Assembly (NCBI RefSeq): GCF_014874095.1
Contig: NZ_JADBEB010000001.1
Location: 186,001 to 250,000 of the forward strand
Direction of reading: 5' to 3'
Length of the DNA: 64,000 bases
From: Plantactinospora soyae
GTDB lineage: Bacteria > Actinomycetota > Actinomycetes > Mycobacteriales > Micromonosporaceae
The notes below the pieces were generated by a model that did no database searches, was not told the DNA's origin, and was given only the letters and a program-made list of their open reading frames with translations. Shown here piece after piece: positions 1-64,000 of this stretch; the first letter of the stretch is position 1; each line of letters begins with the position of its first letter. Made by a program: the position numbers and the translations under genes.

Positions 1-780
1 TCAGCCGTTCGGGTGATCACGGACCGGGGTTATCGCAAATTGGCTAACTTTCTGTGACCAAGCTGCTCCGAAAGGTGCGGCAAGTCCGACCCATCGACCC
101 ATGATCCGCACCTGTACGGCGTCCCGCTCGGTCGAGCCGGGGGAACCGAGAAAGCCCATCCGAACGATGGCCTGGACGAGTCGTTGAGAGATCTCGATCC
201 GACCGTCGACCGACGTACCGGGTACCTCCGCGCCGGGCGACGCCGCCGGGGTCACCACCACCGCCACGTGGTCGAGCAGGGCGTCCCGCAGCGCCCGCTG
301 GCCGACCGCCCGGCCGCCGACCCCGTCGGCCGCCGCGCTGCGCAGGGTGCCCGCCGCCGCGACGGCGATCCGGCGCAGCTCGTCGGCGGCGATGGTCTCG
401 ACCACCGTGCCCACCGCACCCGGCACCGGCCACCGCCAGTCGGTGTCCCGGCGCGGCGGCAGCGCCGTGCCGCCCCGGGCGAGTTCGCCGAGCAGCTCGG
501 CGGCCGAGACGGTCGCGTCGCCCGGACCGTCGCCCGCGACCACCCGGTTCACCAGGACGGACCAGGGCAACCGGGCCCAGAGGACGGTTCGGCCCGTTCC
601 ACCGGCCGCTCCGGCGGTGGCCCCGGACCGCAGCCGGACCACCGCCGCCGGATCGAGCCGGGTCAGCCGGGCCAGGAAGGCTCCCGCGTCCCCTGCACCG
701 GACAACCCGTGTCCGTCGCCGGTAGCCACCGTCCCACCGCCCTCAGGCCGCTCCGCACCGGACACCGGTCCACTCCCCAC
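1..780 (-). CDS. conserved hypothetical protein
   Basis: This gene encodes a 259-residue soluble protein that I do not recognise by function. It is rich in Ala, Gly and Val, has no signal peptide or membrane segment, and ends with a moderately conserved-looking stretch (YRKxx-free, with WVGLAAPFGAAW). The start is uncertain: the GTG at 780 lies 6 nt after the thioesterase stop codon, and a second GTG 17 codons later is possible. It follows the thioesterase and ettA on the same strand, so it is probably the third gene of that operon. The stop codon is at the first base of the window, so the gene is complete. No function should be assumed from the neighbours. Confidence 0.6.
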   Translation of the reverse strand: MGSGPVSGAERPEGGGTVATGDGHGLSGAGDAGAFLARLTRLDPAAVVRLRSGATAGAAGGTGRTVLWARLPWSVLVNRVVAGDGPGDATVSAAELLGELARGGTALPPRRDTDWRWPVPGAVGTVVETIAADELRRIAVAAAGTLRSAAADGVGGRAVGQRALRDALLDHVAVVVTPAASPGAEVPGTSVDGRIEISQRLVQAIVRMGFLGSPGSTERDAVQVRIMGRWVGLAAPFGAAWSQKVSQFAITPVRDHPNG

Positions 781-786
781 CGTCGC

Positions 787-1284
787 TCATCGCCGCGCCG
801 ACTCGTCCTTCGCGTCGCCCGCCGGGGCGAGGTACGGCCGGAGGAACTCGTGCTCCTGGTCGGTCAGTCGACGCGGGCGCTGCCGCTCGAGGTCGAACGG
901 CACGAGTACCGAGCGGGCCCGGCTCGCCAGCACGTCGGCGTCGAAGAGCTCGTAGGCGATGGTGAACCGGGACTGGCGCAGGTCCTCGACCCACATCTCG
1001 ATCCGTACCGTCGGCGCGCGCTCCGCGGTTGCCCGGCCCAGGGCGTACTCGACCGGACGCAGGTAGTCGATCTCGTGCCGGTAGATCACCACACCGTCGG
1101 CGAAGGAGCCGACGCCCCAGGCCCGCCCACCGGCGAACATCAACGCCACCCGGGCCTCCTCGTACAGGGTGAGGAAGCGGGCGTTGTTGATGTGCCCGTA
1201 CGCGTCGAGGTCGGACCAGCGCAGCACGCAGTCGTAGACGTACCGGACGGCCTGGGGCTGGTCGGCCTCGACCCGACTAGTCAC
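787..1284 (-). CDS. acyl-CoA thioesterase, 4HBT hotdog fold
   Basis: This 165-residue protein belongs to the 4HBT hotdog-fold thioesterases, which hydrolyse acyl-CoA thioesters in the cytoplasm. The N-terminal signature DLDAYGHINNARFL matches the family's D-x-x-G-H-x-N-N-A motif, where the Asp is the catalytic residue; the length is typical. I chose the GTG at 1284 because it overlaps the ettA stop codon (GTGACTAG), which implies translational coupling, and because the hotdog domain begins right after it. The longer reading frame upstream is only ettA read out of frame. The substrate chain length cannot be told from the sequence. Confidence 0.88.
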   Translation of the reverse strand: MTSRVEADQPQAVRYVYDCVLRWSDLDAYGHINNARFLTLYEEARVALMFAGGRAWGVGSFADGVVIYRHEIDYLRPVEYALGRATAERAPTVRIEMWVEDLRQSRFTIAYELFDADVLASRARSVLVPFDLERQRPRRLTDQEHEFLRPYLAPAGDAKDESARR

Positions 1285-2953
1285 GGGTGAGCTTGCGGTA
1301 CGTGACCCGGTGTGGCCGGGCCGCGTCCGCACCGAGCCGGTCGACCTTGTTCTTCTCGTACGCCTCGAAGTTGCCCTCGAACCAGAACCACTTGGACGGG
1401 TCCTCGTCGTCGCCCTCCCAGGCCAGGATGTGCGTCGCCACCCGGTCGAGGAACATCCGGTCGTGCGAGATGACCACCGCACAGCCGGGGAACTCCAGCA
1501 ACGCGTTCTCCAGCGAGGAGAGGGTCTCGACGTCCAGGTCGTTGGTCGGCTCGTCGAGCAGGATGACGTTGCCGCCGATCTTGAGGGTCAGCGCCAGGTT
1601 GAGCCGGTTCCGCTCGCCACCGGAGAGCACCTTGGTCGGCTTCTGCTGGTCCGGGCCCTTGAACCCGAACGCCGCCACGTACGCCCGGGACGGCATCTCG
1701 ACCTTGCCGACCATCAGGTGGTCCAACCCGTCCGAGACCAGTTCCCAGACCGTCTTGTCGCCGGAGAGCCCCTCCCGGTTCTGGTCGACGTAGGAGAGCT
1801 TGACCGTCTCGCCGACCCGGACCGCGCCGTCGGTCGGCTGCTCCAGCCCGACGATGGTCTTGAACAGGGTGGTCTTGCCGACGCCGTTCGGGCCGATGAT
1901 GCCGACGATGCCGTTGCGGGGCAGCGAGAAGCTGAGGTTCTCGATCAGCGTCCGCTCGCCGAACCCCTTGCGCAGTGCCTGCGCCTCGATCACCAGGTTG
2001 CCCAGCCGTGGGCCCGGCGGGATCTGGATCTCCTCGAAGTCGAGCTTGCGGGTCTTCTCTGCCTCGGTGGCCATCTCCTCGTAGCGGTCGAGCCGGGCCT
2101 TGGACTTGGTCTGCCGGGCCTTGGCGTTGGAGCGGACCCACTCCAGTTCCTCGGTCAGCCGCTTCTTCATCTTCGCGTCCCGACGGCCCTCGACGGCCAG
2201 CCGGGCGGCCTTCTTCTCCAGGTAGGTGGAGTAGTTGCCCTCGTAGCCGACGGCCCGACCCCGGTCCAGTTCGAGGATCCAGCCCGCGACGTTGTCCAGG
2301 AAGTACCGGTCGTGCGTAATCGCCATGACCGTGCCGGCGTACTTGGCGAGGTGCTGCTCCAGCCACTGCACGCTCTCCGCGTCCAGGTGGTTGGTCGGCT
2401 CGTCCAGCAGCAGCAGGTCGGGTGCCTCCAGCAGCAGCTTGCAGAGCGCGACCCGGCGGCGCTCACCGCCGGAGAGCTGGGTGACGTCGGCGTCCGGCGC
2501 GGGGCAGCGGAGCGCGTCCATCGCCAGTTCGAGCTTGGAGTCGATGTCCCAGGCATCCTCGTGGTCCAGGTCCTCCTGGAGCTGGCCCATCTCGGCCATC
2601 AGCTCGTCGGAGTAGTCGGTGGCCATCTGTTCGGCGATCTTGTTGAACCGCTCCAGCTTGGCCTTCGTCTCCGCCACCGCCTCCTCGATGTTCCCGAGCA
2701 CGGTCTTGGCGTCGTTGAGCGGCGGTTCCTGGGCGAGCAGCCCCACGGTGTAGCCGGGCATCAGCCGGGCGTCGCCGTTGCTCGGCCGGTCCAGCCCGGC
2801 CATGATCTTGAGCAGACTGGACTTACCGGCGCCGTTCGGTCCGACCACACCGATCTTGGCCCCCGGCAGGAAGCTCAGCGTCACGTTGTCCAGCACGACC
2901 TTGTCGCCGTGCGCCTTGCGCGCCTTCTCCAGGACGTAGATGTACTGGGCCAC
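1277..2953 (-). CDS. ettA: energy-dependent translational throttle protein EttA (ABC-F)
   Basis: EttA is an ABC-F ATPase that binds the ribosomal E site and gates the first elongation steps according to ATP/ADP level. The 558-residue product has two nucleotide-binding domains with P-loops GPNGAGKSS and GPNGVGKTT, signatures LSGGERRR and LSGGERNR, and Walker B motifs LLLLDEPTNHLD and VILLDEPTNDLD, plus the charged linker between them. There is no membrane domain. The start is the GTG at 2953 (VAQYIYVLEK, the family N-terminus), preceded by GGGAGG; an ATG 36 codons upstream gives an unrelated extension and was not used. The length matches the roughly 555 residues of E. coli EttA. The thioesterase overlaps its 3' end. 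Confidence 0.96.
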   Translation of the reverse strand: MAQYIYVLEKARKAHGDKVVLDNVTLSFLPGAKIGVVGPNGAGKSSLLKIMAGLDRPSNGDARLMPGYTVGLLAQEPPLNDAKTVLGNIEEAVAETKAKLERFNKIAEQMATDYSDELMAEMGQLQEDLDHEDAWDIDSKLELAMDALRCPAPDADVTQLSGGERRRVALCKLLLEAPDLLLLDEPTNHLDAESVQWLEQHLAKYAGTVMAITHDRYFLDNVAGWILELDRGRAVGYEGNYSTYLEKKAARLAVEGRRDAKMKKRLTEELEWVRSNAKARQTKSKARLDRYEEMATEAEKTRKLDFEEIQIPPGPRLGNLVIEAQALRKGFGERTLIENLSFSLPRNGIVGIIGPNGVGKTTLFKTIVGLEQPTDGAVRVGETVKLSYVDQNREGLSGDKTVWELVSDGLDHLMVGKVEMPSRAYVAAFGFKGPDQQKPTKVLSGGERNRLNLALTLKIGGNVILLDEPTNDLDVETLSSLENALLEFPGCAVVISHDRMFLDRVATHILAWEGDDEDPSKWFWFEGNFEAYEKNKVDRLGADAARPHRVTYRKLTRD

Positions 2954-3274
2954 GGTGCGGCCTACCTCCCACGGATAATGTTTCCCGGATGCCGTGACGT
3001 GTTTGCCACCGACCACGACGTCGGGCTTCCTTTGGACCACGGAGTCGGTTTCGTACCGCATCCGAGGTTGGGCGAAACGCCGTTGTCAATCCTGACAGGT
3101 CCACCACGCTGGGCCCACATCACCCTCCACCGGGCCGGTCAGGTGTCCATGATCACCTTTGAGTTTCCCCCAGACGTCCCGCAGGGCAGTAAGAGTGGCA
3201 CTGGGGGTTAGGCACCGCAGCTACGCTCAGTACGCTCAGCGGTGACACCCGTCATCACCGGAGGTGCACTGATT
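2954..3274. promoter_or_regulatory. divergent promoter region between ettA and otsA
   Basis: This 321-nt stretch separates two divergent operons and holds no credible gene. Both start codons have good ribosome binding sites (GGGAGG for ettA, GGAGGT before otsA). It contains a small inverted repeat, TGTCA-ATCC-TGACA (3084-3097), and a tandem 9-bp repeat TACGCTCAG at 3222-3230 and 3231-3239. A TANNNT hexamer (TACGCT, 3222-3227) could be the otsA -10 box. The operator role of either repeat is inference. Confidence 0.4.
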
Positions 3275-4675
3275 GTGACCGTTCGTAGCTCGTTCGTGGT
3301 CGTAGCGAATCGTCTGCCGGTTGACGAGGTGAACACGCCCGAGGGACGACAGTGGCGGCGAAGCCCCGGAGGCCTGGTCACCGCCCTGCACCCGGTGCTC
3401 GCCCAGCACAAGGGCACCTGGGTCGGCTGGGCCGGCGGGGTGGGCGCCGCACCTGAGCCGTTCGACCTGGAGGGTATCCGGCTGCACCCGGTCCCGCTCA
3501 GCGCCGAGGAACTCGAACGCTACTACGAGGGCCAGTCCAACGCGACGATCTGGCCGCTCTACCACGACGCCGTGGAGACTCCGGTGTACAAGCGCCGCTG
3601 GCGCGAGGCGTACCGCCTGGTGAACGCCAGGTTCGCGGAGGCCGCCGCCGAGGTGGCGGCCGAGGGCGCGACGGTCTGGGTCCAGGACTACCAGCTCCAA
3701 CTGGTGCCGGCGATGCTCCGGGAACTCCGCCCCGACCTGCGGATCGGCTTCTTCCTGCACATCCCGTTCCCGCCGATCGAGCTGTTCATGCAGATGCCGC
3801 TGCGCGCCGAGGTGCTGCGCGGCCTGCTCGGCGCTGACCTGGTCGGGTTCCAGCAGCGGCTCGCGGCGCAGAACTTCGTCCGGCTGGCCCGGCACCTGCT
3901 CGGGCTCCGCTACGAGGGCCAGATGATCCAGGTCGACGGGCGCCAGGTGAAGGCGGGCGCCTTCCCGATCTCGATCGACGTCGCCGAGATGGAGCGGATG
4001 GGTGCCGACCCGGCGGTGCAGGCCCGGGCCAAGCAGATCCGGACCGAGCTGGGCGATCCGAAGACCGTGATCCTCGGGGTGGACCGGCTCGACTACACCA
4101 AGGGGATCGAGCTTCGACTCAAGGCGTTCCGGGAGTTGCTCTCTGACGGAAAGTTGACAGTTCCCGATGCGGTTATGGTGCAGGTTGCTACGCCAAGTCG
4201 GGAACGTGTCGAGCACTACCAGGCACTCCGGGTCAAGGTGGAACGCGAGGTTGGCCGGATTAATGGTGAATTCGGCCGGGTCGGTGTACCGGCAGTCCAT
4301 TACCTCCATCAGTCGTACAGTCGCAGTGAACTGGCCGCGCTGTACTGCGCGGCCGACGTCATGATGGTGACCCCGCTGCGAGACGGAATGAATCTGGTGG
4401 CCAAGGAGTACGTAGCAACGCGCGCCGACTCGGGCGGCGCACTCGTGCTCAGTGAGTTTGCCGGCGCTGCCACCGAGCTGCGCCAGGCATTCCTCTGTAA
4501 CCCGCACGACCCGGACGGAGTCAAGGACGCGCTGCTGCGCGCGGTCCACGTCGACAAGGTCGAGGCCCGGCGCCGCATGCGCATCATGCAGCGCCACCTG
4601 CGTACCCACGACGTCGGACACTGGGCCCGTTCCTTCCTCAACGAGCTGGGTGTACCCGAAACGGAGACGGAGTGA
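3275..4675 (+). CDS. otsA: trehalose-6-phosphate synthase (GT20)
   Basis: OtsA transfers glucose from a nucleotide sugar (UDP- or GDP-glucose) to glucose-6-phosphate, giving trehalose-6-phosphate in the cytosol. The 466-residue protein has the GT20 hallmarks: an N-terminal VANRLPV loop, the sugar-nucleotide site [11 protein letters not shown] near residue 270, and the C-terminal [10 protein letters not shown] motif. Length is normal. The GTG at 3275 is chosen because GGAGGT lies 10 nt before it and the family N-terminus ([11 protein letters not shown]) follows directly; the ATG 11 codons upstream is less likely. Its stop overlaps the next start as GTGA, so otsA and the phosphatase fusion are translationally coupled. 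Confidence 0.96.
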
Positions 4676-7281
4676 AGCCCTCCTCCCTGCTCGACGGCGG
4701 TCCACGGACCCTCGACGCGATCGACCCGGAACTACGGGCCGCGGTCGGCCGGATCGCCCGGGTGCCGCAACTGCTGGTCGCCTGCGACTACGACGGCACC
4801 CTCGCGCCGATCGTGGAAGACCCGACCAAGGCCGTACCGCTGCCCGAGTCGGTCGCCGCCGTACGCGCCCTGGCCGCCCTGCCGCAGACCACGGTGGCCG
4901 TCGTCTCCGGTCGGGCACTGCGCGACCTGGCGACGCTGTCCCGGCTGCCCAGCGAGGTGCACCTGGTCGGCAGCCACGGCTCCGAGTTCGACGTCGGATT
5001 CGTCGAGCGGCTCTCCCCCGAGCTGATCGAGGTACGCACCCGACTGCGCAACGAGCTGCGGCAGATCGTCGCCGGCCGGAACCGGGTACGCCTGGAGACC
5101 AAGCCGGCCAGCATCGCGGTGCACACCCGGGGCGCCGAACCGCAGGTGGCGGCGGAGGTCGACGCGGCGGTCAGCAACGGTCCCGCCACCTGGCCGGACG
5201 TCACCGTGACCCGGGGCAAGGAGGTGATCGAGCTGTCGGTGATCCCGACCAACAAGGGCACCGCGCTCGACCAGCTCCGTACCCAGATGTCGGCCAGTGC
5301 GGCGCTGTTCCTCGGCGACGACGTCACCGACGAGAACGCCTTCGCCAAGCTGCACGGGCCGGACGTCGGGATCAAGATCGGCCCCGGCGAGACCGTGGCC
5401 GGCTTCCGGATCGAAGCACCGGTCGACGCCGCCCGGGTGCTCGCGCTGCTCCTGGAGGTACGCCGGAACTGGCTGTTCGGCGAGCGTGCGGTGCCGATCG
5501 AACGGCACTCGATGCTGGCGAACGGGCGTACCGTCGCGTTGCTGACCCCGGAGGCGAGCCTGAGCTGGCTCTGCCACCCCAAGCCCGACTCGCCGGCGAT
5601 CTTCGCCGACCTGGTCGGCGGCAATCCGGCCGGCTACTTCAGCGTCGCTCCGGAGCGCGGCGGCCTGCCCCTGGGCCAGCGCTACCGTTCCGGCACGATG
5701 ACGGTGGAGACCCGCTGGTCCGGGCTGACCGTGACCGACTGGCTCGACCGCCCGTCCAGCTTCGGCGTGCCGAGCGGCCCGGCGGTGGTCGCCGGCGACT
5801 CGACGCTGATCCGGGTGCTCAGCGGCGCCGGCCGGGTCCGGCTGGACTTCGCTCCCCGCCCGGAGTTCGGCCAGGTCGCCGTGCAGCTCCAGCCGCTCGG
5901 CGACGGGCTGCTGGTGCTCGGCTCGAACGAACCGATCGCGCTCTACTCCCCCGGGGTCGAGTGGGAGATCGTCAACGACGGCGGCTACGAGACCGCCCGC
6001 GCGGTGGTCGACCTGGCCGCGGCCGGCGGCTCGGTCACCTGTGAGCTGCGCTTCGGCTCGCACAGCCTGGCCCATCACCGGGTGCCGGTGCACGAACGGC
6101 AGGCCATGGCCGAGCAGCCGTGGCGGGAATGGGTGACCGGGCTACGGCTGCCGAACACCGCCCGCGACCTGGTCGGCCGGAGCGCACTGACCCTGCGCGG
6201 CCTGGTCCACGAGGCCAGCGGCTCGATCCTCGCCGCCGCCACCACCTCGCTGCCCGAGGAACTCGGCGGGGTACGCAACTGGGACTACCGCTACTGCTGG
6301 CTCCGGGACGCCGCGATGACCGCCCGCTCGCTGGTCGACCTCGGTTCGCTGACCGAGGCCGAGGGCTTCCTGCGCTGGGTGGACGGCTGCATCGAGCGCA
6401 CCGGCGGCCATCCGGAGCGGCTGCACCCGCTCTACACCGTCGACGGCTTCGAACTCGGCGCCGAGGCGGTCATCGACACCCTGCCCGGGTACGCCGGCTC
6501 CCGGCCGGTCCGGGTCGGCAACCTCGCCAACCACCAACTCCAGCTCGACGTCTTCGGGCCGGTCGCCGACCTGCTGGCGGCGGTCGCCGACCTGCGCGGC
6601 TCGGTACGCGACACCGAGTGGCGGGTGCTGGAGAACATGGTCGAGGCGGTCAGCCGCCGGTGGCACGAGCCCGACCACGGGCTCTGGGAGGCCCGGCTGC
6701 CGCCCCGGCACCACGTGTACTCCAAGGTGATGTGCTGGATGACCGTGGACCGGGCGCTGCACGTCGTACGACAGCACGGCGACGGGGACCGGCCGGAGTG
6801 GGTGGAACTGCGCGACCGGATCGGCCACAACGTGCTGGAGTACGGCTGGCACGAGCAGGCCGGCGCCTACACCGTGGCGTACGGCGACGAGGAGATGGAC
6901 GCCTCCTCGCTCTGGATCGGGCTCTCCGGGCTGCTCCCCGACGACGACCCCCGGTTCCTGGCCACCGTCCTGAAGGTCGAGGCCGATCTGCGCAGCGGCC
7001 CGGTCGTCTACCGGTACCGCTGGGACGACGGCCTACCCGGGCGGGAGGGCGGCTTCCACATCTGCACGGCCTGGCTGATCGAGGCGTACCTGCGCACCGG
7101 TCGACGGGCCGACGCGGAGGAACTCTTCACCCAGATGGTCGACACCGCCGGCCCCACCGGCCTGCTCCCCGAGCAGTACGACCCGATCTCGGAGCGCGGG
7201 CTCGGCAACCACCCCCAGGCGTACAGCCACCTGGGCCTGATCCGCTGCGCCCTCCTCCTGGACGACATGATGAAGAGCTGA
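4672..7281 (+). CDS. otsB: trehalose-6-phosphate phosphatase fused to a GH15 trehalase/glucoamylase-like domain
   Basis: This 869-residue protein joins two enzymes. Residues about 30-260 are a HAD-type OtsB phosphatase: motif I is DYDGT (Asp39, Asp41) and the C-terminal acidic motif is [10 protein letters not shown] near residue 215; it would dephosphorylate trehalose-6-phosphate from OtsA. Residues about 275-869 match the GH15 family as in actinobacterial trehalases: [12 protein letters not shown] near 536, a WEAR motif near 671 and LPEQYDP near 833 supply the likely acidic catalytic residues. There is no signal peptide, so both act in the cytoplasm. The GTG at 4672 overlaps the otsA stop. 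Whether the GH15 half cleaves trehalose, and so would undo the pathway product, is not settled by sequence. Confidence 0.9.
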
Positions 7282-7282
7282 A

Positions 7283-7330
7283 AGGAAGGGCCCCTTCTTA
7301 TCGTTTTCTGTAGAAGAAGGGGCCCTTCCT
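7283..7330. terminator. bidirectional terminator, 17-bp perfect stem
   Basis: The arms AGGAAGGGCCCCTTCTT (7283-7299) and its exact reverse complement (7314-7330) flank a 14-nt T-rich loop. It sits between the convergent otsB fusion and cysG and would stop transcription from both sides. Each arm is itself nearly palindromic. I recall this AAGG-GGCCC-CTT element as a frequent intergenic repeat in Micromonospora and relatives; that is from memory. Confidence 0.85.
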
Positions 7331-7336
7331 AACACC

Positions 7337-8698
7337 TCAGGCGTTGCCCGGCAGCTTGGCCAGCGTGTTCACCACGTCGCCGAAGACCACCACCGCAGGG
7401 GGGCGGAACCCGGCGGCGCGGGCGTCCGCCGCGACCGCGTCGAGCGTCGAGCGGACAACCCGCTGACCGCCCGTCGTACCCTCCTGCACCACCGCCGCCG
7501 GTGTCTGCGGCGACCGGCCGTACGACCGCAGCGCCGCCGTGATCGCCGGCAGGTTGTTCAGCCCCATCAGTACCACCAGGGTGCCCCGCAACCGGGCCAG
7601 CGCCGACCAGTCGACCAGCGAGTCCGGGTGGTCCGGCGGAAGGTGCCCGGAGACGACCGTGAACTCGTGCGCCACGCCCCGATGGGTGACCGGGACACCG
7701 GCCGCCGCCGGTGCGGCGATCGAGCTGGTCACCCCGGGCACCACGGTCACCGGTACCCCCGCCGCCGCGCAGGCGAGCGCCTCCTCGCCACCCCGGCCGA
7801 AGACGTACGGGTCGCCGCCCTTGAGGCGTACCACCCGGGCGCCGGCCAGGGCCCGGTCCACCAGCACCCGGTTGATCTCCTCCTGGGCGGCGGCCGGCCC
7901 GTGCGGGATCTTCGTGGCGTCCACCAACTCGACCTCGGGCCGCAACTCGTCGAGGAGCAACCCGGGAACCAACCGGTCGGCGACCACCACGTCCGCCTCG
8001 GCGAGCAGCCGCCGGCCACGGATCGTGATCAACTCTGGGTCGCCGGGGCCCGCACCGACCAGCGCGACCCGGCCGACCGGCCGTACCGCCCCCTCGGCCG
8101 ACGCCGAAGCCGACCCCGCCCCGTTCGGGGGGATCCCGTCCGGCGTTGCCCCGTCCTCCACCGTCCCGTCCGGCACACCGTCCATCGCCCCGTCGAACGT
8201 TCCGTCCGGGTCCGGCCCGTTCCGCGGCGCCGGGCCGGAGCCGGGCAGGGTGCCGTCGATCAGCCCCTCCCGGATCGCATCCCGGACCACCACTGCCCGA
8301 CGCGGATCACCACCGCCGAGCACGGCGACGGTGACCGCCCCGTACCGGGTCACCGCCGGGGTCCAGGCGGTCGCGGCGGCGCGGTCGTCGGCGCGTACGC
8401 AGAAGACCTGGCGCGCGAGCGCGGCGTCGCTGACCGCCTCGGCGGCGGCCGGATCGTCGACCGCCACCTGGACCAGCCAGGCCCCGTCGACGTCGGCCGG
8501 CTCGAACCGGCGGGCCACCCACTCCAGCCTGCCGGCGTCGACGTGGGCCTGTAGGGCCGGGGTCAGCTCCGGGGCGACCAGCACCACCCGGGCCCGCGCC
8601 TCCAGCAGCGCCGGCACCCGGCGGGTCGCCACCGCACCGCCGCCGACCACGAGTACGCGCCGGCCGTCGAGCCGCAGCGCCAGCGGATACAGCGTCAT
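7337..8698 (-). CDS. cysG: siroheme/precorrin-2 synthase CysG-type: dehydrogenase plus uroporphyrinogen-III C-methyltransferase
   Basis: The 453-residue protein combines two steps at the entry of siroheme and cobalamin synthesis. Residues 1-150 are a precorrin-2 dehydrogenase with the NAD-binding loop VVGGGAVATRR. Residues about 205-450 are the SAM-dependent uroporphyrinogen-III methyltransferase (SUMT), with GAGPGDPELITIRG, RLKGGDPYVFGRGGEE and PGVTSS. Between them is an unusual linker of about 50 residues rich in Gly, Asp and Pro with repeated DGxxDG elements. The ATG at 8698 overlaps the cobT stop (ATGA), so the two are coupled. The dehydrogenase half is shorter than in E. coli CysG and appears to lack most of its helical C-terminal part. 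Confidence 0.93.
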   Translation of the reverse strand: MTLYPLALRLDGRRVLVVGGGAVATRRVPALLEARARVVLVAPELTPALQAHVDAGRLEWVARRFEPADVDGAWLVQVAVDDPAAAEAVSDAALARQVFCVRADDRAAATAWTPAVTRYGAVTVAVLGGGDPRRAVVVRDAIREGLIDGTLPGSGPAPRNGPDPDGTFDGAMDGVPDGTVEDGATPDGIPPNGAGSASASAEGAVRPVGRVALVGAGPGDPELITIRGRRLLAEADVVVADRLVPGLLLDELRPEVELVDATKIPHGPAAAQEEINRVLVDRALAGARVVRLKGGDPYVFGRGGEEALACAAAGVPVTVVPGVTSSIAAPAAAGVPVTHRGVAHEFTVVSGHLPPDHPDSLVDWSALARLRGTLVVLMGLNNLPAITAALRSYGRSPQTPAAVVQEGTTGGQRVVRSTLDAVAADARAAGFRPPAVVVFGDVVNTLAKLPGNA

Positions 8699-9912
8699 TT
8701 CTCCGAGACTCCCGCCGCGTCGAACGTGGCCACCTCGTGCAGTACCCGGACCGCGCCGGCGACGACCGGAAGGGCGAGCAGGGCACCGGTGCCCTCGCCG
8801 AGTCGCAGCCCGAGGTCGATCAGGGGTGGCAGGCCCAACCGGTCCAGCCCGACGGTGGCGCCGGGCTCGGCCGAGCGATGCCCGGCGACCAGCGCGCCGG
8901 CCGCGTCCGGGGCGAGCGCGACCGCGGCCAGCGCGGCGGCGACCGCGTTCACGCCGTCGAGCAGTACCGGCACCCGGGACGCCGCACCGGCCAGGATGAA
9001 CCCGACCAGGGCCGCGTGCTCCAAGCCGCCGACCGCGGCGAGCACCCCGACCGGGTCGGCCGGATCCGGCGCGTGCCGGGCCAGCGCCGCGCGGACCACC
9101 GCCACCTTCCGGGCGTACGTCGGATCGTCGACCCCGGTGCCCCGCCCGGTCACCTCGGCCGGGTCGGCACCGGTGAAGACCGCGATCAGCGCCGCCGCCG
9201 CAGTGGTGTTGGCGATGCCCATGTCCCCGGTGACCAGGAATCCTGCTCCCCGGTCGCGCAGCTCGTAACCCGTCCGAAGTCCGGCCTCGACCGCGTCGCG
9301 TACCTCGTCCCGGGTCTGCGCCGGCTCGACCGTCATGTCCCGGCTGCCGTCCCGGACCCGCATCGACACCAGTCGGGGGCTCCCGTCGGGCGACGGGCGG
9401 CCGGCACCCGGTGCCGTGATCCCGGCCTCCGGTCCGGCCGGCCGGCGCGGTGCCGGTGTGGCCGACGGCTGGGGACCAGGCGCCGGTGTCGGTGTCGGTG
9501 TCGCCGACGGTTGGGGACCGGGCGTCGCCGCCGGCCCCGGCGCCGGCCGGGCGATCGGGGTGGCCACCCCGACGTCGACCACGGTCACCGACGCGCCGAC
9601 CTGACGGGCGAACGCGTTGACCACCGCGCCGCCGGCCAGGAAGTTGCTCACCATCTGCGCCGTGACCTCCTGCGGCCACGGGGACACCCCCTGGGCGTGC
9701 ACGCCGTGGTCCGCCGCGAAGATCGCCACCGCCGTCTCCGCCGGCAGTGGCGGCGGGCAGACACCGGCCAGGCCGGACAGCCGTACCGAGAGTTCCTCCA
9801 GGACGCCCAGTGAGCCGGCCGGCTTCGTCAACCGGCCGTGCAGTTCCCGGGCCTCGGCCATCGCCGCCCCGTCCAGCGGACGAATCTCCGCGATGGCTTC
9901 GTCCAGCATCAT
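8695..9912 (-). CDS. cobT: nicotinate-nucleotide--dimethylbenzimidazole phosphoribosyltransferase
   Basis: CobT makes alpha-ribazole phosphate, the lower-ligand precursor of cobalamin. The 405-residue protein shows the family motifs LTKPAGSLGVLE, AADHGVHAQGVSPWP, TGDMGIANTTAAAAL and the catalytic-Glu region GEGTGALLALPVV near the C-terminus. It is about 50-60 residues longer than usual because residues about 121-180 (DNA 9373-9551) are a Pro/Ala/Thr-rich insertion, with PGPQPSATP repeated twice, in the loop after VVDVGVATPI. The start is the first ATG of an ATGATG pair at 9912, overlapping the cobC stop by 4 nt. It lies in the cobC-cobT-cysG operon. Confidence 0.94.
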   Translation of the reverse strand: MMLDEAIAEIRPLDGAAMAEARELHGRLTKPAGSLGVLEELSVRLSGLAGVCPPPLPAETAVAIFAADHGVHAQGVSPWPQEVTAQMVSNFLAGGAVVNAFARQVGASVTVVDVGVATPIARPAPGPAATPGPQPSATPTPTPAPGPQPSATPAPRRPAGPEAGITAPGAGRPSPDGSPRLVSMRVRDGSRDMTVEPAQTRDEVRDAVEAGLRTGYELRDRGAGFLVTGDMGIANTTAAAALIAVFTGADPAEVTGRGTGVDDPTYARKVAVVRAALARHAPDPADPVGVLAAVGGLEHAALVGFILAGAASRVPVLLDGVNAVAAALAAVALAPDAAGALVAGHRSAEPGATVGLDRLGLPPLIDLGLRLGEGTGALLALPVVAGAVRVLHEVATFDAAGVSEK

Positions 9913-11033
9913 CCCGCCTCCAGAATCTCGGCCAGCGCGTCCACGAACACGTCGGTCGTCGCAGTGTCCCGTACCGCCACGCGCAGCCAATCCGTGCCCA
10001 GCCCCGGGAACGTGTCGCCACGCCGTACGGCGATGCCCCGCTCGCGCAGCGCCAGCCGTACCCGTGCCGCCCCCGGCAGGTGGATCAGGACGAACGCGCT
10101 CGCCGGGGTGCCCGCGACGCGTACCGGCGGAAGTTCACCCAGCCGGCGGACCAGGTACGCCCGTTCGACCGCGAGCCGCGCGGCGATCCGCCGTTCCGCC
10201 GCGACGGCGGTGGGGGTGGCGCAGGCCTGCGCCGCCGCGAGCGCGGGGGTCGAGACCGCCCAGAGCGGCTGTACGGCCGCCAGGCGCCCGATCAGCTCCG
10301 CCGGGCCGAGCAGGTAGCCGATCCGCAGTCCCGCCAGCCCCCAGGTCTTGGTGAGGCTCCGCACTACCACCAGACCGGGCAGGTCCCGCCGGCCGGCCAA
10401 CGATTCGGGCTCGGCCGAGGCGTGAGCGTCCGCGGCCGGGTCGACGGCGTCAGTGGGGTCCGGTGTCGGTTCGGGTGTCCCGACGGTGGAGTCGGCGAAC
10501 GCCTCGTCGACGACGAGCACCCGGCCCGGCCGGGCCAGTTCGGCCAGTACGGCGGCCGGATGGAGCACCGAGGTGGGATTGGTCGGGTTGCCGACGAAGA
10601 CCAGGTCGGCGTCGGCCGGTACCAGGGCGGGGTCCAGCCGGAAGTCGGTCTCCGGCGGCAGCAGTACCCGCTCGACCTGGTGTCCCGCCGCCCACAGCGC
10701 CGCCTCCGGCTCGGTGAACTGCGGATGCACGACGACCGGCCGCCGGGCGTCCCGCAGGGCCTGGGCGAGCAGGACGAATCCCTCCGCCGCCCCGGCCGTC
10801 AGCAGCACCTCGTCGGTGGGCCGGCGGTGGCGGGCGGCGATCGCGGCCCGGGCCGGTGCCGGATCGGGGTAGGCGGTCAGGGTGTCCAGGGCGGCCACGA
10901 TCGGCTCCCGCAACCAGGCCGGCATCGGCTGGCGCTGGACGTTGACCGCGAGGTCGAGCAGGCCGGGCGCGACCTCCGCGTCACCGTGATGGCCGAGGTC
11001 GGGCCCGGCGGGGGTGGGCGCGGGTGCCTGCAT
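9909..11033 (-). CDS. cobC: PLP-dependent aminotransferase-like CobC (Rv2231c type)
   Basis: This 374-residue fold-type I PLP enzyme resembles histidinol-phosphate aminotransferase and threonine-phosphate decarboxylase; actinobacterial members next to cobT are named CobC and are thought to supply the aminopropanol arm of cobalamin. The PLP lysine lies in SLTKTWGLAGLRIGYLL, and NPTNPTSVL and VVDEAFADS give the other cofactor contacts. An extra segment of about 30 residues rich in Pro, Asp and Ala separates DEAFADS from SLTKTW. It heads the operon; its ATG at 11033 follows a CAGGAT hexamer by 7 nt, compatible with a leaderless mRNA. Decarboxylase versus aminotransferase activity is undecided. 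Confidence 0.85.
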   Translation of the reverse strand: MQAPAPTPAGPDLGHHGDAEVAPGLLDLAVNVQRQPMPAWLREPIVAALDTLTAYPDPAPARAAIAARHRRPTDEVLLTAGAAEGFVLLAQALRDARRPVVVHPQFTEPEAALWAAGHQVERVLLPPETDFRLDPALVPADADLVFVGNPTNPTSVLHPAAVLAELARPGRVLVVDEAFADSTVGTPEPTPDPTDAVDPAADAHASAEPESLAGRRDLPGLVVVRSLTKTWGLAGLRIGYLLGPAELIGRLAAVQPLWAVSTPALAAAQACATPTAVAAERRIAARLAVERAYLVRRLGELPPVRVAGTPASAFVLIHLPGAARVRLALRERGIAVRRGDTFPGLGTDWLRVAVRDTATTDVFVDALAEILEAG

Positions 11034-11177
11034 GGGGATGATCCTGCCGGGGCGCCACCGGCAGCGGCCAGCGAGGCGGCCGGACGGGATCGGGGACCAT
11101 CGACGCGATCAGCTCCGGGACTGACACATTCGCGAATCTTTATCGTGTTTTGCCAGTCTTTATCATAGCTTGAAAAG
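11034..11177. promoter_or_regulatory. divergent promoter region cobC / PBP
   Basis: The 144-nt gap between the divergent cobC and penicillin-binding-protein genes carries TCTTTATC twice, at 11137-11144 and 11157-11164, exactly 20 bp apart, that is two helical turns. TATCAT (11161-11166) could be the -10 box for the plus-strand gene. I looked for a cobalamin riboswitch on the cobC side and saw no B12-box-like sequence. Confidence 0.35.
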
Positions 11178-13340
11178 GTGACCAATCCCACCCGCCCCAA
11201 CTCCGGTCGAATCGTGTACCTGCTCCGTGCCGGCCTCATCGCCGGTGTCGTCGTCGCGGCGGCGGCGTTCCCGCTGGTCGCGATCGGTGGACTCACCGCG
11301 AAGGCCGGCGCCAATCTGGTGGAGAAGACCCCCGCCGACCTGCTCGCCTCGGCTCCCGCCCAGACCAGCTACGTCTACGCCGCCGACGGCACGACCCTGA
11401 TCACCACCTTCTACGAGGAACACCGGCGGTACGTGCCACTCGCGCAGATGTCGCCGTACATCCAGCAGGCGATCGTGGCCTCGGAGGACTCCCGGTTCTA
11501 CGAACACAACGGGGTCGACCCCAAGGGCGTGGTCCGGGCCTTCGTCGCCAACCAGCAGGCCGGTGGCGTGTCCCAGGGCGCCTCGACCCTGACCATGCAG
11601 TACGTCCGGATGGCCCTGCGGGACAGCGCCAAGGACCCGTTCGAGGTCCAGCAGGCCACCGAGCAGACCCCGCTGCGGAAACTCCGCGAGATGCGCCTGG
11701 CGCTCGACCTGGAGAAGGAGACCAGCAAGGCGCAGATCCTGGAGCGCTACCTCAACTCGGCCTACTTCGGCCACCGGGCGTACGGGATCTACTCCGCGTC
11801 GGAGATCTTCTTCTCGAAGCTGCCGAAGGACCTCAGCCCGGTCGAGGCGGCCACCCTCGCCGGCCTGGTTAAGGCGCCCACCGCGTACGACCCGGCGAGC
11901 TCGGACCGGAAGGCCGCGACCGACCGGCGGAACTACGTACTCGACCGGATGCAGGCGATGGCCTACCTGTCCCCGCAGGCGACGGCGACGGCGAAGGCCG
12001 AGCCGATCCAGCTACGGCTGAGCAGCCCGCCCAACGACTGCATGTCGGTGCCGGAGGAGCGGAACAGCTGGGGCTTCTTCTGCGACTACCTGAAAACCTG
12101 GTGGAGCATCCAGCCCGCGTTCGGCGCCAACCCGCTGGAGCGGCTGGACAAGCTCCGTCGCGGTGGGTACACCATCGTCACCAGCCTCGACCCGAAGATC
12201 CACGATGCGGCCGAGCAGCGGGTGCTGACCGAGGAATCCGCGGGCAGCCCGTTCGCGCACGGCCTGGTCGCGGTCGAGCCGGGCACCGGGTACGTCCGGT
12301 CGATGGCGGTCAACCGGGTCTACTCGCTGGACCAGAGCGAGAACGGGGCACACTCGGACCCGAGCCGGCGCGGCCAGATGAAGGGCAACTATCCGAACAC
12401 TGTCGTTCCGCTGCTCGGCGGCGGCGGCCTCCCCGGCTATCAGGCCGGATCGACGTTCAAGATGTTCACGATGGTCGCCGCGCTGGACGCCGGGCTCGGC
12501 CTGGGCACCGCGTTCGACTCCCCGCACCGGATCGTGTCGATCTACCCGGACGGCAGCGGTGGTCCGACCGACTGCGGTGGATTCTGGTGCCCGTCGAACG
12601 CCAGCGGCGCGATGAGCGGCCGGCAGACCATGTGGTCCGGGTTCGGCAAGTCGGTCAACACCTACTTCGTCTGGCTGGAGCAGCAGGTGGGTGCGGAGAA
12701 CGTGGTCCGGCTGGCCGAGCGGCTGGGCCTGCAGTGGCGTACCGACATCGACAAGCGGCAGGCCTCGCCCAGCCAGGCGAACAAGTGGGGCTCGTTCACC
12801 CTCGGGGTCTCCGACGTGACGCCGCTGGAGATGGCGAACGCGTACGCCACGATCGCCGCCGAGGGCCGGTTCTGCGAGGCGCTGCCGGTGGTCTCGATCA
12901 CCGGTCCGGACGGAACGCCGGCGACGTACCGGAGCGGGTCAGGAATGGATCTTGAGATCGCCCAGCCCCGGTGCAACCAGGAGATCGATCCGGACGCGGC
13001 CCGGGCCGCCACCGACGCCGCCCGCTGCCCGACCGGAGACACTCCGGCCCGTGGCTCCTGTGGAGGCTGGTCCACCGCCGACCGGGTCCGGGGCATCGTC
13101 GGCCGGCCGGTCGCCGGCAAGACCGGAACCACCGACAGCGACCGGGCCGCCTGGTTCGTGGGATACACCCCGGAACTCGCCGTGGCGAGCTTCCTCTCCG
13201 ACCCGGACAGCCCGATGAACCCGGTCGGGTCGGGACAGGCGAACAAACCCATCGACGCGGTCGCGGGATTCCTCAAGGACGCGCTGAAGGACCAACCGGT
13301 CCGCCAGTTCAACCCACCGTCGGATCGGATCAGTGCCTGA
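11178..13340 (+). CDS. class A penicillin-binding protein (transglycosylase/transpeptidase)
   Basis: The 720-residue protein builds and cross-links peptidoglycan outside the membrane. It has a short cytoplasmic tail, one membrane anchor (residues about 12-40), a GT51 glycosyltransferase domain with the catalytic Glu in ASEDSRFYEHNGVD near residue 101, and a transpeptidase domain with STFK near 425, SVN near 492 and KTGTT near 648. All three penicillin-binding motifs are intact. The start is the GTG at 11178, with a weak GAAAAG upstream. It is transcribed away from cobC and converges with the GNAT gene. It resembles the PonA-type enzymes of actinobacteria; PASTA repeats are absent. Confidence 0.94.
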   Translation: MTNPTRPNSGRIVYLLRAGLIAGVVVAAAAFPLVAIGGLTAKAGANLVEKTPADLLASAPAQTSYVYAADGTTLITTFYEEHRRYVPLAQMSPYIQQAIVASEDSRFYEHNGVDPKGVVRAFVANQQAGGVSQGASTLTMQYVRMALRDSAKDPFEVQQATEQTPLRKLREMRLALDLEKETSKAQILERYLNSAYFGHRAYGIYSASEIFFSKLPKDLSPVEAATLAGLVKAPTAYDPASSDRKAATDRRNYVLDRMQAMAYLSPQATATAKAEPIQLRLSSPPNDCMSVPEERNSWGFFCDYLKTWWSIQPAFGANPLERLDKLRRGGYTIVTSLDPKIHDAAEQRVLTEESAGSPFAHGLVAVEPGTGYVRSMAVNRVYSLDQSENGAHSDPSRRGQMKGNYPNTVVPLLGGGGLPGYQAGSTFKMFTMVAALDAGLGLGTAFDSPHRIVSIYPDGSGGPTDCGGFWCPSNASGAMSGRQTMWSGFGKSVNTYFVWLEQQVGAENVVRLAERLGLQWRTDIDKRQASPSQANKWGSFTLGVSDVTPLEMANAYATIAAEGRFCEALPVVSITGPDGTPATYRSGSGMDLEIAQPRCNQEIDPDAARAATDAARCPTGDTPARGSCGGWSTADRVRGIVGRPVAGKTGTTDSDRAAWFVGYTPELAVASFLSDPDSPMNPVGSGQANKPIDAVAGFLKDALKDQPVRQFNPPSDRISA

Positions 13341-13344
13341 CCGC

Positions 13345-13432
13345 TGTCAGTGCGCCAGTGCGCCGCGTCAGGGCGGCAGGGCGGGCCGGCAGGGCGGGGC
13401 GGCAGGGCGGGGCGGCAGGGCAGTGCGTCAGG
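13345..13432. repeat. 13-bp GC-rich tandem repeat
   Basis: Between the convergent PBP and GNAT genes the unit GCGGGGCGGCAGG is repeated: exact copies at 13394-13406 and 13407-13419, near copies at 13381-13393, 13368-13380 and 13420-13432. No clear hairpin terminator is present here, so the repeat may be what separates the two transcripts, or it may be a neutral variable-number repeat. Confidence 0.75.
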
Positions 13433-13469
13433 GCGCCCGGGGGCCGGGCAGGGCATCGGGGCGGGGGCG

Positions 13470-14039
13470 TCAGTGCAGGTCGGCCGCGACCAGCGACCAG
13501 ACCTCCAGGTCGACCCGGCCGCTGTGGACGTACCCGGCGTTGCGCAGCAGCCCCTCGTAGGTGAAGCCGGCCTTCTCGGCCACTCGGCGGGACGCGGTGT
13601 TCCCGGGCGCCACCCGTAGTTCGAGGCGCTGGAAGCCGTGCTCCAGGATCAGTGCCACGGCCAGCGCGTCGACCGCCTCCGCCGCCATGCCGAAGCCGCG
13701 TGCCTCCGGCGCGATCGCGTACGACACCTCGGTGACCCGACCGGCCCAGTCCGTACGCTTCGTCCACAGGCAGCCGACCAACCGGTCGTCCTCGCGCCTG
13801 ATCACGCCGTAGTGATCGCCGTTGCCGCTGTCCCGCCGCTCCTGTGCCATCTCGGTGCACCAGGCCTCACCGTCGATCTGTCCGAGTTCCCGTTGGAACG
13901 GCAGCCAACGCTGGGTCTGCTTGTCGGCGAAGATCGCGGAAACCGGGTTCGCGTCGACGGCGCGCAACGGTCGTACGTGCACCCTCGGCGTCGACACGGT
14001 CAGGGTCGGAAAGCGGCGTATCGCCACCTCACCGCTCAT
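13470..14039 (-). CDS. GNAT family N-acetyltransferase (RimJ/RimL-like)
   Basis: This 189-residue acetyl-CoA-dependent acetyltransferase belongs to the RimJ/RimL branch, which acetylates protein N-termini or small amines. Visible features are the N-terminal TPRVHVRPLRAVDA strand, the acetyl-CoA loop region EARGFGMAAEAVDAL, and the C-terminal NTASRRVAEKAGFTYEG motif typical of the family. The start is the ATG at 14039. It lies 57 nt after cobB on the same strand and could share its transcript. The substrate is unknown. Confidence 0.85.
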   Translation of the reverse strand: MSGEVAIRRFPTLTVSTPRVHVRPLRAVDANPVSAIFADKQTQRWLPFQRELGQIDGEAWCTEMAQERRDSGNGDHYGVIRREDDRLVGCLWTKRTDWAGRVTEVSYAIAPEARGFGMAAEAVDALAVALILEHGFQRLELRVAPGNTASRRVAEKAGFTYEGLLRNAGYVHSGRVDLEVWSLVAADLH

Positions 14040-14096
14040 TCCGCCGACTCACCCCGCTTCCGCCGGGGCAGCACACGACTCCGCAGAGCCGGCCGG

Positions 14097-16274
14097 TCAC
14101 GTCGCCGGCCTCGCGGCCTGTCCGGCCTGCGCCGATCCGGCCGTCGGATCCGGTCCGGCCGCCCCTACCGGCCCGGCCGCGTTGACCGCCGGTTCGGAGC
14201 CGGCCCTGGCGCCTCCCGACGACGCGTCCGATCCGTTCGCGGTAGCCGTCGGCCGGTTGACACCGGTCGGCGGCGGCGGTCCATGGTCCGCAGGTGCCGT
14301 ACCCGACCCGGGCACCGTGGACGCACCAACCGGCATCGGCTGCGCCGGCGCGCCGGACGACGGGACGGCAGCCGGACCGGCAGCCCGCCCGCCCGTACCC
14401 CGCTCTGCGGCCATCCGGTCCGGCACGGCCCGCCCGTCGACGGCCGAGGCGTGCGGCCCGGCCGGCGAGGTCGGTACCGCGTCCGCCGGTGCGCCCGACA
14501 CCGACCTGGCCGGGAGTCCCGAGGTCGGGGCCACCAGCGGCGCGAACGCGGCCGGAGCGGGCGTGGGCGTCGGGACCGGCCGAGCCGGAACGGACGTACC
14601 GGCCGAAGCGGCCGGCGCCGCCATCGCCGGAACCGGCGCCCCGCTCGGGGCGGGCGTCCCGGCCGGAGCGACCTGTCCGGGCGAGCCGGCCGGAACACGT
14701 TGCCCCGGCACGCCGGGACCGGTCGGAGCGGCCGGACCCGCCTGGCCGGCCGGACCCGCCTGGCCGGCCGGACCCGCCTGGCCGGGCTGACCCGGCTGAC
14801 CGGCTTGGACGGGCTGACCAGGCTGGCCAGGCTGGCCGGGGGCGCTCGCGCCGGGAGGTCCGGCCGGCGCCGTCGGTCCGCTCTGCCCGGCTGGTACGGC
14901 CGAGGCCACGGCGGCGACCAGTCGGCTGGCGATGGCGGGGCTGCTCGCCCAGTGCAGGGTCAACTGGGAGGCGTGTACCCGCCGCCACACGAAGCCCTCC
15001 GGCGGCCCACCGCCCCAACTCCACGCCGGAGTCTGCCCGGACCGGGGAGTCAGCACCCCCCGGTGATGCTTGTAGCCGACCAACCTCGCGCCGAGCCGGG
15101 CCACCGGTGTCTCGGCACGGGCCGTCGCCTCGCGGTAACCGACCACGGTCCGGTCCAGGCTCACCCCGGTGGCGTCCAATACCCCGCACATCGGGCGCCC
15201 GTCGAGTTCGCGGGCCAGCCACAGCAGGCCGGCCCCCTCGGCGATCACCGGCCGACCGGTACGGGCCAGCTCCGCGACCGCGATGCACAGCCGGCGGTTC
15301 GCCGACAGCTCCTCGGCGTACGCCTCGGGAAGCGCGCCACCGATCACCAGGGCGCCGGTGTCGGCCGGCAGGGTCTCGTCGCGCAGCGGGTCGAAGGTCA
15401 CCACTTCGGCACCGGCCGCCGCCAGCAGCTCCGCAGTCTCCGCGTACGAGTACGACAGGGCCGGTCCGCCGGCCAGCACCACCACCGGACGCCGGGCCGG
15501 CGTATCGCCGCCCGCTCCGGACGGGTCCAGCTCGCCGAGCGCCTCCGTGGCCGACCACGCCGTCGCCGACACCCGGGGTGCCGACCGGGCCAACGCCAAC
15601 AGCCGGTCCAGGTCGACCGCGCCCGCGATCGCATCACCGAGCCGACGCACCCCCCGGTACGCCTCCACCCCGAGCTGCATCACCGGCACCACCCCGTGCT
15701 GGCGGGAGGGCAGCACGGAGGGCAGGTCCCGGCGACGCAGCGCCCCGAACACCGGTACGCCGATGTCGTCGAGCGCGTCGCGGAGCAGTTGCTCGTGCCG
15801 GTCCGAGGCGACCCGGTTCAGGATGACGCCGCCGAGCCACAGCATCTCGTCGTACGCCCGGAAGCCGTGCGCCAGCGCCGCGACCGACTGCCCCATCGAT
15901 CCGACGTCGATGACCAGCACCACCGGTGCGCGCAAAGTTGTCGCGATCGCGGCGGTCGAGTCGCTCTCGGGCCGGCCGGCGAGGCTGTCGAACAGGCCCA
16001 TCGTCCCCTCCACCACCGCGACCTCGGCACCGGTCGCGCCGTGGGCGAAGAGTGGCGCGACCCGCTGTGCGCCGACGAGTCGGGGATCGAGGTTGCGGCC
16101 CGGCCGTCCGGCGGCCATTCCGAGGTAGGCGGCGTCGGTCTGGTCGGGACCGACCTTGAACCCGGCGGGGTTCAGTCCACGGGCGGCGAGCGCGGCGAGC
16201 AGGCCGACCGCGATGGCGGTCTTGCCGTGCCCGGACGACGGTGCGCTCACCACTACGCGCGGCACGGCGATCAT
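14097..16274 (-). CDS. cobB: CobB/CbiA-like protein (cobyrinate a,c-diamide synthase family) with degenerate glutaminase domain and long disordered tail
   Basis: Family members amidate the a and c side chains of (hydrogeno)cobyrinate using ATP and glutamine. Residues 1-230 carry the ATP domain with P-loop SSGHGKT and VVEGTMGLFD; residues about 260-455 resemble the class I glutamine amidotransferase domain. Several signatures are altered: the catalytic-Cys motif AECAG reads AEGAG (Gly347, codon 15234-15236), GHEFH reads GYKHH, HASYLHxHW reads HASQLTLHW, and DYIDPGYH reads DQTDAAYL. Residues 456-725 are a Pro/Gly/Ala-rich tail with collagen-like GQPGQ/GQAGPA repeats. Start: ATG 16274 after GAGGAG. 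It may be a diverged paralogue rather than the working CobB; the canonical motifs are quoted from memory. Confidence 0.8.
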   Translation of the reverse strand: MIAVPRVVVSAPSSGHGKTAIAVGLLAALAARGLNPAGFKVGPDQTDAAYLGMAAGRPGRNLDPRLVGAQRVAPLFAHGATGAEVAVVEGTMGLFDSLAGRPESDSTAAIATTLRAPVVLVIDVGSMGQSVAALAHGFRAYDEMLWLGGVILNRVASDRHEQLLRDALDDIGVPVFGALRRRDLPSVLPSRQHGVVPVMQLGVEAYRGVRRLGDAIAGAVDLDRLLALARSAPRVSATAWSATEALGELDPSGAGGDTPARRPVVVLAGGPALSYSYAETAELLAAAGAEVVTFDPLRDETLPADTGALVIGGALPEAYAEELSANRRLCIAVAELARTGRPVIAEGAGLLWLARELDGRPMCGVLDATGVSLDRTVVGYREATARAETPVARLGARLVGYKHHRGVLTPRSGQTPAWSWGGGPPEGFVWRRVHASQLTLHWASSPAIASRLVAAVASAVPAGQSGPTAPAGPPGASAPGQPGQPGQPVQAGQPGQPGQAGPAGQAGPAGQAGPAAPTGPGVPGQRVPAGSPGQVAPAGTPAPSGAPVPAMAAPAASAGTSVPARPVPTPTPAPAAFAPLVAPTSGLPARSVSGAPADAVPTSPAGPHASAVDGRAVPDRMAAERGTGGRAAGPAAVPSSGAPAQPMPVGASTVPGSGTAPADHGPPPPTGVNRPTATANGSDASSGGARAGSEPAVNAAGPVGAAGPDPTAGSAQAGQAARPAT
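14695..14860. repeat. collagen-like coding repeat in the CobB tail
   Basis: An 18-bp unit containing GGACCCGCCTGGCCGGCC is repeated in tandem around 14727-14790, followed by degenerate GCTGACC and GGCTGGCC units to about 14850. Translated on the minus strand it gives GQAGPA and GQPGQP repeats. Such a tract is likely to vary in length between strains. Confidence 0.7.
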
Positions 16275-16535
16275 GGTCGGCTCCTCGGTACGCGGACACC
16301 AGCCCGATGCGGGCGGTGCGAATGACGATGACGACGGGCGGTGCTGCGGACGGTGGTACTGGCGAAACAGTGGTGCGGACGGTGGTGCTGGCGGACGGTG
16401 GTGCGGCGGAGCTGGTGCGGCCCGACCCGTCGATCGGACCGACGCGCGTGAGGATACCCGGCGGCGGGCGGCGGGCTGGACCGCCGAGCCGGCCACCTGG
16501 GGAACCGCCCTGGCGGTCCGGGTAACCTCATCGCT
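16275..16535. repeat. intergenic region cobB/SURF1 with degenerate GGTGGTGC repeats
   Basis: This 261-nt divergent gap contains a degenerate repeat built from GGTGCGGACGGTGGTGCTGGCGGAC-like units between about 16339 and 16420. The cobB start has GAGGAG upstream. On the other side TAACCT (16523-16528) lies 7 nt before the SURF1 GTG and is a likely leaderless -10 box. No riboswitch was recognised. Confidence 0.5.
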
Positions 16536-17420
16536 GTGTACCGGTTCCTGCTCACGCCCCGCTGGCTGGGCATTCTGGCCCTGACCCTGGCTGCGGCCGT
16601 GGTGATGGTGCTGCTCGGCAACTGGCAGCTCAGTCGCTACCAGGAGCGGGCGGCGATCAACGAGCGGATCGACACCACCGCGAAGGTGCCGCCGGTGCCG
16701 GTGGGCCAGGTCCTGCCCGCCCCCGCCGGTACGGCCGGTACGACGGGTCAGGCACCCCCGGCCGAGGCTGCCTGGACCCGGGTCACCATCACCGGGCGGT
16801 ACGACGACACGAACGTGATCCTGATCCGCAGCCGTACGGTCGAGAGCAAGGTCGGATTCGAGGTGCTCACCCCGTTGCTCCTCGCCGACGGCAGCGCCGT
16901 CCTGGTGGACCGGGGATGGATCCCACCGGCTTCCGGCGGCAGTGCGCTGGCCCGGCCCGAGGTGCCGGCCGCCCCGTCCGGCGAGGTGACCGTGGTCGGC
17001 CGGGTACACCTGTCGGAGAGCAAGCCCGACGCCGTCGTCCGTCGCGACGGCCGGATCGAGACCCGTCGGGTCGCCGTACCTGTCCTGGCGCGTGAGCTGC
17101 CGTACCCGATCTACCACGGGTACCTGCTGCTGGACGAGCAGACACCGGCCGCCGACCCGGTCTTCTCGGCGATACCGATCCGGCACGAGAACGACTGGCA
17201 GAACGGCGGGTACGTCGTCCAGTGGTGGCTGTTCGCGGTCCTGGCCCTGGTCGGGTTCGGCTGGGCGGCCCGCCGGGAGGCACACGGCGGCCCCGGCAAC
17301 AACGGCGGCGACCGCGACCGGGCAGGTCAGGACCGACTGGGCCAGGACCGGCTGGGCGGTCAGGACCGGCTGAGTGGTCAGGACCGGCTGGGCGAGCCGG
17401 CTCCCACTCCTCGCCCCTGA
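16536..17420 (+). CDS. SURF1 family cytochrome c oxidase assembly protein
   Basis: SURF1 proteins help assemble the haem-copper cytochrome oxidase in the cytoplasmic membrane. The 294-residue product has the family topology: an N-terminal helix (residues 10-28, LLTPRWLGILALTLAAAVVM), a large outer domain, and a second helix near 235-255 (VVQWWLFAVLALVGFGWAA). LGNWQLSRYQER and the C-terminal NGGYVVQWW match family positions. After the second helix comes a repeat tail of four GQDRL units. The GTG at 16536 lies 7 nt after TAACCT, so a leaderless start is likely. No oxidase genes are adjacent. Confidence 0.9.
   Translation: MYRFLLTPRWLGILALTLAAAVVMVLLGNWQLSRYQERAAINERIDTTAKVPPVPVGQVLPAPAGTAGTTGQAPPAEAAWTRVTITGRYDDTNVILIRSRTVESKVGFEVLTPLLLADGSAVLVDRGWIPPASGGSALARPEVPAAPSGEVTVVGRVHLSESKPDAVVRRDGRIETRRVAVPVLARELPYPIYHGYLLLDEQTPAADPVFSAIPIRHENDWQNGGYVVQWWLFAVLALVGFGWAARREAHGGPGNNGGDRDRAGQDRLGQDRLGGQDRLSGQDRLGEPAPTPRP
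17325..17391 (+). repeat. coding tandem repeat at the SURF1 C-terminus
   Basis: Four copies of a unit containing CAGGACCGGCTG, spaced 15-18 bp, encode the GQDRL repeats of the SURF1 tail. The varying spacing preserves the frame by adding Gly or Gly-Ser. Confidence 0.8.
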
Positions 17421-17554
17421 GCACGCCGGTTCGGCGTTGTTCGCTCCCCCGTTCAGTCTGATCCGGACGCCGGGCGCATACCTACCGATGTCGTGGCACG
17501 CCGGCCCGGGTTAGGGTCTGCGGAACGCGTGCTGACCCTGGGGAGGAGCCCGGC

Positions 17555-18199
17555 ATGAGCGTGGACCCGAGCGGGTCGTCGGAAGTTCCACCGCCCACGG
17601 ATCCGTGGCCGACCGACGCCTCGGTCTCGCCGGCATATCCGCCGACCGCACCCCTACCGCCGACCCCGCCGGCTCCGCCGTCCTCGTACCCGGGGACCGG
17701 CGACCCGTACGCCGCAGCGGCACCGCACCATCCGGTCCCGACGCAGGCGTACCCGGTCCCGACGCAGGCGTACCCGGTGCCGGGCCAGCCGTACCCGGGT
17801 GGTGGGCAGCCGGTCAGCGGCCTGCCGTGGCGACCGGCGGCCGGACCGGAACCAGTCATCGCGCAGATCGGTGAGATCGCGGTGACGTCGTCCACTGTGC
17901 GCACGCCGAGCGGCGAGATCCCCCTGGCCGGTACCCAGTGGCACGTCGCGGACTACTGGCAGAGCGAGCAGAAGACACCGACCTGGGCGATCGTCGTGGC
18001 GGTCCTCGGCTTCTGCGTACTGACGGTGTTCAGCCTGCTGTTCCTGTTGATCAAGGAGACCATCCACCGTGGCACGGTGCAGGTGACCGTGACCAACGGA
18101 CCGAGGCAGTACGTCGCCCGGATCCCCGTCACCAGCGAACCGCAGGTGCAGCAGATCCACCAGCAGGTCAACTACGTGAGGTCGCTGGCCGCAATCTGA
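17555..18199 (+). CDS. proline-rich single-pass membrane protein
   Basis: The 214-residue protein is of unknown function. Residues 1-95 are disordered and rich in Pro, Ala, Ser and Tyr, with TQAYPVP repeated twice; a folded stretch follows, then one membrane helix (about 148-170, WAIVVAVLGFCVLTVFSLLFLLI) and a short outer or inner C-terminal domain (VQVTVTNGPRQYVARIPV). This architecture recurs in actinobacteria as a conserved hypothetical. The ATG at 17555 has GGGGAGGAG upstream and TAGGGT (17512-17517) as a possible -10. It converges with the DNA ligase gene, 12 nt away. Confidence 0.8.
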   Translation: MSVDPSGSSEVPPPTDPWPTDASVSPAYPPTAPLPPTPPAPPSSYPGTGDPYAAAAPHHPVPTQAYPVPTQAYPVPGQPYPGGGQPVSGLPWRPAAGPEPVIAQIGEIAVTSSTVRTPSGEIPLAGTQWHVADYWQSEQKTPTWAIVVAVLGFCVLTVFSLLFLLIKETIHRGTVQVTVTNGPRQYVARIPVTSEPQVQQIHQQVNYVRSLAAI

Positions 18200-18211
18200 A
18201 CGTACCGACCG

Positions 18212-19969
18212 TCAGGCGGGATGCCGACCGGCGTGGATGGCCCGTACGGTCTCGATGGTGTCCGCCTCCGCGGCGGTCTTGTCCTCGCGGTAGCGCAGCA
18301 CCCGCGCGAAGCGCAGCGCCACCCCGCCCGGATAGCGCGGGCTGCTCTGCACCCCGTCGAACGCGATCTCCACCACCTGCTCGGGCCGGACCCGGACCAC
18401 CCAGTCGCCCCGGTCCACCGCCAACTCCTGGAACCGCTCCGTCTGCCAGCGCAGCAACTCGTCGGTGAGCCCCTTGAACGTCTTGCCGAGCATCACGAAG
18501 CCGCCGCTGTCCGGATCGCGCGCACCGAGGTGCAGATTCGACAACCAGCCCTTGCGCCGGCCGCTGCCCCACTCCACGGCAAGCACCACGAGGTCGAGCG
18601 TGTGCCTCGGCTTCACCTTCACCCAGGCGGAGCCCCGCCGCCCGGCGTCGTACGGCGCGTTCGGGTCCTTGACCACGATGCCCTCGTGGCCGGCGTCGAC
18701 CGCGTCGGCGAACGCCGTGGCGGCCTGCTCCGCCGTCTCAATCGTGATCCGCTCGACGAGTTGGGCCGGCGTGAGGATGCCGGCGAGCGCGTCCCAGCGC
18801 CGATGTCCGGGCGCGTCGAGCAGGTCGACGCCGTCGAGGTGGAGCAGGTCGAAGAAGTACGGGGTCAGCACCGTCGCACCACTCGTGCTGGCCGCCGCGA
18901 GCACCGACGGCGCGGCGGCCACCGGTCGGTCCGGCCCGGGGATCGTCGCGGGTGCCGTTCCGGAGGTGCCGATCCGGGGTATCTCGGAGATGTCCACCGG
19001 CGCCCCGCCCGACGTACGTGCCGAACCGGCTTCGGGCGATTCGACCGGCTCGGCGCCGAAGCTGCGGGTCCCGCCCTCGTGCGCGCCGGCCGACTCCGCC
19101 AGGACGGCCCGCCGGGCGCCTCTGGTGGCGGCCCGGCTGGCGGTCTCCTGGAACGGTCGTGGCCGCCCCGAGGCGTCGAGCGCGATCGCCTCACCGTCGA
19201 GCACCAGCTCGCGGGCCGGCAGGGCGCGTACCGCGGCGACCACTTCGGGAACCCGGGAGGTGATCTCGTCGAGGCTGCGGGTGAAGACCGCGATGTCGTT
19301 ACCCGAGCGGTGCACCTGGATGCGGATCCCGTCGAGTTTGACGTCGACCACCGCCGGCAACCCGACCGAGGTGAGGGCGTCGTCGACCGAGGCCGCGCTC
19401 TGGGCGAGCATCGGGGAGAGGGGCCGACCCACCTCCAACGCGAACTCGGCCAGCGCTCCGGCGCCGCCGGTGAGCGCGGCGACCGCCACGGTCTTCAGGT
19501 CGCCGGCCAGCAGCAGAGCCCGGCGAACCATGGGAAGCGGGACCCCGGCCGCCTGGGCGATCGCCTCGGCCAGCAGGCCGGCCTGCGCGCCCTGGCGGAC
19601 TTCCCCGCTGAACAGGCCGAGCAGCATCCGGCGCTCGTCGGCGGTGGCGGCACCGAACAGGGCGGCCAGCAGCTCACGGCGGCGGGACTGGGAACCCGGC
19701 CCACGGACCTCGGCGAGCCCGGCGATGGCGGCGTCGACGCCGGCCACGGTCAGCGAGGGCTGCTCAGCCACCGGCGGCAACTCGCGGAGGCTGGCGTAGC
19801 CGACGCCGGTCTGCCGCTGCCGCACCTCCCCGGCGAGGTACGCCGAGCCGGCCGCGATCTCGTCGGGCCCGAGATTCCGTAACGCCCCGGCGAGCAGCTC
19901 GACCTTGGCACGCCGGCCGGAGGTCGCGGCGACGGCGGCGGAGGTGGCTGCCAGGTCAACGAAGCGCAC
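18212..19969 (-). CDS. ATP-dependent DNA ligase (LigB type)
   Basis: This 585-residue enzyme seals DNA nicks using ATP, probably as a repair ligase beside the essential NAD-dependent LigA. It has an N-terminal helical DNA-binding domain, the adenylation site VDVKLDGIRIQVHR (Lys is the AMP acceptor), the motif LVLDGEAIALD, EGIVVKDPNAPYDAG and the OB-fold end WVKVKPRHTLDLVVLAVEWG. An insertion of about 85 residues (about 280-365), rich in Gly, Ala, Ser and Pro, splits the nucleotidyltransferase domain before LTPYFFDLLHLDG. The start is the GTG at 19969 (VRFVDLAATS). Without the insert the length matches M. tuberculosis LigB, roughly 510 residues. Confidence 0.93.
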   Translation of the reverse strand: MRFVDLAATSAAVAATSGRRAKVELLAGALRNLGPDEIAAGSAYLAGEVRQRQTGVGYASLRELPPVAEQPSLTVAGVDAAIAGLAEVRGPGSQSRRRELLAALFGAATADERRMLLGLFSGEVRQGAQAGLLAEAIAQAAGVPLPMVRRALLLAGDLKTVAVAALTGGAGALAEFALEVGRPLSPMLAQSAASVDDALTSVGLPAVVDVKLDGIRIQVHRSGNDIAVFTRSLDEITSRVPEVVAAVRALPARELVLDGEAIALDASGRPRPFQETASRAATRGARRAVLAESAGAHEGGTRSFGAEPVESPEAGSARTSGGAPVDISEIPRIGTSGTAPATIPGPDRPVAAAPSVLAAASTSGATVLTPYFFDLLHLDGVDLLDAPGHRRWDALAGILTPAQLVERITIETAEQAATAFADAVDAGHEGIVVKDPNAPYDAGRRGSAWVKVKPRHTLDLVVLAVEWGSGRRKGWLSNLHLGARDPDSGGFVMLGKTFKGLTDELLRWQTERFQELAVDRGDWVVRVRPEQVVEIAFDGVQSSPRYPGGVALRFARVLRYREDKTAAEADTIETVRAIHAGRHPA

Positions 19970-20038
19970 GGCTCCATCCTGGCAGCACCTACCGACAACT
20001 TCCGGCCGCTCCGGCATCGCGGGCCGGTCCGGAAGAGG

Positions 20039-20245
20039 TCAGGCGGGAACCGCCTCCTCGATGCGTAGGCCACGGGCGCGTACGCCGTCGGCCACCCGGG
20101 CAAGGGCGGCATCGAGCGCACAGAGAACGGTGGAAAGCTCGCCGAGCTGGTCCCGGAGCGCATCCTCGGACCACGCGGAGACGTCGACGTCCCGCAGCGC
20201 ACTGACCGCGGCATCAAGCCGCGCGATCGCCTCGTTCGTACTCAT
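20039..20245 (-). CDS. small helical protein of unknown function
   Basis: The 68-residue product is predicted to be mostly helical (AIARLDAAVSALRDV; LCALDAALARVADGVRARG) and slightly acidic. I do not recognise a family; the spacing resembles the N-terminal helices seen in some DUF222 proteins, but that is weak. It has its own likely promoter: TAGGAT (20253-20258, minus strand) lies 7 nt before the ATG, giving a leaderless mRNA. Third codon positions are almost all G or C, which supports coding. Confidence 0.65.
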   Translation of the reverse strand: MSTNEAIARLDAAVSALRDVDVSAWSEDALRDQLGELSTVLCALDAALARVADGVRARGLRIEEAVPA

Positions 20246-20339
20246 GTGCTAAATCCTAGCGGCTCGACGGTCCGGCCGGGCGCTTTCTCCACTTTCCCCC
20301 CACGGATCCCCGAAGCATGAGAAGTTCGGCTATCCCCGA

Positions 20340-20377
20340 CCGGGGTCGTGACCGGTATCAGCCGATCACGACCCCGG
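20340..20377 (-). terminator. rho-independent-like hairpin after the M20 peptidase gene
   Basis: The arms CCGGGGTCGTGA (20340-20351) and TCACGACCCCGG (20366-20377) form a perfect 12-bp stem with a 14-nt loop, 24 nt beyond the peptidase stop codon. There is no U tract, as is common in actinobacteria. Confidence 0.75.
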
Positions 20378-20401
20378 CACGTCAGCCCGGCCGTACCCGG
20401 G

Positions 20402-21775
20402 TCAGTCGGCGGCAGCCGTTTCGGCAACCTCCGCCACCTTGGCGAGCAGCAGCGCCTCGGCCAGGCAGACCCGGGCGAACTCCCCCAGGTGCAGGCTCTC
20501 GTTCGGGCCGTGCGCCCGCGCGTACGGATCCTCGACCCCGGTCACCAGGATCGCCGCCTTCGGGAACATCTGCCGGAAGGTGTCGATGAACGGGATCGAC
20601 CCGCCGACCCCGATGTCCACCGGATCGACGCCGTCCCAGGCGGTCCGGAAGGCGGCCCGCGCGGCGTCGTACATCGGCCCCGTCGCGTCGATCACGCACG
20701 GCTCACCGTCGTGCTCCAGCGTCACCGTCACCGAGGCACCGAACGGCGCGTTCCGACGCAGGTGCTCGGTCAGCGCGGCGTACGCCTTCGCGGCCTCGTC
20801 GCCCGGCGCCAGCCGTACGCTCAGTTTCGCCTTCGCGGCCGGCACCAACGCGTTCGGCGCCTCGCCGGTGGCCGGCGCGTCCAGCCCGATCACCGAGATC
20901 GCCGGCTTGTTCCAGAAGCGGTCGGTCAGCCGACCGGTGCCGATGAACGACACACCGTCGAGCATCCCGGCCTCGGCCCGCAGCCGGTCCTCCGGATAGT
21001 CCACGGAGGCGCCCTCCGCACCGACCAGTCCCGCTACCGCGACGTCGCCGGCGTCGTCGTGCAGGGTGGCGAGGAGCCGGCAGAGCGTGGTCAGCGCGTC
21101 CGGTACGGCGCCGCCGAACATCCCGCTGTGCACCGCCTGCGACAGGGTACGGACCTCCACGAAGCAGTTGACGACGCCGCGCAGCGAGGTTGTCAGCGCC
21201 GGTACGCCGATGTCCCAGTTCATCGAGTCGGCGATCACGATCACGTCGGCCGCGATCTCTTCCCGGTGCTCCTTGAGCAGCCGCTCCAGGGAGTCGGAGC
21301 CGTACTCCTCCTCGCCCTCGACGAACAGCACCACGCCGACCGGTAGCGCGTCACCGAAGGCCCGCAGCGCCGCGACGTGCGCCATCACGCCGGCCTTGTC
21401 GTCGGCGGCGCCCCGGCCGTAGAGCCGACCGTCGCGTTCCACCGGCTCGAACGGGTCACTCTGCCAGAGCGAGAGGTCACCGACCGGTTGCACGTCGTGG
21501 TGTGCGTACAGCATGACGGTGGGGGCGCCGGGTGGCGCCGGGCGCCGACCGATCACCGCCGGCTGGCCACCGGACCGCACCACCCGCACGTCGAGGGAAC
21601 ACCCGCGCAGCAGTTCGGCGACCGCCTCCGCCGAGCGCTCGACCTGGGAGTGGTCGAAGCCGTCGAAGGCGATGCCGGGGATCCGGACCAGCCGCTCCAG
21701 GTCGGCCCGGACGCCGGGCAACTCGCGCTCGATCGCGGCACGCAGTTCGGACTCAGTGCGGATAGTCGTGGTCAT
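20402..21775 (-). CDS. M20 family dipeptidase / metallopeptidase
   Basis: This 457-residue cytosolic zinc peptidase of the M20 family probably cleaves dipeptides or related amide bonds. Metal ligands are visible in LYAHHDVQP, GRGAADDKAGVMAH and EGEEEYGS, with the later ADSMNWD and the C-terminal HGPNESLHL histidine; the dimerisation (lid) domain lies in between. Length is typical. I chose the ATG at 21775 (MTTTIRTESE); TACGAT lies 7 nt before it (21783-21788), so the mRNA may be leaderless. The longer upstream frame is not supported. Confidence 0.92.
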   Translation of the reverse strand: MTTTIRTESELRAAIERELPGVRADLERLVRIPGIAFDGFDHSQVERSAEAVAELLRGCSLDVRVVRSGGQPAVIGRRPAPPGAPTVMLYAHHDVQPVGDLSLWQSDPFEPVERDGRLYGRGAADDKAGVMAHVAALRAFGDALPVGVVLFVEGEEEYGSDSLERLLKEHREEIAADVIVIADSMNWDIGVPALTTSLRGVVNCFVEVRTLSQAVHSGMFGGAVPDALTTLCRLLATLHDDAGDVAVAGLVGAEGASVDYPEDRLRAEAGMLDGVSFIGTGRLTDRFWNKPAISVIGLDAPATGEAPNALVPAAKAKLSVRLAPGDEAAKAYAALTEHLRRNAPFGASVTVTLEHDGEPCVIDATGPMYDAARAAFRTAWDGVDPVDIGVGGSIPFIDTFRQMFPKAAILVTGVEDPYARAHGPNESLHLGEFARVCLAEALLLAKVAEVAETAAAD

Positions 21776-21925
21776 GGGAAAGATCGTAGGCGCCGTCGCG
21801 GCCGCCAATCGGCCGAGCCCCGCGCCGACAGCCGACGAGGGCGCATCGCCTGACCAGGCGATGGCCGGGCACAAGTAACGTCCGGGCGGGGAGGAGCGCC
21901 GAGGGGCCAGCAGCAGCGTTCCGGG

Positions 21926-23104
21926 CTAGGGCCGGTCGTCGGTAGCGTCCCCGCCGGCCGGGCCGGTCTCGTCGGCCGGTGCCGGGTCGCCCGCCCCCGG
22001 CGTACCGCCGTCCGGTCTCGTACCCCGGCGGGTACGACCGGCGGCCCGGGTCGCGGCCTCGCCGGCGGCGTTCATCCACGAGCGGGCCCGGCCGGCACCG
22101 CCGCCGGCCCACTCGCCGACGTCGCTGGCCCCGTCGCCGAGCCGGCGCAGCAACCCGACGAGCGGGTCCTGGGAACGACCGAAAGCCTCCCGGTACGACT
22201 CCGCGGCCGCCTTGATCTCGGCGGAGACGGACGTCATCGCGTCGTCCTCCCGGCGCGGGTAGTCGCCGCCGAGCAGCCGGGCGTACTCGCCGGAGTCGAC
22301 CCACCGGCGCGAGTCGGCGGCTCGGGCCACCGGCACCGGATGGGTGCTCCAGGCGGTCATCCGGATCTTGTGCAGGCTGTCCCGCAGGTCGCCGCCGCCG
22401 TCGTACTCCGAGGCCTGCTCCAGGAAGGCGGTGGTGTCGATCTGGCTCAGATCGCCGCCGCCGGCCATCTTCATCAGCACCCGCAGCGCCGCCGCTGGAT
22501 CCTGCCCGGCGAGCAGCCCGGCCCGGTCGCCCGACAGCTCCGCCTTGCGCCACCATTCCAGCATCGCGGCGATGATCGCCCGGAGCGCGATCGCGCCGAC
22601 CGGCAGCCAGCTCAGGTTGGCCGCCCAGCGGGTGAGGATCGTCAGGATGGTCTTGTAGACCGCGTGGCCGCTGCCCACGTGGCCCAGTTCGTGGCCGAGC
22701 AGGAAGCGCAGCTCGTCGTCGTCGAACTGGTTCACGCAGGCCGAACTGATCACGATGAACGGCCGGTCGAGCCCGATCGCCTCGCCGGTCAGCCACGGCG
22801 ACTGCGTCACGAAGAGTTCCGGCAGTTCGGCCACGTCGAGTGCCGCGCCGGCCTCGGCGTAGAGGCGGTAGACCCGGGGATACTGCCGGTGGTCGACCCG
22901 GATGGCGGCGGCCAGGTAGGAGAGCCGGAAGCCCCGCTCGTTCCACATCCCGAAGAACGCCTTGACTACGTCGTCGAAGCCGCGCAACTCACGCAGCGCG
23001 GTGAGCGCACCCCGGTCGGCCGGATGCTCCCAGGCCCGGGAACTGATGCCGGTGAGTACGACCCGCCGCCGAGCCGGAGTGCCGCCCGTACCGCCTGTCG
23101 TCAT
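21926..23104 (-). CDS. M48 family metallopeptidase
   Basis: The 392-residue protein carries the zinc-protease motif HELGH (LLGHELGHVGSGH) near residue 145 and resembles M48 peptidases of the HtpX/Ste24 type. A hydrophobic stretch follows the motif (ILTILTRWAANLSWLPVGAI), so it is probably membrane associated. The C-terminal 100 residues are Gly/Ala/Arg-rich and look disordered. The start ATG at 23104 is preceded by a G-rich stretch. The P-loop kinase gene lies 82 nt upstream on the same strand and may be co-transcribed. The substrate is unknown. Confidence 0.87.
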   Translation of the reverse strand: MTTGGTGGTPARRRVVLTGISSRAWEHPADRGALTALRELRGFDDVVKAFFGMWNERGFRLSYLAAAIRVDHRQYPRVYRLYAEAGAALDVAELPELFVTQSPWLTGEAIGLDRPFIVISSACVNQFDDDELRFLLGHELGHVGSGHAVYKTILTILTRWAANLSWLPVGAIALRAIIAAMLEWWRKAELSGDRAGLLAGQDPAAALRVLMKMAGGGDLSQIDTTAFLEQASEYDGGGDLRDSLHKIRMTAWSTHPVPVARAADSRRWVDSGEYARLLGGDYPRREDDAMTSVSAEIKAAAESYREAFGRSQDPLVGLLRRLGDGASDVGEWAGGGAGRARSWMNAAGEAATRAAGRTRRGTRPDGGTPGAGDPAPADETGPAGGDATDDRP

Positions 23105-23186
23105 GGTGCGCCCCCGCTCGCGGTACGTCGGCCTGTCCTGCCGATCGTGCCCCAGTCGCCCGGATACGTCCATGGGCCGGCGTCGG

Positions 23187-23798
23187 TCAACTCTTCCCGC
23201 CGAGCCGGACGAACCGGCCGGACCCGTCCTTTGCCGGGGCGGCGGCGCCGTCCACCACCAGGTCGGCCCGCTCGGCGGTACGGTCCGCCGCGAAGTGCAC
23301 CCGCTCGGCGCGCCGCCACACGGTGAGCTGGGGCAGTATTGCGGCGCCGTCCCGGGCGAGCGTACGGCTCCGCCGCAGCCCCGCCGGAGCGGTCACGAAG
23401 ACGGCGAAGGTCAGTTCGGCGGCGATGGCGGCCCGGGCGCTGGACACCCCTTCGAGGATCACCACCGGGGCGGGCGGGACCGGAATCCACTCCTCGGTGA
23501 AGCCGCCGGCCGCCCAGTCGTACCGGCGGTAGCGCCCCGGCCGACCGGCACGGAGCGGGCCGAGCACCCACTCGTCCAGTCGGGGCCAGAAGCTGAACTG
23601 GTCCGCCCAGCCGTCGAGCAGGTCGTCGGTGTTCACCACCGGTGTCCCGGGCAGCGCCGCCGCCAGCCGTCCGGCGAAGCTGCTCTTGCCGGCGCCGCTC
23701 GGCCCGTCCACCGCGACCAGCCGGGTACGCCCCAGCCGGGCGGCCCGGCCCAGAATCCGCGCGGCCAGGTCCGGGTACGACTCGACCACGTCCGGCAT
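23187..23798 (-). CDS. uridine kinase-like P-loop NTPase
   Basis: The 203-residue protein has a Walker A motif GPSGAGKSS and the general pattern of uridine kinase/phosphoribulokinase-like enzymes: VVNTDDLLDGW after the P-loop, a Walker B-like VVILEGVSSARA, and the lid region FVTAPAGLRRSRTLARDG. It would phosphorylate a small substrate that I cannot name. The ATG at 23798 lies 7 nt after TAGGGT, consistent with a leaderless mRNA. It is divergent from the rhodanese gene, with 49 nt between the two starts. Confidence 0.85.
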   Translation of the reverse strand: MPDVVESYPDLAARILGRAARLGRTRLVAVDGPSGAGKSSFAGRLAAALPGTPVVNTDDLLDGWADQFSFWPRLDEWVLGPLRAGRPGRYRRYDWAAGGFTEEWIPVPPAPVVILEGVSSARAAIAAELTFAVFVTAPAGLRRSRTLARDGAAILPQLTVWRRAERVHFAADRTAERADLVVDGAAAPAKDGSGRFVRLGGKS

Positions 23799-23847
23799 CT
23801 GCCCGACCCTACTGCCCGACCTTCCCGAGCAGGGAGACAATGGCCCG

Positions 23848-24258
23848 GTGGAAGATCAAAATCGGGGCGTGGCGGCACTGCTGGCCCACGCCCGCGCGGG
23901 GGTACGTCGGTTGACCCCGGAGGAGACGGTGACGGCGACCCGACGCGGGGCGCTGCTGGTGGACACCCGGACCGATCCGCAGCGCGCGGAGCAGGGTGAG
24001 CTGCCCGGGGCGCTGGTGATCGACCGTACCGTGCTCGAATGGCGGCTCGACCCGGCGAGCGCGGCCCGGATCCCGGAGGCGGTCGACTACGACGTGGAGA
24101 TCGTCGTGGTGTGCCGGCAGGGCTACAGCTCCAGCCTGGCGGCGGCCAGCCTGCGTGCCCTGGGCCTGTGGCGGGCGACGGATCTGATCGGCGGCTTCGA
24201 GGCCTGGCGGCGGGCCGGACTGCCGTGCGCTGACGGGCCCGCCGACGTACGGCGCTAA
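23848..24258 (+). CDS. rhodanese-like domain protein
   Basis: This 136-residue single-domain rhodanese probably carries sulfur or persulfide on the Cys of the active loop CRQGYSS. The N-terminal part [21 protein letters not shown] and the C-terminal [12 protein letters not shown] match family positions. The GTG at 23848 is chosen because the conserved part begins shortly after and GACAAT lies 6 nt upstream; an ATG nearby is out of frame. Its TAA overlaps the stop codon of the convergent cobQ (24255-24258), so no terminator separates them. Confidence 0.88.
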
Positions 24259-25916
24259 CCCGACGCGGGGCGGGTGGTGGCCAGCGTCGACGGCCGCGTA
24301 CGCGGCGGCGATTCACCCGACGGCGGCACTCCGCTCGACGGCGGCACTCCGCTCGACGGCGGTGCTCCGGGTGGCACGAAGGGCAGCCCGGCGGGTGGGC
24401 CCCGCTCGATGAGCCGCCACAGCGCGTCGGTGTCCAGGTGTTCCTCCACCAGGTCACCGATGAGGTCCAGGGTGCGTTCCCGGGCGGCGGCGAACGAGGT
24501 GTCCGGGGCAACCTGGAAGCCGTGCCGGCCGGCCAGCCGGGCCGCCTCGGTGAGGAACCTGCGCCGGAAGTCGTCCGAGGAGAACGCGCCGTGCCAGTGC
24601 GTACCGAAGAGATGCCCGACTGCGGCGCCCTCCACCCGGCCGTCGGCGGCGCGGATCAGGGGTGGCAGCGCCGGGTCGGCGTCGGAGACGTACCCGTGGT
24701 GGATCTCGTAGCCGCGCACCGGCACCGAGCCGAATGCCGCGCCCACCGAGCGGGTCACGGTCTTGGCGGCGCCAAAGGTGATCTCGATGGGCAGGAGTCC
24801 GAGCCCGGCGACCCGACCGCGTCCGCTCTCCACCTCGTCGTCGATGCTCCGGGCGAGCATCTGGAAGCCGCCGCAGATGCCGAGCAGCGGCCGTCCGGCG
24901 GCGGCGTGCGCGTGTACGACGTCAGCCAGTCCGGTACGCCGCAGCCACTCCAGGTCGTCGACGGTCGACTTGGTCCCGGGCAGTACGACGAGGTCGGCGG
25001 CGGCCACCTCGGCCGGCTCGACGGTCAGCCGGACCCGTACGCCCGGTTCGGTGGCCAGTGCCTCGACGTCGGTGGCATTGGAGATCCGGGGTAGCCGGAC
25101 GACCGCCACGTCCAGCCACTGCGCGCCGACGGGTGCCGCCGGTCGGCCCAGTACCCGGCCGTAGGCGAGCGAGTCCTCGGCGTCCAGCCACAGGTCGACC
25201 TCCCACGGCAGCACCCCGTACGTCGGCCGCCCGGTCACCTGGGTCAGCATGTCGAGCCCGGGTCGGAGCAGTCCCAGGTCCCCCCGGAACTTGTTGATCA
25301 CGAAGCCCGCGACGAGATCCTGGTCGGCGGCGTCCAGCAGCGCCACCGTGCCGAACATCGACGCGAAGACACCGCCCCGGTCGATGTCACCGACCACGAT
25401 CGTCGGCAGTCCGGCGTGCCGGGCCAGCCCCATGTTGGTGTAGTCGCTGTCCCGCAGATTGATCTCGGTGGGGCTGCCCGCCCCCTCGCAGATGACGACG
25501 TCGTACTCGGCGCGCAGTTCGGCGAGCGCCTCGAAGGCGGTCGCGGCGAGTCGGGGTCGGAGGCTGCGGAAATTGCCGGCGGTGACCGTGTCGACGGCCT
25601 GGCCGAGCAGGACCACCTGACTGGACCGGTCGCTGCCGGGCTTGAGCAGCACCGGATTGAACCGCAGGTCCGGGGGGAGTCCGCAGGCGGCGGCCTGCAT
25701 CGCCTGCGCCCGGCCGATCTCGCCGCCCCGGCCGTCCGGCCCGATCACCACCGCCGAGTTGTTGGACATGTTCTGTGCCTTGAACGGGGCCACGCTGACG
25801 CCCTGGCGGTGCAGCCAGCGACAGATGCCGGCGGTGAGCACGCTCTTGCCCGCGTCCGAGGTGGTGCCGGCCACCAGCAGCCCCCCACCCACCGGACTTG
25901 ACCGACCACCGCTCAC
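24255..25916 (-). CDS. cobQ: cobyric acid synthase
   Basis: CobQ amidates side chains b, d, e and g of adenosylcobyrinate a,c-diamide with glutamine and ATP. The 553-residue protein has the P-loop-like [45 protein letters not shown]-type motifs, and an intact class I glutaminase domain: the nucleophile in GICGGFQML near residue 345 and GYEIHHG near 400. This contrasts with the degenerate CobB at 14-16 kb. The last 40 residues include three PPSSGV repeats. The GTG at 25916 overlaps the cobD stop (GTGA), so the pair is coupled. Confidence 0.96.
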
Positions 25917-26998
25917 CGGGCTGGCCGCAACCGCGTGGCGATCCAGCGGACGCAGGCGCGCCGGGGTCGGCTGCTCGCCGCGTACGCCACCGTGACGCCG
26001 AGGGCGGCGAGCCCGACCGTGCCGGAGAGTCGGGCGGCCCGACTGATGTGCCGGGCCTCCGGCCGGGGTCCGTCACCGAGGAACGGCCGTACCTCCGAGC
26101 GTCCGAAGTAGACGTTACGGCCACCGAGCCGGACACCGAGGGCACCTGCCATCGCCGCCTCACACTGGCCGGCGTTCGGACTCGGGTGATCATCCCGGTC
26201 CCGCCGCCAGACGTGCCAGGCCCGACTCCGGTCGCCCCGGACCAGCGGCGCGGCGGCGACGGTGAGCAGTCCGGTCAGCCGGGACGGCAGCAGGTTGAGC
26301 AGGTCGTCGAGGCGCGCGGCGGCGGTGCCGAACCGGGCGTACCGGTCCGACCGGTGTCCGACCATCGCGTCCAGCGTGTTGGCCGCCCGGTAGCCGAGCA
26401 GGCCGGGCAGTCCGGCCACGGCGCCCCAGACCAGCGGCGCGACCACCGCGTCGGAGGTGTTCTCCGCGACGGACTCCACGGTGGCGCGGGCGAGTTCGGC
26501 CTCGTCCAGCGCCGACGGGTCCCGGCCGCACAGGTGCCCCAGCCGGCGTCGTGCGGCCGGCAGGTCGTCCCGGCGCAGTGCCCGACCCATCGTCTCCGCC
26601 TCCCGGCGCAGCGTGCGGCCGCCGAGCACGGTCCAGGTCCCGGCCGCGACCAGCACCGCGCGGGCCAGGGGCCGGTCCCGGGTCGCGGCCGCCGCCGCCC
26701 CGGCCAGCACCACGGGTACGCCGACCGCCAGCGCCGTGTACGCCACTCCGGCCGACCGCCGTGGCTGGTAGATCCGGCGTTCGAGCGCGCCGGCCAAGGT
26801 TCCGAACCCGGCGACGGGATGTCCTCGGCGGGGATCGCCGAGCAACGCGTCCAGGGCGTAGCCGGCGGCCAGCCCGGCCGCGTTGGCCACCCCGCCGCTC
26901 AACCAGCTCGACGCTCCGGCGCGACGGCCGGCAGGACCACCGGAACGGCGGGCCCGCACCACGATGTTCTTCGGCCGCACGGCGACCACCTCCCCCAT
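25913..26998 (-). CDS. cobD: adenosylcobinamide-phosphate synthase CobD/CbiB
   Basis: This 361-residue membrane protein joins cobyric acid to aminopropanol (or its phosphate) to give adenosylcobinamide (phosphate). Family marks are [20 protein letters not shown] near the N-terminus, [41 protein letters not shown] and [21 protein letters not shown]-like sequence. Four or five membrane helices are expected. The first 35 residues are basic and poorly conserved, so a later start is possible; however TAGGCT lies 6 nt before the ATG at 26998, which fits a leaderless start there. It is the first gene of cobD-cobQ. Confidence 0.94.
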
Positions 26999-27210
26999 CG
27001 GGGGAGCCTAGCCGCGCCCGCCCCGGCACGATCGGCGACATCGGGGTGACCAGGACGTGTCGGCGCTGCGGGCCGGCGGGCGATACGTGCCGGGAGCCGT
27101 ACCCGGCCGTACCGGATAGGGTCGCCCACGGACCCGCGGGAGCGGGCATACCCAGCCGGGATCCCGCACGACCGGACATCTCGGGACAACCTTACCGATG
27201 GGAGGCGTAC

Positions 27211-27281
27211 GTGCTGGCCATCGATGTACCCGTCGGGGAGTGGAGATGACCAGCGGAGCGCCCACCGGAGAGGTCGAATGA
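27211..27281 (+). promoter_or_regulatory. two short overlapping leader ORFs before the acyltransferase
   Basis: A GTG at 27211, with GGGAGG 5 nt before it, opens a 12-codon ORF (VLAIDVPVGEWR) whose TGA overlaps the ATG of a second 11-codon ORF (27246-27281, MTSGAPTGEVE). The TGA of the second overlaps the acyltransferase ATG at 27278. Each start has a purine-rich Shine-Dalgarno-like stretch. ATGACCAGCG occurs at both 27246 and 27278. Coding status is inferred only from this arrangement. Confidence 0.4.
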
Positions 27282-28534
27282 CCAGCGTCACGACCCTCGC
27301 CGAGCCGGTGCCGGCGACGACCCGTACGCCGCTGAGCCGGCTGCCGTCGCTGACCGGCCTGCGCTGGGTGGCCGCGATGCTGGTCTTCGGTTTCCACATC
27401 GGGACCATGCAGATCGTCAGCGAGCCCGGCTACAAGGCCGTGATCGACTGGGTCTTCACCCTGGGCCTGTCCGGGGTGCAGTTCTTCTTCATCCTCAGCG
27501 GGTTCGTCCTGGTCTGGTCCGCCCGGCCGGACGACACGAAGCGGGCGTTCTGGCGTCGCCGGGCCGCCAAGATCTATCCCAACCACCTGGTCACCTGGGC
27601 CGTGGTCATCGCGCTCTGGATCTACTGGGACAACCCGATCAACATCAAGGCGGCCCTGGCCAACCTGTTCCTGGTCCAGGCCTGGCTGCCGATGGACGGC
27701 TACTTCTACAGCGTCAACAACGTCAGCTGGTCGCTCGCCTGCGAGATGTTCTTCTACCTCTGCCTGCCGTTCGTCCTGCCGCTGATCCGCCGGATGCGCC
27801 CGTGGATGCTGTACGCCGTCGTGATCGGCATGCCGCTGCTCATCGCGTCGATGTGGCCGGTCCAGGAGTTGGTGCCGGAGACCGCCCGCTGGTGGTTCAC
27901 CCAGATCTTCCCGGTCGTACGCTCCTTCGAGTTCTGGGTCGGGGTGGCCGCCGCCGAACTGCTGTTGCGGGGCAAGTGGCGCGGGCCGGGGCTGCTGCTC
28001 TCGACCGGCATCTTCGTCGTGATCTGGGTGGCGTCGATGGAGTGGATCCGCGCCGAACTCTGGACCACCGTGCTGGCCCTCGGGTACATCCTGGTGATCG
28101 CCAGTGCGGCGCGGGCCGACGTCACCGGTCGCTGGTCCCCGTGGCGCTCGCGGCCGCTGATCTGGCTCGGCGAGGTGTCCTTCGCCTTCTATCTGGTGCA
28201 CGTGTTCCTGATCAAGGCCATCCTCCGGTTCGCCGGTCATCCCGGCGGGTTCTCGGGATGGCGGGGACCGGTCGTCACGATCGGCCTCCTGCTGGTCAGT
28301 CTGCTCGCCGCCTGGCTGCTGTTCCGGTTCGTCGAGACGCCGATGATGCGCGTTCTCAGTCCCCGGCGGCGCCGCCCGGGCGGCGAGCCCGTCGTCGGTG
28401 GCCCCGATCGACATCCGACGCCGACCCCGGCAGCGCCGCACATCGTCCGGCAACGCCGTCCCGGTCGGGCGAGCCAACCTGCCCCGGCGATCGGGCCGGT
28501 GGCCGAGGATGCGCCGGACCAGCCGGTCCGCTGA
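27278..28534 (+). CDS. acyltransferase family 3 (OafA-like) membrane protein
   Basis: The 418-residue protein belongs to the acyltransferase-3 family, which O-acylates sugars, lipids or antibiotics at the membrane. It shows the N-terminal signature SLTGLRWVAAMLVFGFHIG with the catalytic-type His, and about ten membrane helices, including SGVQFFFILSGFVLVW and the C-terminal WLGEVSFAFYLVH. The last 60 residues are a Pro/Arg-rich cytoplasmic tail. The ATG at 27278 is chosen because the family N-terminus follows and it overlaps the preceding short ORF. A strong terminator follows. The acceptor molecule is unknown. Confidence 0.9.
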   Translation: MTSVTTLAEPVPATTRTPLSRLPSLTGLRWVAAMLVFGFHIGTMQIVSEPGYKAVIDWVFTLGLSGVQFFFILSGFVLVWSARPDDTKRAFWRRRAAKIYPNHLVTWAVVIALWIYWDNPINIKAALANLFLVQAWLPMDGYFYSVNNVSWSLACEMFFYLCLPFVLPLIRRMRPWMLYAVVIGMPLLIASMWPVQELVPETARWWFTQIFPVVRSFEFWVGVAAAELLLRGKWRGPGLLLSTGIFVVIWVASMEWIRAELWTTVLALGYILVIASAARADVTGRWSPWRSRPLIWLGEVSFAFYLVHVFLIKAILRFAGHPGGFSGWRGPVVTIGLLLVSLLAAWLLFRFVETPMMRVLSPRRRRPGGEPVVGGPDRHPTPTPAAPHIVRQRRPGRASQPAPAIGPVAEDAPDQPVR

Positions 28535-28552
28535 CTGAACGGTCATGAACGG

Positions 28553-28584
28553 GCGGGCCCCGCCGGATTACCGGCGGGGCCCGC
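28553..28584. terminator. bidirectional terminator, 14-bp stem
   Basis: The perfect inverted repeat GCGGGCCCCGCCGG (28553-28566) / CCGGCGGGGCCCGC (28571-28584) with an ATTA tetraloop lies between the convergent acyltransferase and protease genes. Confidence 0.88.
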
Positions 28585-28649
28585 TGTCGTGCGGAACCCG
28601 GATTGTGCCGGGTGCCTGGCCGTGCTGGTGCGCAGCCTGACTCCCAGGG

Positions 28650-30161
28650 TCAGTTGCAGACGGTGCCGTTGAGGGTGAAGGGTGCCGGCGCCACCGGCGA
28701 GCCGTTCGCGGTGAAACCGAAGCTCACCGCACCGCCGGTCGGGATGCCGGCGTTGTAGTTCTCGTTGGCCACCGTCACCGCCGAACCGGTCTGCTGGAAG
28801 ACGCCGTTCCAGTGACCCTGGATGAGCTGGCCACTGGGGAAGGTCCAGCCGAGCGACCAGCCATTGACCGCCGGGCCGTCGTTGTAGACGGTGACGCTGG
28901 CGCTGAAGCCGGTGCCCCACGAGTCGGTGACGGCGTAGGAGATCCGGCAGTTGGCGGGGATGGCGGTCGCCGGCACGAGGTCACCAAAGTCGTCCCGGGC
29001 CGTGGCGAAATCCTGGAAACCGAAGCCGGGCCCGGCGAACCGGGTGGTCGTCCCCGCGGCGAGCACCGTGCCGTCGGCGTTGACCGCGTAGACCGGACCG
29101 CCGCTGTCGCCCTGCCGCGCCGCCTGCTCCCCGTTGAGCTGGGTGGCCTCGACCAGTTCCTCCCGGTCGTCGTAGTGGAACTCGACCCGGAGGTCGCAGA
29201 TCGGGCCGCCGAGCACGCCGGCCGAGGTGACACCGGACTGGCAGAGGAACTGCCCGGGAAACACCTCGGTCCAGCCGACGACCTCGGCGCGAACCTCGTC
29301 GCTCACCCCGCCGACGTAGATGTGGTCGCCGGGTGTCGGCGTCGAGATCAGCATCGTGTCGTGATCCGCGTTCCGGTGCGTGACGGAACCGATCGGCGTC
29401 CCGGCACCGGTGCTCCACACCTGGCCGAGAGACCCGCAGTGACCGGCGCTGAGCAGGTGGGTGGCGTCGGAGGAGGCGTCGCGGACGCCGAAGCCGGCCG
29501 TGCAGTAGGCGCCGCCGCCCGGCGAGATGTACGCCCCACCGTCGTACGGTGCCGAGTCGGCGTTACGCGAGATCGGGGCGAGCCGGTCCCGCTCGACGAT
29601 CGTGGTGCGGACGCCGGTGGTCGGCAACTTCGGCAGCGCGGCGCCGGCCGTGTCATCGACGGCGACCTCGATGCCGGCACCGTCGGTGCGCAGCGTCACG
29701 GCGTGGGCGGCGTCGGCGGGGTCCGCCTCGACCACCGGGGCGAGTTTCGCGGCCGCCTTCTCCAGATCCGCGCGGGAGTAGGTGGACCTGGCCACCTCGA
29801 CCGGTACGGTCCGGTGGACGGTCGCCACCGCCGCCGCGATGTCGGCGGGCAGCGTGCCCTTCCACCAGAGGGTGACGTGGTCGTCGACCAGGCCGATTCC
29901 GGTGTAGCCGGGAGAGGACGTGTCCTCGACGGCGGTCCGGATGACGTTGGCGGCATCGACCAGAGGAATCTGGGCGACCATCCGGTTCAGGGTCTCCGCC
30001 GGGATCACATCGACGATCGATTCGGCCCCGGCCGCCGCCCGCTGGGACGGCTCACCGGGTTCCGCGTACGCGGAGGTGGAGAAGGGGCCGATCAGTGCTA
30101 CCGCACCGACCAGTGCCCCGACGACCACCATACGGGCGGTCGCTTTCCAGATGTGTGTCAT
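28650..30161 (-). CDS. secreted S1-family serine protease with C-terminal cellulose-binding module (CBM2)
   Basis: The 503-residue protein is exported: residues 1-33 are a signal peptide ending near AYAEP. A pro-region (about 35-200) precedes a streptogrisin-like S1 domain with the catalytic His in LLSAGHCG, the Asp in NADHDTML and the Ser in GDSGGPV. The last 100 residues (CRISYAVTDSWGTGF to the C-terminal Cys) are a CBM2 with conserved Trp positions (GWSLGWTF, GHWNG) and a Cys at each end. A protease tethered to cellulose would act on plant or fungal wall protein; that role is inference. It is divergent from the hypothetical gene at 30326. Confidence 0.92.
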   Translation of the reverse strand: MTHIWKATARMVVVGALVGAVALIGPFSTSAYAEPGEPSQRAAAGAESIVDVIPAETLNRMVAQIPLVDAANVIRTAVEDTSSPGYTGIGLVDDHVTLWWKGTLPADIAAAVATVHRTVPVEVARSTYSRADLEKAAAKLAPVVEADPADAAHAVTLRTDGAGIEVAVDDTAGAALPKLPTTGVRTTIVERDRLAPISRNADSAPYDGGAYISPGGGAYCTAGFGVRDASSDATHLLSAGHCGSLGQVWSTGAGTPIGSVTHRNADHDTMLISTPTPGDHIYVGGVSDEVRAEVVGWTEVFPGQFLCQSGVTSAGVLGGPICDLRVEFHYDDREELVEATQLNGEQAARQGDSGGPVYAVNADGTVLAAGTTTRFAGPGFGFQDFATARDDFGDLVPATAIPANCRISYAVTDSWGTGFSASVTVYNDGPAVNGWSLGWTFPSGQLIQGHWNGVFQQTGSAVTVANENYNAGIPTGGAVSFGFTANGSPVAPAPFTLNGTVCN

Positions 30162-30290
30162 GACGCTGAGCCAAGCAACCCCAGGCGCCGGGAAACAGGC
30201 AGGATGCCAGGCAGGACCACTCCTGCCGGGCCGGCTGCCGGTGTGGTGGGGAGCATTTCAAGAGGACCCTGTCCGGCGTCGTTGCGGTGG

Positions 30291-30319
30291 CGTGGCGGCT
30301 GCCGCCACGTGTCTAGGGT
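30291..30319 (+). promoter_or_regulatory. 19-bp palindrome and -10 box upstream of the 30326 gene
   Basis: CGTGGCGG-CTG-CCGCCACG (30291-30309) is a perfect 8-bp-arm inverted repeat ending 4 bp before TAGGGT (30314-30319), which lies 6 nt before the GTG start. A repressor site over a leaderless promoter is the simplest reading. Confidence 0.5.
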
Positions 30320-30325
30320 GGTCTT

Positions 30326-30811
30326 GTGACGGAGACGGAAGCCACCGGTTACGACGGGCTGTTGTCCCGCCTGGTTCCGGAGATCGAGCTGCGCACATTC
30401 CTGCTGGACTGCTTTGCGATCCCCGAGCAGGAACTGTTCGTGAGCCACGAGGACCGGGTCGCCGAGGGGTTGCGGGATGTCCCGCAGGAGTTGGTGTTCG
30501 CCGCGTTCTGTACCTACCAGCAGGTCTCCGGACACTTCGCGATGTCCTTCAGCGTCGGGATCGAGGGCCGGTTGGCCGACCGGGTCGGGCGTCGGGAATT
30601 CGCCGAACGGATCACCGCCCACTTCGACGCGTACATGTTGTACAGCGACACCGAACCGCAGGGCGTCTGGACGATGACTCTGGCGGACGGTACGCATCTG
30701 CTCGCCGGGATGGACGAGGAAGACGGTCTGATCCTGCTCTACTCGGCCACGGCGCCGGTGCCCGGACTGCCTCAGCTCCCGATCGACGAGGAGCTCTCGC
30801 AGGTGCGTTGA
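30326..30811 (+). CDS. hypothetical acidic protein
   Basis: The 161-residue product is acidic, soluble and without a recognised domain. It begins with TETEATGYDGLLSRLVPEIELRTFLL and ends with a short alternating acidic tail; predicted secondary structure is mixed alpha/beta. It has no signal peptide. The GTG at 30326 follows TAGGGT by 6 nt, so the mRNA is probably leaderless, and a 19-bp palindrome sits just upstream. The neighbour upstream, the CBM2 protease, is divergent. Codon use is like the neighbours, so it is not an obvious recent import. Confidence 0.75.
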   Translation: MTETEATGYDGLLSRLVPEIELRTFLLDCFAIPEQELFVSHEDRVAEGLRDVPQELVFAAFCTYQQVSGHFAMSFSVGIEGRLADRVGRREFAERITAHFDAYMLYSDTEPQGVWTMTLADGTHLLAGMDEEDGLILLYSATAPVPGLPQLPIDEELSQVR

Positions 30812-30841
30812 GCCCGCCGGGGCGATGTCGGGTAGGCGCGG

Positions 30842-30907
30842 TTGGCGTGGACTCACGGTCCCACATACGATAATGTTCTCGATCGCGAGAATGTTCCCCG
30901 TGCTGGG
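30842..30907 (+). promoter_or_regulatory. promoter with two tandem 16-bp dyads
   Basis: TTGGCG (30842-30847) and TACGAT (30866-30871) form a promoter with an 18-bp spacer. Just downstream are two dyads in tandem: TTCTCG-ATCG-CGAGAA at 30876-30891 and TTCCC-CGTGCT-GGGAA at 30894-30909, both 16 bp and spaced by 2 bp. Their place after the -10 box suits a repressor that blocks initiation of the 30926 gene. Confidence 0.5.
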
Positions 30908-30925
30908 AATGACGAGAGGTGGGAC

Positions 30926-32293
30926 ATGCAGGACGTCGAGGTGACGGCCATCGGGTCCGCCCGCCCCGGTAAGGACGCCCTGCGGATCGTCTGGGCCGAG
31001 TTGCGTCGCCCGGTGGTGCCGGCGATCGCCGTGTTCGCCGCCGTCCTCGCCTGGGCCCTGCTCGGTGACGCCGAGCGCTGGGACGGGCTGTGGATGGCGA
31101 CGGTGCTGGTGCACTACAACAACCTGGGACTGCTCTGGCCGCTGGTCCTGGGCGCTGGCGCCTGGCTCGGTCGTCGCTACCGGTCGGGGCGGACCACCGA
31201 GCTGGTGGAGTCGACTCCGCGTACCGGCGCCGGGCGGGCGACCCTGGTGGCGGTGCTCCTCGCTGGGCTGCTCGCCACCGGGTGGGTGCTGAGTCTGCTC
31301 GACGGGGCGGCCCGCGCGGTGCTGGCCGAGTCGTACCGGCCGGCGAGTTGGTACTGGCCGGTGCTGGTCGGCGCGGTGGGCGTCGCCGCGGCCGGGGTAC
31401 TCGGCCTCGGGCTCGGCCGGCTGATGCCGTCGCGGCTGACCGCGCCACTACTGGCGCTCGGCGGACTCGTGATGATCATCGGCCCGCAGGTGCTCTGGGA
31501 GGAGACCGGGTCCCGTGCGCTGCTGCTGATCCCCGGTTACCTCGGGTCGACGGACGAGTACTCGACGGTGGGCTGGCGCACTGTCGTCGGGCAGGCGATC
31601 TGGTTCGTCGCTCTGGCGGCCACCGGCTGGGCCCTGCTCGTCGCCGGTGCCCGCCGGGCGGGACTCCTCGCCGTGCTACCGGCCGTACTCGGTCTGGCCG
31701 TCGCCCTGGCCACGTTGCCACCGGCCGATCGCGTGGCGCCGCACCACCCACACGCCGCCGAACTGGTCTGCGCCGACGGGGAGCCACGGGTATGCGTCAC
31801 CCGGCTCTACGAGCCGATCCTGCCGCAGCTCGTCGACCCGGCCCGTCGCGCACTGACCACACTCGGCCGGCTGCCTGCGCCGCCGACCGCCGTGATCCAG
31901 GAAACCGCCGGGTACGGGTCCTTCGTCGAGCAACGTCACGACACCGTCCATTTGAGCCTGACGGTGGCCGGCGACGGGACGATCAGCACCGGTGCCGGCT
32001 CGATCGAGGAGGACATCCTCGACGGCGCCGGCACCTGGAAGTGCGGGGCCGCCGACGACGACACCGAAACCTGGGAACGCATCGACGCCGCCCGAACGGT
32101 CGCCGGACTCTGGCTGCGGGATGCGGACGTCCCGCCGGAGATCCTGCGGGGCCCGGTCCGGGGACTGGTCGACCGGGCGTTGACCTCCCTGCGGGCGCTG
32201 CCCGCGACTGCGCAGGTTGCCCGGGTGGCCGCGATGCGGGACGCCGCCCTCGCGTGCAGGCCGGACCTGTACGACATCCTCACCAATCCCTGA
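30926..32293 (+). CDS. multi-pass membrane protein with large outer or cytosolic domain
   Basis: The 455-residue protein is of unknown function. About six membrane helices occupy residues 20-265 (AVFAAVLAWALLG, LLWPLVLGAGAWLG, LLAGLLATGWVL and others), in the manner of ABC-2 permeases, followed by a soluble domain of 190 residues with paired Cys (LVCADGEPRVCVTRLY, TWKCGA, LACRP). RTTELVESTPRT between helices 2 and 3 resembles a cytosolic loop of ABC-2 permeases. No ATPase gene is adjacent. The ATG at 30926 has GAGAGGTGGG upstream. The dyads before it suggest tight control. Confidence 0.75.
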   Translation: MQDVEVTAIGSARPGKDALRIVWAELRRPVVPAIAVFAAVLAWALLGDAERWDGLWMATVLVHYNNLGLLWPLVLGAGAWLGRRYRSGRTTELVESTPRTGAGRATLVAVLLAGLLATGWVLSLLDGAARAVLAESYRPASWYWPVLVGAVGVAAAGVLGLGLGRLMPSRLTAPLLALGGLVMIIGPQVLWEETGSRALLLIPGYLGSTDEYSTVGWRTVVGQAIWFVALAATGWALLVAGARRAGLLAVLPAVLGLAVALATLPPADRVAPHHPHAAELVCADGEPRVCVTRLYEPILPQLVDPARRALTTLGRLPAPPTAVIQETAGYGSFVEQRHDTVHLSLTVAGDGTISTGAGSIEEDILDGAGTWKCGAADDDTETWERIDAARTVAGLWLRDADVPPEILRGPVRGLVDRALTSLRALPATAQVARVAAMRDAALACRPDLYDILTNP

Positions 32294-32414
32294 TCGCCGC
32301 AGCTTGCCTGAACCGCCGGGCCCTTGCAGGACCTCACGGAGCTGCGCCTCGACCGGGTCCTCGTCCAGACGTACGCCAGGCGGCCTCGACGGCCCGGCTG
32401 GTAGCGTTCGGTCC

Positions 32415-32981
32415 ATGTCGCGTCGTGCCCTGGCTGTCGGGCTGGTCGCGGCCCTGCTCTGCGGCGGCTGCGGGGAAGACGAGCTGACCAAGCTACGGCT
32501 GGGCACGCCGGCGACCCTTCCCGTCGCGGTCCTGCGCGATGCCGACGGCGCCATCTCCATCACTCCGTTCGAGGTGTGGCGGGGTACACCCGATGACCTG
32601 ATCGGACTCGACGTCCGGCACAACGACGGGACCGAGGAGCTGGCGCCATCGGGGACGCCGTACTACGTGCCGACCACGTTCGGCAACCACAGCCCCGGCA
32701 TCATGCCCAAGCCTTCGATCCACAGGTGGGTACGCGCCGTCGACACCGACGGAGAGTACGTCGAGCCGCTTGACGACCCGCAGTGGCAACCGGGCAAGGA
32801 CCCGTGCGAGGGCTTCACCTTCCGTGAGGGTGATTCGGCGGTCGAGGTGCTCGACATCTGCCTTGTCTTCGTCCTACCCGAGGGAGCCGAACTGGACTAC
32901 CTGAGGACCGCCGCGCCGGGCGAAGAACGGTTCGCCTGGGCCGTACCGCGCAAGGACGCCACGGCCCCGCCCCGCCGTTAG
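32415..32981 (+). CDS. putative secreted lipoprotein
   Basis: The 188-residue product begins with an export signal (MSRRALAVGLVAALLCGGCGED). The Cys at 19 could be lipid-modified, but the lipobox has Cys at -3 instead of Leu, so processing is uncertain. The outer domain has no family I recognise; two further Cys (DPCEGF and DICLVF) may form a disulfide. The ATG at 32415 lies 7 nt after TAGCGT, consistent with a leaderless mRNA. The stop overlaps the stop of the convergent TetR gene by 3 nt. It may work at the envelope with the membrane protein upstream. Confidence 0.75.
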   Translation: MSRRALAVGLVAALLCGGCGEDELTKLRLGTPATLPVAVLRDADGAISITPFEVWRGTPDDLIGLDVRHNDGTEELAPSGTPYYVPTTFGNHSPGIMPKPSIHRWVRAVDTDGEYVEPLDDPQWQPGKDPCEGFTFREGDSAVEVLDICLVFVLPEGAELDYLRTAAPGEERFAWAVPRKDATAPPRR

Positions 32982-33649
32982 CGGCGCGCCCGATCCGGCA
33001 TGACACGCCCTAGCCCGGGGTCGGCGCAGAGTTGGGAGGTCAAGGCGGTGCGGGCCCACTCTTCCCACGTGTCCGGTGACCAGTCGCGGTCGCGGACGAA
33101 GATCAGGTAGAGCTGCGGGCTGAGCAGGCCGAACAGCAGGTCCGCGGCCATCTCGATGGAGAGGCCAGGACGGGTGTCGGGCTTGCCGGCCAGGGCTTCG
33201 GCCGCTGCGTACTGCACGGTGTAGCGCGGGTCGGGGCCGTCCGGCCACTGTGCGGCGATCTCAGGGTCGGTGGCTGCGGCAGCCGCTATCAGCGGCATGA
33301 TCGGGGCGACCCGGCCCAGAATCTCGCGGGTGCCGTGGACGTGCGCGCGCAATTGCCCGGCTGCGGTGGGCTCGGCGCACGCGGCGCGAAACCACTCACG
33401 ATCCATGGTGGCGACCGGCTCGGTGTCCCCGGCGATGGACGTGTCGACGACGTCCTTGAACAGCGTGCGCTTGTTGCGGAAGACGAAGTAGACCGTCTGG
33501 ACGGCCACGCCCGCCCGGTCCGCGACCTCCTGCAGGCTCGTCGCCCCGTAACCCTGCGCGACGAACAGCTCGCGAGCCGCCTGGACGACCTTTTCACGGG
33601 TGCGACGTGACCGCTCGGCTCGCTTGTCCGGCCGCTTGACCTTGTCCAT
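32978..33649 (-). CDS. TetR family transcriptional regulator
   Basis: The 223-residue protein has an N-terminal TetR DNA-binding domain (residues about 12-70; LQEVADRAGVAVQTVYFVFRNKRTLF is the helix-turn-helix) and a helical ligand domain. It is divergent from a methyltransferase gene, and an inverted repeat lies in the 60-nt gap, so it probably represses both. The ATG at 33649 follows TAGACT by 6 nt, which implies a leaderless mRNA. The ligand is unknown. Confidence 0.92.
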   Translation of the reverse strand: MDKVKRPDKRAERSRRTREKVVQAARELFVAQGYGATSLQEVADRAGVAVQTVYFVFRNKRTLFKDVVDTSIAGDTEPVATMDREWFRAACAEPTAAGQLRAHVHGTREILGRVAPIMPLIAAAAATDPEIAAQWPDGPDPRYTVQYAAAEALAGKPDTRPGLSIEMAADLLFGLLSPQLYLIFVRDRDWSPDTWEEWARTALTSQLCADPGLGRVMPDRARR

Positions 33650-33655
33650 ATTGCG

Positions 33656-33693
33656 AGTCTATCTTTAGAGTAGACCACTAGAGTTCAACTCTA
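33656..33693. promoter_or_regulatory. TetR operator and promoter in the TetR/methyltransferase gap
   Basis: TAGAGTT-C-AACTCTA (33679-33693) is a perfect 7-bp-arm palindrome, and a further half-site TAGAGT lies at 33666-33671. TAGACT (33656-33661, minus strand) is the tetR -10 box, and the palindrome covers its -35 region. Autorepression and control of the methyltransferase are inferred. Confidence 0.65.
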
Positions 33694-33709
33694 AGTTCTT
33701 GGGGGAACG

Positions 33710-34378
33710 ATGAACCAGCCCAACGCCACGCAGAAGCCGGAACCGGACCTGGCCTCAACGCAGCGAGACCCGGAGGAGGAGTCCGTCCACCGCGCACTGG
33801 AGGGCTACTACCGCACCGGCAAGCCACCGTGGGACACCGGCGTGACGCCGCCCGAGCTGGTCGCCCTGGTAGAGGGACACGGCGCGCTGCCGCCCGGCCG
33901 CGCCCTCGAACTCGGCTGCGGCACGGGGACCAACGCCACCTACCTCGCACGGCACGGCTGGGAGGTGGCGGCCGTCGACCTGATCGACAGCGCCGTCGAT
34001 CAGGCCAGGGAGAAGGCTACGGCGGCGGGAGTGGCGGTACGGCTGCTGCACGGAGACGCCACCCGCCTCGACCAGCTGGACGTGCCGGGCCCCTTCGACC
34101 TGTTCTTCGACCTGAGCTGCTACTGCGGGGTCCCGCTACACCGCCGCGACGCCTACGCCGCCGGGCTCACCCATCGCGCCGCTCCCGGAGCACGGTTGCT
34201 GATGTTCGGCTACGGCCCCGAGCCGCTCGGCAATCCGATCCCCGAGGTCACGTCGTGGGCGGCAGGCGTCACAGCCGACGAGCTCCGCACCAGGTTCCCT
34301 GGCTGGGAACTAATCGACGTCACACCGGGCACCAACTCCGTGCCGACCTTCTGGTTCACGCTGCGCCGCGACGCCTAG
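33710..34378 (+). CDS. class I SAM-dependent methyltransferase
   Basis: The 222-residue enzyme has a Rossmann methyltransferase fold: motif I ALELGCGTGTNATYLA, the acidic end of strand 2 VAAVDLID, and motif HGDATRLD. PWDTG before the core is common in thiopurine or tellurite-type methyltransferases (TPMT/TehB), so small toxic molecules are plausible substrates. The ATG at 33710 has GGGGGA upstream. It is controlled by the divergent TetR, which supports a detoxification role, though this is inference. Confidence 0.9.
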   Translation: MNQPNATQKPEPDLASTQRDPEEESVHRALEGYYRTGKPPWDTGVTPPELVALVEGHGALPPGRALELGCGTGTNATYLARHGWEVAAVDLIDSAVDQAREKATAAGVAVRLLHGDATRLDQLDVPGPFDLFFDLSCYCGVPLHRRDAYAAGLTHRAAPGARLLMFGYGPEPLGNPIPEVTSWAAGVTADELRTRFPGWELIDVTPGTNSVPTFWFTLRRDA

Positions 34379-34639
34379 CAATCTCCGGTCGCGGGTTTCT
34401 GTAACGGTGCGGCAGTTGCGGCCGGGGCTCCAGCGGCTGAACCCCGATTCATCTGAACGGCGAATCCGTGCTGTTCAACCGGCTCGAACACCCTCGCCAA
34501 ACACCGCGGTGCTTTCGGGAGCTACGAGAACGTGGAGATCACTATGACAACCGGCCACGGCGCCGGTGTCTGGACTGCCCCAGGCCCCGGTCGGCGAGGA
34601 ACTCTGGCAATGGCGTTGAGCCCTCGGCTCTCCGACCTG

Positions 34640-34831
34640 CTACGGCCGACGGGCGAGTTCGCTGACGAACGCGCGCCACGCCTCGGGGCCGAACGCGAGC
34701 GACGGGCCCTGCTTGTCCTTGCTGTCCCGGACCAGCACCCGGCCGACTCGGTTACCGGCCACCTCGACGCAGGCGCCACCGTTCGAACTGCTGCGACTGG
34801 ATTTCCGCCAGGTCGGCTCAGCTGTACTCAT
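34640..34831 (-). CDS. DUF397 domain protein
   Basis: This 63-residue protein is a full DUF397 domain: TWRKSSRSSSNGGACVEVA at the N-terminus and VRDSKDKQGPSLAFGPEAWRAFVSEL at the C-terminus. DUF397 proteins pair with an XRE regulator in actinobacteria and act like antitoxin-type or signalling partners in development. Its start overlaps the XRE gene end by 14 nt, so the two are translated together. Confidence 0.95.
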   Translation of the reverse strand: MSTAEPTWRKSSRSSSNGGACVEVAGNRVGRVLVRDSKDKQGPSLAFGPEAWRAFVSELARRP

Positions 34832-35639
34832 CGATCACCTTCAGCATGAAGTCACGGGACTGGTCGCGCGGCAGCGCCACCGCACTCAAACTCTCCCACG
34901 TTCTTTCCAGGTCGCCTACCTCGTCGACGTCCGAGACGACCCGGCCGCGCAACTGGTCGTCCAGGTAGCCGAGGCGGGAGCCGCCGGGCAGCGTGGCGAC
35001 GACGAACGCGCCGGCCAGGCCGGCGTGCAGTCCGACGTCGCCGGGGAGGACCCGGAGGTGGACGGTCGATCGGTGTCCGATGTCGACCAGGTGCTCAAGC
35101 TGGTCCTTCATGATTGTCGGACCGCCGTACCGCAGCGCGGGCTCGCCGATGATCGCCGCAAGGGTCGGGGGATCGGGCCGTTCCAGCGTGGCGGTCTGCC
35201 GGGCCAGCCGACTGGCCGTCATCTCCGCCACCTGCTCCGGGGTGTGCGGCCCGACCGTCAGGATCGCGCGGGCGTAGTCCTCGGTCTGCAACAGGCCGGG
35301 AATCACGCTGTGCTCGAACCATTTGAGCAGCGTTGCGCGACGCTCGTTGTCGGTCCACGGGCGCAGCCACGGGGCCTGCGCCTCCTCGCGGGCCTCGGCC
35401 GACATGCGCTGGATCTCATCACCGGTTTCGAAGAGGTCGTCAAGGGCTTTCGCCGTGTCAGGCATCGGCACCATCCGGCCGGATTCGAACCCACCAATCG
35501 ACGACCCGCTGACGTTGACTGCCGCCCCGGCCTGATCCTGTGTCATTCCCCGTTTGGACCGTTCCCGTCGGACCAGCTCCCGAAGATCGTTCACAAATTG
35601 CTCCCTGGCTCCGGCTGATTGTGAATTACTGCTAACCAT
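34818..35639 (-). CDS. XRE family regulator with DUF5753 domain
   Basis: The 273-residue protein has an N-terminal XRE helix-turn-helix (MTQDQAGAAVNVSGSSIGGFESGR) and the C-terminal DUF5753 domain (FEHSVIPGLLQTEDYARAI, ILGEP-like AIIGEPALRY, HRSTVHLRVLPGDVG), as in the WhiJ/BldB-linked regulators of streptomycetes. It forms an operon with DUF397. The start is either the ATG at 35639 or, better supported by GGGAG 7 nt upstream, the GTG at 35594; the HTH is intact in both. It is divergent from the Cys-motif protein. Confidence 0.93.
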   Translation of the reverse strand: MVSSNSQSAGAREQFVNDLRELVRRERSKRGMTQDQAGAAVNVSGSSIGGFESGRMVPMPDTAKALDDLFETGDEIQRMSAEAREEAQAPWLRPWTDNERRATLLKWFEHSVIPGLLQTEDYARAILTVGPHTPEQVAEMTASRLARQTATLERPDPPTLAAIIGEPALRYGGPTIMKDQLEHLVDIGHRSTVHLRVLPGDVGLHAGLAGAFVVATLPGGSRLGYLDDQLRGRVVSDVDEVGDLERTWESLSAVALPRDQSRDFMLKVIDEYS

Positions 35640-35826
35640 TCCCCTACCACTACTCTCGCAACATCTTCCGTCGCACACCGTGGTCCGTCCAGGGTGGAGG
35701 GCAAGCGCACGCGCTCGGATCCCAGCCAAAGAGCGTCTAAGGACGGGCGGGTGCTGCACAGCCGGGGGCGGCGTCGAGGGCAATTGCTCGGCGGCGTCCC
35801 CGTTCCATTTCGGCGACGGAGGGACC

Positions 35827-36465
35827 ATGAGACGGATACGTCGAACCAAGCCATGCCACCGCCGGGACTGGCGTCGACTGTGGCGGTACTGCCGTTGTGG
35901 GTTCCGATGGCGCTGTCCGGACTCGATCTCAGTCGTGCCGATGCCCTACCCGCCGCAAGCGGGCGCCGTCCGCACCGTGGCGGTCACGCCCGACCCACCA
36001 CCCCCACCGGCCCGGCCACGATCGACGAACCAGCGGCCGGGCGGGAAGGGTCGCCCCGCTCGCATCTGGCCAACGCTCGTGCCGGCCGGTTCGCCCCTGG
36101 ACAGACCGCGCGAACGCGGACGTCCCCGCAGACGACAACCGACACCACGCGATGATCGACCAGCGGCCGGACCGCCATCGGCATCGGCATCGGCATCGGC
36201 ATCGGGCCACATGATGCTTCGCCCGCACGCGCGGTTCCGCGCTCATACGCACATGCGTCCCCTGTTCCTCTGCCGCGCGTGCGGCGCGAACTGGCCATGC
36301 TCGCCCGCCCGGCTGGCACTGCTGGTCATCTATCGAGACAACCCGGCAGGGCTGCGGAACTGTCTGACCGACCGGCTGACAATCGCCATCTCCGACCAGC
36401 CTCGGATGGATCCCGTCGTGCTGACCACGCGTTTTCTGGGCTGGATACCACCCGACGACTCCTGA
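35827..36465 (+). CDS. Cys-motif protein, possibly two genes joined by a frameshift
   Basis: The open frame encodes 212 residues with two related Cys clusters: WRYCRCGFRWRCP near the N-terminus and FLCRACGANWPCSP near residue 145, which may bind zinc. Small proteins with either motif accompany XRE/DUF397 pairs in Micromonosporaceae. The middle is low complexity, with (SA)n from a GGCATC repeat. Another frame, ending at 36155 with NARAGRFAPGQTARTR, looks like the natural C-terminus of the first motif's protein, so the frame may be a fusion made by a frameshift near 35990-36010; the second gene would then start at 36211. ATG 35827 has GGAGGG upstream. Confidence 0.6.
   Translation: MRRIRRTKPCHRRDWRRLWRYCRCGFRWRCPDSISVVPMPYPPQAGAVRTVAVTPDPPPPPARPRSTNQRPGGKGRPARIWPTLVPAGSPLDRPRERGRPRRRQPTPRDDRPAAGPPSASASASASGHMMLRPHARFRAHTHMRPLFLCRACGANWPCSPARLALLVIYRDNPAGLRNCLTDRLTIAISDQPRMDPVVLTTRFLGWIPPDDS
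36174..36206 (+). repeat. GGCATC hexanucleotide repeat
   Basis: Five consecutive near-perfect copies of CATCGG/GGCATC encode Ala-Ser pairs in the overlying frame. Slippage here changes length by two codons and keeps the frame. Confidence 0.8.
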
Positions 36466-36489
36466 CCACCTCGGTCACCCGTCCGACCC

Positions 36490-36529
36490 GCCTCGGTCCG
36501 TCACAGCCGGCAGCGTGACGGCCCGAGGC
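36490..36529. terminator. bidirectional terminator
   Basis: GCCTCGG-t-CCGTCAC and GTGACGG-c-CCGAGGC form a 15-bp stem with one mismatch and a 10-nt loop, between the convergent Cys-motif gene and the ssb paralogue. Confidence 0.8.
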
Positions 36530-36545
36530 AGGTCCCCACTGCGCC

Positions 36546-37418
36546 TCAGACGGAGGCCGGTGTCCGGCCACGCCCGCGCCGACCTCGTCCGACACCACTT
36601 CCGGTGGCGTCGGGCAGGGCCTCCCGGCCGTCGTCGGGGTCGTCACGGAGCAGAGGATGGCTCCCGTCTGCCACGGGTTCGCCGTCGATCCCCTCGCCTC
36701 CGAGGCCCTCGACCCCCGGGCCGCCTTCGACCCGGGGCTGCCCGTCGGGCGAAAGTCCGGTGTCGCGGCCGGGCCCGGACACGTCGCCGCTCGGCAGCGT
36801 GTCGAGGTCGATCCGCCCATCCAGGTCGACCCGGCCATCGAAGTCGTCGGCCGGGAGGTACGTCGACGCGTAGCCCGGAGTCGGCTCGTAACCCCGGGCC
36901 ACCGGCATCGCCAGCCCGCGGTACTCGTCCTCGTCCTCGAACACACGCTCGTCGAGCGACACCGGCGCCTCCTCGACCGGCACGGACTCGGTTGCCTCGC
37001 CGTGCACCCGGGCCTCGGTCTCGCCATCCTCGACGGACGAGGTCGACATCGTCGGGCGGTTGCGGGCGAACCGACCCCGACCCCTTGCCAGGTCGTGGCC
37101 GACGGCCACCGCCTCCAGTTCGTACATCGTGCGGTGGTTGCCGGCGTCGTCGGTCCAGTCCCGGGTGTACATCCGGCCGACCACGACAACCGGATCTCCG
37201 ACCATGACCGAGGAGGCCACCCCCTCGGCCAGCTTGCGCCAACAGTTCACCCGGACACGCAGGCTGTTTCCATCGACCCAGCGCCCGCTCTCCCGATCGA
37301 GACGGCGGGCGGTCGACGCCACCTTGAAGTTGGCCACCAGAGTGCCGCTCTGGCTGGTACGCCGCCATTCAGGGGCAGTGAGAACATTTCCGACAATAGT
37401 TACATGGGTATCAAACAT
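36546..37418 (-). CDS. ssb: single-stranded DNA-binding protein paralogue with extended tail
   Basis: Residues 1-110 are an OB-fold SSB domain: MFDTHVTIVGNVLTAPEWRR, LVANFKVASTARR and VVVVGRMYTRDW match the family. The 180-residue tail is acidic and Gly/Pro-rich and ends in GRGRTPASV, so the DDDIPF-like tip through which SSB recruits repair proteins is missing. This marks it as an SsbB-type second copy, used in streptomycetes for chromosome segregation in spores or in DNA uptake. The ATG at 37418 has GGGGAGGG upstream. It is divergent from the hydrolase gene. Confidence 0.9.
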   Translation of the reverse strand: MFDTHVTIVGNVLTAPEWRRTSQSGTLVANFKVASTARRLDRESGRWVDGNSLRVRVNCWRKLAEGVASSVMVGDPVVVVGRMYTRDWTDDAGNHRTMYELEAVAVGHDLARGRGRFARNRPTMSTSSVEDGETEARVHGEATESVPVEEAPVSLDERVFEDEDEYRGLAMPVARGYEPTPGYASTYLPADDFDGRVDLDGRIDLDTLPSGDVSGPGRDTGLSPDGQPRVEGGPGVEGLGGEGIDGEPVADGSHPLLRDDPDDGREALPDATGSGVGRGRRGRGRTPASV

Positions 37419-37590
37419 CGTCCCTCCCCAGGGATCCAGGTTGTTCCCGTCCGAGCCGACTCGACCGACAGCGTGGCCGGCCCGCCGCCTCCCGCGCCAG
37501 CAACCCGGACCGACCTGTGGACAACTGGGCACCCTGTGGAAAAAGCCCTGATCAAGGATCGATCTGGTATTGCGGAGTAGCGTCAGCAAG

Positions 37591-38709
37591 GTGGAACCGG
37601 ACCTGCTCGGGCCGCCGTACGAGCGGCAGACGATTGATCTCGGCCGAGACGATGAAGGCCCGGTACTGGCCACCCTGGTCCGGCGTCGGGCGACCCGGGA
37701 CAGCGATCGGGCCGTGCTCTACGTACACGGATTCGTCGACTATTTCTTCCAGACCCACCTGGCTGACTTCTTCGTCGAGCAGGGGTGGCACTTCTACGCG
37801 CTCGACCTGCGTAAACACGGGCGCAGCCTGCTCCCGCACCAGACGCCGAACTTCTGTGCCGACCTGGCCGAGTACTTCCCCGAACTCGACGCGGCGGCGC
37901 GGATCATCCGGGAGACGGACGGCATCCGGACCCTGCTGGTCAACGGACACTCCACCGGCGGCCTGATCACCCCGCTCTGGGCGCACGCCCGCCGGACCGC
38001 CGGCATCATCGACGGCCTCTTCCTGAACAGCCCGTTCTTCGACCTGAACCTGCCCTGGCTGGTCCGCCGGCCGATGGTGGCCGCCCTGTGCGGCCTGACC
38101 CGGCTGGGCCGCCGGCTGCCGTACCGGGCCATCCCGGTCGGGCTACCCGACGTGTACGGCCGCAGCCTGCACGCCGATCACCAGGGCGAGTGGAGCTACG
38201 ACCTCGGTTGGAAGCCCGTTGCCGGCTTTCCGATCCGGGCCGGCTGGCTCGCCGCGATCCGACGGGCGCAGCGACAACTGCACGCCGGTCTGGACATCCC
38301 GGTGCCGATCCTGGTCAGCTCGTCGAGCCGCAGCTTCCGGGGCCGGAGGTGGCACGATTCGGCGACGGCGGCGGACGCCGTACTCGACGTGGCGCAGATG
38401 GCCCGGTGGGCGCCGAAGCTGGGCCGGCACGTCACGCTGATCCGGTTCGACGGCGCCCTGCACGACCTGACCCTCTCCGGCCCGGCCGTACGTCAGCAGG
38501 TCTTCACCGAGCTGAGCCGTTGGGTCTCGGCCTACGTCGTTTCGAGCGACGCGCCGGAGTCCGCTCCGGCCAGTCCGTCGTCCCGCCGTCACCCGAGCGC
38601 TGCCGGGGCAACCGGTACGGACTCCGCTCCGGCTCGGGCTCCGGCTCCGGCTCGGGCGGCACGACCTCAGGACGCGCCCAACGGGCCCCGCCCGGCTCCC
38701 GCGCCGTAG
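37591..38709 (+). CDS. alpha/beta hydrolase (serine aminopeptidase S33 / lysophospholipase-like)
   Basis: The 372-residue protein has an alpha/beta hydrolase core: the oxyanion region LYVHGFVDYFF, the nucleophile elbow NGHSTGGL, and a C-terminal His in FDGALHDL. This pattern fits the S33 monoglyceride-lipase-like group. There is no signal peptide. The GTG at 37591 (VEPDLLGPPY) is preferred over a TTG at 37570. The last 60 residues are Ala/Pro/Ser-rich and overlap the tail of the convergent DUF1444 gene for 206 nt, an unusually long antisense overlap. Confidence 0.87.
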   Translation: MEPDLLGPPYERQTIDLGRDDEGPVLATLVRRRATRDSDRAVLYVHGFVDYFFQTHLADFFVEQGWHFYALDLRKHGRSLLPHQTPNFCADLAEYFPELDAAARIIRETDGIRTLLVNGHSTGGLITPLWAHARRTAGIIDGLFLNSPFFDLNLPWLVRRPMVAALCGLTRLGRRLPYRAIPVGLPDVYGRSLHADHQGEWSYDLGWKPVAGFPIRAGWLAAIRRAQRQLHAGLDIPVPILVSSSSRSFRGRRWHDSATAADAVLDVAQMARWAPKLGRHVTLIRFDGALHDLTLSGPAVRQQVFTELSRWVSAYVVSSDAPESAPASPSSRRHPSAAGATGTDSAPARAPAPARAARPQDAPNGPRPAPAP

Positions 38710-39577
38710 CCGGACCGGTCCAGCGTTCCCGTTCCGGCTCGGGCTCCCGGGGCGTAGCCGGACCGGTCCAGCGTTCCCGTTCCGGCTCGGGCTCCGGATC
38801 CCGCTCCCGTGCTGTCCGGGGACCGGCCATCGGCGGACCTGACGCCCGAGAACCTGACGTCCGAGAACCTGACGCCCGGGGACCGGCCATCGGCGGACCT
38901 GACGGCCGGGGACCTGGCGTCCGGCCCCCTGTCGCCCAGCGCTCCTGCTCCGGCTCCGGATCCACCTCCGGATCGTCGTAGCGGCTGCGCGGCGGCTCCT
39001 CCGGCTCGTTCCACTGCTCCGGATCCCGCCCAGGGCCCGCCCAGCGGTCCTGCGGCGGCTCGGGTTCCGGCGTCGTCCGCCGATACGCCGACCAGGCGCC
39101 CTGCCGCCACACCAGCAGGTCGGGACTGAGCAGATTCTGGTCGCCCGCGAAGAAGATCCGGTCAACCGCTCGCCGTACCTTCTCCATGCCCGGCCGCGAC
39201 TCCGTACCCGTGACGATCACCACGTCCCGGGCCGGTACGCCCACGACCAGTTCGCCCGGTACAGACCGTTGCAGATCCTCCCAGACCTCCGCCGCGAGCA
39301 GCACGCTGGACTCCAGCCCGCCGAAGGAGAGCATCGGGGCCGGCGGCTGCCCGTCGATCCGCAGCCGGGGCAGCAGCCGGTAGAGGTTGTCGACCGCCAC
39401 CTGGCGAAGCTCACGCTGGCCGACGTCGAGCTCGTCGAGATCGTCCCAGGTAACGAGGCGGTTGCCGTACGGCGGACCGAACGAGTAGCCGACGTCGAGA
39501 TCCTGGGTGAAGTCTTCCAGCACGTGGTCCGCGCCATAGCGGGCGTCGTCGGTCGACACCAGCATCGGTAGAAACAT
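38504..39577 (-). CDS. DUF1444 family protein with Pro/Glu/Arg repeat tail
   Basis: Residues 1-170 match DUF1444 (YtpQ-like): VGYSFGPPYGNRLVTWDDLDEL, LRQVAVDNLYRLLP and VVIVTGTESRPGMEKVRRAVDRIF. Its function is unknown. The other 187 residues are a repetitive disordered tail with PEPEPERERWTGPAT and SGPPMAGPR repeats, encoded by tandem DNA repeats at about 38700-38960. The ATG at 39577 (MFLPMLVSTDD) is chosen by family fit; a GTG at 39631 is possible. Its 3' end overlaps the hydrolase gene for 206 nt. Confidence 0.85.
   Translation of the reverse strand: MFLPMLVSTDDARYGADHVLEDFTQDLDVGYSFGPPYGNRLVTWDDLDELDVGQRELRQVAVDNLYRLLPRLRIDGQPPAPMLSFGGLESSVLLAAEVWEDLQRSVPGELVVGVPARDVVIVTGTESRPGMEKVRRAVDRIFFAGDQNLLSPDLLVWRQGAWSAYRRTTPEPEPPQDRWAGPGRDPEQWNEPEEPPRSRYDDPEVDPEPEQERWATGGRTPGPRPSGPPMAGPRASGSRTSGSRASGPPMAGPRTARERDPEPEPERERWTGPATPREPEPERERWTGPATAREPGGARWARPEVVPPEPEPEPEPERSPYRLPRQRSGDGGTTDWPERTPARRSKRRRPRPNGSAR
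38690..38960. repeat. tandem repeats in the DUF1444 tail
   Basis: Units such as GTAGCCGGACCGGTCCAGCG (twice, 38707-38770) and GGGGACCGGCCATCGGCGGA (38819 and 38879 regions) recur with spacings near 50-60 bp and encode the ERWTGPAT and SGPPMAGPR repeats on the minus strand. Confidence 0.7.
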
Positions 39578-39690
39578 TGTGCTCGTCAACTGCACGCTTC
39601 GAAACCTAGTATGTGCAGGCCAGAACGTCACGCCCTGAGCCGATCGTTTGTTACCCGCAACGGTAGCCTGCTGGGCGTACGACCGGTCCC

Positions 39691-39763
39691 GCGCCCGTAG
39701 CTCAGCGGATAGAGCAGCTGCCTTCTAAGCAGTTGGCCGCAGGTTCGAATCCTGCCGGGCGCA
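39691..39763 (+). tRNA. tRNA-Arg (anticodon UCU)
   Basis: The sequence folds as a standard cloverleaf: acceptor GCGCCCG/CGGGCGC, D-arm GCTC-AGCGGATA-GAGC, anticodon arm GCTGC-CTTCTAA-GCAGT with anticodon TCT, and T-arm GCAGG-TTCGAAT-CCTGC, 73 nt in all, with A as discriminator. The 3' CCA is not encoded (CCG follows). It reads AGA and, by wobble, AGG, both rare codons in a genome of this composition. Confidence 0.98.
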
Positions 39764-39856
39764 CCGTACCCCCCTTACGCGGAGGACCCGCCCGCGCTGC
39801 CCGCTCGGGGTGATCCATACTTGTCCGGACTCTGGCCGGCCGTGGAGGTAGGAATC

Positions 39857-40324
39857 GTGAAGCTTGCCGAGGCACTGGCCGACCGCGCCGCCGCCAGCCG
39901 CCGGGTGGAGCAGCTCCGGGGGCGCATCGTGAGCAACGCCCGGCACCAGGAGGGCGAGTCACCCGCCGAGGACCCCCAGCAGTTGCTGGCCGAGGTCGGT
40001 GAGGCGCTCGACCAGCTCGAATCGTTGATCCGGCGGATCAATCTGACCAACGCGGCGGTGGCGGTCGGCGACGGCACGCTGACCGACGCGCTCGCCCGCC
40101 GGGACGTACTGCGACTGCGGCACTCGGTGGTCACGGCGGCGGCGGACGCGGCGGCCGGCACCGACCAACGGGCGATCGTCCGGCAGCTCCGGTCCGAGCT
40201 GAAGATGCTTCCCGCGTTGCCGGTGACGGAGCTGCGCGGTCAGGCCGACGTCCTGGCACGGGAGATCCGGGAGCTGGACGTACGGATCCAGCGCACCAAC
40301 TGGGAGGCGGACCTGCTGGGCTAG
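39857..40324 (+). CDS. DIP1984 family protein
   Basis: The 155-residue helical protein matches the DIP1984 (septicolysin-like) family along its full length: KLAEALADRAAASRRVEQLRGRI, EGESPAEDPQQLL, LIRRINLTNAAV and ELDVRIQRTNWEADL. Despite the name, no toxic function is established for such proteins. It is probably cytosolic and coiled-coil forming. The GTG at 39857 has GGAGGTAGGAATC before it. It lies 93 nt after the tRNA-Arg gene. Confidence 0.9.
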   Translation: MKLAEALADRAAASRRVEQLRGRIVSNARHQEGESPAEDPQQLLAEVGEALDQLESLIRRINLTNAAVAVGDGTLTDALARRDVLRLRHSVVTAAADAAAGTDQRAIVRQLRSELKMLPALPVTELRGQADVLAREIRELDVRIQRTNWEADLLG

Positions 40325-40668
40325 CTTCGGCGGTGAAGACGTGGAGCAGGTAGTCGTTACCGGAGGCGTGCACAATCCGAGGTCGGCGGTTTCCGGCCAC
40401 CTTCTTGGCGCGCGAAGGGCAGCGTGGGGTTCGACTCCCCGACGTACAGTGCAGCCCAGCACAGCGCACAAGTGATCGGGTATCGCGCACGGCACATCAC
40501 CAACGTGCAGATTCGGTAACGGTGAGGGCGGGGTCGGGGTATCTCCACGTCATCGACGCCGCAGCAGGTCGCGGCAGTGCCACCGGCACGATTTCGCCGA
40601 GGGCGCAAGCCGTGCGCTGACAGCGAAAGCGCGCGCCTTCCCGGCGTTCCCGTCACTACGTTGGGCGC
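40325..40668. other. gene-free stretch with a tRNA T-arm-like hairpin
   Basis: No gene is supported in these 344 nt. At 40425-40441 TGGGG-TTCGACT-CCCCG forms a hairpin with the consensus of a tRNA T-arm, but no cloverleaf can be built around it. TACGTT (40657-40662) ends 6 nt before the clpP ATG and is its likely -10 box. Confidence 0.45.
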
Positions 40669-41292
40669 ATGACTGACCTGCATGTCCCCATGGCACGTGG
40701 CGGAAGCCCCTCCCCCAGCTCGCTCGACGACTCGGTCTACAACCGGCTCCTGAAGGAACGCATCGTCTTCCTCGGCAGCGAGGTCACCGACGAGTTGGCG
40801 AACCGGATCTGCGCCCAACTGCTCCTGCTCGCCGCCGAGGACTCCGAGCAAGACATCAACCTCTGGATCAACTCCCCGGGCGGCTCGGTCTTCGCCGGCA
40901 TGGCGATCTACGACACCATGCAGTTCATCGACAACGACGTGTCCACTGTGGCCATGGGGATGGCCGGCTCGATGGGGCAGTTCCTGCTCTGCGCCGGAAC
41001 ACCCGGCAAGCGGTACGCCCTGCCGCACGCCCGGATCATCATGCACCAGCCGTCCGGCGGGATGGGCGGTACGGCGTCCGACATCGCCATCCAGGCCGAG
41101 CAGATGCTGCACACCAAGCAGATGCTGCTGGAGATGATCGCTCAGCACACCGGGCAGACGTACGAGCAGATCGTGGCCGATGCCGACCGGGACCGCTGGT
41201 TCACCGCGACCGAGGCCAGGGACTACGGCTTCATCGACAAGGTGGTCGCCGGCGCCAGCCAGGTCCCCGAGAACGCCGAGACCGCCGGCTGA
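40669..41292 (+). CDS. clpP: ATP-dependent Clp protease proteolytic subunit
   Basis: ClpP forms the barrel-shaped peptidase that works with ClpX or ClpC. The 207-residue product has the Ser in GMAGSMGQF (about 101), the His in IIMHQPSGG (about 126) and the Asp in the DRDRWFTATEARDYGFID region, so the triad appears complete. It stands alone, whereas the main actinobacterial clpP1-clpP2 pair sits next to clpX; this is therefore likely an additional paralogue. The ATG at 40669 lies 6 nt after TACGTT, suggesting a leaderless mRNA. The neighbouring AfsR-type gene is downstream. Confidence 0.95.
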   Translation: MTDLHVPMARGGSPSPSSLDDSVYNRLLKERIVFLGSEVTDELANRICAQLLLLAAEDSEQDINLWINSPGGSVFAGMAIYDTMQFIDNDVSTVAMGMAGSMGQFLLCAGTPGKRYALPHARIIMHQPSGGMGGTASDIAIQAEQMLHTKQMLLEMIAQHTGQTYEQIVADADRDRWFTATEARDYGFIDKVVAGASQVPENAETAG

Positions 41293-41420
41293 CGGCGATC
41301 GGGACGGCGCCGCCACCACCCCTGACCTGCACCCCGCCCGAACACCGGGACGGCGCCAGCCATACGTAGACGCCCGTGGATCGCACGTGTCAGCATTGAT
41401 CCACGGATCTGGAGGTGGGC

Positions 41421-44400
41421 GTGCAGGTTCGGGGCGTGCTCGTGCAGGTGCTCGGTCCGGTGCGCGGCTGGCGCGACGGCCAGGAACTCGACCTCGGTCC
41501 GGCCGGGCGACGTGCCGTGCTCGGCCTCCTCGTCCTGGCCCGGGGCCATCCCCTGCCGCGCGCCGAACTCATCGACGCGCTCTGGGGCGACCATCCCCCA
41601 CCCACCGCGGCGAACATCCTCCAGACGCACGTCAAGCACCTCCGCCGACAGCTCGAACCCGACCGGCGACCACACTCGCCCAGCACCGTGCTGCCGGGCG
41701 TGGGCGACGGCTACGCCCTCCGGTTGTCCAGCGAACAGGTCGATCTCGGCAGGTTCCGTACCCTCGTCGGTGCGGCCACCGCCGCGCAGCGCACCGGTGA
41801 CGTACGGGGCGCCGCCGTCCTCTCCGGTGAGGCGCTCGCACTCTGGCGGGGCAATCCGATGGCCGACGTACCCCTGCTCGCCGACCATCCGAAGGTGCTG
41901 GCGCTGACCCGGGAACGCCAGGCGGCACAGGCCCGGTACTGCGACGCGATGCTCGAACTCGGTGCGGGCGCCGAGGTGCTGTCCACAGTGGCCGAAATGG
42001 CGGCCGGTCAGCCGTTCGACGAGGAGGCCCAGGCCCGGCTGATCCGGGCGTACCACGCGCTGGGGCAGCGGGCCCAGGCGTTCGCCGCCTACCGCACGGT
42101 CCGCCGCCGGCTCGCCGACGAACTCGGGGTCGATCCCGGTCCGGTGCTGGCCGCGGCCCACGCGGCGCTGCTGCACCAACCGGCACCCGACCGGCCGGTC
42201 CCGACCGGGACCGAGCCGGATCCGCCGGCCGGCGCCGAGGTCGGCGCCGCCCCGCCGGACCCGGTCCCGGCGCCGACACCGACGGCCGTGCCACGGCAGC
42301 TTCCCGCCGACGTGTACGGCTTCACCGGGCGCGAGGCCGAACTCCGGCACCTCGACCAGCTGCTAGCCGTGGAGTACGACCACGAGCCCGCCCCGGCACC
42401 GGAGGATCCGACCGATCCACCGTCGACGGTCGCTGCCGCCGCCCCGACACCGGCTCACCGGAGCAGCGATGCGACCCCGGCCCACCGGAGCACGGACGCG
42501 CCGCCGCCGGTGGTGATCGTGGCGATCTGCGGTACCGCCGGGGTCGGCAAGACCGCGCTGGCCGTGCACTGGGCCCACCGGCTCCGGGCGCGGTTCCCGG
42601 CCGGGCAGCTCTACGTCAACCTGCGCGGCCACGACGACGGGCAACCCATGCCCGCCGGAGACGCCCTGGCCCGGCTGCTCGCCGCGCTCGGCGTACCCAG
42701 TGACGAGATCCCGCTCGACCTCGACGAGCGGGCCGCCCGGTACCGGACGGAGTTGACGGACCGGGCGATGCTCGTCGTACTCGACAACGCCGCCTCGGTC
42801 GAACAGGTCCGGCCGCTCCTGCCCGGCACCGCGCCGGGGATGGCGCTGGTGACCAGCCGGGACACGCTGGCCGGTCTGGTCGCGCTGCACGGTGCACGCC
42901 GGCTCGCCCTGGAACCGCTGCCACCGGCCGACGCCGTCGGGCTGCTCCGGCTCCTGGTCGGTCCCCGCGCCGAGGCCGAGCCGCAGGCCGTCACGGAGCT
43001 GGCCGAGCAGTGCGCCCGGCTGCCACTCGCGCTCCGGGTCGCCGCCGAACTCGCCGGCAGCCGGCCGGACGACCTGCTCGCGGATCTGGTCGGAGAGCTG
43101 GCCGACCATCGTCGGCGGGTACGGCTGCTGGACACCGGCGGGGATCCGCGCGGGGCGGTCCGTACCGTCTTCTCCTGGTCGTACCGGCATCTCGCGCCGG
43201 CCGACGCGGTGCTGTTCCGCCGGCTCGGCCTGCATCCGGGTGCCGACATCGGCACGTACGCCGCCGCGGCGCTCGCCGGCCTGGACGTGACCCGGGCGGA
43301 GCGGATACTCGCGGTGCTGGCCAGGGCGCATCTGATCCAGTCGACCGGGCGGTCCCGGTGGGTGATGCACGACCTGCTGCGGGCGTACGCGGCCGAGGTG
43401 TGCGGCGCCGAGGATCCGGAGCCGGAACGGGCGGTGGCGCTGACCCGGCTCCTCGACCACTACCTGGCGACCGCCGCGACGGCGATGGACGCGCTCTATC
43501 CGGCCGAGCGGCACCACCGGCCCGAGGTTCGCCGACCGGAGGCGGACGAACGGGTGCCGGTCCCGCCGATCGACGACCGTGACGCGGCGCGGAACTGGCT
43601 GGACACCGAACGGGCGGCACTGGTGGCGGTCTGCGGGTTCGCGGCGACCCAGGGCTGGCCGGGGCACGTGGTCTCGCTGGCCAACACCCTCTACCGCTAT
43701 CTGGAGAGCGGCCACCACCTGGACGCGTTGGACATCCACACGCAGGCGCTGCACGCCGCCCGGCGCTCCGGCGACGAGGCAGGACAGGCACACGCCCTGA
43801 CCAGCCTCGGCGCCGTACACCGGCTGCGCGGGCGGTACGCGGACGCGATCGAACACCACGAACGGGCGCTGGTGATGCACCACCGCGGTGGCGACCGGTA
43901 CGGCCAGGCGCGGACCCGGTCCAACCTCGGCATCGTGTACGAGCGGCTGGGTCAGCGGGATCCGGCGATCGAGCACCAGCGCGAGGCCCTCGACCTCTAC
44001 GGGCGACTCGGTGACCGGTACGGCGAGGCCGGCGCGCTGACCAACCTCGGCAACGTCTACAGCGAGTTGGGCCGGTACGACGAGGCGGCGGAACTCCTCA
44101 GCCGGTCACTGGACCTGTTCCGGGTGCTCGGTGACCGGGTCGGCGAGGCGATCGGGCTGTGCAACCTCGGCGACGTGCAACGCGAGTTGGGCCGGTACGA
44201 CGAGGCGGCGGCCACCCTCCGGCGCTCCCTTGGCCTGTTCCGGGAGGCCGGGCACCGCAACGGCGAGGCGACCGCGCTGTCCAACCTGGGCCGGGTGCAG
44301 ACCGGGCTGGGCCGGTACGACCTCGCCGCCGAGGAGTTGGGGCAGGCGCTGGCCTGGTTCCAGGAGACCGGCCACCGGTACGGGGAGGCGAGCGTCCTCA

Positions 44401-44648
44401 ACAGTCTCGGCGACGCGCTGTACGCCGGCGACCACCTCGCCGAGGCGGGCGTCCGGTACCGGGCGGCGCTGGCGATCGCCGTCGAGACGGGCGACCGCGA
44501 CGAGCAGGCCCGGGCGCACCTGGGACTCGCCCAGGTGGATCGCGCCGGGACCGCCGCCCCGCCCGGCCCACCCGGCCCGGCGGGTTGGCCGGGGCAGCCG
44601 CCGCTGAGCGGTGATTTCGGCTTGTCCGCCCCGGGGCGTCGCCACTAA
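41421..44648 (+). CDS. AfsR/SARP family transcriptional regulator with NB-ARC and TPR domains
   Basis: The 1075-residue protein has the AfsR layout: a winged-helix OmpR-like DNA-binding domain (1-95), the bacterial transcriptional activator domain (about 98-245), a Pro/Ala linker, an NB-ARC ATPase with P-loop GTAGVGKTAL near 373 and LVTSRDTLAGL, and seven or so TPRs (about 760-1040; units such as AREALDLYGRLGDRYGEAGALTNLGNVYSELGRYDEA in outline). Such regulators activate secondary-metabolite genes, but none is visible here. The GTG at 41421 has GGAGG 5 nt upstream. An extra Pro/Ala/Ser-rich loop precedes the P-loop. Confidence 0.93.
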   Translation: MQVRGVLVQVLGPVRGWRDGQELDLGPAGRRAVLGLLVLARGHPLPRAELIDALWGDHPPPTAANILQTHVKHLRRQLEPDRRPHSPSTVLPGVGDGYALRLSSEQVDLGRFRTLVGAATAAQRTGDVRGAAVLSGEALALWRGNPMADVPLLADHPKVLALTRERQAAQARYCDAMLELGAGAEVLSTVAEMAAGQPFDEEAQARLIRAYHALGQRAQAFAAYRTVRRRLADELGVDPGPVLAAAHAALLHQPAPDRPVPTGTEPDPPAGAEVGAAPPDPVPAPTPTAVPRQLPADVYGFTGREAELRHLDQLLAVEYDHEPAPAPEDPTDPPSTVAAAAPTPAHRSSDATPAHRSTDAPPPVVIVAICGTAGVGKTALAVHWAHRLRARFPAGQLYVNLRGHDDGQPMPAGDALARLLAALGVPSDEIPLDLDERAARYRTELTDRAMLVVLDNAASVEQVRPLLPGTAPGMALVTSRDTLAGLVALHGARRLALEPLPPADAVGLLRLLVGPRAEAEPQAVTELAEQCARLPLALRVAAELAGSRPDDLLADLVGELADHRRRVRLLDTGGDPRGAVRTVFSWSYRHLAPADAVLFRRLGLHPGADIGTYAAAALAGLDVTRAERILAVLARAHLIQSTGRSRWVMHDLLRAYAAEVCGAEDPEPERAVALTRLLDHYLATAATAMDALYPAERHHRPEVRRPEADERVPVPPIDDRDAARNWLDTERAALVAVCGFAATQGWPGHVVSLANTLYRYLESGHHLDALDIHTQALHAARRSGDEAGQAHALTSLGAVHRLRGRYADAIEHHERALVMHHRGGDRYGQARTRSNLGIVYERLGQRDPAIEHQREALDLYGRLGDRYGEAGALTNLGNVYSELGRYDEAAELLSRSLDLFRVLGDRVGEAIGLCNLGDVQRELGRYDEAAATLRRSLGLFREAGHRNGEATALSNLGRVQTGLGRYDLAAEELGQALAWFQETGHRYGEASVLNSLGDALYAGDHLAEAGVRYRAALAIAVETGDRDEQARAHLGLAQVDRAGTAAPPGPPGPAGWPGQPPLSGDFGLSAPGRRH

Positions 44649-44657
44649 CCTCGCGAC

Positions 44658-45158
44658 GTGCTGATTCGGAGCTTTGCCGAGGCCGACTGGCCCGAGGTGT
44701 GGCCGATCGTCCGGGAGGTCGTCCGGGCGGCGGACACGTTCACCTACGACCCACGGATGACCGCCGAGCAGGCACGCGAGATCTGGGTCGAGGCCGGCCC
44801 CGGGCTCACGGTCGTCGCGGTCGAGGACGGCCGGGTCTGCGGTACGGCCAAGATGGGCCCGAACCGTCCCGGTCCGGGCGCACACGTCTCGACCGCCAGC
44901 TTCATGGTCGCCGCCGACGCCCGGGGCCGGGGCGTGGGCGGCGCGCTGTGCCGGTTCGCGCTGGACTGGGCCGGGTCGCACGGGTACGCGGGCATGCAGT
45001 TCAACGCCGTCGCCGAGTCCAACCACCGCGCGGTCGGCCTCTACGAGCGGCTCGGCTTCGAGGTGGTCGGAACGGTTCCGGGTGCCTTCGCACATCCGAC
45101 CCTGGGCCGGGTGGGCCTGCACGTGATGTACCGGGAACTGGAGAATCTTCGCGGTTGA
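44658..45158 (+). CDS. GNAT family N-acetyltransferase (phosphinothricin-type)
   Basis: The 166-residue acetyltransferase has the GNAT acetyl-CoA loop ARGRGVGGALC and the C-terminal ESNHRAVGLYERLGFEVVG motif. Sequence order (PIVREVVRAADTFTYDPRMT) recalls the phosphinothricin/methionine sulfoximine group, but specificity is unproven. The GTG at 44658 starts 6 nt after TAACCT, so the mRNA is probably leaderless although the AfsR-type gene ends just 10 nt upstream. Confidence 0.88.
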   Translation: MLIRSFAEADWPEVWPIVREVVRAADTFTYDPRMTAEQAREIWVEAGPGLTVVAVEDGRVCGTAKMGPNRPGPGAHVSTASFMVAADARGRGVGGALCRFALDWAGSHGYAGMQFNAVAESNHRAVGLYERLGFEVVGTVPGAFAHPTLGRVGLHVMYRELENLRG

Positions 45159-45189
45159 CCTCGGACCGGAGCACCGGGAAGGTGGTCGG

Positions 45190-46152
45190 ATGACGGGTAA
45201 GGACGAGGTACGGGACGGCGTACCGCTGACCAACCTCGATCAACCGCTGTTCGACGGTGCCGATGCCACCAAGCGAGACCTGGTGGACTATCTGGACGCG
45301 GTCCACGACCGGCTGATCGGTCAACTGCGGGACCGGCCGCTCTCGGTGATCCGGGTGCTCCGGGGCCAGGCGCCGTTCATGCAGAAGAACGTGCCGAAGT
45401 ACACCCCGGACTGGATATCGACGGTGCCGGTCTGGGCGGAGGCCTCGAAACGCGAGGTGTCGTACGCCCTCTGCAACGACCGGCGCACCCTGCTGTGGTT
45501 CGGCAACCAGCGCGCCGTCGAGTACCACCCCACGCTGGCCCAGATCGAGCAGCGGGAACATCCGACCCACCTGGTCCTCGATCTCGATCCGCCGGACTCC
45601 GACGCGTTCCCGCTGGTCGTCCGGGCGGCCCACCTCGTCCGTCAGGCCCTGACCGAGGCCGGGTTGACCGGTGTGGTCAAGACCAGCGGGGCGAAGGGCG
45701 TGCACATCTTCGTTCCCGTCGACCGGTCGGCGCCGATCGACGACATCGCCGCGGCCACCCGCGCACTCGCGGCCCGGGCGGAACGGCTCGATCCGGCGCT
45801 GGCGACCACCGCCTTCATCCGGGAGGACCGGGACGGGAAGGTCTTCCTCGACTCGACCCGGGCCGGCGGCGCGACGGTGGTGTCGACGTACAGCCCACGG
45901 ATCAGGGCGGGGACGCCGGTGTCCTTCCCGGTGGACTGGGCCGATCTGGACCGGGTCACCCCGGGCGACTTCACCCTGCGTACCGTGCCGGGTCTGCTCG
46001 GCGACGGCGATCCGTGGGCCGACCGGATGCCCGCGCCGCAGCGGCTGGACGCCGACCTGATCGAACAGGGGCGGGCGATCCCGATCGCCCGGGTGCAGGC
46101 GATGCACGAGGGCAAGCGGCGGGCACGGGCCCGCCGCGAGGCGGCCGGCTGA
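45190..46152 (+). CDS. stand-alone LigD-type polymerase/primase domain (non-homologous end joining)
   Basis: This 320-residue archaeo-eukaryotic primase-like polymerase fills gaps during end joining. The metal site is DLDPPD near residue 131, the nucleotide-binding motif is KTSGAKGVHIFVP near 165, and a third acid lies in VFLDSTR. The N-terminal TNLDQPLFDGADATKRDLVDYL and QKNVPKYTPDW match the family. Ligase and nuclease domains of full-length LigD are absent, and no ku gene is in the window. The ATG at 45190 is the first in frame. It converges with the methyltransferase gene, 18 nt away. Confidence 0.93.
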   Translation: MTGKDEVRDGVPLTNLDQPLFDGADATKRDLVDYLDAVHDRLIGQLRDRPLSVIRVLRGQAPFMQKNVPKYTPDWISTVPVWAEASKREVSYALCNDRRTLLWFGNQRAVEYHPTLAQIEQREHPTHLVLDLDPPDSDAFPLVVRAAHLVRQALTEAGLTGVVKTSGAKGVHIFVPVDRSAPIDDIAAATRALAARAERLDPALATTAFIREDRDGKVFLDSTRAGGATVVSTYSPRIRAGTPVSFPVDWADLDRVTPGDFTLRTVPGLLGDGDPWADRMPAPQRLDADLIEQGRAIPIARVQAMHEGKRRARARREAAG

Positions 46153-46170
46153 TCCACCGCTCCGCCCCGC

Positions 46171-46884
46171 TCACTCCGGCAGGTAGTAGGAGCTGACCGC
46201 GGGCTGACCGGTGTAGTTGGGTCCGGCGCGGTCGTCGGCACCGACATAGCGGTACGGCAACGCGCCCGTACCCGGTCCGGTCCGGCTGATCCGCCGCCGC
46301 CGCGCGTCGACGGTGAAGCCCGCCGCGCGCAGCTGAGCGTTCAGCCGGCGCCCGGCGGGTCGACCGTCGGCCAGCCGTACGGCCCGCAGGTCGAGATCGG
46401 CGACGAACCGGCCACCCTCGGCGAGCCAGCCGGCAACCCGGGTCAGCAGGCCGAGCTTGTCACCGACGTAGTGCAGCCCGTGCACGCAGGTGATCAGGTC
46501 GAATCGGCGCGTCGGTGCCCAGCCGCCGACCGGGGCGCAGATCAGTTGCGGCGGCGGGCCGGTACGGGGCGGCGGGTCGAAGTAGTCGACCAGGTCCACT
46601 CCGACGAGACTCACCCGGTCGCCCAGACCGGCCCGGTGCAGCCGCTCGGCGCTCTGCTGCAGGGCGCGGGCGCTGCCGCAGCACAGGTCGAGCCAGCCGA
46701 TCGGAATCTCGCCCGCTGCTCCGGAGCCGGCTGGATCGAGTCGGGCGACGAGCCAGTCGAGCGGGTTGAACCCCAACTCCCGGGTGTAGCTGTTGACGCC
46801 GTCGAGCTGGCGTTCCCGGTTCATCGCCGAGTTGGCCACCACGGCCGACGACTCCAGCGTCTCGTCGTCGAGCAGTCCTCCCAT
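46171..46884 (-). CDS. SAM-dependent methyltransferase
   Basis: The 237-residue enzyme has a class I methyltransferase core with motif I WLDLCCGSARALQQ, VSLVGVDLVDYF at strand 2, and FDLITCVHGLHYVGDKLGLL at motif post-I. The C-terminal strand is Arg-rich (VDARRRRISR) and ends YLPE. There are no neighbouring pathway genes that point to a substrate. The ATG at 46884 is preceded by GGAAGAG. Confidence 0.85.
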   Translation of the reverse strand: MGGLLDDETLESSAVVANSAMNRERQLDGVNSYTRELGFNPLDWLVARLDPAGSGAAGEIPIGWLDLCCGSARALQQSAERLHRAGLGDRVSLVGVDLVDYFDPPPRTGPPPQLICAPVGGWAPTRRFDLITCVHGLHYVGDKLGLLTRVAGWLAEGGRFVADLDLRAVRLADGRPAGRRLNAQLRAAGFTVDARRRRISRTGPGTGALPYRYVGADDRAGPNYTGQPAVSSYYLPE

Positions 46885-46936
46885 GTCGCCGTACTCTTCC
46901 AGGTGCCCGCGCCCGCCAGCTGGCCCGGTACGACGG

Positions 46937-48163
46937 TCAGTTCGGGTCCCGGCGCCAGGCGGGGACTTCGGCGTTGGTGACGGCGCGGAGGCAGAACTCG
47001 GCGGGGCCGTAGCGGTACCTGCCGAGCCACACCGCGCTGACCAGCAACTGGGCCAGGAAGATCGCGACCGCGATGAGGACGGCGCCCAGCGGCGAGACGT
47101 GGCCGATCAGTCCGAAACCCCAGCCGGTGAAGATGATCGCGCAGATCAGTGACTGGCCGAGGTAGTTGCTCAGGGCCATCCGTCCGGCCGGCGCGAGTAC
47201 GGCGACGAGGCGCTGACCGGACCGGCTGTGGAAGACCTGGAGCAGGGTGGCGATGTAGGCGGCGCCGAGCAGTGGTGCGGTCAGCGCGGTGACGGCCACG
47301 GCGAACATGTTCAGCTCGGTGGTGCCGCCGGTGGCGGCCAGCACCAGTCCACCGGTGAGACCGATCGGGTATCCCACGAGTTGCAGGGTCCGCAGGGCCC
47401 GGGGGTAGCGGGCGGCGTCGACGAGTACCCGGTGTTTGCCGGCGGCCAGGCCGACCAGGAACGCCGCCATCGCGAGCGGACCCTGGACCACGGCGAGAGC
47501 GCCCAGCATCTGCGGCATCGCGCGGAGGTGCTCGGCGATCACCGAGCCGGGGGTGTCCCGCAGGACCTCGGTGGACTGTTGGCCGGCGGCGATCGAAGCC
47601 GCCGCGTCCGGGGCGAAGACGCTACCGGAGAGCGCGGACATCAGCAGGAAGGTTGCGACGATCCCGGTCAGCACCCCGGCGGCGATCAGGGCGGTACGGG
47701 GGCGGATGCCGCGCACGGCCAGCAGGATCAGCCCGAGTACGGCGTACGTGGTGAGGATGTCGCCGTGGAACAGCAGTACGGCGTGCGCGGCGCCCAGTAC
47801 GAAGAGGCCAGCCAGCCGGCGCAGGAACCGGGGTACGAAGGCCGCCCCCTGCCGGGCCGCGGAGTCGAACTGCAGCGTGAAGCTGTATCCGAACAGGAAC
47901 GAGAAGAGCAGGTAGAACTTCATCTCGAACAGCATCGCCACGCCCCAGCGCACAACCTGGTCGAGCCCGCTGGAGAAGGCCGGGTCCTCGATGCCGTGCC
48001 ACGGATACGCCGTGGCGAAGAAGGCGATGTTGATGATCAGGATGCCGAACAGCGCGAAGCTGCGCAGCGCGTCGACGTCGCCGAGGCGACGGTCGGTGGA
48101 AGCGGGCGAGGTGTCGGGAACGGTTGGTCGGACGGCGGCGGAGGCGTGCGCGAAGCTGCTCAT
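46937..48163 (-). CDS. DUF418 family membrane protein
   Basis: The 408-residue protein has about ten membrane helices and the DUF418 signatures: RLGDVDALRSFALFGILIINI near the N-terminus, the acyltransferase-like FEMKFYLLFSFLFGYSF, and the C-terminal GRMALSNYLGQSLIC followed by GPAEFCLRAV. DUF418 proteins are thought to be transporters or acyltransferase-like enzymes. The ATG at 48163 follows TATAGT by 7 nt, and an operator arm overlaps that box. The divergent TetR probably controls it. Confidence 0.9.
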   Translation of the reverse strand: MSSFAHASAAVRPTVPDTSPASTDRRLGDVDALRSFALFGILIINIAFFATAYPWHGIEDPAFSSGLDQVVRWGVAMLFEMKFYLLFSFLFGYSFTLQFDSAARQGAAFVPRFLRRLAGLFVLGAAHAVLLFHGDILTTYAVLGLILLAVRGIRPRTALIAAGVLTGIVATFLLMSALSGSVFAPDAAASIAAGQQSTEVLRDTPGSVIAEHLRAMPQMLGALAVVQGPLAMAAFLVGLAAGKHRVLVDAARYPRALRTLQLVGYPIGLTGGLVLAATGGTTELNMFAVAVTALTAPLLGAAYIATLLQVFHSRSGQRLVAVLAPAGRMALSNYLGQSLICAIIFTGWGFGLIGHVSPLGAVLIAVAIFLAQLLVSAVWLGRYRYGPAEFCLRAVTNAEVPAWRRDPN

Positions 48164-48170
48164 GCCGGTG

Positions 48171-48253
48171 ACTATACGAACGTCTTATACATCTGTCTAT
48201 GACGTTCGTATAAGACGCTTGTATTGGACGTATGTATAGCAGCTGGCTACGAT
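48171..48253. promoter_or_regulatory. overlapping promoters and TetR operator, DUF418/TetR gap
   Basis: TATACGAACGTC (48173-48184) and its perfect complement GACGTTCGTATA (48201-48212) form a 12-bp dyad; nested in it, GTCTTATAC (48182-48190) pairs with GTATAAGAC (48208-48216). A third half-site GACGTATGTATA (48227-48238) differs at two bases. TATAGT (minus, 48171-48176) serves DUF418; TTGGAC (48224-48229) and TACGAT (48248-48253) serve tetR with an 18-bp spacer. Confidence 0.75.
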
Positions 48254-48259
48254 CACCGG

Positions 48260-48886
48260 ATGGGTCACCGGGAACAGCTCCTCGAAGGCGCCAAACGCTG
48301 CCTGTACGAGCGCGGGTACGCCCGCACCACCGCGCGGGACATCGTCGCCGCGTCCGGCACCAACCTGGCCTCCATCGGCTACCACTTCGGATCGAAGGAC
48401 GCCCTGCTCACCGCCGCGATGATCGAGGCCATGGACGAGTGGGGCGACGAGCTCGGGCGGGCCATCGTGGTCGACCCGGGCGCCACTCCGCCGGATCGAC
48501 TGGCGGCGATCTGGACGGGCGTGGCCGAATCGGTGACCAACCACCGGCCACTGTGGGCCGCGTCGATCGACCTGCTGACCCAGATGGACCACCAGCCGGA
48601 GCTGCGGGAACGCCTTGCCGCCGCGATCGAGGCCGGACGGGTCAGCTTCACCTCGCTCGTCCTGGCCGGTGTCGAAGCCCCCGCCGACGCAGGTGGCGGG
48701 AACGGCGCCGGCGCCAACGGCAGTGCCGGCAAAACCCCGGCGGACGGCTCGGCGTCGGCGGTCGGCTCGCTGGTGATGGCCGTGATCACCGGCCTGACCG
48801 TGCAGTGCCTGCTCGATCCGGAGCGTGCCCCGTCCGGCTCGGACCTGGTCGCGGCGATCCGCACGATCGAGGAAGCTGCCGGGTAG
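48260..48886 (+). CDS. TetR family transcriptional regulator
   Basis: The 208-residue regulator has a standard N-terminal TetR HTH (ARTTARDIVAASGTNLASIGYHFGSKDALL) and a helical C-terminal domain interrupted by a Gly/Ala/Ser loop (about 145-175). The ATG at 48260 lies 6 nt after TACGAT. Three half-sites in the gap to the divergent DUF418 gene suggest that it represses both genes and is released by a ligand, perhaps one moved or modified by the DUF418 protein. Confidence 0.92.
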   Translation: MGHREQLLEGAKRCLYERGYARTTARDIVAASGTNLASIGYHFGSKDALLTAAMIEAMDEWGDELGRAIVVDPGATPPDRLAAIWTGVAESVTNHRPLWAASIDLLTQMDHQPELRERLAAAIEAGRVSFTSLVLAGVEAPADAGGGNGAGANGSAGKTPADGSASAVGSLVMAVITGLTVQCLLDPERAPSGSDLVAAIRTIEEAAG

Positions 48887-48922
48887 CAGACCCGGCCGCG
48901 CCCGTACCCCGGAAAGCGGGCG

Positions 48923-48960
48923 GCGGGTTGCCGGCGGGGGATCAGCCGCCGGCAACCCGC
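48923..48960. terminator. bidirectional terminator, 15-bp stem
   Basis: GCGGGTTGCCGGCGG (48923-48937) and its exact complement (48946-48960) with an 8-nt loop separate the convergent tetR and esterase genes. Confidence 0.88.
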
Positions 48961-49032
48961 TCGTCCCTCGCGGCCCGGCCCGTTCCCCGCGAGGGGGTTA
49001 CTGCTGGCCGCGCCCGGACGTCCCGGGCGGGA

Positions 49033-50376
49033 TCAGGTGAGGGTGCAGTTCGCGCCGTTCAGGGTGAACGAGGAGGGCCGGCCGGTGTTGCCGCTGTGGT
49101 TGGCCTGGAAGCCGATCCCGACCGAGGCGTTCGGGCCGATCGTGCCGTTGTAGCTGGCGTTACGGGCCGTCACGGCGCCGCTCGTGGGGCTGTAGGAGGC
49201 GTTCCATCCGGAGGTGATGGTCTGCCCGGACGGCAGCGTGAAGGACAGCGTCCAACCGTTGATGGCGCTGGTACCCCGATTCGTGATGGTGATCGCGGCG
49301 GTCAGGCCGGAGCTCCAGGCGTTGACGGTGTAGCCGACCGTGCAGCCACCGGCGGCCGGCGGGGTGGTGGTCGGCGGCGGCGGGGTCGTGGTCGGCGGGT
49401 TCCCGGTCGGCGGGGTGGTCGGCGGACGCGGGGTGGTGGTCGGCGGGTTCGTCGGAGAGTCGGTGTTCAGCCCGAAGAACCGGATCGCCTCGGCCGCGTT
49501 GACCGGCAGGTTGTGCGGTACGCCCTGCATGCTGATCGCCTCGACCGGCGCGGTACCGCCGCTGCCGCCGTAGCGGGTACGGGTGTAGCCGGACTGGGGC
49601 GTGTCGGTGAAGGTGGGCGTCTGGCTCAGCCCGTGGACGTTGGTCCACTGCTTGATCTCTTCACCGAAGTTCGGATACCGCAGGGTCTCGTCGTTCGTGC
49701 CGTGCCACAACTGCATCCGGGGCCGGCTGCCGCTGTACCCCGGATAGGCCCCCCGGACCAGGTCGCCCCACTGTTGCGCGGTCCGGATCACCTGGCCGTT
49801 GGCGCACTCGCTGTTCCAGGTCGAGCCTCCGGTGGTGGCGAAGCAGCTGTGCGGTACGCCCGCGAAGGCGGCACCGGCGGCGAATACGTCGGGATAGTTG
49901 CCGAGCAGGACGTTGGTCATCATGGCGCCGGAGGAGACGCCGGTGGCGAAGACCCGCGCCGGGTCGGTGTTGTACCGCTGCTGCACGTAACGGACCATCG
50001 ACAGGATCGACACCGGGTCGCTGCCGCCGTCGCGGCGCAGCGCCTGCGGCGAGTAGACGTCGAAGCACTGGCCGCTGCGGGTCGCCGAGGGATAGATGAC
50101 GATGTACCCGTACCGGTCCGCCAGCGAGGCGAACTGGGTGCCGGAATAGAAAGCCGGACCGGTGCCGGTGCAGTAGTGCACCGCTACCAGGATCGCGGGC
50201 CGCGCCGCGACCCGGTCCGGCACGTAGAGGTGCATCCGCAGATTGCTGGGGTTGGTGCCGAAGCTGGTCACCTCGGTGAGCGTCGCCGCCGAGGCCGGCG
50301 TGGCCACCGTGAGGCCCACCAGGGCCAGGGCCGCCGCGACCCCCGCCGCGCCGAGCACTTGTCCGAGCCGTCTCAT
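49033..50376 (-). CDS. secreted CE1-type esterase (acetylxylan/feruloyl esterase, PHB-depolymerase family) with CBM2
   Basis: The 447-residue protein has a signal peptide (residues 1-30, ending TPASA-A), an esterase domain with nucleophile elbow GVSSGAMM and the acid/His region near WHGTNDETL and GVPHNLP, a Pro/Thr linker (about 308-345, PTTTPPPPTTTPP), and a C-terminal CBM2 with Cys at both ends and conserved Trp in NGWTLSF and SGWNASY. It would deacylate xylan while bound to cellulose. The ATG at 50376 has AAGGGGAT upstream; an ATG 7 codons earlier is less likely. The LacI regulator gene is directly upstream. Confidence 0.93.
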   Translation of the reverse strand: MRRLGQVLGAAGVAAALALVGLTVATPASAATLTEVTSFGTNPSNLRMHLYVPDRVAARPAILVAVHYCTGTGPAFYSGTQFASLADRYGYIVIYPSATRSGQCFDVYSPQALRRDGGSDPVSILSMVRYVQQRYNTDPARVFATGVSSGAMMTNVLLGNYPDVFAAGAAFAGVPHSCFATTGGSTWNSECANGQVIRTAQQWGDLVRGAYPGYSGSRPRMQLWHGTNDETLRYPNFGEEIKQWTNVHGLSQTPTFTDTPQSGYTRTRYGGSGGTAPVEAISMQGVPHNLPVNAAEAIRFFGLNTDSPTNPPTTTPRPPTTPPTGNPPTTTPPPPTTTPPAAGGCTVGYTVNAWSSGLTAAITITNRGTSAINGWTLSFTLPSGQTITSGWNASYSPTSGAVTARNASYNGTIGPNASVGIGFQANHSGNTGRPSSFTLNGANCTLT

Positions 50377-50407
50377 TCCGATCCCCTTCCGATTCATCGG
50401 TACCCGG

Positions 50408-50474
50408 CGACGACAGCAGTCGTCGGGCGAGCCGGACACCGAAACATTCCGAAGTATCAATGGAAATATTTCGG
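50408..50474 (-). promoter_or_regulatory. candidate LacI operators and leader hairpin before the esterase
   Basis: CCGAAACATTCC (50439-50450) and, in inverted orientation, GGAAATATTTCGG (50462-50474, containing the palindrome GAAATATTTC) share the pattern CCGAAAYATTYC. Between them and the ATG is a hairpin CGACGAC-AGCA-GTCGTCG (50408-50425). The GAAA-N2-TTTC-like core is the type bound by xylan-responsive LacI regulators in streptomycetes, as I recall it. Confidence 0.55.
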
Positions 50475-50584
50475 CGCGCAATACATAGACGGGTTCTGAT
50501 TTATCGGCGATCCGGCCAGCCGGGTGGGACTCGCTCCCCGGCACGGGGTTCTCGCAGCTCAAATGGGGACGCCACGGCTGGCGG

Positions 50585-51631
50585 TCAGCCGTGCCGGCCC
50601 GGCGGTGCGGTGCTCTCGCGTACGACGAGTTCGGTGGTCAACTCGATCCGGGGCTGCTCCAACGGCCGACCCTCCGCGAGATCGATGATCATCCGCGCGG
50701 CGGTCGCCCCCATCTGCTCCAGCGGCTGCCGCACGGTGGTCATCGGCGGGCCGGACCAACGGGTGAAGGAGAGATCGTCGAAGCCGACCACGCTCAACTC
50801 GTCCGGGATCCGTACCCCCGCCCGCCGGGCCGCCTCGTAGACGCCGAACGCCTGGAGGTCGTTGGCCGTGAAGATCGCCGTAGGCGGGTCCGGCAGGTCG
50901 AGCAGCTCGCGGCCGTCGGCCAGGCCACCCTCGACGTACAGCCGGCTGATCCGGACCAGGTCGGGATCCACCGGTACGCCGGCCGCGTCCATCGCCGCCC
51001 GGTAACCGTCCAACCGGGCCCGGCAGCACGGCCACTGCGTCGGACCACTGAGCATGGCGATCCGCCGGTGGCCGAGGTCGAGCAGATGGCGGGTGGCGGC
51101 CAGCCCACCGTTCCAGTTCGTCGCACCGACGGACGGGGTCTGGTGCAGCGGTTCACCGGTCGGATCCACCACGACGAGCGGAATCGACCGGGTGGCGAGC
51201 TGCGACTGCTGGGCGACGGTCAGCTCGGAGAAGACCGCGATCACCCCGGTCGGGCGCCGGGTCAGCACCTGCTCGGTCCAGGCCCGGCCCGGCGTCAGCC
51301 GACCCTGCATCTCGGTGAGTACGACGGCCAGGTCATGCTCCCGGGCCACCTTCTCCACACCCCGGATGATCTCCAACGCCCAGAGGCTCTCCAGGGCGTG
51401 GAAGACCAACTCCAGGATGGCGACCGAACTGGACGCGCCCGGCCGGCGGTACTCGTGCTCCCGGAGGATCTCCTCGACCCGCCTGCGGGTCTCCAGGGCC
51501 ACCCCCGTCTGCCCGTTGATGACCCGGGAGACCGTCGGCGCGGACACTCCCGCCAGCCGGGCGATCTTGGCAACCGTGAGCACCCGGCCACGCCCGCCGC
51601 TCCGGGCGGGCTGCGAATCGGTGCCGGTCAT
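50585..51631 (-). CDS. LacI family regulator (xylan/xylo-oligosaccharide type)
   Basis: The 348-residue protein has an N-terminal LacI HTH (VAKIARLAGVSAPTVSRVINGQTGV) and a periplasmic-binding-protein-like sugar domain ending SGPPMTTVRQPLEQMGATAARM. Sequence order resembles regulators of xylanase genes in streptomycetes. It lies 208 nt upstream of the CE1 esterase on the same strand and is its likely repressor. The ATG at 51631 follows TAGGCT by 6 nt, consistent with a leaderless mRNA. The inducer is not known. Confidence 0.92.
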   Translation of the reverse strand: MTGTDSQPARSGGRGRVLTVAKIARLAGVSAPTVSRVINGQTGVALETRRRVEEILREHEYRRPGASSSVAILELVFHALESLWALEIIRGVEKVAREHDLAVVLTEMQGRLTPGRAWTEQVLTRRPTGVIAVFSELTVAQQSQLATRSIPLVVVDPTGEPLHQTPSVGATNWNGGLAATRHLLDLGHRRIAMLSGPTQWPCCRARLDGYRAAMDAAGVPVDPDLVRISRLYVEGGLADGRELLDLPDPPTAIFTANDLQAFGVYEAARRAGVRIPDELSVVGFDDLSFTRWSGPPMTTVRQPLEQMGATAARMIIDLAEGRPLEQPRIELTTELVVRESTAPPGRHG

Positions 51632-51723
51632 CGCCGCAGCCTACGCGAAACATCGACGACGGTACCGGCCCGGAAACCGTTGTCCGGGGGTCAGCGCCCG
51701 GCGTGCTTCCCGCAGCGGCTGTC

Positions 51724-52725
51724 TCAGCCGTCCCCGCCGCCGGGGCGGCCGAGCCGGTCGAACCACTCCCGGGCCGCCACCACTCCGCCGTCCGTGCCGA
51801 GGGCCACCATCAGCGCCACCCGCGCCTTCTCCGGAGCCAGGCCACGCGCCCCGATCGCGCCGACCTTCGCGGCCAGCCCGGCCGGCGCCGGCAGCTCCGA
51901 CAACCCGACCGGACGGGTACGGCACCGCGAGGCGACCACCACCGGGATGTCCCCATCGGTCAGGTCGCCGATCGCCACGAAGAGGTCGACCGGGACGTTG
52001 CCCAGCCCCGTGCCCTCCAGCACGACGCCCCGGGCACCGGCGTCGACGGCGGCGGTGAGCAGCACCGGATTCATCCCCGGGTAGGTCTTGATCAGGGCGA
52101 CGTCGGACTCCGGTTCGCCGCCCGCCGCCGGGGGCCGGGGCGGCGGCGTACCCAGCATCTCGACCCGGGTACCGACGACCCGGCCGAGTACGCCGTCCGG
52201 CGCCGAGGAGAAGGCCCGCACGGTGGTGGCGTCCACCATGCTGACCCAGCGGGCGGCGTGCAGTTCGTCGTCCACACAGACCACGGCACCGGCTCCGGCC
52301 AGCGCCGGATCCGCGGCGGCGGCGATGGAGGAGGCCAGGTTGCGGGGGCCGTCGGTGGAGAGTTCGTCCCAGTGCCGGAGCGCACCGGTCAGCACGATCC
52401 CGCCCCGGGACGCGGCGGGGCCGGCCATCAGGTCGACGAGGAAGGCCGTCTCCGCCAGGGTGTCGGTGCCGTAGCTGATCACCACACCGTCGTACCCGTC
52501 GTCCGAGATCGCGGCACGGGCGCGTCGGCCCAACCCCAGCATCGTCGCCGACGAGACGTCCCAGCCCGGCTCGGCCAGTACGTCCTCGACCACCACCTCG
52601 GCGGCGAGCAGGTCCGGGGGAAGAGCGGCGAGCAGCTCCGCGCCGGACGCCACCGCCGCCCGACCCGGGCGGGTCGAGTAGGCGATGGTGTCCTTGGCCG
52701 CCAGCAGCAATACACGGCTGACCAT
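51724..52725 (-). CDS. L-asparaginase family protein
   Basis: The 333-residue enzyme resembles bacterial L-asparaginases, which hydrolyse asparagine to aspartate. The first nucleophile region reads AAKDTIAYS instead of TGGTIAMS, but the Thr is kept; the second region VISYGTDTLAETAFLVDL matches HGTDTLEETA with His replaced by Tyr; TGALRHWDELSTDGPRNL holds the Lys/Arg region. There is no signal peptide, so it should be cytosolic. The start is the ATG at 52725. The altered motif may mean a different substrate. Confidence 0.8.
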   Translation of the reverse strand: MVSRVLLLAAKDTIAYSTRPGRAAVASGAELLAALPPDLLAAEVVVEDVLAEPGWDVSSATMLGLGRRARAAISDDGYDGVVISYGTDTLAETAFLVDLMAGPAASRGGIVLTGALRHWDELSTDGPRNLASSIAAAADPALAGAGAVVCVDDELHAARWVSMVDATTVRAFSSAPDGVLGRVVGTRVEMLGTPPPRPPAAGGEPESDVALIKTYPGMNPVLLTAAVDAGARGVVLEGTGLGNVPVDLFVAIGDLTDGDIPVVVASRCRTRPVGLSELPAPAGLAAKVGAIGARGLAPEKARVALMVALGTDGGVVAAREWFDRLGRPGGGDG

Positions 52726-52763
52726 CTCTGGCTTCTACTCCGATCTGGGATGGGACCGACCGG

Positions 52764-52850
52764 CTACGGCAGGTCGGTCAGCAACGGCAGCACGAACAGC
52801 AGCAGGAACGTCAACGTCGCCACGATGGCCGGCCCCGGATCAGTCCTCAC
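52764..52850 (-). CDS. 28-residue putative membrane microprotein
   Basis: A GTG at 52850 inside the last codons of the Clp-N gene opens a 28-codon ORF encoding a single membrane helix (VATLTFLLLFVLPLLTDLP). The overlap is 11 nt, in another frame. Almost every third codon position is G or C, as in real genes here. No promoter of its own is visible, so it would depend on the upstream gene. It is too short for similarity-based support. Confidence 0.45.
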   Translation of the reverse strand: MRTDPGPAIVATLTFLLLFVLPLLTDLP

Positions 52851-53613
52851 CGGTCACGCCGGCCCGTTCCTCCAGCCGCTCGATCCGCGCGACGATCGGC
52901 TGGACCTCCCGGGCGACGGCGGCGGCCAACATGCTCGCGAGTTCCGTCGGCGTCCCGGCGGCACCGGCCGGCGGCTGGGCCTGTGCCTGGGCCCGCAGGT
53001 GAACGTAGCCGGCCAGCGCCGCCGCGACCGCCCGTCGGGTCAGCCGGAGTTCGGCTCCCCGGGACCGGAGCAACTGCCCGGCGACCCCGTCGGGCTCGGC
53101 GATCAACCCGAGCAGCAGGTGCTCACAGCCGACGTAGTTGTGGCCGAACGTGGTCGCCTCGGTGACCGCGAGTTCCAGCGCGTTGGCCGCCGGGCCGCTG
53201 AAGTGCTGGGACGGGCTGTCGGCGGCGACACCGGGTTCGGCCGCCGGCTGGCCGGCGAGGTCGCCGGCCAGCCGCTCGGTCTCGATCTCCTCCACCCGGA
53301 GCACGTGCAGGGCCAGGTTGCCGCCCTCGGCCAGGATGCCGTCGAGCAGGTGTGCCGTGCCGACACCCGCCGACCCGTCCGCCCGGGAACGCTCGATGCC
53401 GAGCCGGACCGCCGTCCGGGCTCTCGGCGTGAAGTGCGGCAGCCGGGCGAGCAGGTCGGCATCGTCGAGTTCACCGAGGGCGGTCTCCCGAATGGCGGTC
53501 ACCCGGCGTACGGCCTGTTCGAGCGCGCGTTGGCAGACCGCCGAGACCGGTACGCCGTAGGCCCGCACCGCCTCGGCCAGCTCGTCGGGCAGATAGACGT
53601 TGATCTTTGGCAT
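52840..53613 (-). CDS. ribbon-helix-helix DNA-binding protein with two Clp N-terminal repeats (ClpC2-like)
   Basis: The 257-residue protein starts with a ribbon-helix-helix segment (PKINVYLPDELAEAVRAYGVPVS) and continues with two Clp-N repeats: FTPRARTAVRLGIE near 60-120 and FGHNYVGCEHLLLGLIAEPDGVA near 150-215. It lacks ATPase modules. In M. tuberculosis the similar ClpC2 is reported to bind ClpC1-directed peptide antibiotics and to control its own gene. A palindrome over the promoter fits autorepression here. The ATG at 53613 is preceded by GGAGG. The C-terminal 60 residues end in a coiled-coil-like helix. Confidence 0.85.
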   Translation of the reverse strand: MPKINVYLPDELAEAVRAYGVPVSAVCQRALEQAVRRVTAIRETALGELDDADLLARLPHFTPRARTAVRLGIERSRADGSAGVGTAHLLDGILAEGGNLALHVLRVEEIETERLAGDLAGQPAAEPGVAADSPSQHFSGPAANALELAVTEATTFGHNYVGCEHLLLGLIAEPDGVAGQLLRSRGAELRLTRRAVAAALAGYVHLRAQAQAQPPAGAAGTPTELASMLAAAVAREVQPIVARIERLEERAGVTGED

Positions 53614-53652
53614 CACGGTCCTCCACGGCTCGATCCCAGCAGGAATACCTCC

Positions 53653-53673
53653 ACTATAACCCCGCTGGGGTTA
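53653..53673 (-). promoter_or_regulatory. promoter and operator of the Clp-N gene
   Basis: TATAGT (minus strand, 53653-53658) is a good -10 box. TAACCCC-GCT-GGGGTTA (53657-53673) is a perfect 7-bp-arm palindrome that overlaps it and extends into the spacer, an arrangement expected for autorepression by the ribbon-helix-helix domain. Confidence 0.7.
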
Positions 53674-53694
53674 TTGGGTACCCCCTAGGGCCGA

Positions 53695-54111
53695 TCAGCG
53701 CAGGTCCGCCTCGTCGTCGGCCACCGGACCGCCCAGTTCCCCGGTCCCGTACGGGTCGAGGACGCCCAGCACCCGCCGGCCCCAGCGCTCGTGTGCGGCC
53801 TGCCGGCTGACCCCCGCCGCCCGCGCGATCAGCTCCCAGGTCACCCCCCAGCGCCGTAGGCCGACGACGCTGGGCAGCGGGTCGACCCCGGCGGACAGGA
53901 TGATCCGGAAGTGCAGCAGTTGCGCCGCCACCTCACGCTGCCGACCCGCCTCGCCGTCCTGCTCCGCGAGCCACTCTGGACTTCCCGGCACGGGCCGCCC
54001 GCCGATCAGCAGGTCGGCCTGCCGACTCGCCTCGTTGACGGCGGCGTCGACGGACGCCGCGACGGCCCCGGCCACGTCGGTGGCGAGCGCGGTCTCCACG
54101 AATTGTTCCAT
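53695..54111 (-). CDS. small HTH protein of unknown function
   Basis: The 138-residue protein has a helix-turn-helix-like segment near the C-terminus (WELIARAAGVSRQAAHERWG) and helical N-terminal sequence (EQFVETALATDVAGAVAASVDAAV). I do not recognise a family. The ATG at 54111 lies 7 nt after TACCCT, so the mRNA is probably leaderless, and a 9-bp-arm inverted repeat covers its -35 to -10 region. The Clp-N gene is 81 nt downstream on the same strand; alaS is divergent. Confidence 0.75.
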   Translation of the reverse strand: MEQFVETALATDVAGAVAASVDAAVNEASRQADLLIGGRPVPGSPEWLAEQDGEAGRQREVAAQLLHFRIILSAGVDPLPSVVGLRRWGVTWELIARAAGVSRQAAHERWGRRVLGVLDPYGTGELGGPVADDEADLR

Positions 54112-54118
54112 GCTTGTC

Positions 54119-54159
54119 AGGGTAACCTTGACAAAATTCCCCGTCAAGGTTGGCTTGAC
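54119..54159 (-). promoter_or_regulatory. operator over the HTH gene promoter
   Basis: AACCTTGAC (54124-54132) and its complement GTCAAGGTT (54143-54151) are separated by 10 bp, and a third half-site GGCTTGAC lies at 54152-54159. On the minus strand CTTGAC (54143-54148) is a -35 box, 18 bp from the -10 box TACCCT (54119-54124). The dyad therefore covers the whole promoter. Confidence 0.7.
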
Positions 54160-54297
54160 AGCTCGCCGTCGTACCCAGGAAATTGCCTACCGCCGTCCGC
54201 CGGGCCGTGCGCTAAGGTCGTTCCACGGACCGGGGCCGAGCGACGCCGAGCAGCGGAGCGGGCCGCCAGGTTGGTCGAAACGATCGGGAGCGGGCGA

Positions 54298-54363
54298 ATG
54301 GCCACGGTAGGGCGGCGAGCTAGCCACGCCGAGCTGGGGAACGAGGACAGCGTCCTCGCCTGA
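54298..54363 (+). CDS. 21-codon leader ORF upstream of alaS
   Basis: ATG at 54298 with GGGAG upstream opens MATVGRRASHAELGNEDSVLA, stop at 54361-54363. Four of its 21 residues are Ala. Its 3' half lies inside the nested stem-loop at 54326-54385. A possible -10 box, TAAGGT, lies at about 54213-54218. Its role as an attenuator leader peptide is inference from position and structure. Confidence 0.45.
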   Translation: MATVGRRASHAELGNEDSVLA

Positions 54364-54385
54364 CCCCCTCGGCCCAGCTCGGCGT
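54326..54385 (+). promoter_or_regulatory. nested stem-loop in the alaS leader
   Basis: ACGCCGAGCTGGG (54326-54338) pairs perfectly with CCCAGCTCGGCGT (54373-54385), 13 bp; inside it CGAGGAC-AGC-GTCCTCG (54342-54358) forms a second 7-bp hairpin. The leader ORF runs through the left arm and inner hairpin and stops between the inner hairpin and the right arm. A ribosome stalled early in the ORF would change the fold. No T-box motif is visible. The rest of the 404-nt gap up to 54515 holds no gene. Confidence 0.65.
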
Positions 54386-54515
54386 ACGCCATTAGGCCCG
54401 CCCATCCGTCTACCGCGCGAACGAGCTCTGGACGGACACCGCGAGGACCCGGCACGACCATCGGCCGTGCGGGTTCCGGTGCGCGTTCGCCACCCCGCCC
54501 GACAAGGCCAGTGCC

Positions 54516-57182
54516 ATGCGATCTTCCGACATCCGCCGGACCTTCCTCGACTACTTCACCGACCGCGGCCACACCCGTACGCCGTCCAGCCCGCTGATCC
54601 CCGATGACCCGGGGCTGCTGCTCACCATCGCCGGGATGAACCAGTTCAAGCCGTACTACCTCGGCGAGCGCCAGCCGCCGCAACCGCGCCTGACCAGCGT
54701 GCAGAAGTGTGTCCGTACCTCCGACATCGACAACGTCGGGCGGACCACCCGGCACGCCACCTTCTTCGAGATGCTCGGCAACTTCTCGTTCGACGACTAC
54801 TTCAAGGCCGACACCATCGCGTACGCCTGGGAGCTGTTCACCCGGCACTATCAGCTCGACCCCGACCGGATCTGGATCACGGTCTTCTCCGACGACGACG
54901 AGTCGGTACGACTGTGGCGCCGGATCGGCGTCCCGGAGTCCCGGATCCAGCGACTCGGGATGCGGGACAACTACTGGTCGATGGGCGTACCCGGCCCGTC
55001 CGGCCCGTCCTCCGAACTCTGCTACGACCGTGGTCCGAAGTTCGGCCCCGAGGGCGGTCCGGCGGTGAACGACGAGCGGTACGTCGAACTCTGGAACCTG
55101 GTGTTCATGCAGCACCTGCGGGGCGAGGGCGACGGCAAGGAGGACTTCCCGATCCTCGGTGACCTGCCCACCCGCAACATCGACACCGGGCTCGGCCTCG
55201 ACCGGCTCGCCGCGATCCTCCAGGGCGTCGACACGATCTGCGAGACCGACCTGCTCGCGCCGACCCTCGACGTCGCCCAGGAACTCGCCGGACGGCAGTT
55301 CCCCGGTCACGACGGCAGCCCGGAGTCGGTGTCCTTCCAGGTCGTCACCGAGCACGCCCGGTCCGCCGCGTTCCTGCTCGCCGACGGCGTACTACCCGGC
55401 AACGAGGGGCGTGGCTACGTGCTGCGCCGGCTGCTGCGCCGGGTGGTCCGGCACGCGCGCACCCTCGGCATCGAGACGCCGGTGCTGGCGGCGGTGACCG
55501 GCAGCGTGGTGGAGAACCTCGGCGGAACCTGGCCCGAACTCGTCGCCGGACGCGCGCTCATCGAGGCGGTCACCACGCACGAGGAGGAGAGCTTCGGCGG
55601 CACCCTGCGCCAGGGCGGGCGCCTGCTCGACGCGGCGATCGGTCGGGTCCGCGGCACCGACACGACCCGGCTGTCCGGCGAGACGGCGTTCGAACTGCAC
55701 GACACGTACGGCTTCCCGATCGACCTCACCATCGACGCGGCGCGGGCGGCCGGGCTCACCGTCGACGAGGAGCGGTACGCGGTGCTGCTGGACGAACAGC
55801 GCCGCCGGGCCAGGGGCGGTGGCCGGGGCCGGACGGCGGACCAGGAACGCCGCCTGGACACCTACCGGCGGTTGCTGACCCGGCACGGGCGTACCGACTT
55901 CGCCGGCTACACCGGGACCCTCGTCGAGACCGAACTCCTCGCCGTACTGCGGGACGGCCGGCCGGTGGAGACGGCAGGCGTCGGCGACCGGGTTGAACTG
56001 GTACTCGGCCGCAGCCCGTTCTACGCCGAGTCCGGTGGACAGGTGGGCGACCACGGCAGCGTCCGCACCGCCGACGGAACGATCGTCGAGATCACCGACA
56101 CCCGGTACGGGGTCGACGGTCTCCACGTACACGAGGGTCTGGTGCGGGACGGTGAGGTCCGGCCCGGCCTGCGGGTCGAGGCCGGGGTCGACGGCGAGCG
56201 GCGGGCGGCCGTCGCCCGGTCCCACTCGGCCACCCACGTGCTGCACGCCATGCTGCGGCGGGTGCTGGGCGGCCACGCCCGGCAGCAGGGCTCCCTCGTC
56301 GCCCCCGGACGGCTGCGGTTCGACTTCGCCCACTTCTCCCCGGTCGACGAATCCGCACTCGACGTCATCGGCACCCTGGTCAACGACTACCTGCTGGACG
56401 ATCCCGAGGTACGGGTCTGGCAGGCGAGCCGGGCCGAGGCCGAGGCGGCGGGCGCGACCGCCTTCTTCGGCGACCGGTACGGCGAGCAGGTCCGGATCGT
56501 CGACATCGGCGACGCCTCCCGGGAGCTGTGCGGTGGCACCCACGTCGGGCACGGTACCCAGGCCGGACCGGTCCGGATCGTCGGCGAATCCTCCGTCGGC
56601 GCCGGACTCCGCCGGATCGAGGCGCTCACCGGCCGGGACGCGCTCCGGTACGCCGACACCGAACGGCGGCTGCTCGCCGAGGTCGGTCGGCTCGTCGGTG
56701 CCCGACCGGACAACCTGCTCGTCACCCTCGCCCGGCGACTCGACGCGCTGGCCGAGGCGGAGGAGGCGCTACGCCGACACCGCCGGCACGAACTCGACAC
56801 GATCGCCGGATCGCTGCTCGGACTCCGTCGGGCGGTCGGCACCGGCTGGCTGGTCAGCGCGCTCCGCGACGACCTGACCGGGCCCGAACTGCGGTCGGTC
56901 GTGCTCGACGTCCTGGCGCGCTGCCCGGTCGACGAGCCGACGGTCGTCGTACTCGCGGTCGCGGGCGAGGGGAAGGCGCAGCTCGTCGCCGGGCTCAGTT
57001 CCGCGTCGCTGAACCGGGGCGGCCGGGCCCGGGACGTACTCGTCGAGGCGGGTCGGGTGATCGGCGGCGGGGCCGGCGGCACCGGCAACCTGGCCAGTGC
57101 GGGCGGCCGGCACACCCACCGCATCCACGAGGCCCTGACCCAGGCCGAATCCGCGGCCGGAGAACTCCTGACCCGGCCCTGA
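54516..57182 (+). CDS. alaS: alanine--tRNA ligase (likely second copy)
   Basis: AlaRS charges tRNA-Ala and edits mischarged Ser and Gly. The 888-residue protein is complete: class II core (TSVQKCVRTSDIDNVG, ATFFEMLGNFSFDDYFK, RNIDTGLGLDRLAAILQ), editing domain with zinc ligands HSATH and CGGTH, and the C-terminal C-Ala domain with a Gly-rich end (GGGAGGTGNLASAGG). The usual neighbours of the housekeeping actinobacterial alaS (ruvX, mltG, aroE) are absent, so this is probably a duplicate, perhaps for stress or antibiotic resistance. The leader has a structured short ORF. ATG 54516 has only a weak AAGG upstream. Confidence 0.93.
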   Translation: MRSSDIRRTFLDYFTDRGHTRTPSSPLIPDDPGLLLTIAGMNQFKPYYLGERQPPQPRLTSVQKCVRTSDIDNVGRTTRHATFFEMLGNFSFDDYFKADTIAYAWELFTRHYQLDPDRIWITVFSDDDESVRLWRRIGVPESRIQRLGMRDNYWSMGVPGPSGPSSELCYDRGPKFGPEGGPAVNDERYVELWNLVFMQHLRGEGDGKEDFPILGDLPTRNIDTGLGLDRLAAILQGVDTICETDLLAPTLDVAQELAGRQFPGHDGSPESVSFQVVTEHARSAAFLLADGVLPGNEGRGYVLRRLLRRVVRHARTLGIETPVLAAVTGSVVENLGGTWPELVAGRALIEAVTTHEEESFGGTLRQGGRLLDAAIGRVRGTDTTRLSGETAFELHDTYGFPIDLTIDAARAAGLTVDEERYAVLLDEQRRRARGGGRGRTADQERRLDTYRRLLTRHGRTDFAGYTGTLVETELLAVLRDGRPVETAGVGDRVELVLGRSPFYAESGGQVGDHGSVRTADGTIVEITDTRYGVDGLHVHEGLVRDGEVRPGLRVEAGVDGERRAAVARSHSATHVLHAMLRRVLGGHARQQGSLVAPGRLRFDFAHFSPVDESALDVIGTLVNDYLLDDPEVRVWQASRAEAEAAGATAFFGDRYGEQVRIVDIGDASRELCGGTHVGHGTQAGPVRIVGESSVGAGLRRIEALTGRDALRYADTERRLLAEVGRLVGARPDNLLVTLARRLDALAEAEEALRRHRRHELDTIAGSLLGLRRAVGTGWLVSALRDDLTGPELRSVVLDVLARCPVDEPTVVVLAVAGEGKAQLVAGLSSASLNRGGRARDVLVEAGRVIGGGAGGTGNLASAGGRHTHRIHEALTQAESAAGELLTRP

Positions 57183-57194
57183 CGCGGCCACGAT

Positions 57195-57232
57195 CACGTG
57201 AAGTCCGGCCGACCGGAGCCGGACTTCACGTG
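57195..57232. terminator. bidirectional terminator, 15-bp stem
   Basis: CACGTGAAGTCCGGC (57195-57209) and its exact complement (57218-57232) with an 8-nt loop separate the convergent alaS and ABC permease genes. Confidence 0.88.
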
Positions 57233-57266
57233 GTCGGTGGACTCCGGGCCGCCGCCCGGGTGGCGT

Positions 57267-58889
57267 TCAGCGGCGGGCGTGCCGGAGGGTGGTGACCAGG
57301 AAGGCGACGCCGAGCAGGGCCAGGGCGAGGGTGCCCACCAGGAGTGGCGCGGGCCCGACGGGGCGGTTGTCGACGCGTACCGCGCCCATGAAGTCGAGCG
57401 CGGCGATGCCGTTCAGCACCACGTACCAGAGCGCGAGGTAGCCGGCCTGGAAGAGCCGGTGGGTACGGCTCGACACCCCGGCCGCCAGCGCCAGCGCGGG
57501 TACGAAGAGCAGTCCGGCTGCCCACGCCGCCAGCCCGGCGGTGTCCTGGGCGAGCAGCATCCGGAGCATCGGCACGAGCCCGGTCAGCCCGGCGATGGCC
57601 ACCCCGGCCCCCCATTCCGCCAGCATCCGCCGTCGGGCTCCGGGATAGGCGCCGAGCAGGGCGTCCACCCCGTACTCGTGGCGTTGGGTGCCCAGCCGGG
57701 ACCAGAGCAGGACCGGCCAGATCCAGGCCAGCGGCAGGACCACCGCCGGTACGGCCGCGATCGGCGCGACCATCCCGGCCGCGCCGAGCAGTGCGGCGCC
57801 GAGCCACCACCACCGTGACCCGGACCGGCGCAGTACCCGCACCTCTCCGCCGAGAAGTCGACCGAACCCGCCCACGGCGGCGGGTTCCCGACCGTGGGGC
57901 ACGTCCCGCGAGGGGGCCAACCAGGACGGCACCGCCGCGACCCTCGACGTCCGGGGCACCGCCACCGCCAGCGGGCCGGGCACACCCACCGCCAGCGGGC
58001 CGGCCGCCCCGGCGGCGGGGCGCAGTCGGGTACGCGCCGGATCGAACCGGCCGAACCACAGCACCGGCAGCACCGCTATCCCGGCCGCGACCAGTACCAG
58101 CAGCAGTCGCTGCGCGACGAACCCGCCGTCGGGCTCCAGGCCGGACCACTCGAACGTCCGCAGTGGATGGTCGAGGTACATCAGTCCCAGGCTGAACTCC
58201 CCGTTCTCCGACCCGGTCCGTGCGGCGGCGAGATCGGCACGCAGGGACCGGGCCACCCACTGCACACCGAGGCCGCCCAGCGGGGCGTCCGGCCCCTGAC
58301 CGACGATCATCCCGACCATGGCCGCGAAGAACCAGACGATGTTGCCGAAGCCGCCGCGCAGCGGGCGTACCGAGTCGAACAGCAGCGCGATCGCGGCGGT
58401 CACCGCCAGCACGGGCACGGCGAGCAGGCCGAACGGCATCAGCAACGCGACCGGGTCCACCGCACGGACCTCGCCCCGGGCGAGCTGCATCACCAGTCCG
58501 GTCGCCGCGAGCACTCCCGCCATCGAGGTCAGCACCAGAAAATTGCTGAGGAACTTGCCGAACAGGTAGCCGGAGCCGCGCAGCGGGGTCGCGGCGAGAA
58601 GTTGGCCCACGCCGGTGCGCTCGTCCCGGGCGACGGTGCCGCGTACCACGTAGAAGCCGGTGACCGCCAACCAGAGCGCCCCGGCCAGCGCGGTCACCAT
58701 GCCGACGTAGGCGCTGTTGTAGACGCTCCGGTACTCGCCGGTGTTCACGACCACCCAACGCGCGTCGACCTCCGGCACCGCCAGGTAGCCCAGGCCGACG
58801 GCGGCCGCCAGCACCACCGCGTACGCCGGTCGGCGTACCCGCTCCCGGAAGTCGGCCACGGCGATGGCGACCGGTGCACGTACCGTCAT
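57267..58889 (-). CDS. ABC-2 type transporter permease
   Basis: The 540-residue protein has about twelve membrane helices in two halves, with a conserved cytosolic segment RDERTGVGQLLAATPLRGSGYLFGKFLSNF typical of ABC-2 permeases and a second, similar segment (RRHEYGVDALLGAYPGARRRML in outline). A large outer loop follows the second helix. The ATG at 58889 overlaps the ATPase stop (ATGA), so the two genes form an operon. The cargo is unknown; the divergent two-component system suggests an envelope-stress or antibiotic role. Confidence 0.87.
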   Translation of the reverse strand: MTVRAPVAIAVADFRERVRRPAYAVVLAAAVGLGYLAVPEVDARWVVVNTGEYRSVYNSAYVGMVTALAGALWLAVTGFYVVRGTVARDERTGVGQLLAATPLRGSGYLFGKFLSNFLVLTSMAGVLAATGLVMQLARGEVRAVDPVALLMPFGLLAVPVLAVTAAIALLFDSVRPLRGGFGNIVWFFAAMVGMIVGQGPDAPLGGLGVQWVARSLRADLAAARTGSENGEFSLGLMYLDHPLRTFEWSGLEPDGGFVAQRLLLVLVAAGIAVLPVLWFGRFDPARTRLRPAAGAAGPLAVGVPGPLAVAVPRTSRVAAVPSWLAPSRDVPHGREPAAVGGFGRLLGGEVRVLRRSGSRWWWLGAALLGAAGMVAPIAAVPAVVLPLAWIWPVLLWSRLGTQRHEYGVDALLGAYPGARRRMLAEWGAGVAIAGLTGLVPMLRMLLAQDTAGLAAWAAGLLFVPALALAAGVSSRTHRLFQAGYLALWYVVLNGIAALDFMGAVRVDNRPVGPAPLLVGTLALALLGVAFLVTTLRHARR

Positions 58890-59779
58890 CGGGACACCGT
58901 CCACGGCGCACCACCGGTCGGCTGGTGGATCGCGTCGAGATAGGCGTCCTCCAGATCGGGCGGCACCACACTGGCACCCGGGCCGGGTGAGTCCGGCGCC
59001 AGCACCCGGACCCGTACCCCGGACGGCGTCCGCACCATCCGGCTGACCACGTGCCGCGCCTGGATCCGGGCGACCTCGGCGGGATCGATCAGCAGTTCCC
59101 ACACCCGTCCCGCACTCGCCCGGAGCAGTTCCTCCGGGCTGCCCCGGCGGCGGATCCGCCCCTGGGCGACGATGGCGATGTCGGCGGCCACCGACTCGAC
59201 GTCCGAGACGATGTGCGTGGAGAGTACGACCACCCGGTCGGTCGCCAGCTCGCCGAGCAGGTTACGGAACCGCACCCGCTCCTCGGGGTCCAGTCCGGCG
59301 GTCGGCTCGTCGACGATCAGCACCCGTGGATCGGCCAGCAGGGTCTGGGCGATGCCGACCCGGCGCAGCATTCCGCCGGAATACTTCCCCAACGGCCGTT
59401 TTCCGGCCCCGGTCAGGTTGACCAGCTCCAGCAGCTCGTCGATCCGGGCCCGGCTGGTCCGCGCCGACAGCCCCTTGGCGGCGGCGAGACAGCCCAGGAA
59501 CTCCCGGGCCGTCAGGTTCGGATAGACCCCGAAGTCCTGCGGCAGGTAGCCGAGACACCGTCGCAGCGGGTCCGGTCGGGCCAGTACGTCGACGCCGTCG
59601 AACGTGACCTGCCCGCTGCTCGGCCGGGTCACGGTGGCGGCGATCCGGATCAGCGAGGACTTGCCCGCCCCGTTCGGCCCCAGCAATCCCAGCACGCCGG
59701 CGCCGAGTCGCAGCGTCACTCCGTCGACCGCCCGATGGCCGCCCCGGTAGATCTTCACGATGTCGCGCAGTTCGAACAC
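58886..59779 (-). CDS. ABC transporter ATP-binding protein
   Basis: The 297-residue ATPase has Walker A GPNGAGKSS, the Q-loop in LPQDFG, the signature YSGGMLRR, Walker B VLIVDEPTAGLD and the switch His in STHIVSDVE. The C-terminal 80 residues form the extra domain seen in exporters such as the CcmA/DrrA group. The GTG at 59779 has GGGAGCGGGG upstream and is followed by the family N-terminus (FELRDIVKIY); the long upstream frame is rejected. It is coupled to the permease and divergent from the sensor kinase. Confidence 0.93.
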   Translation of the reverse strand: MFELRDIVKIYRGGHRAVDGVTLRLGAGVLGLLGPNGAGKSSLIRIAATVTRPSSGQVTFDGVDVLARPDPLRRCLGYLPQDFGVYPNLTAREFLGCLAAAKGLSARTSRARIDELLELVNLTGAGKRPLGKYSGGMLRRVGIAQTLLADPRVLIVDEPTAGLDPEERVRFRNLLGELATDRVVVLSTHIVSDVESVAADIAIVAQGRIRRRGSPEELLRASAGRVWELLIDPAEVARIQARHVVSRMVRTPSGVRVRVLAPDSPGPGASVVPPDLEDAYLDAIHQPTGGAPWTVSR

Positions 59780-60005
59780 GTCCCCGCTCCCCCATTCTTT
59801 CGGCCCCGGTCCGGACCGGCTTCCGGGCTCGGTCCCGGCGATCCGGACCGGGGTCCGGGCTCGGTTCCCGGCCGGACGAGCAGAGCATCGGCACCGGCTG
59901 GCGGGCACGGGGTGCAGGCACCGGAATCGGGGTAGGGCTGGGCATACCTCAGGACTATCTCCAGCCGGATGGGCCGGACCCAATGGGCCGGTTAGCGTGG
60001 TGACC

Positions 60006-61343
60006 GTGTCCCGGCGAAACCCTCGTACGCTGCTGGAATCGGTGACCCGACGCCGGTTTCTGCTGACCGGCTGGCCCTGGCGGGCGCTGGCGTACCTGCT
60101 GACCACCCCGCCGGTCGCGCTCGCCTGCGCGGTGCCGCTCGGGCTGCTGGGGCTGCCGTGGCTGTTCCTGCTGAGCCGGGGCACCGGGCTGGCCCGGCTG
60201 CCACTCGGCGTGCTGGCGTTCCTGCTGCTGCTCGGGGCCGTACTGCTCGGCGGGTTCGGGCCGCTGCTCGCGGTGCCGTTGGGCGGGCTGGAGCGGGCCC
60301 GGCTGCGGCTGGTCGACTCCCGCCCGGTCGCCGCCGGACACCGCACGCCGCCCGCCCGGGACCCGTGGTCCTGGTTCCGGACCCGTTACACCGAGCCGGC
60401 CACCTGGTTGGCGCTCGGCTACGCCGCCCTGTTGGCGACGGTGCTGCTGGTCCTCTCCGGCGCCGCCCTGGCGCTGCTGCTCCTGGTCGGTGTGCTCATC
60501 GCCGCTCCGCTGCTGGTGGTGAGCGGCGAGGGCGCGGTCTCCATCGGCGTTACCCAGGTCGCCACGGTCGGGGAGGCGCTGCCGTACACGCTGCTCGGAC
60601 TGGTGCTGCTGGTCGTCGTGCCGTACCCGATGGCGTTGCTGGCCGGCACGCACGGCCTGCTGGCCCGGACGCTGCTGGCGGGCGGTACGCACGCGCGGCT
60701 GCGCACCGAACTGGTCGAGGTCTCCCGGTCCCGGGCCCGGCTGGTGGACGCCTTCGAGGCCGAGCGCCGCCGGATCGAGCGTGACCTGCACGACGGGGCC
60801 CAGCAACGGCTGGTCAGCCTCACCCTGCAACTCGGACTGGCCCGGGTGGAGATCCCCGCCGACTCCCCCGGTGCGGCGGCGGTGGCGGACGCCCACGAGC
60901 AGGCCAAGGTGTTCATGATGGAGCTGCGGGAGCTGATCCGGAACATCCATCCGAAGGTGCTCACCGATCGCGGCCTGCCGGCGGCGGTACGCGACCTGGC
61001 CGACCAGTCGGCGGTGCCGGTGACCGTCGACGCCGAGTTGCCCGGCCGGCTGCCGAACGCGGTGGAGGCGACGGCGTACTTCGTCGTCGCGGAGGCGCTG
61101 ACCAACATCGCCAAGCACAGCGGCGGCACCGCCGCGCGGGTCTGGGCACGCCAGCGGGACGACCTGCTGACTCTGGAGGTCCGCGACGACGGGCGGGGCG
61201 GCGCCGATCCGGGCCGGGGCACCGGGTTGACCGGGTTGGCGGACCGGGTCGCGGTGATCGACGGCAGAATGCTGTTGTCCAGCCCGCCGGGCGGGCCGAC
61301 CCTGCTACGCGTGGAGCTGCCGTGCAGCCGCAACGACCCGTGA
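60006..61343 (+). CDS. sensor histidine kinase (HisKA_3 type)
   Basis: The 445-residue kinase has an N-terminal membrane domain of about six helices (residues 20-230), then the HisKA_3 dimerisation domain with the phospho-acceptor His in RDLHDGAQQRLVSLTLQLGL and an ATPase domain with N-box EALTNIAKHSGG and G-box DDGRGGADPGRGTGLTGL. The start is set at the GTG 60006 because TAGCGT (59993-59998) lies 7 nt before it; GTGs at 59997 and 60000 are in frame but too close to the -10 box. It is coupled to the response regulator and divergent from the ABC transporter. Confidence 0.92.
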   Translation: MSRRNPRTLLESVTRRRFLLTGWPWRALAYLLTTPPVALACAVPLGLLGLPWLFLLSRGTGLARLPLGVLAFLLLLGAVLLGGFGPLLAVPLGGLERARLRLVDSRPVAAGHRTPPARDPWSWFRTRYTEPATWLALGYAALLATVLLVLSGAALALLLLVGVLIAAPLLVVSGEGAVSIGVTQVATVGEALPYTLLGLVLLVVVPYPMALLAGTHGLLARTLLAGGTHARLRTELVEVSRSRARLVDAFEAERRRIERDLHDGAQQRLVSLTLQLGLARVEIPADSPGAAAVADAHEQAKVFMMELRELIRNIHPKVLTDRGLPAAVRDLADQSAVPVTVDAELPGRLPNAVEATAYFVVAEALTNIAKHSGGTAARVWARQRDDLLTLEVRDDGRGGADPGRGTGLTGLADRVAVIDGRMLLSSPPGGPTLLRVELPCSRNDP

Positions 61344-61990
61344 TCCGGGTGGTCCTCGCCGAGGACGGTGTGCTGCTCCGCGAAGGGCTCGTCGGCCTCC
61401 TCGGCCGGTTCGGTTTCGAGGTCGTGGCCGCCGTCGGGGACGCCGAAGCCCTCGGCAGGGCGGTCGCCGAACACGCCCCGGACCTGGTGCTGACCGACAT
61501 CCGGATGCCGCCGGACTTCACCGACGAGGGGCTGCGGGCCGCCGTGGAGCTGCGCCGTGCCCATCCCGGGCTGGCCGTGGTCGCGCTGAGCCAGTACGTC
61601 GAGCAGAGCTACGCCGCCGACCTGCTCGACTCGGACGGTGGCCGCCGGGTGGGCTACCTGTTGAAGGACCGGGTGGTCGACGTGCCGGAGTTCGTCGGCG
61701 CGCTGCGTCAGGTCGTGGACGGCGGCACGATCGTCGACCCCGAGGTGGTACGCCGGCTGCTCCGCCGGCAGCGGGATCCACTGGCCCGGCTCTCCGCCCG
61801 GGAGCGCGAGGTGCTGGCGCTGGTCGCCGAGGGCCGCTCGAACGCCGCCATCGCCCGGGTGCTGGTGGTCTCCGAGGCGGCGGTGGGCAAGCACGTCGGC
61901 AACATTCTCGCCAAGCTCGACCTGCCACCGACCGAGGACACCAACCGCCGGGTGCTGGCCGTGCTGGCGTACCTCACCGGCCAGCGCTGA
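61340..61990 (+). CDS. LuxR-type response regulator
   Basis: The 216-residue regulator has a receiver domain (LAEDGVLLREGL with the acidic pocket, phospho-acceptor Asp in VLTDIRMPP, Lys in LLKDRV) and a C-terminal LuxR HTH (LSAREREVLALVAEGRSNAAIARVLVVSEAAVGKHVGNIL). The GTG at 61340 overlaps the kinase TGA as GTGA and gives the usual N-terminus IRVVLAED; a GTG at 61322 is less likely. It probably controls the divergent ABC transporter, by analogy with similar clusters. Confidence 0.93.
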   Translation: MIRVVLAEDGVLLREGLVGLLGRFGFEVVAAVGDAEALGRAVAEHAPDLVLTDIRMPPDFTDEGLRAAVELRRAHPGLAVVALSQYVEQSYAADLLDSDGGRRVGYLLKDRVVDVPEFVGALRQVVDGGTIVDPEVVRRLLRRQRDPLARLSAREREVLALVAEGRSNAAIARVLVVSEAAVGKHVGNILAKLDLPPTEDTNRRVLAVLAYLTGQR

Positions 61991-62008
61991 CCTGCCGGCG
62001 GCGTCGGC

Positions 62009-62647
62009 TCAGAGCTGGCCGGGGTAGAAGCCGTGCCGGGACAGTGGGCCGATGAGCTGCTGTTCCTCGTAGGCGAAGTGCGACAGCAGGGTGTCGGTGA
62101 GCAGGTCGATCGCCTCGGTGATCGGGCCGTAGTCCGTGGGGTTGCGGGCGAGGTGCACGAGCGCGTCGTCGACCCCCTCCAGCACCTCGTGGATCGCCAG
62201 GTGTTCCTCGTGCAGCCGGTCCAGCACGGCCGACAGGTCGCGCTGGCTGCGCCGCAGGTGCGGGAAGATCCCCTCGCTCTCCATCGTGTGGTGGTTCGTC
62301 AGGGAGCGGCACTGCGCCTGGCAGACCCCGCCGAGGGTCCAGTCGTTGGCCCGGATCGTCATCATGTTGATCTGGCTGCGGGCGTCGCCGAGCTTCGCCG
62401 TACCCTCCGTCACCTGCTGGAGGATGTCCCGCACCTGGGCCAGCTCCGCCCGGTAGTGGTCATGTACGTCGACCAGGTGCCGGCCGGCGTACAGGCCGTG
62501 CCGGGTGAAGCTGACCTCCGGGGCCGGCTCGGCCGCCATCGGCCGGGTCGCCTCGTCCAGCACGCTCTTCGGGCTGTGCCGCTCGGTCGGGGCGGCGCTC
62601 GGCACGATGCCGGTACGCCGGGTCAGCCAGTCGTTCTCGGTGGTCAT
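62009..62647 (-). CDS. hemerythrin HHE domain protein
   Basis: The 212-residue protein carries a hemerythrin-like four-helix bundle (residues about 50-205) with the metal-site His/Glu pattern HDHYRAE, NHHTMESEGIFPH, HEEHLAIHEVLE and SHFAYEEQ. It would bind a di-iron centre and sense or store oxygen, NO or peroxide. The N-terminal 45 residues are disordered. The ATG at 62647 has a purine-rich AGGCAGGAC upstream. It converges with the response regulator and is followed upstream by the doxX gene on the same strand. Confidence 0.9.
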   Translation of the reverse strand: MTTENDWLTRRTGIVPSAAPTERHSPKSVLDEATRPMAAEPAPEVSFTRHGLYAGRHLVDVHDHYRAELAQVRDILQQVTEGTAKLGDARSQINMMTIRANDWTLGGVCQAQCRSLTNHHTMESEGIFPHLRRSQRDLSAVLDRLHEEHLAIHEVLEGVDDALVHLARNPTDYGPITEAIDLLTDTLLSHFAYEEQQLIGPLSRHGFYPGQL

Positions 62648-62697
62648 GTCCTGCCTTTGCGATCTTCCTGGAGGGGTGATCATCCTCCTACCACGGT

Positions 62698-63045
62698 CTA
62701 GGCGAGAATCCGCAGCACCAGGGCGGCGACGGCGAGCAGCAGCAGCGGGAGCGGCGCGTTCACGCCCTTGGCGTCGCCGGCCCGCAGGTGTGCGGCGACG
62801 GCCCCGAGGAAGTAGAGGACGACTCCGATCGCGGCGGCGATGCCGAGCGGCGCGAGCCAGATGCCGGCGACGAGCCCGACGGCTCCGGCGATCTCCAGGG
62901 CGGCCAGCGGCGGGAACCAGCTCAGCGGCACGTTGGCCCGTTGCAGGCTGGTGGTGATCCGCTCGTCCCGGGTCAGCTTGCCTCGGCCGGACATCAGGAG
63001 TACGGCCGCGAGCAGCGCCGCGACGATGATGTACCCGGTGAACAT
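62698..63045 (-). CDS. DoxX family membrane protein
   Basis: The 115-residue protein has four membrane helices and the DoxX pattern: an N-terminal helix with GKLTRD, RANVPLSWFPPLAALEIAGAVGLVAG, and two C-terminal helices. DoxX-like proteins take part in quinone, thiol or sulfur redox metabolism in the membrane. The ATG at 63045 has AAGGAGAT upstream. It is divergent from a MarR regulator, with inverted repeats in the gap. Confidence 0.88.
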   Translation of the reverse strand: MFTGYIIVAALLAAVLLMSGRGKLTRDERITTSLQRANVPLSWFPPLAALEIAGAVGLVAGIWLAPLGIAAAIGVVLYFLGAVAAHLRAGDAKGVNAPLPLLLLAVAALVLRILA

Positions 63046-63093
63046 CGGGATCTCCTTCGGGGGTGGAGTGCGAGGGCCCGGCAACGGTACCAG

Positions 63094-63148
63094 ATAGTCG
63101 TGAAGCCTCAACTGTTTAATCGTACCGACTATTTGCTACTGGTAGCAT
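63094..63148. promoter_or_regulatory. MarR operator and promoter, doxX/marR gap
   Basis: GCTAC-TG-GTAGC (63135-63146) overlaps the -10 box TAGCAT (63143-63148), which lies 6 nt before the marR ATG. A second dyad, ATAGTCG (63094-63100) and CGACTAT (63126-63132), spans the gap. Both suit a MarR repressor acting on marR and doxX. Confidence 0.6.
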
Positions 63149-63154
63149 CCTGGC

Positions 63155-63616
63155 ATGAGCCGAGGCAGGAGGCGGTCCGGGGAGACCGAGCGAACCGGCT
63201 TCCTGCTCGCCCGGCACGGCGGAATCGCCAACGCACGGTTGCGTCAGGCCCTCGGCCTGGCCGGGCTCAGCCCCCGGCACGGGATGACGCTGACCCGGCT
63301 CGCCGAGACCGGTTCGATGACCCAGCAGAGCCTGCTCGACATCCTCGGTGTCGACGCCAGCGTCCTGGTCACGCTGCTGAACGAGCTGGAGGACGAGGGC
63401 CTCGTCCAACGGCGCCGGGACCCGACGGACCGGCGCCGGCACATCGTCGAAATCACTCCCGCCGGTTCGGCCGCACTGGATAAGGTGGACGCCGCCGTCG
63501 ACCAGGTCGAGCGCGACCTGTTCACGGCACTCAGCACCGAGCAGGTCGACCAGCTGCACGAACTGCTCACCCGGGTACGCACCTCGGTCAACGACCCGGC
63601 GTGCACGGAGGACTGA
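63155..63616 (+). CDS. MarR family transcriptional regulator
   Basis: The 153-residue protein is a MarR winged-helix regulator: the recognition helix lies in MTQQSLLDILGVDASVLVTLLNELEDEGLV and the wing in RRRDPTDRRRHIVEIT. The ATG at 63155 is probably leaderless. It is divergent from doxX and followed by a flavin-oxidase-like gene, so it likely controls both in response to redox stress or a phenolic compound. Confidence 0.93.
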   Translation: MSRGRRRSGETERTGFLLARHGGIANARLRQALGLAGLSPRHGMTLTRLAETGSMTQQSLLDILGVDASVLVTLLNELEDEGLVQRRRDPTDRRRHIVEITPAGSAALDKVDAAVDQVERDLFTALSTEQVDQLHELLTRVRTSVNDPACTED

Positions 63617-63649
63617 CCACCCCGGGCACCGGATCAGCAGGAGGCGCGC

Positions 63650-64000
63650 ATGGCAAGCTGGCGGAACATCGAGCAGGACGCTCCGGACTTCGCCAAGCGG
63701 GTCCAGGAACGGTTCGGGGCCGGCACCAACAAGACCATCGCCACGCTCCGCCGGGACGGATCGCCCCGGATCAGCGCCTCGGAACTCGAGTTCAGCGACG
63801 GGGAGATCACCCTCGGCATGATGGGCGGTTCGATGAAGCTGCTCGACGTCCGGCGTGATCCCCGGATCGCCGTACACAGCCCGACTCTCGAGCCGCCCGC
63901 GGACGACCCGACAAGCTGGCCGGGGGACGCGAAGCTCGCCGGTACGGTCGTCGCGATCGACCCGCCGGCCGACAGCCCGCACGAGGGCGCCGGGTTCTTC
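63650..64000 (+). CDS. pyridoxamine 5'-phosphate oxidase family protein (partial)
   Basis: The first 117 codons are present; the gene runs off the window. The N-terminus MASWRNIEQDAPDFAKRVQE followed by TNKTIATLRRDGSPRISASELE and a DVRRDPRIAVHS segment matches the split-barrel flavin-binding PNPOx-like family (F420- or FMN-dependent). The ATG at 63650 has GGAGG upstream, 33 nt after marR, so the two are co-transcribed. Substrate and cofactor cannot be stated from the part seen. Confidence 0.88.
   Translation, partial: MASWRNIEQDAPDFAKRVQERFGAGTNKTIATLRRDGSPRISASELEFSDGEITLGMMGGSMKLLDVRRDPRIAVHSPTLEPPADDPTSWPGDAKLAGTVVAIDPPADSPHEGAGFF

Follow-up and report, generated by a model that had tools for sequence, protein, structure and literature searches.

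A putative ribosome-operated leader upstream of an auxiliary alanyl-tRNA synthetase gene in Plantactinospora soyae and other soil actinobacteria

Translational attenuators of resistance genes, of the ermC and cat type, have a translated leader and a locked ribosome site on the target gene, which is freed when a ribosome halts at a defined codon. Vecchione and Sello, in a work whose title is cited in PMC4787780, reportedly described how ribosome-mediated transcriptional attenuation governs an auxiliary tryptophanyl-tRNA synthetase that resists antibiotics. For alanine, an RNA-seq study of Streptomyces lividans TK24 found AlaL, of a type not described before, upstream of an alaS (SLIV_01315); it has a short Ala-containing leader open reading frame (ORF) and was called an attenuator from RNA-seq, in a report with no comparative work and no output mechanism (2021; PMC8079986). 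A 2005 survey of actinobacterial leaders makes no mention of alaS; it reports leader structures of trp, cys, and leu genes as well as T-boxes for ileS (PMC1262725). Ascamycin is a natural example of an alanyl-tRNA synthetase (AlaRS) inhibitor, and AcmD, the extra AlaRS of its producer, was reported to be more ascamycin resistant than the canonical enzyme (PMC12945691). AcmD is a precedent for a resistant second AlaRS; its gene lies inside the ascamycin biosynthetic cluster, and the accessible portions of the two papers mention no leader (PMC12945691, PMC4257720).

Here, we report a leader upstream of a second alaS (alaS2) of Plantactinospora soyae, its relatives in other soil actinobacteria, and two kinase genes that stand behind the same leader. 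The window, by which we mean the whole stretch of DNA that was analyzed, was 64,000 nucleotides long (G000:C1:186001-250000) and belongs to a 9.7-Mb genome, in which the leader had one match, itself. The features of the locus were as follows.

54213 to 54218, + strand: TAAGGT, candidate −10 box for the leader promoter, by sequence
54286 to 54290, + strand: GGGAG, leader ORF ribosome site, by sequence, 7 nt before the ATG
54298 to 54363, + strand: leader ORF encoding MATVGRRASHAELGNEDSVLA, 21 codons (ATG at 54298, TGA at 54361-54363)
54299 to 54315, + strand: candidate anti-Shine-Dalgarno stretch (TGGCC, 54299-54303; GGGCGG, 54310-54315), predicted to form a duplex with the alaS2 ribosome-site region
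54315 to 54322, + strand: invariant core GCGAGCTA, shared by the alaS2 leaders that protein search recovered
54316 to 54321, + strand: proposed control codons inside the core (codon 7, CGA; codon 8, GCT)
54326 to 54338, + strand: 5′ arm of the outer stem, ACGCCGAGCTGGG, within the leader ORF
54342 to 54358, + strand: inner hairpin (CGAGGAC, 54342-54348; GTCCTCG, 54352-54358; 7 bp, loop AGC)
54353 to 54360, + strand: element X, TCCTCGCC, directly before the stop codon
54373 to 54385, + strand: 3′ arm of the outer stem, CCCAGCTCGGCGT, 13 perfect bp with the 5′ arm
54417 to 54490, + strand: second domain, long leaders only, closed by GCGAACG/CGTTCGC and bearing element Y
54441 to 54447, + strand: element Y (GCGAGGA), complementary to X
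54495 to 54510, + strand: alaS2 ribosome-site region, CCGCCCGACAAGGCCA, possibly covered by the leader (Shine-Dalgarno [SD] AAGG, 54504-54507)
54516 to 57182, + strand: alaS2, second alanyl-tRNA synthetase, 888 amino acids, assigned by AlaRS domains, tree, and identity

A sequence-only reading of this DNA had described a 21-codon ORF with a good ribosome site and 4 Ala codons, the second half of which sits in a nested hairpin with a perfect 13-bp outer stem and a 7-bp inner stem, and both descriptions were borne out when the window was re-read directly; the Ala codons are codons 2, 8, 11, and 21. Its placement of the stop codon past the inner hairpin and ahead of the outer right arm is correct for the window and does not hold as a conserved layout across leaders. 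It had also seen no T-box, and neither a T-box nor any other Rfam family was matched in the leader region, whether at the gathering cutoff or with E values as high as 1. Ahead of the leaders of relatives, a hexamer like TAAGGT again follows G(T)GCGC (L005, TAAGAT; L014 and L258, TAGACT). A TAGACT-like −10 box ends about 6 to 7 nt before the leader ATG in L013, L014, L015, and L258, which suggests that in their genus the mRNA 5′ end coincides with the start of the leader ORF. GTCAAGG/CTTGAC repeats (window, 54115-54165), possibly an operator or −35 boxes, lie between a divergent ORF (53695-54147, − strand) and the leader promoter, with similar ones in L005 and L007 to L009.

The sequence-only reading had called the downstream gene alaS; it does encode an AlaRS, and it is an auxiliary copy, 46% identical to the other full-length alaS product of the genome (G000:C1:5130848), which was taken as the housekeeping copy because its kind occurs in nearly all relatives. 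The window protein carries AlaRS domains and aligns with solved AlaRS along the catalytic domain. In a tree of 93 AlaRS sequences, 55 second copies formed one clade (AlaRS2; support, 0.998), and the motif 3 Glu that is invariant in the canonical set was Asp in 52 of the 55 and Gly in the other 3. To judge from sequence, AlaRS2 is a divergent, full-length, and catalytically plausible second copy, as expected of an auxiliary synthetase. The enzyme is probably drug tolerant. AcmD was considered as a member of this clade and is not counted in it; its nearest relative listed in 2014 was a Bacteriovorax protein (44%), which speaks against membership.

The leader was found upstream of every alaS2 ortholog whose upstream DNA was examined. 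All 12 genomes with a clear AlaRS2 (best match of at least 55%) in a sample of 151 relatives have it, as do 21 of 21 AlaRS2 genes in Streptomycetaceae (those at least 69% identical to S. hyaluromycini AlaRS2); the leader pattern occurred in 22 Streptomycetaceae genomes, 21 of them the AlaRS2 genomes, and was absent from the other genomes of that family that carry alaS1 alone. Matches were obtained in 20 of 241 genomes of the window's own family (19 of the 20 are leaders) and in 68 of 347 genomes of the order of G349, mostly in genus g210, which we term Actinomadura-like because AlaRS2 is present in a relative, Actinomadura latina (L034). When 395 genomes of the class were searched with a model of 13 leaders, matches came solely from alaS2-leader context. 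Among 94 loci read, alaS starts 92 to 194 nt downstream of the leader in 85, a contig edge falls just inside an apparent alaS in one (L174), six lack a complete leader and appear to be chance matches, and two (L159 and L214) precede kinase genes. Pattern matches L140, L148, L153, L155, L156, L160, and L252, in which the full leader is missing, were set aside as probable chance. Two Streptomyces plasmids carry alaS2 with its leader (L278, pSGZL of strain 769; L279, unnamed2 of NBC_01766). By comparison of genomes, the leader is not a chance feature and is kept across many soil actinobacteria.

The sequence-only reading had proposed conservation of the ORF and covariation of the stems as checks. 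The first came out in its favor: the upstream start codon, mostly 6 to 8 codons ahead of CGA, and the reading frame through CGA-GCU are retained in the AlaRS2 leaders read, as a ribosome-mediated translational attenuator with its set control codon would require. Codons 7 and 8 are CGA-GCU (Arg-Ala) in every leader, a pair that is built into the pattern-found leaders by construction and that holds also for those found by protein search. Codon 8 is the sole universal Ala codon, and both codons are rare (in six window genes, GCU makes up 1.6% of Ala codons and CGA 6.2% of its family). The peptide core is approximately V-G-(R/A)-R-A-(S/T/I)-x-(A/V)-E. The second check was answered in part: pairing in the outer stem holds for 477 of 484 cells (98.6%) over 44 distinct leaders, a count in which the search pattern set part of the 5′ arm and the 3′ arm was placed by sequence, and position 9 varies (C-G, U-G, U-A, and A-U), but in the first 13 sequences alone covariation was no greater than in shuffles. 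The alignment evidence for the outer stem thus favors pairing, with limited compensatory change. The inner hairpin is missing or replaced in short leaders. The stop codon precedes the inner hairpin in Streptomyces leaders and falls inside the loop in leaders of the window's type, and in most g210 leaders there is no stop before alaS2, so that the leader ORF runs into the gene. A further hairpin around GCGAGCUA (GGC-GAGCUA-GCC) was considered and dropped; 81% of cells are paired in the first 13 sequences, and it is formed differently in Streptomyces. The 316-nt leader region of the window folds better than shuffles (z, −2.56), and the comparison of ORF and hairpin among aligned leaders is much stronger evidence than this fold of a single sequence.

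The sequence-only reading had called an attenuator unusual for an AlaRS gene, rightly, yet with a precedent in AlaL of S. lividans (PMC8079986). AlaL was rejected as a member of the present family since both core sequence and AlaRS clade differ: its core is GCGAGCGACC, against GCGAGCTA here, and its peptide is also different. AlaL-matching sequence occurs in 15 of 169 Streptomyces genomes; there, the AlaL-type leader ACCGCGCGAGCGACCAGCTCGCCGGTTGCCGCCGC is nearly invariant, and the four such loci read (L268, L269, L272, and L274) precede a third AlaRS clade, 36 to 41% identical to AlaRS2. On these sequence grounds, the present family is distinct. It was not found described in a literature search whose coverage left out most subscription journals. 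The kind thus is already known from AlaL, and the leader family and its kinase link appear to be new. The tryptophanyl system, which we liken to this one by description only, also has an extra resistant synthetase under a leader peptide; it differs in its amino acid, and the present family also serves a kinase.

Modeling of the output was clearest for the short-leader type. The alaS2 ribosome site of g210 and g228 (ACCUCGUGAGG) complements leader codons 3 to 6 (approximately UUCACGAGGU). Across 22 leaders (g210/g228, HEV-type), the modeled mean accessibility of the SD was 0.05 in free RNA, 0.33 when a ribosome footprint places GCU in the A site, 0.22 with the footprint one codon past GCU, and 0.05 from two codons further; because of this fall, GCU is predicted to be the last of the conserved Ala codons where a stalled ribosome still opens alaS2. 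For a set of 13 representative short leaders, both kinase leaders among them, the leader's duplex with its own SD was stronger than lineage-permuted duplexes (0 of 20,000 permutations as low, not a strict probability, as some of the 13 are related). The complementarity in L159 uses unrelated sequence (CCCCUUCACGU versus ACGUGUAAGGGG). These models support translational attenuation in the g210 clade, with the SD locked by codons 3 to 6 and freed only by a halt near GCU. A locked ribosome site freed by a halt would be shared with the ermC/cat type, from which the present leader differs in its signal, probably uncharged tRNA-Ala and not a drug on the ribosome, and in that its output is modeled, and modeled outside the window. 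In Streptomyces leaders, a ribosome footprint at codon 8 gave no SD effect in the fold model.

The window carries a longer variant, in which a ribosome at codon 8 does not release the SD in the fold model; the same held for the other long leaders. Elements X (CCUCGC[C/U] right before the stop) and Y (G[C/U]GAGG in the second domain) are each present in 20 of 20 long leaders, the window among them, and in 0 of 58 short leaders, and this co-occurrence argues for long-range pairing. Folding of the long leaders does not favor X-Y pairing, which as an SD switch was rejected (little or no consistent effect on accessibility; 3 to 14 kcal/mol worse than competitors). The window leader forms a predicted duplex of −27.5 kcal/mol with its own SD region (mean with the regions of other lineages, −17.6 kcal/mol), the long leaders as a group are not unusually SD complementary (permutation, 0.23), and the pairing was not seen in the global fold of the window leader. 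Coverage of the SD by the anti-SD stretch, strong in the g210 clade, is only suggestive here. The output of the window's variant may be translational, as modeled in the g210 clade, or an additional X-Y pairing may carry it instead.

APH-type kinases include resistance enzymes. In L159 and L214, the leader is complete, with its start, its R-A core, and a complementary outer stem that has an A-U pair at position 9, and it stands before a kinase gene of the APH family (PF01636; E values, 9e-14 and 2e-12), in genomes that have one alaS each, of the housekeeping kind, and no alaS2. These loci were found by pattern; under a scoring model built earlier, from alaS2 leaders alone, they reached 42.5 and 35.7 bits, each the only significant match of its genome. 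The kinase link comprises these two cases. Immediately ahead of the leader and its kinase gene, two genera carry homologous genes of about 290 residues (L281:5270-6223 and L282:5633-6628), with a weak nucleotidyltransferase likeness, below the Pfam cutoff. The same leader before an APH kinase in genomes without alaS2 points to inducible resistance, and one sensor for both target replacement and drug modification suggests the pattern expected of it. We infer that the kinase acts on a drug.

We think it fairly probable, from the aligned leaders and the fold models together, that a cis-acting, ribosome-operated leader senses a shortage of alanyl-tRNA and turns on the auxiliary AlaRS2, whose induction would probably protect against natural products that inhibit AlaRS. 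Ribosomes would normally read through the leader ORF while the RNA fold keeps alaS2 poorly translated. When alanyl-tRNA is scarce, a ribosome would halt at codon 8, the conserved and rare Ala codon GCU that lies just ahead of the hairpin, and cover leader codons 2 to 7 and the start of the hairpin arm; the inhibitory fold would break, and the alaS2 ribosome site would be released. The comparative basis is that ORF, codon, and hairpin are kept, that the association with the AlaRS2 clade is exclusive, and that the leader also stands on a kinase gene. The halt model does not account for GCGAGCUA being invariant outside its Ala codon.

Trp-type ribosome-mediated transcription attenuation, in which the outer hairpin, or X-Y in long leaders, is a terminator prevented by the halted ribosome, is unlikely, although a hairpin arm lies within the leader ORF and long leaders have three competing elements (inner 5′ arm, X, and Y), X adjoining the stop. 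Downstream of the outer hairpin, neither the window nor most relatives show the U-run of a U-tract terminator (L013 has five U near it), but the U-tract is missing also from several S. lividans attenuators (PMC8079986). X-Y is less stable than competing folds, and the g210 ORF continues through the hairpin into alaS2, so that the stop codon cannot act alike in all leaders; because its position varies, a trp-type function for it was rejected. Of the ribosome-controlled attenuator layout claimed by the sequence-only reading, the ribosome-operated leader therefore survives, with ORF, Ala codon, and hairpin conserved together, and the trp-type stop layout does not. Homeostasis, in which the leader raises a stress-isoform AlaRS when alanine or alanyl-tRNA is low and no antibiotic is involved, also strikes us as rather unlikely: Ala codons in an alaS leader would suit it, and other synthetases in Streptomyces also have leaders (PMC8079986), but its distribution is patchy, with plasmid-borne copies, and the leader is shared with an APH kinase in genomes without alaS2.

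An erm/cat kind of nascent-peptide sensor would have a ribosome-bound antibiotic halt the ribosome around Arg-Ala, with the downstream genes answering the drug. The conserved peptide stretch R-A-(S/T/I), the ermC-like layout of g210, and the resistance enzymes among APH-type kinases agree with it; we hold it improbable, as a drug that targets the ribosome would not obviously call for an extra AlaRS and conservation at the codon level (GCU and CGA) points to decoding or RNA and not to peptide alone. That AlaRS2 itself binds the leader RNA by tRNA mimicry, with the ORF incidental, would fit the highly conserved short RNA core and is very improbable given that reading frame and start are kept and that leader-bearing kinase genes sit in genomes without AlaRS2.

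Ribosome-operated control of this alaS, in response to failing alanine charging, is thus the reading we retain. The control itself is well supported by comparison because ORF, Ala codon, and hairpin are co-conserved; alanyl-tRNA shortage as the signal, and protection from AlaRS inhibitors as the purpose, are likely. Because the gene is an auxiliary copy, the likely meaning moves from amino acid homeostasis to inducible resistance. More tentatively, and a little short of probable, the family may be a portable sensor of AlaRS inhibition joined to alternative defenses: a resistant AlaRS in most lineages and, in others, an APH kinase that modifies the drug, with a possible nucleotidyltransferase next to it. 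If so, a sensor of failing alanine charging would be common to two unrelated kinds of protective gene, more AlaRS-targeting natural products would be predicted in soil, and the leader would be a searchable sequence tag for genes that resist AlaRS inhibitors. A widespread, sometimes plasmid-borne AlaRS copy would be marked as likely resistance, and the invariance of a rare codon pair, CGA-GCU, in a leader becomes a testable question.
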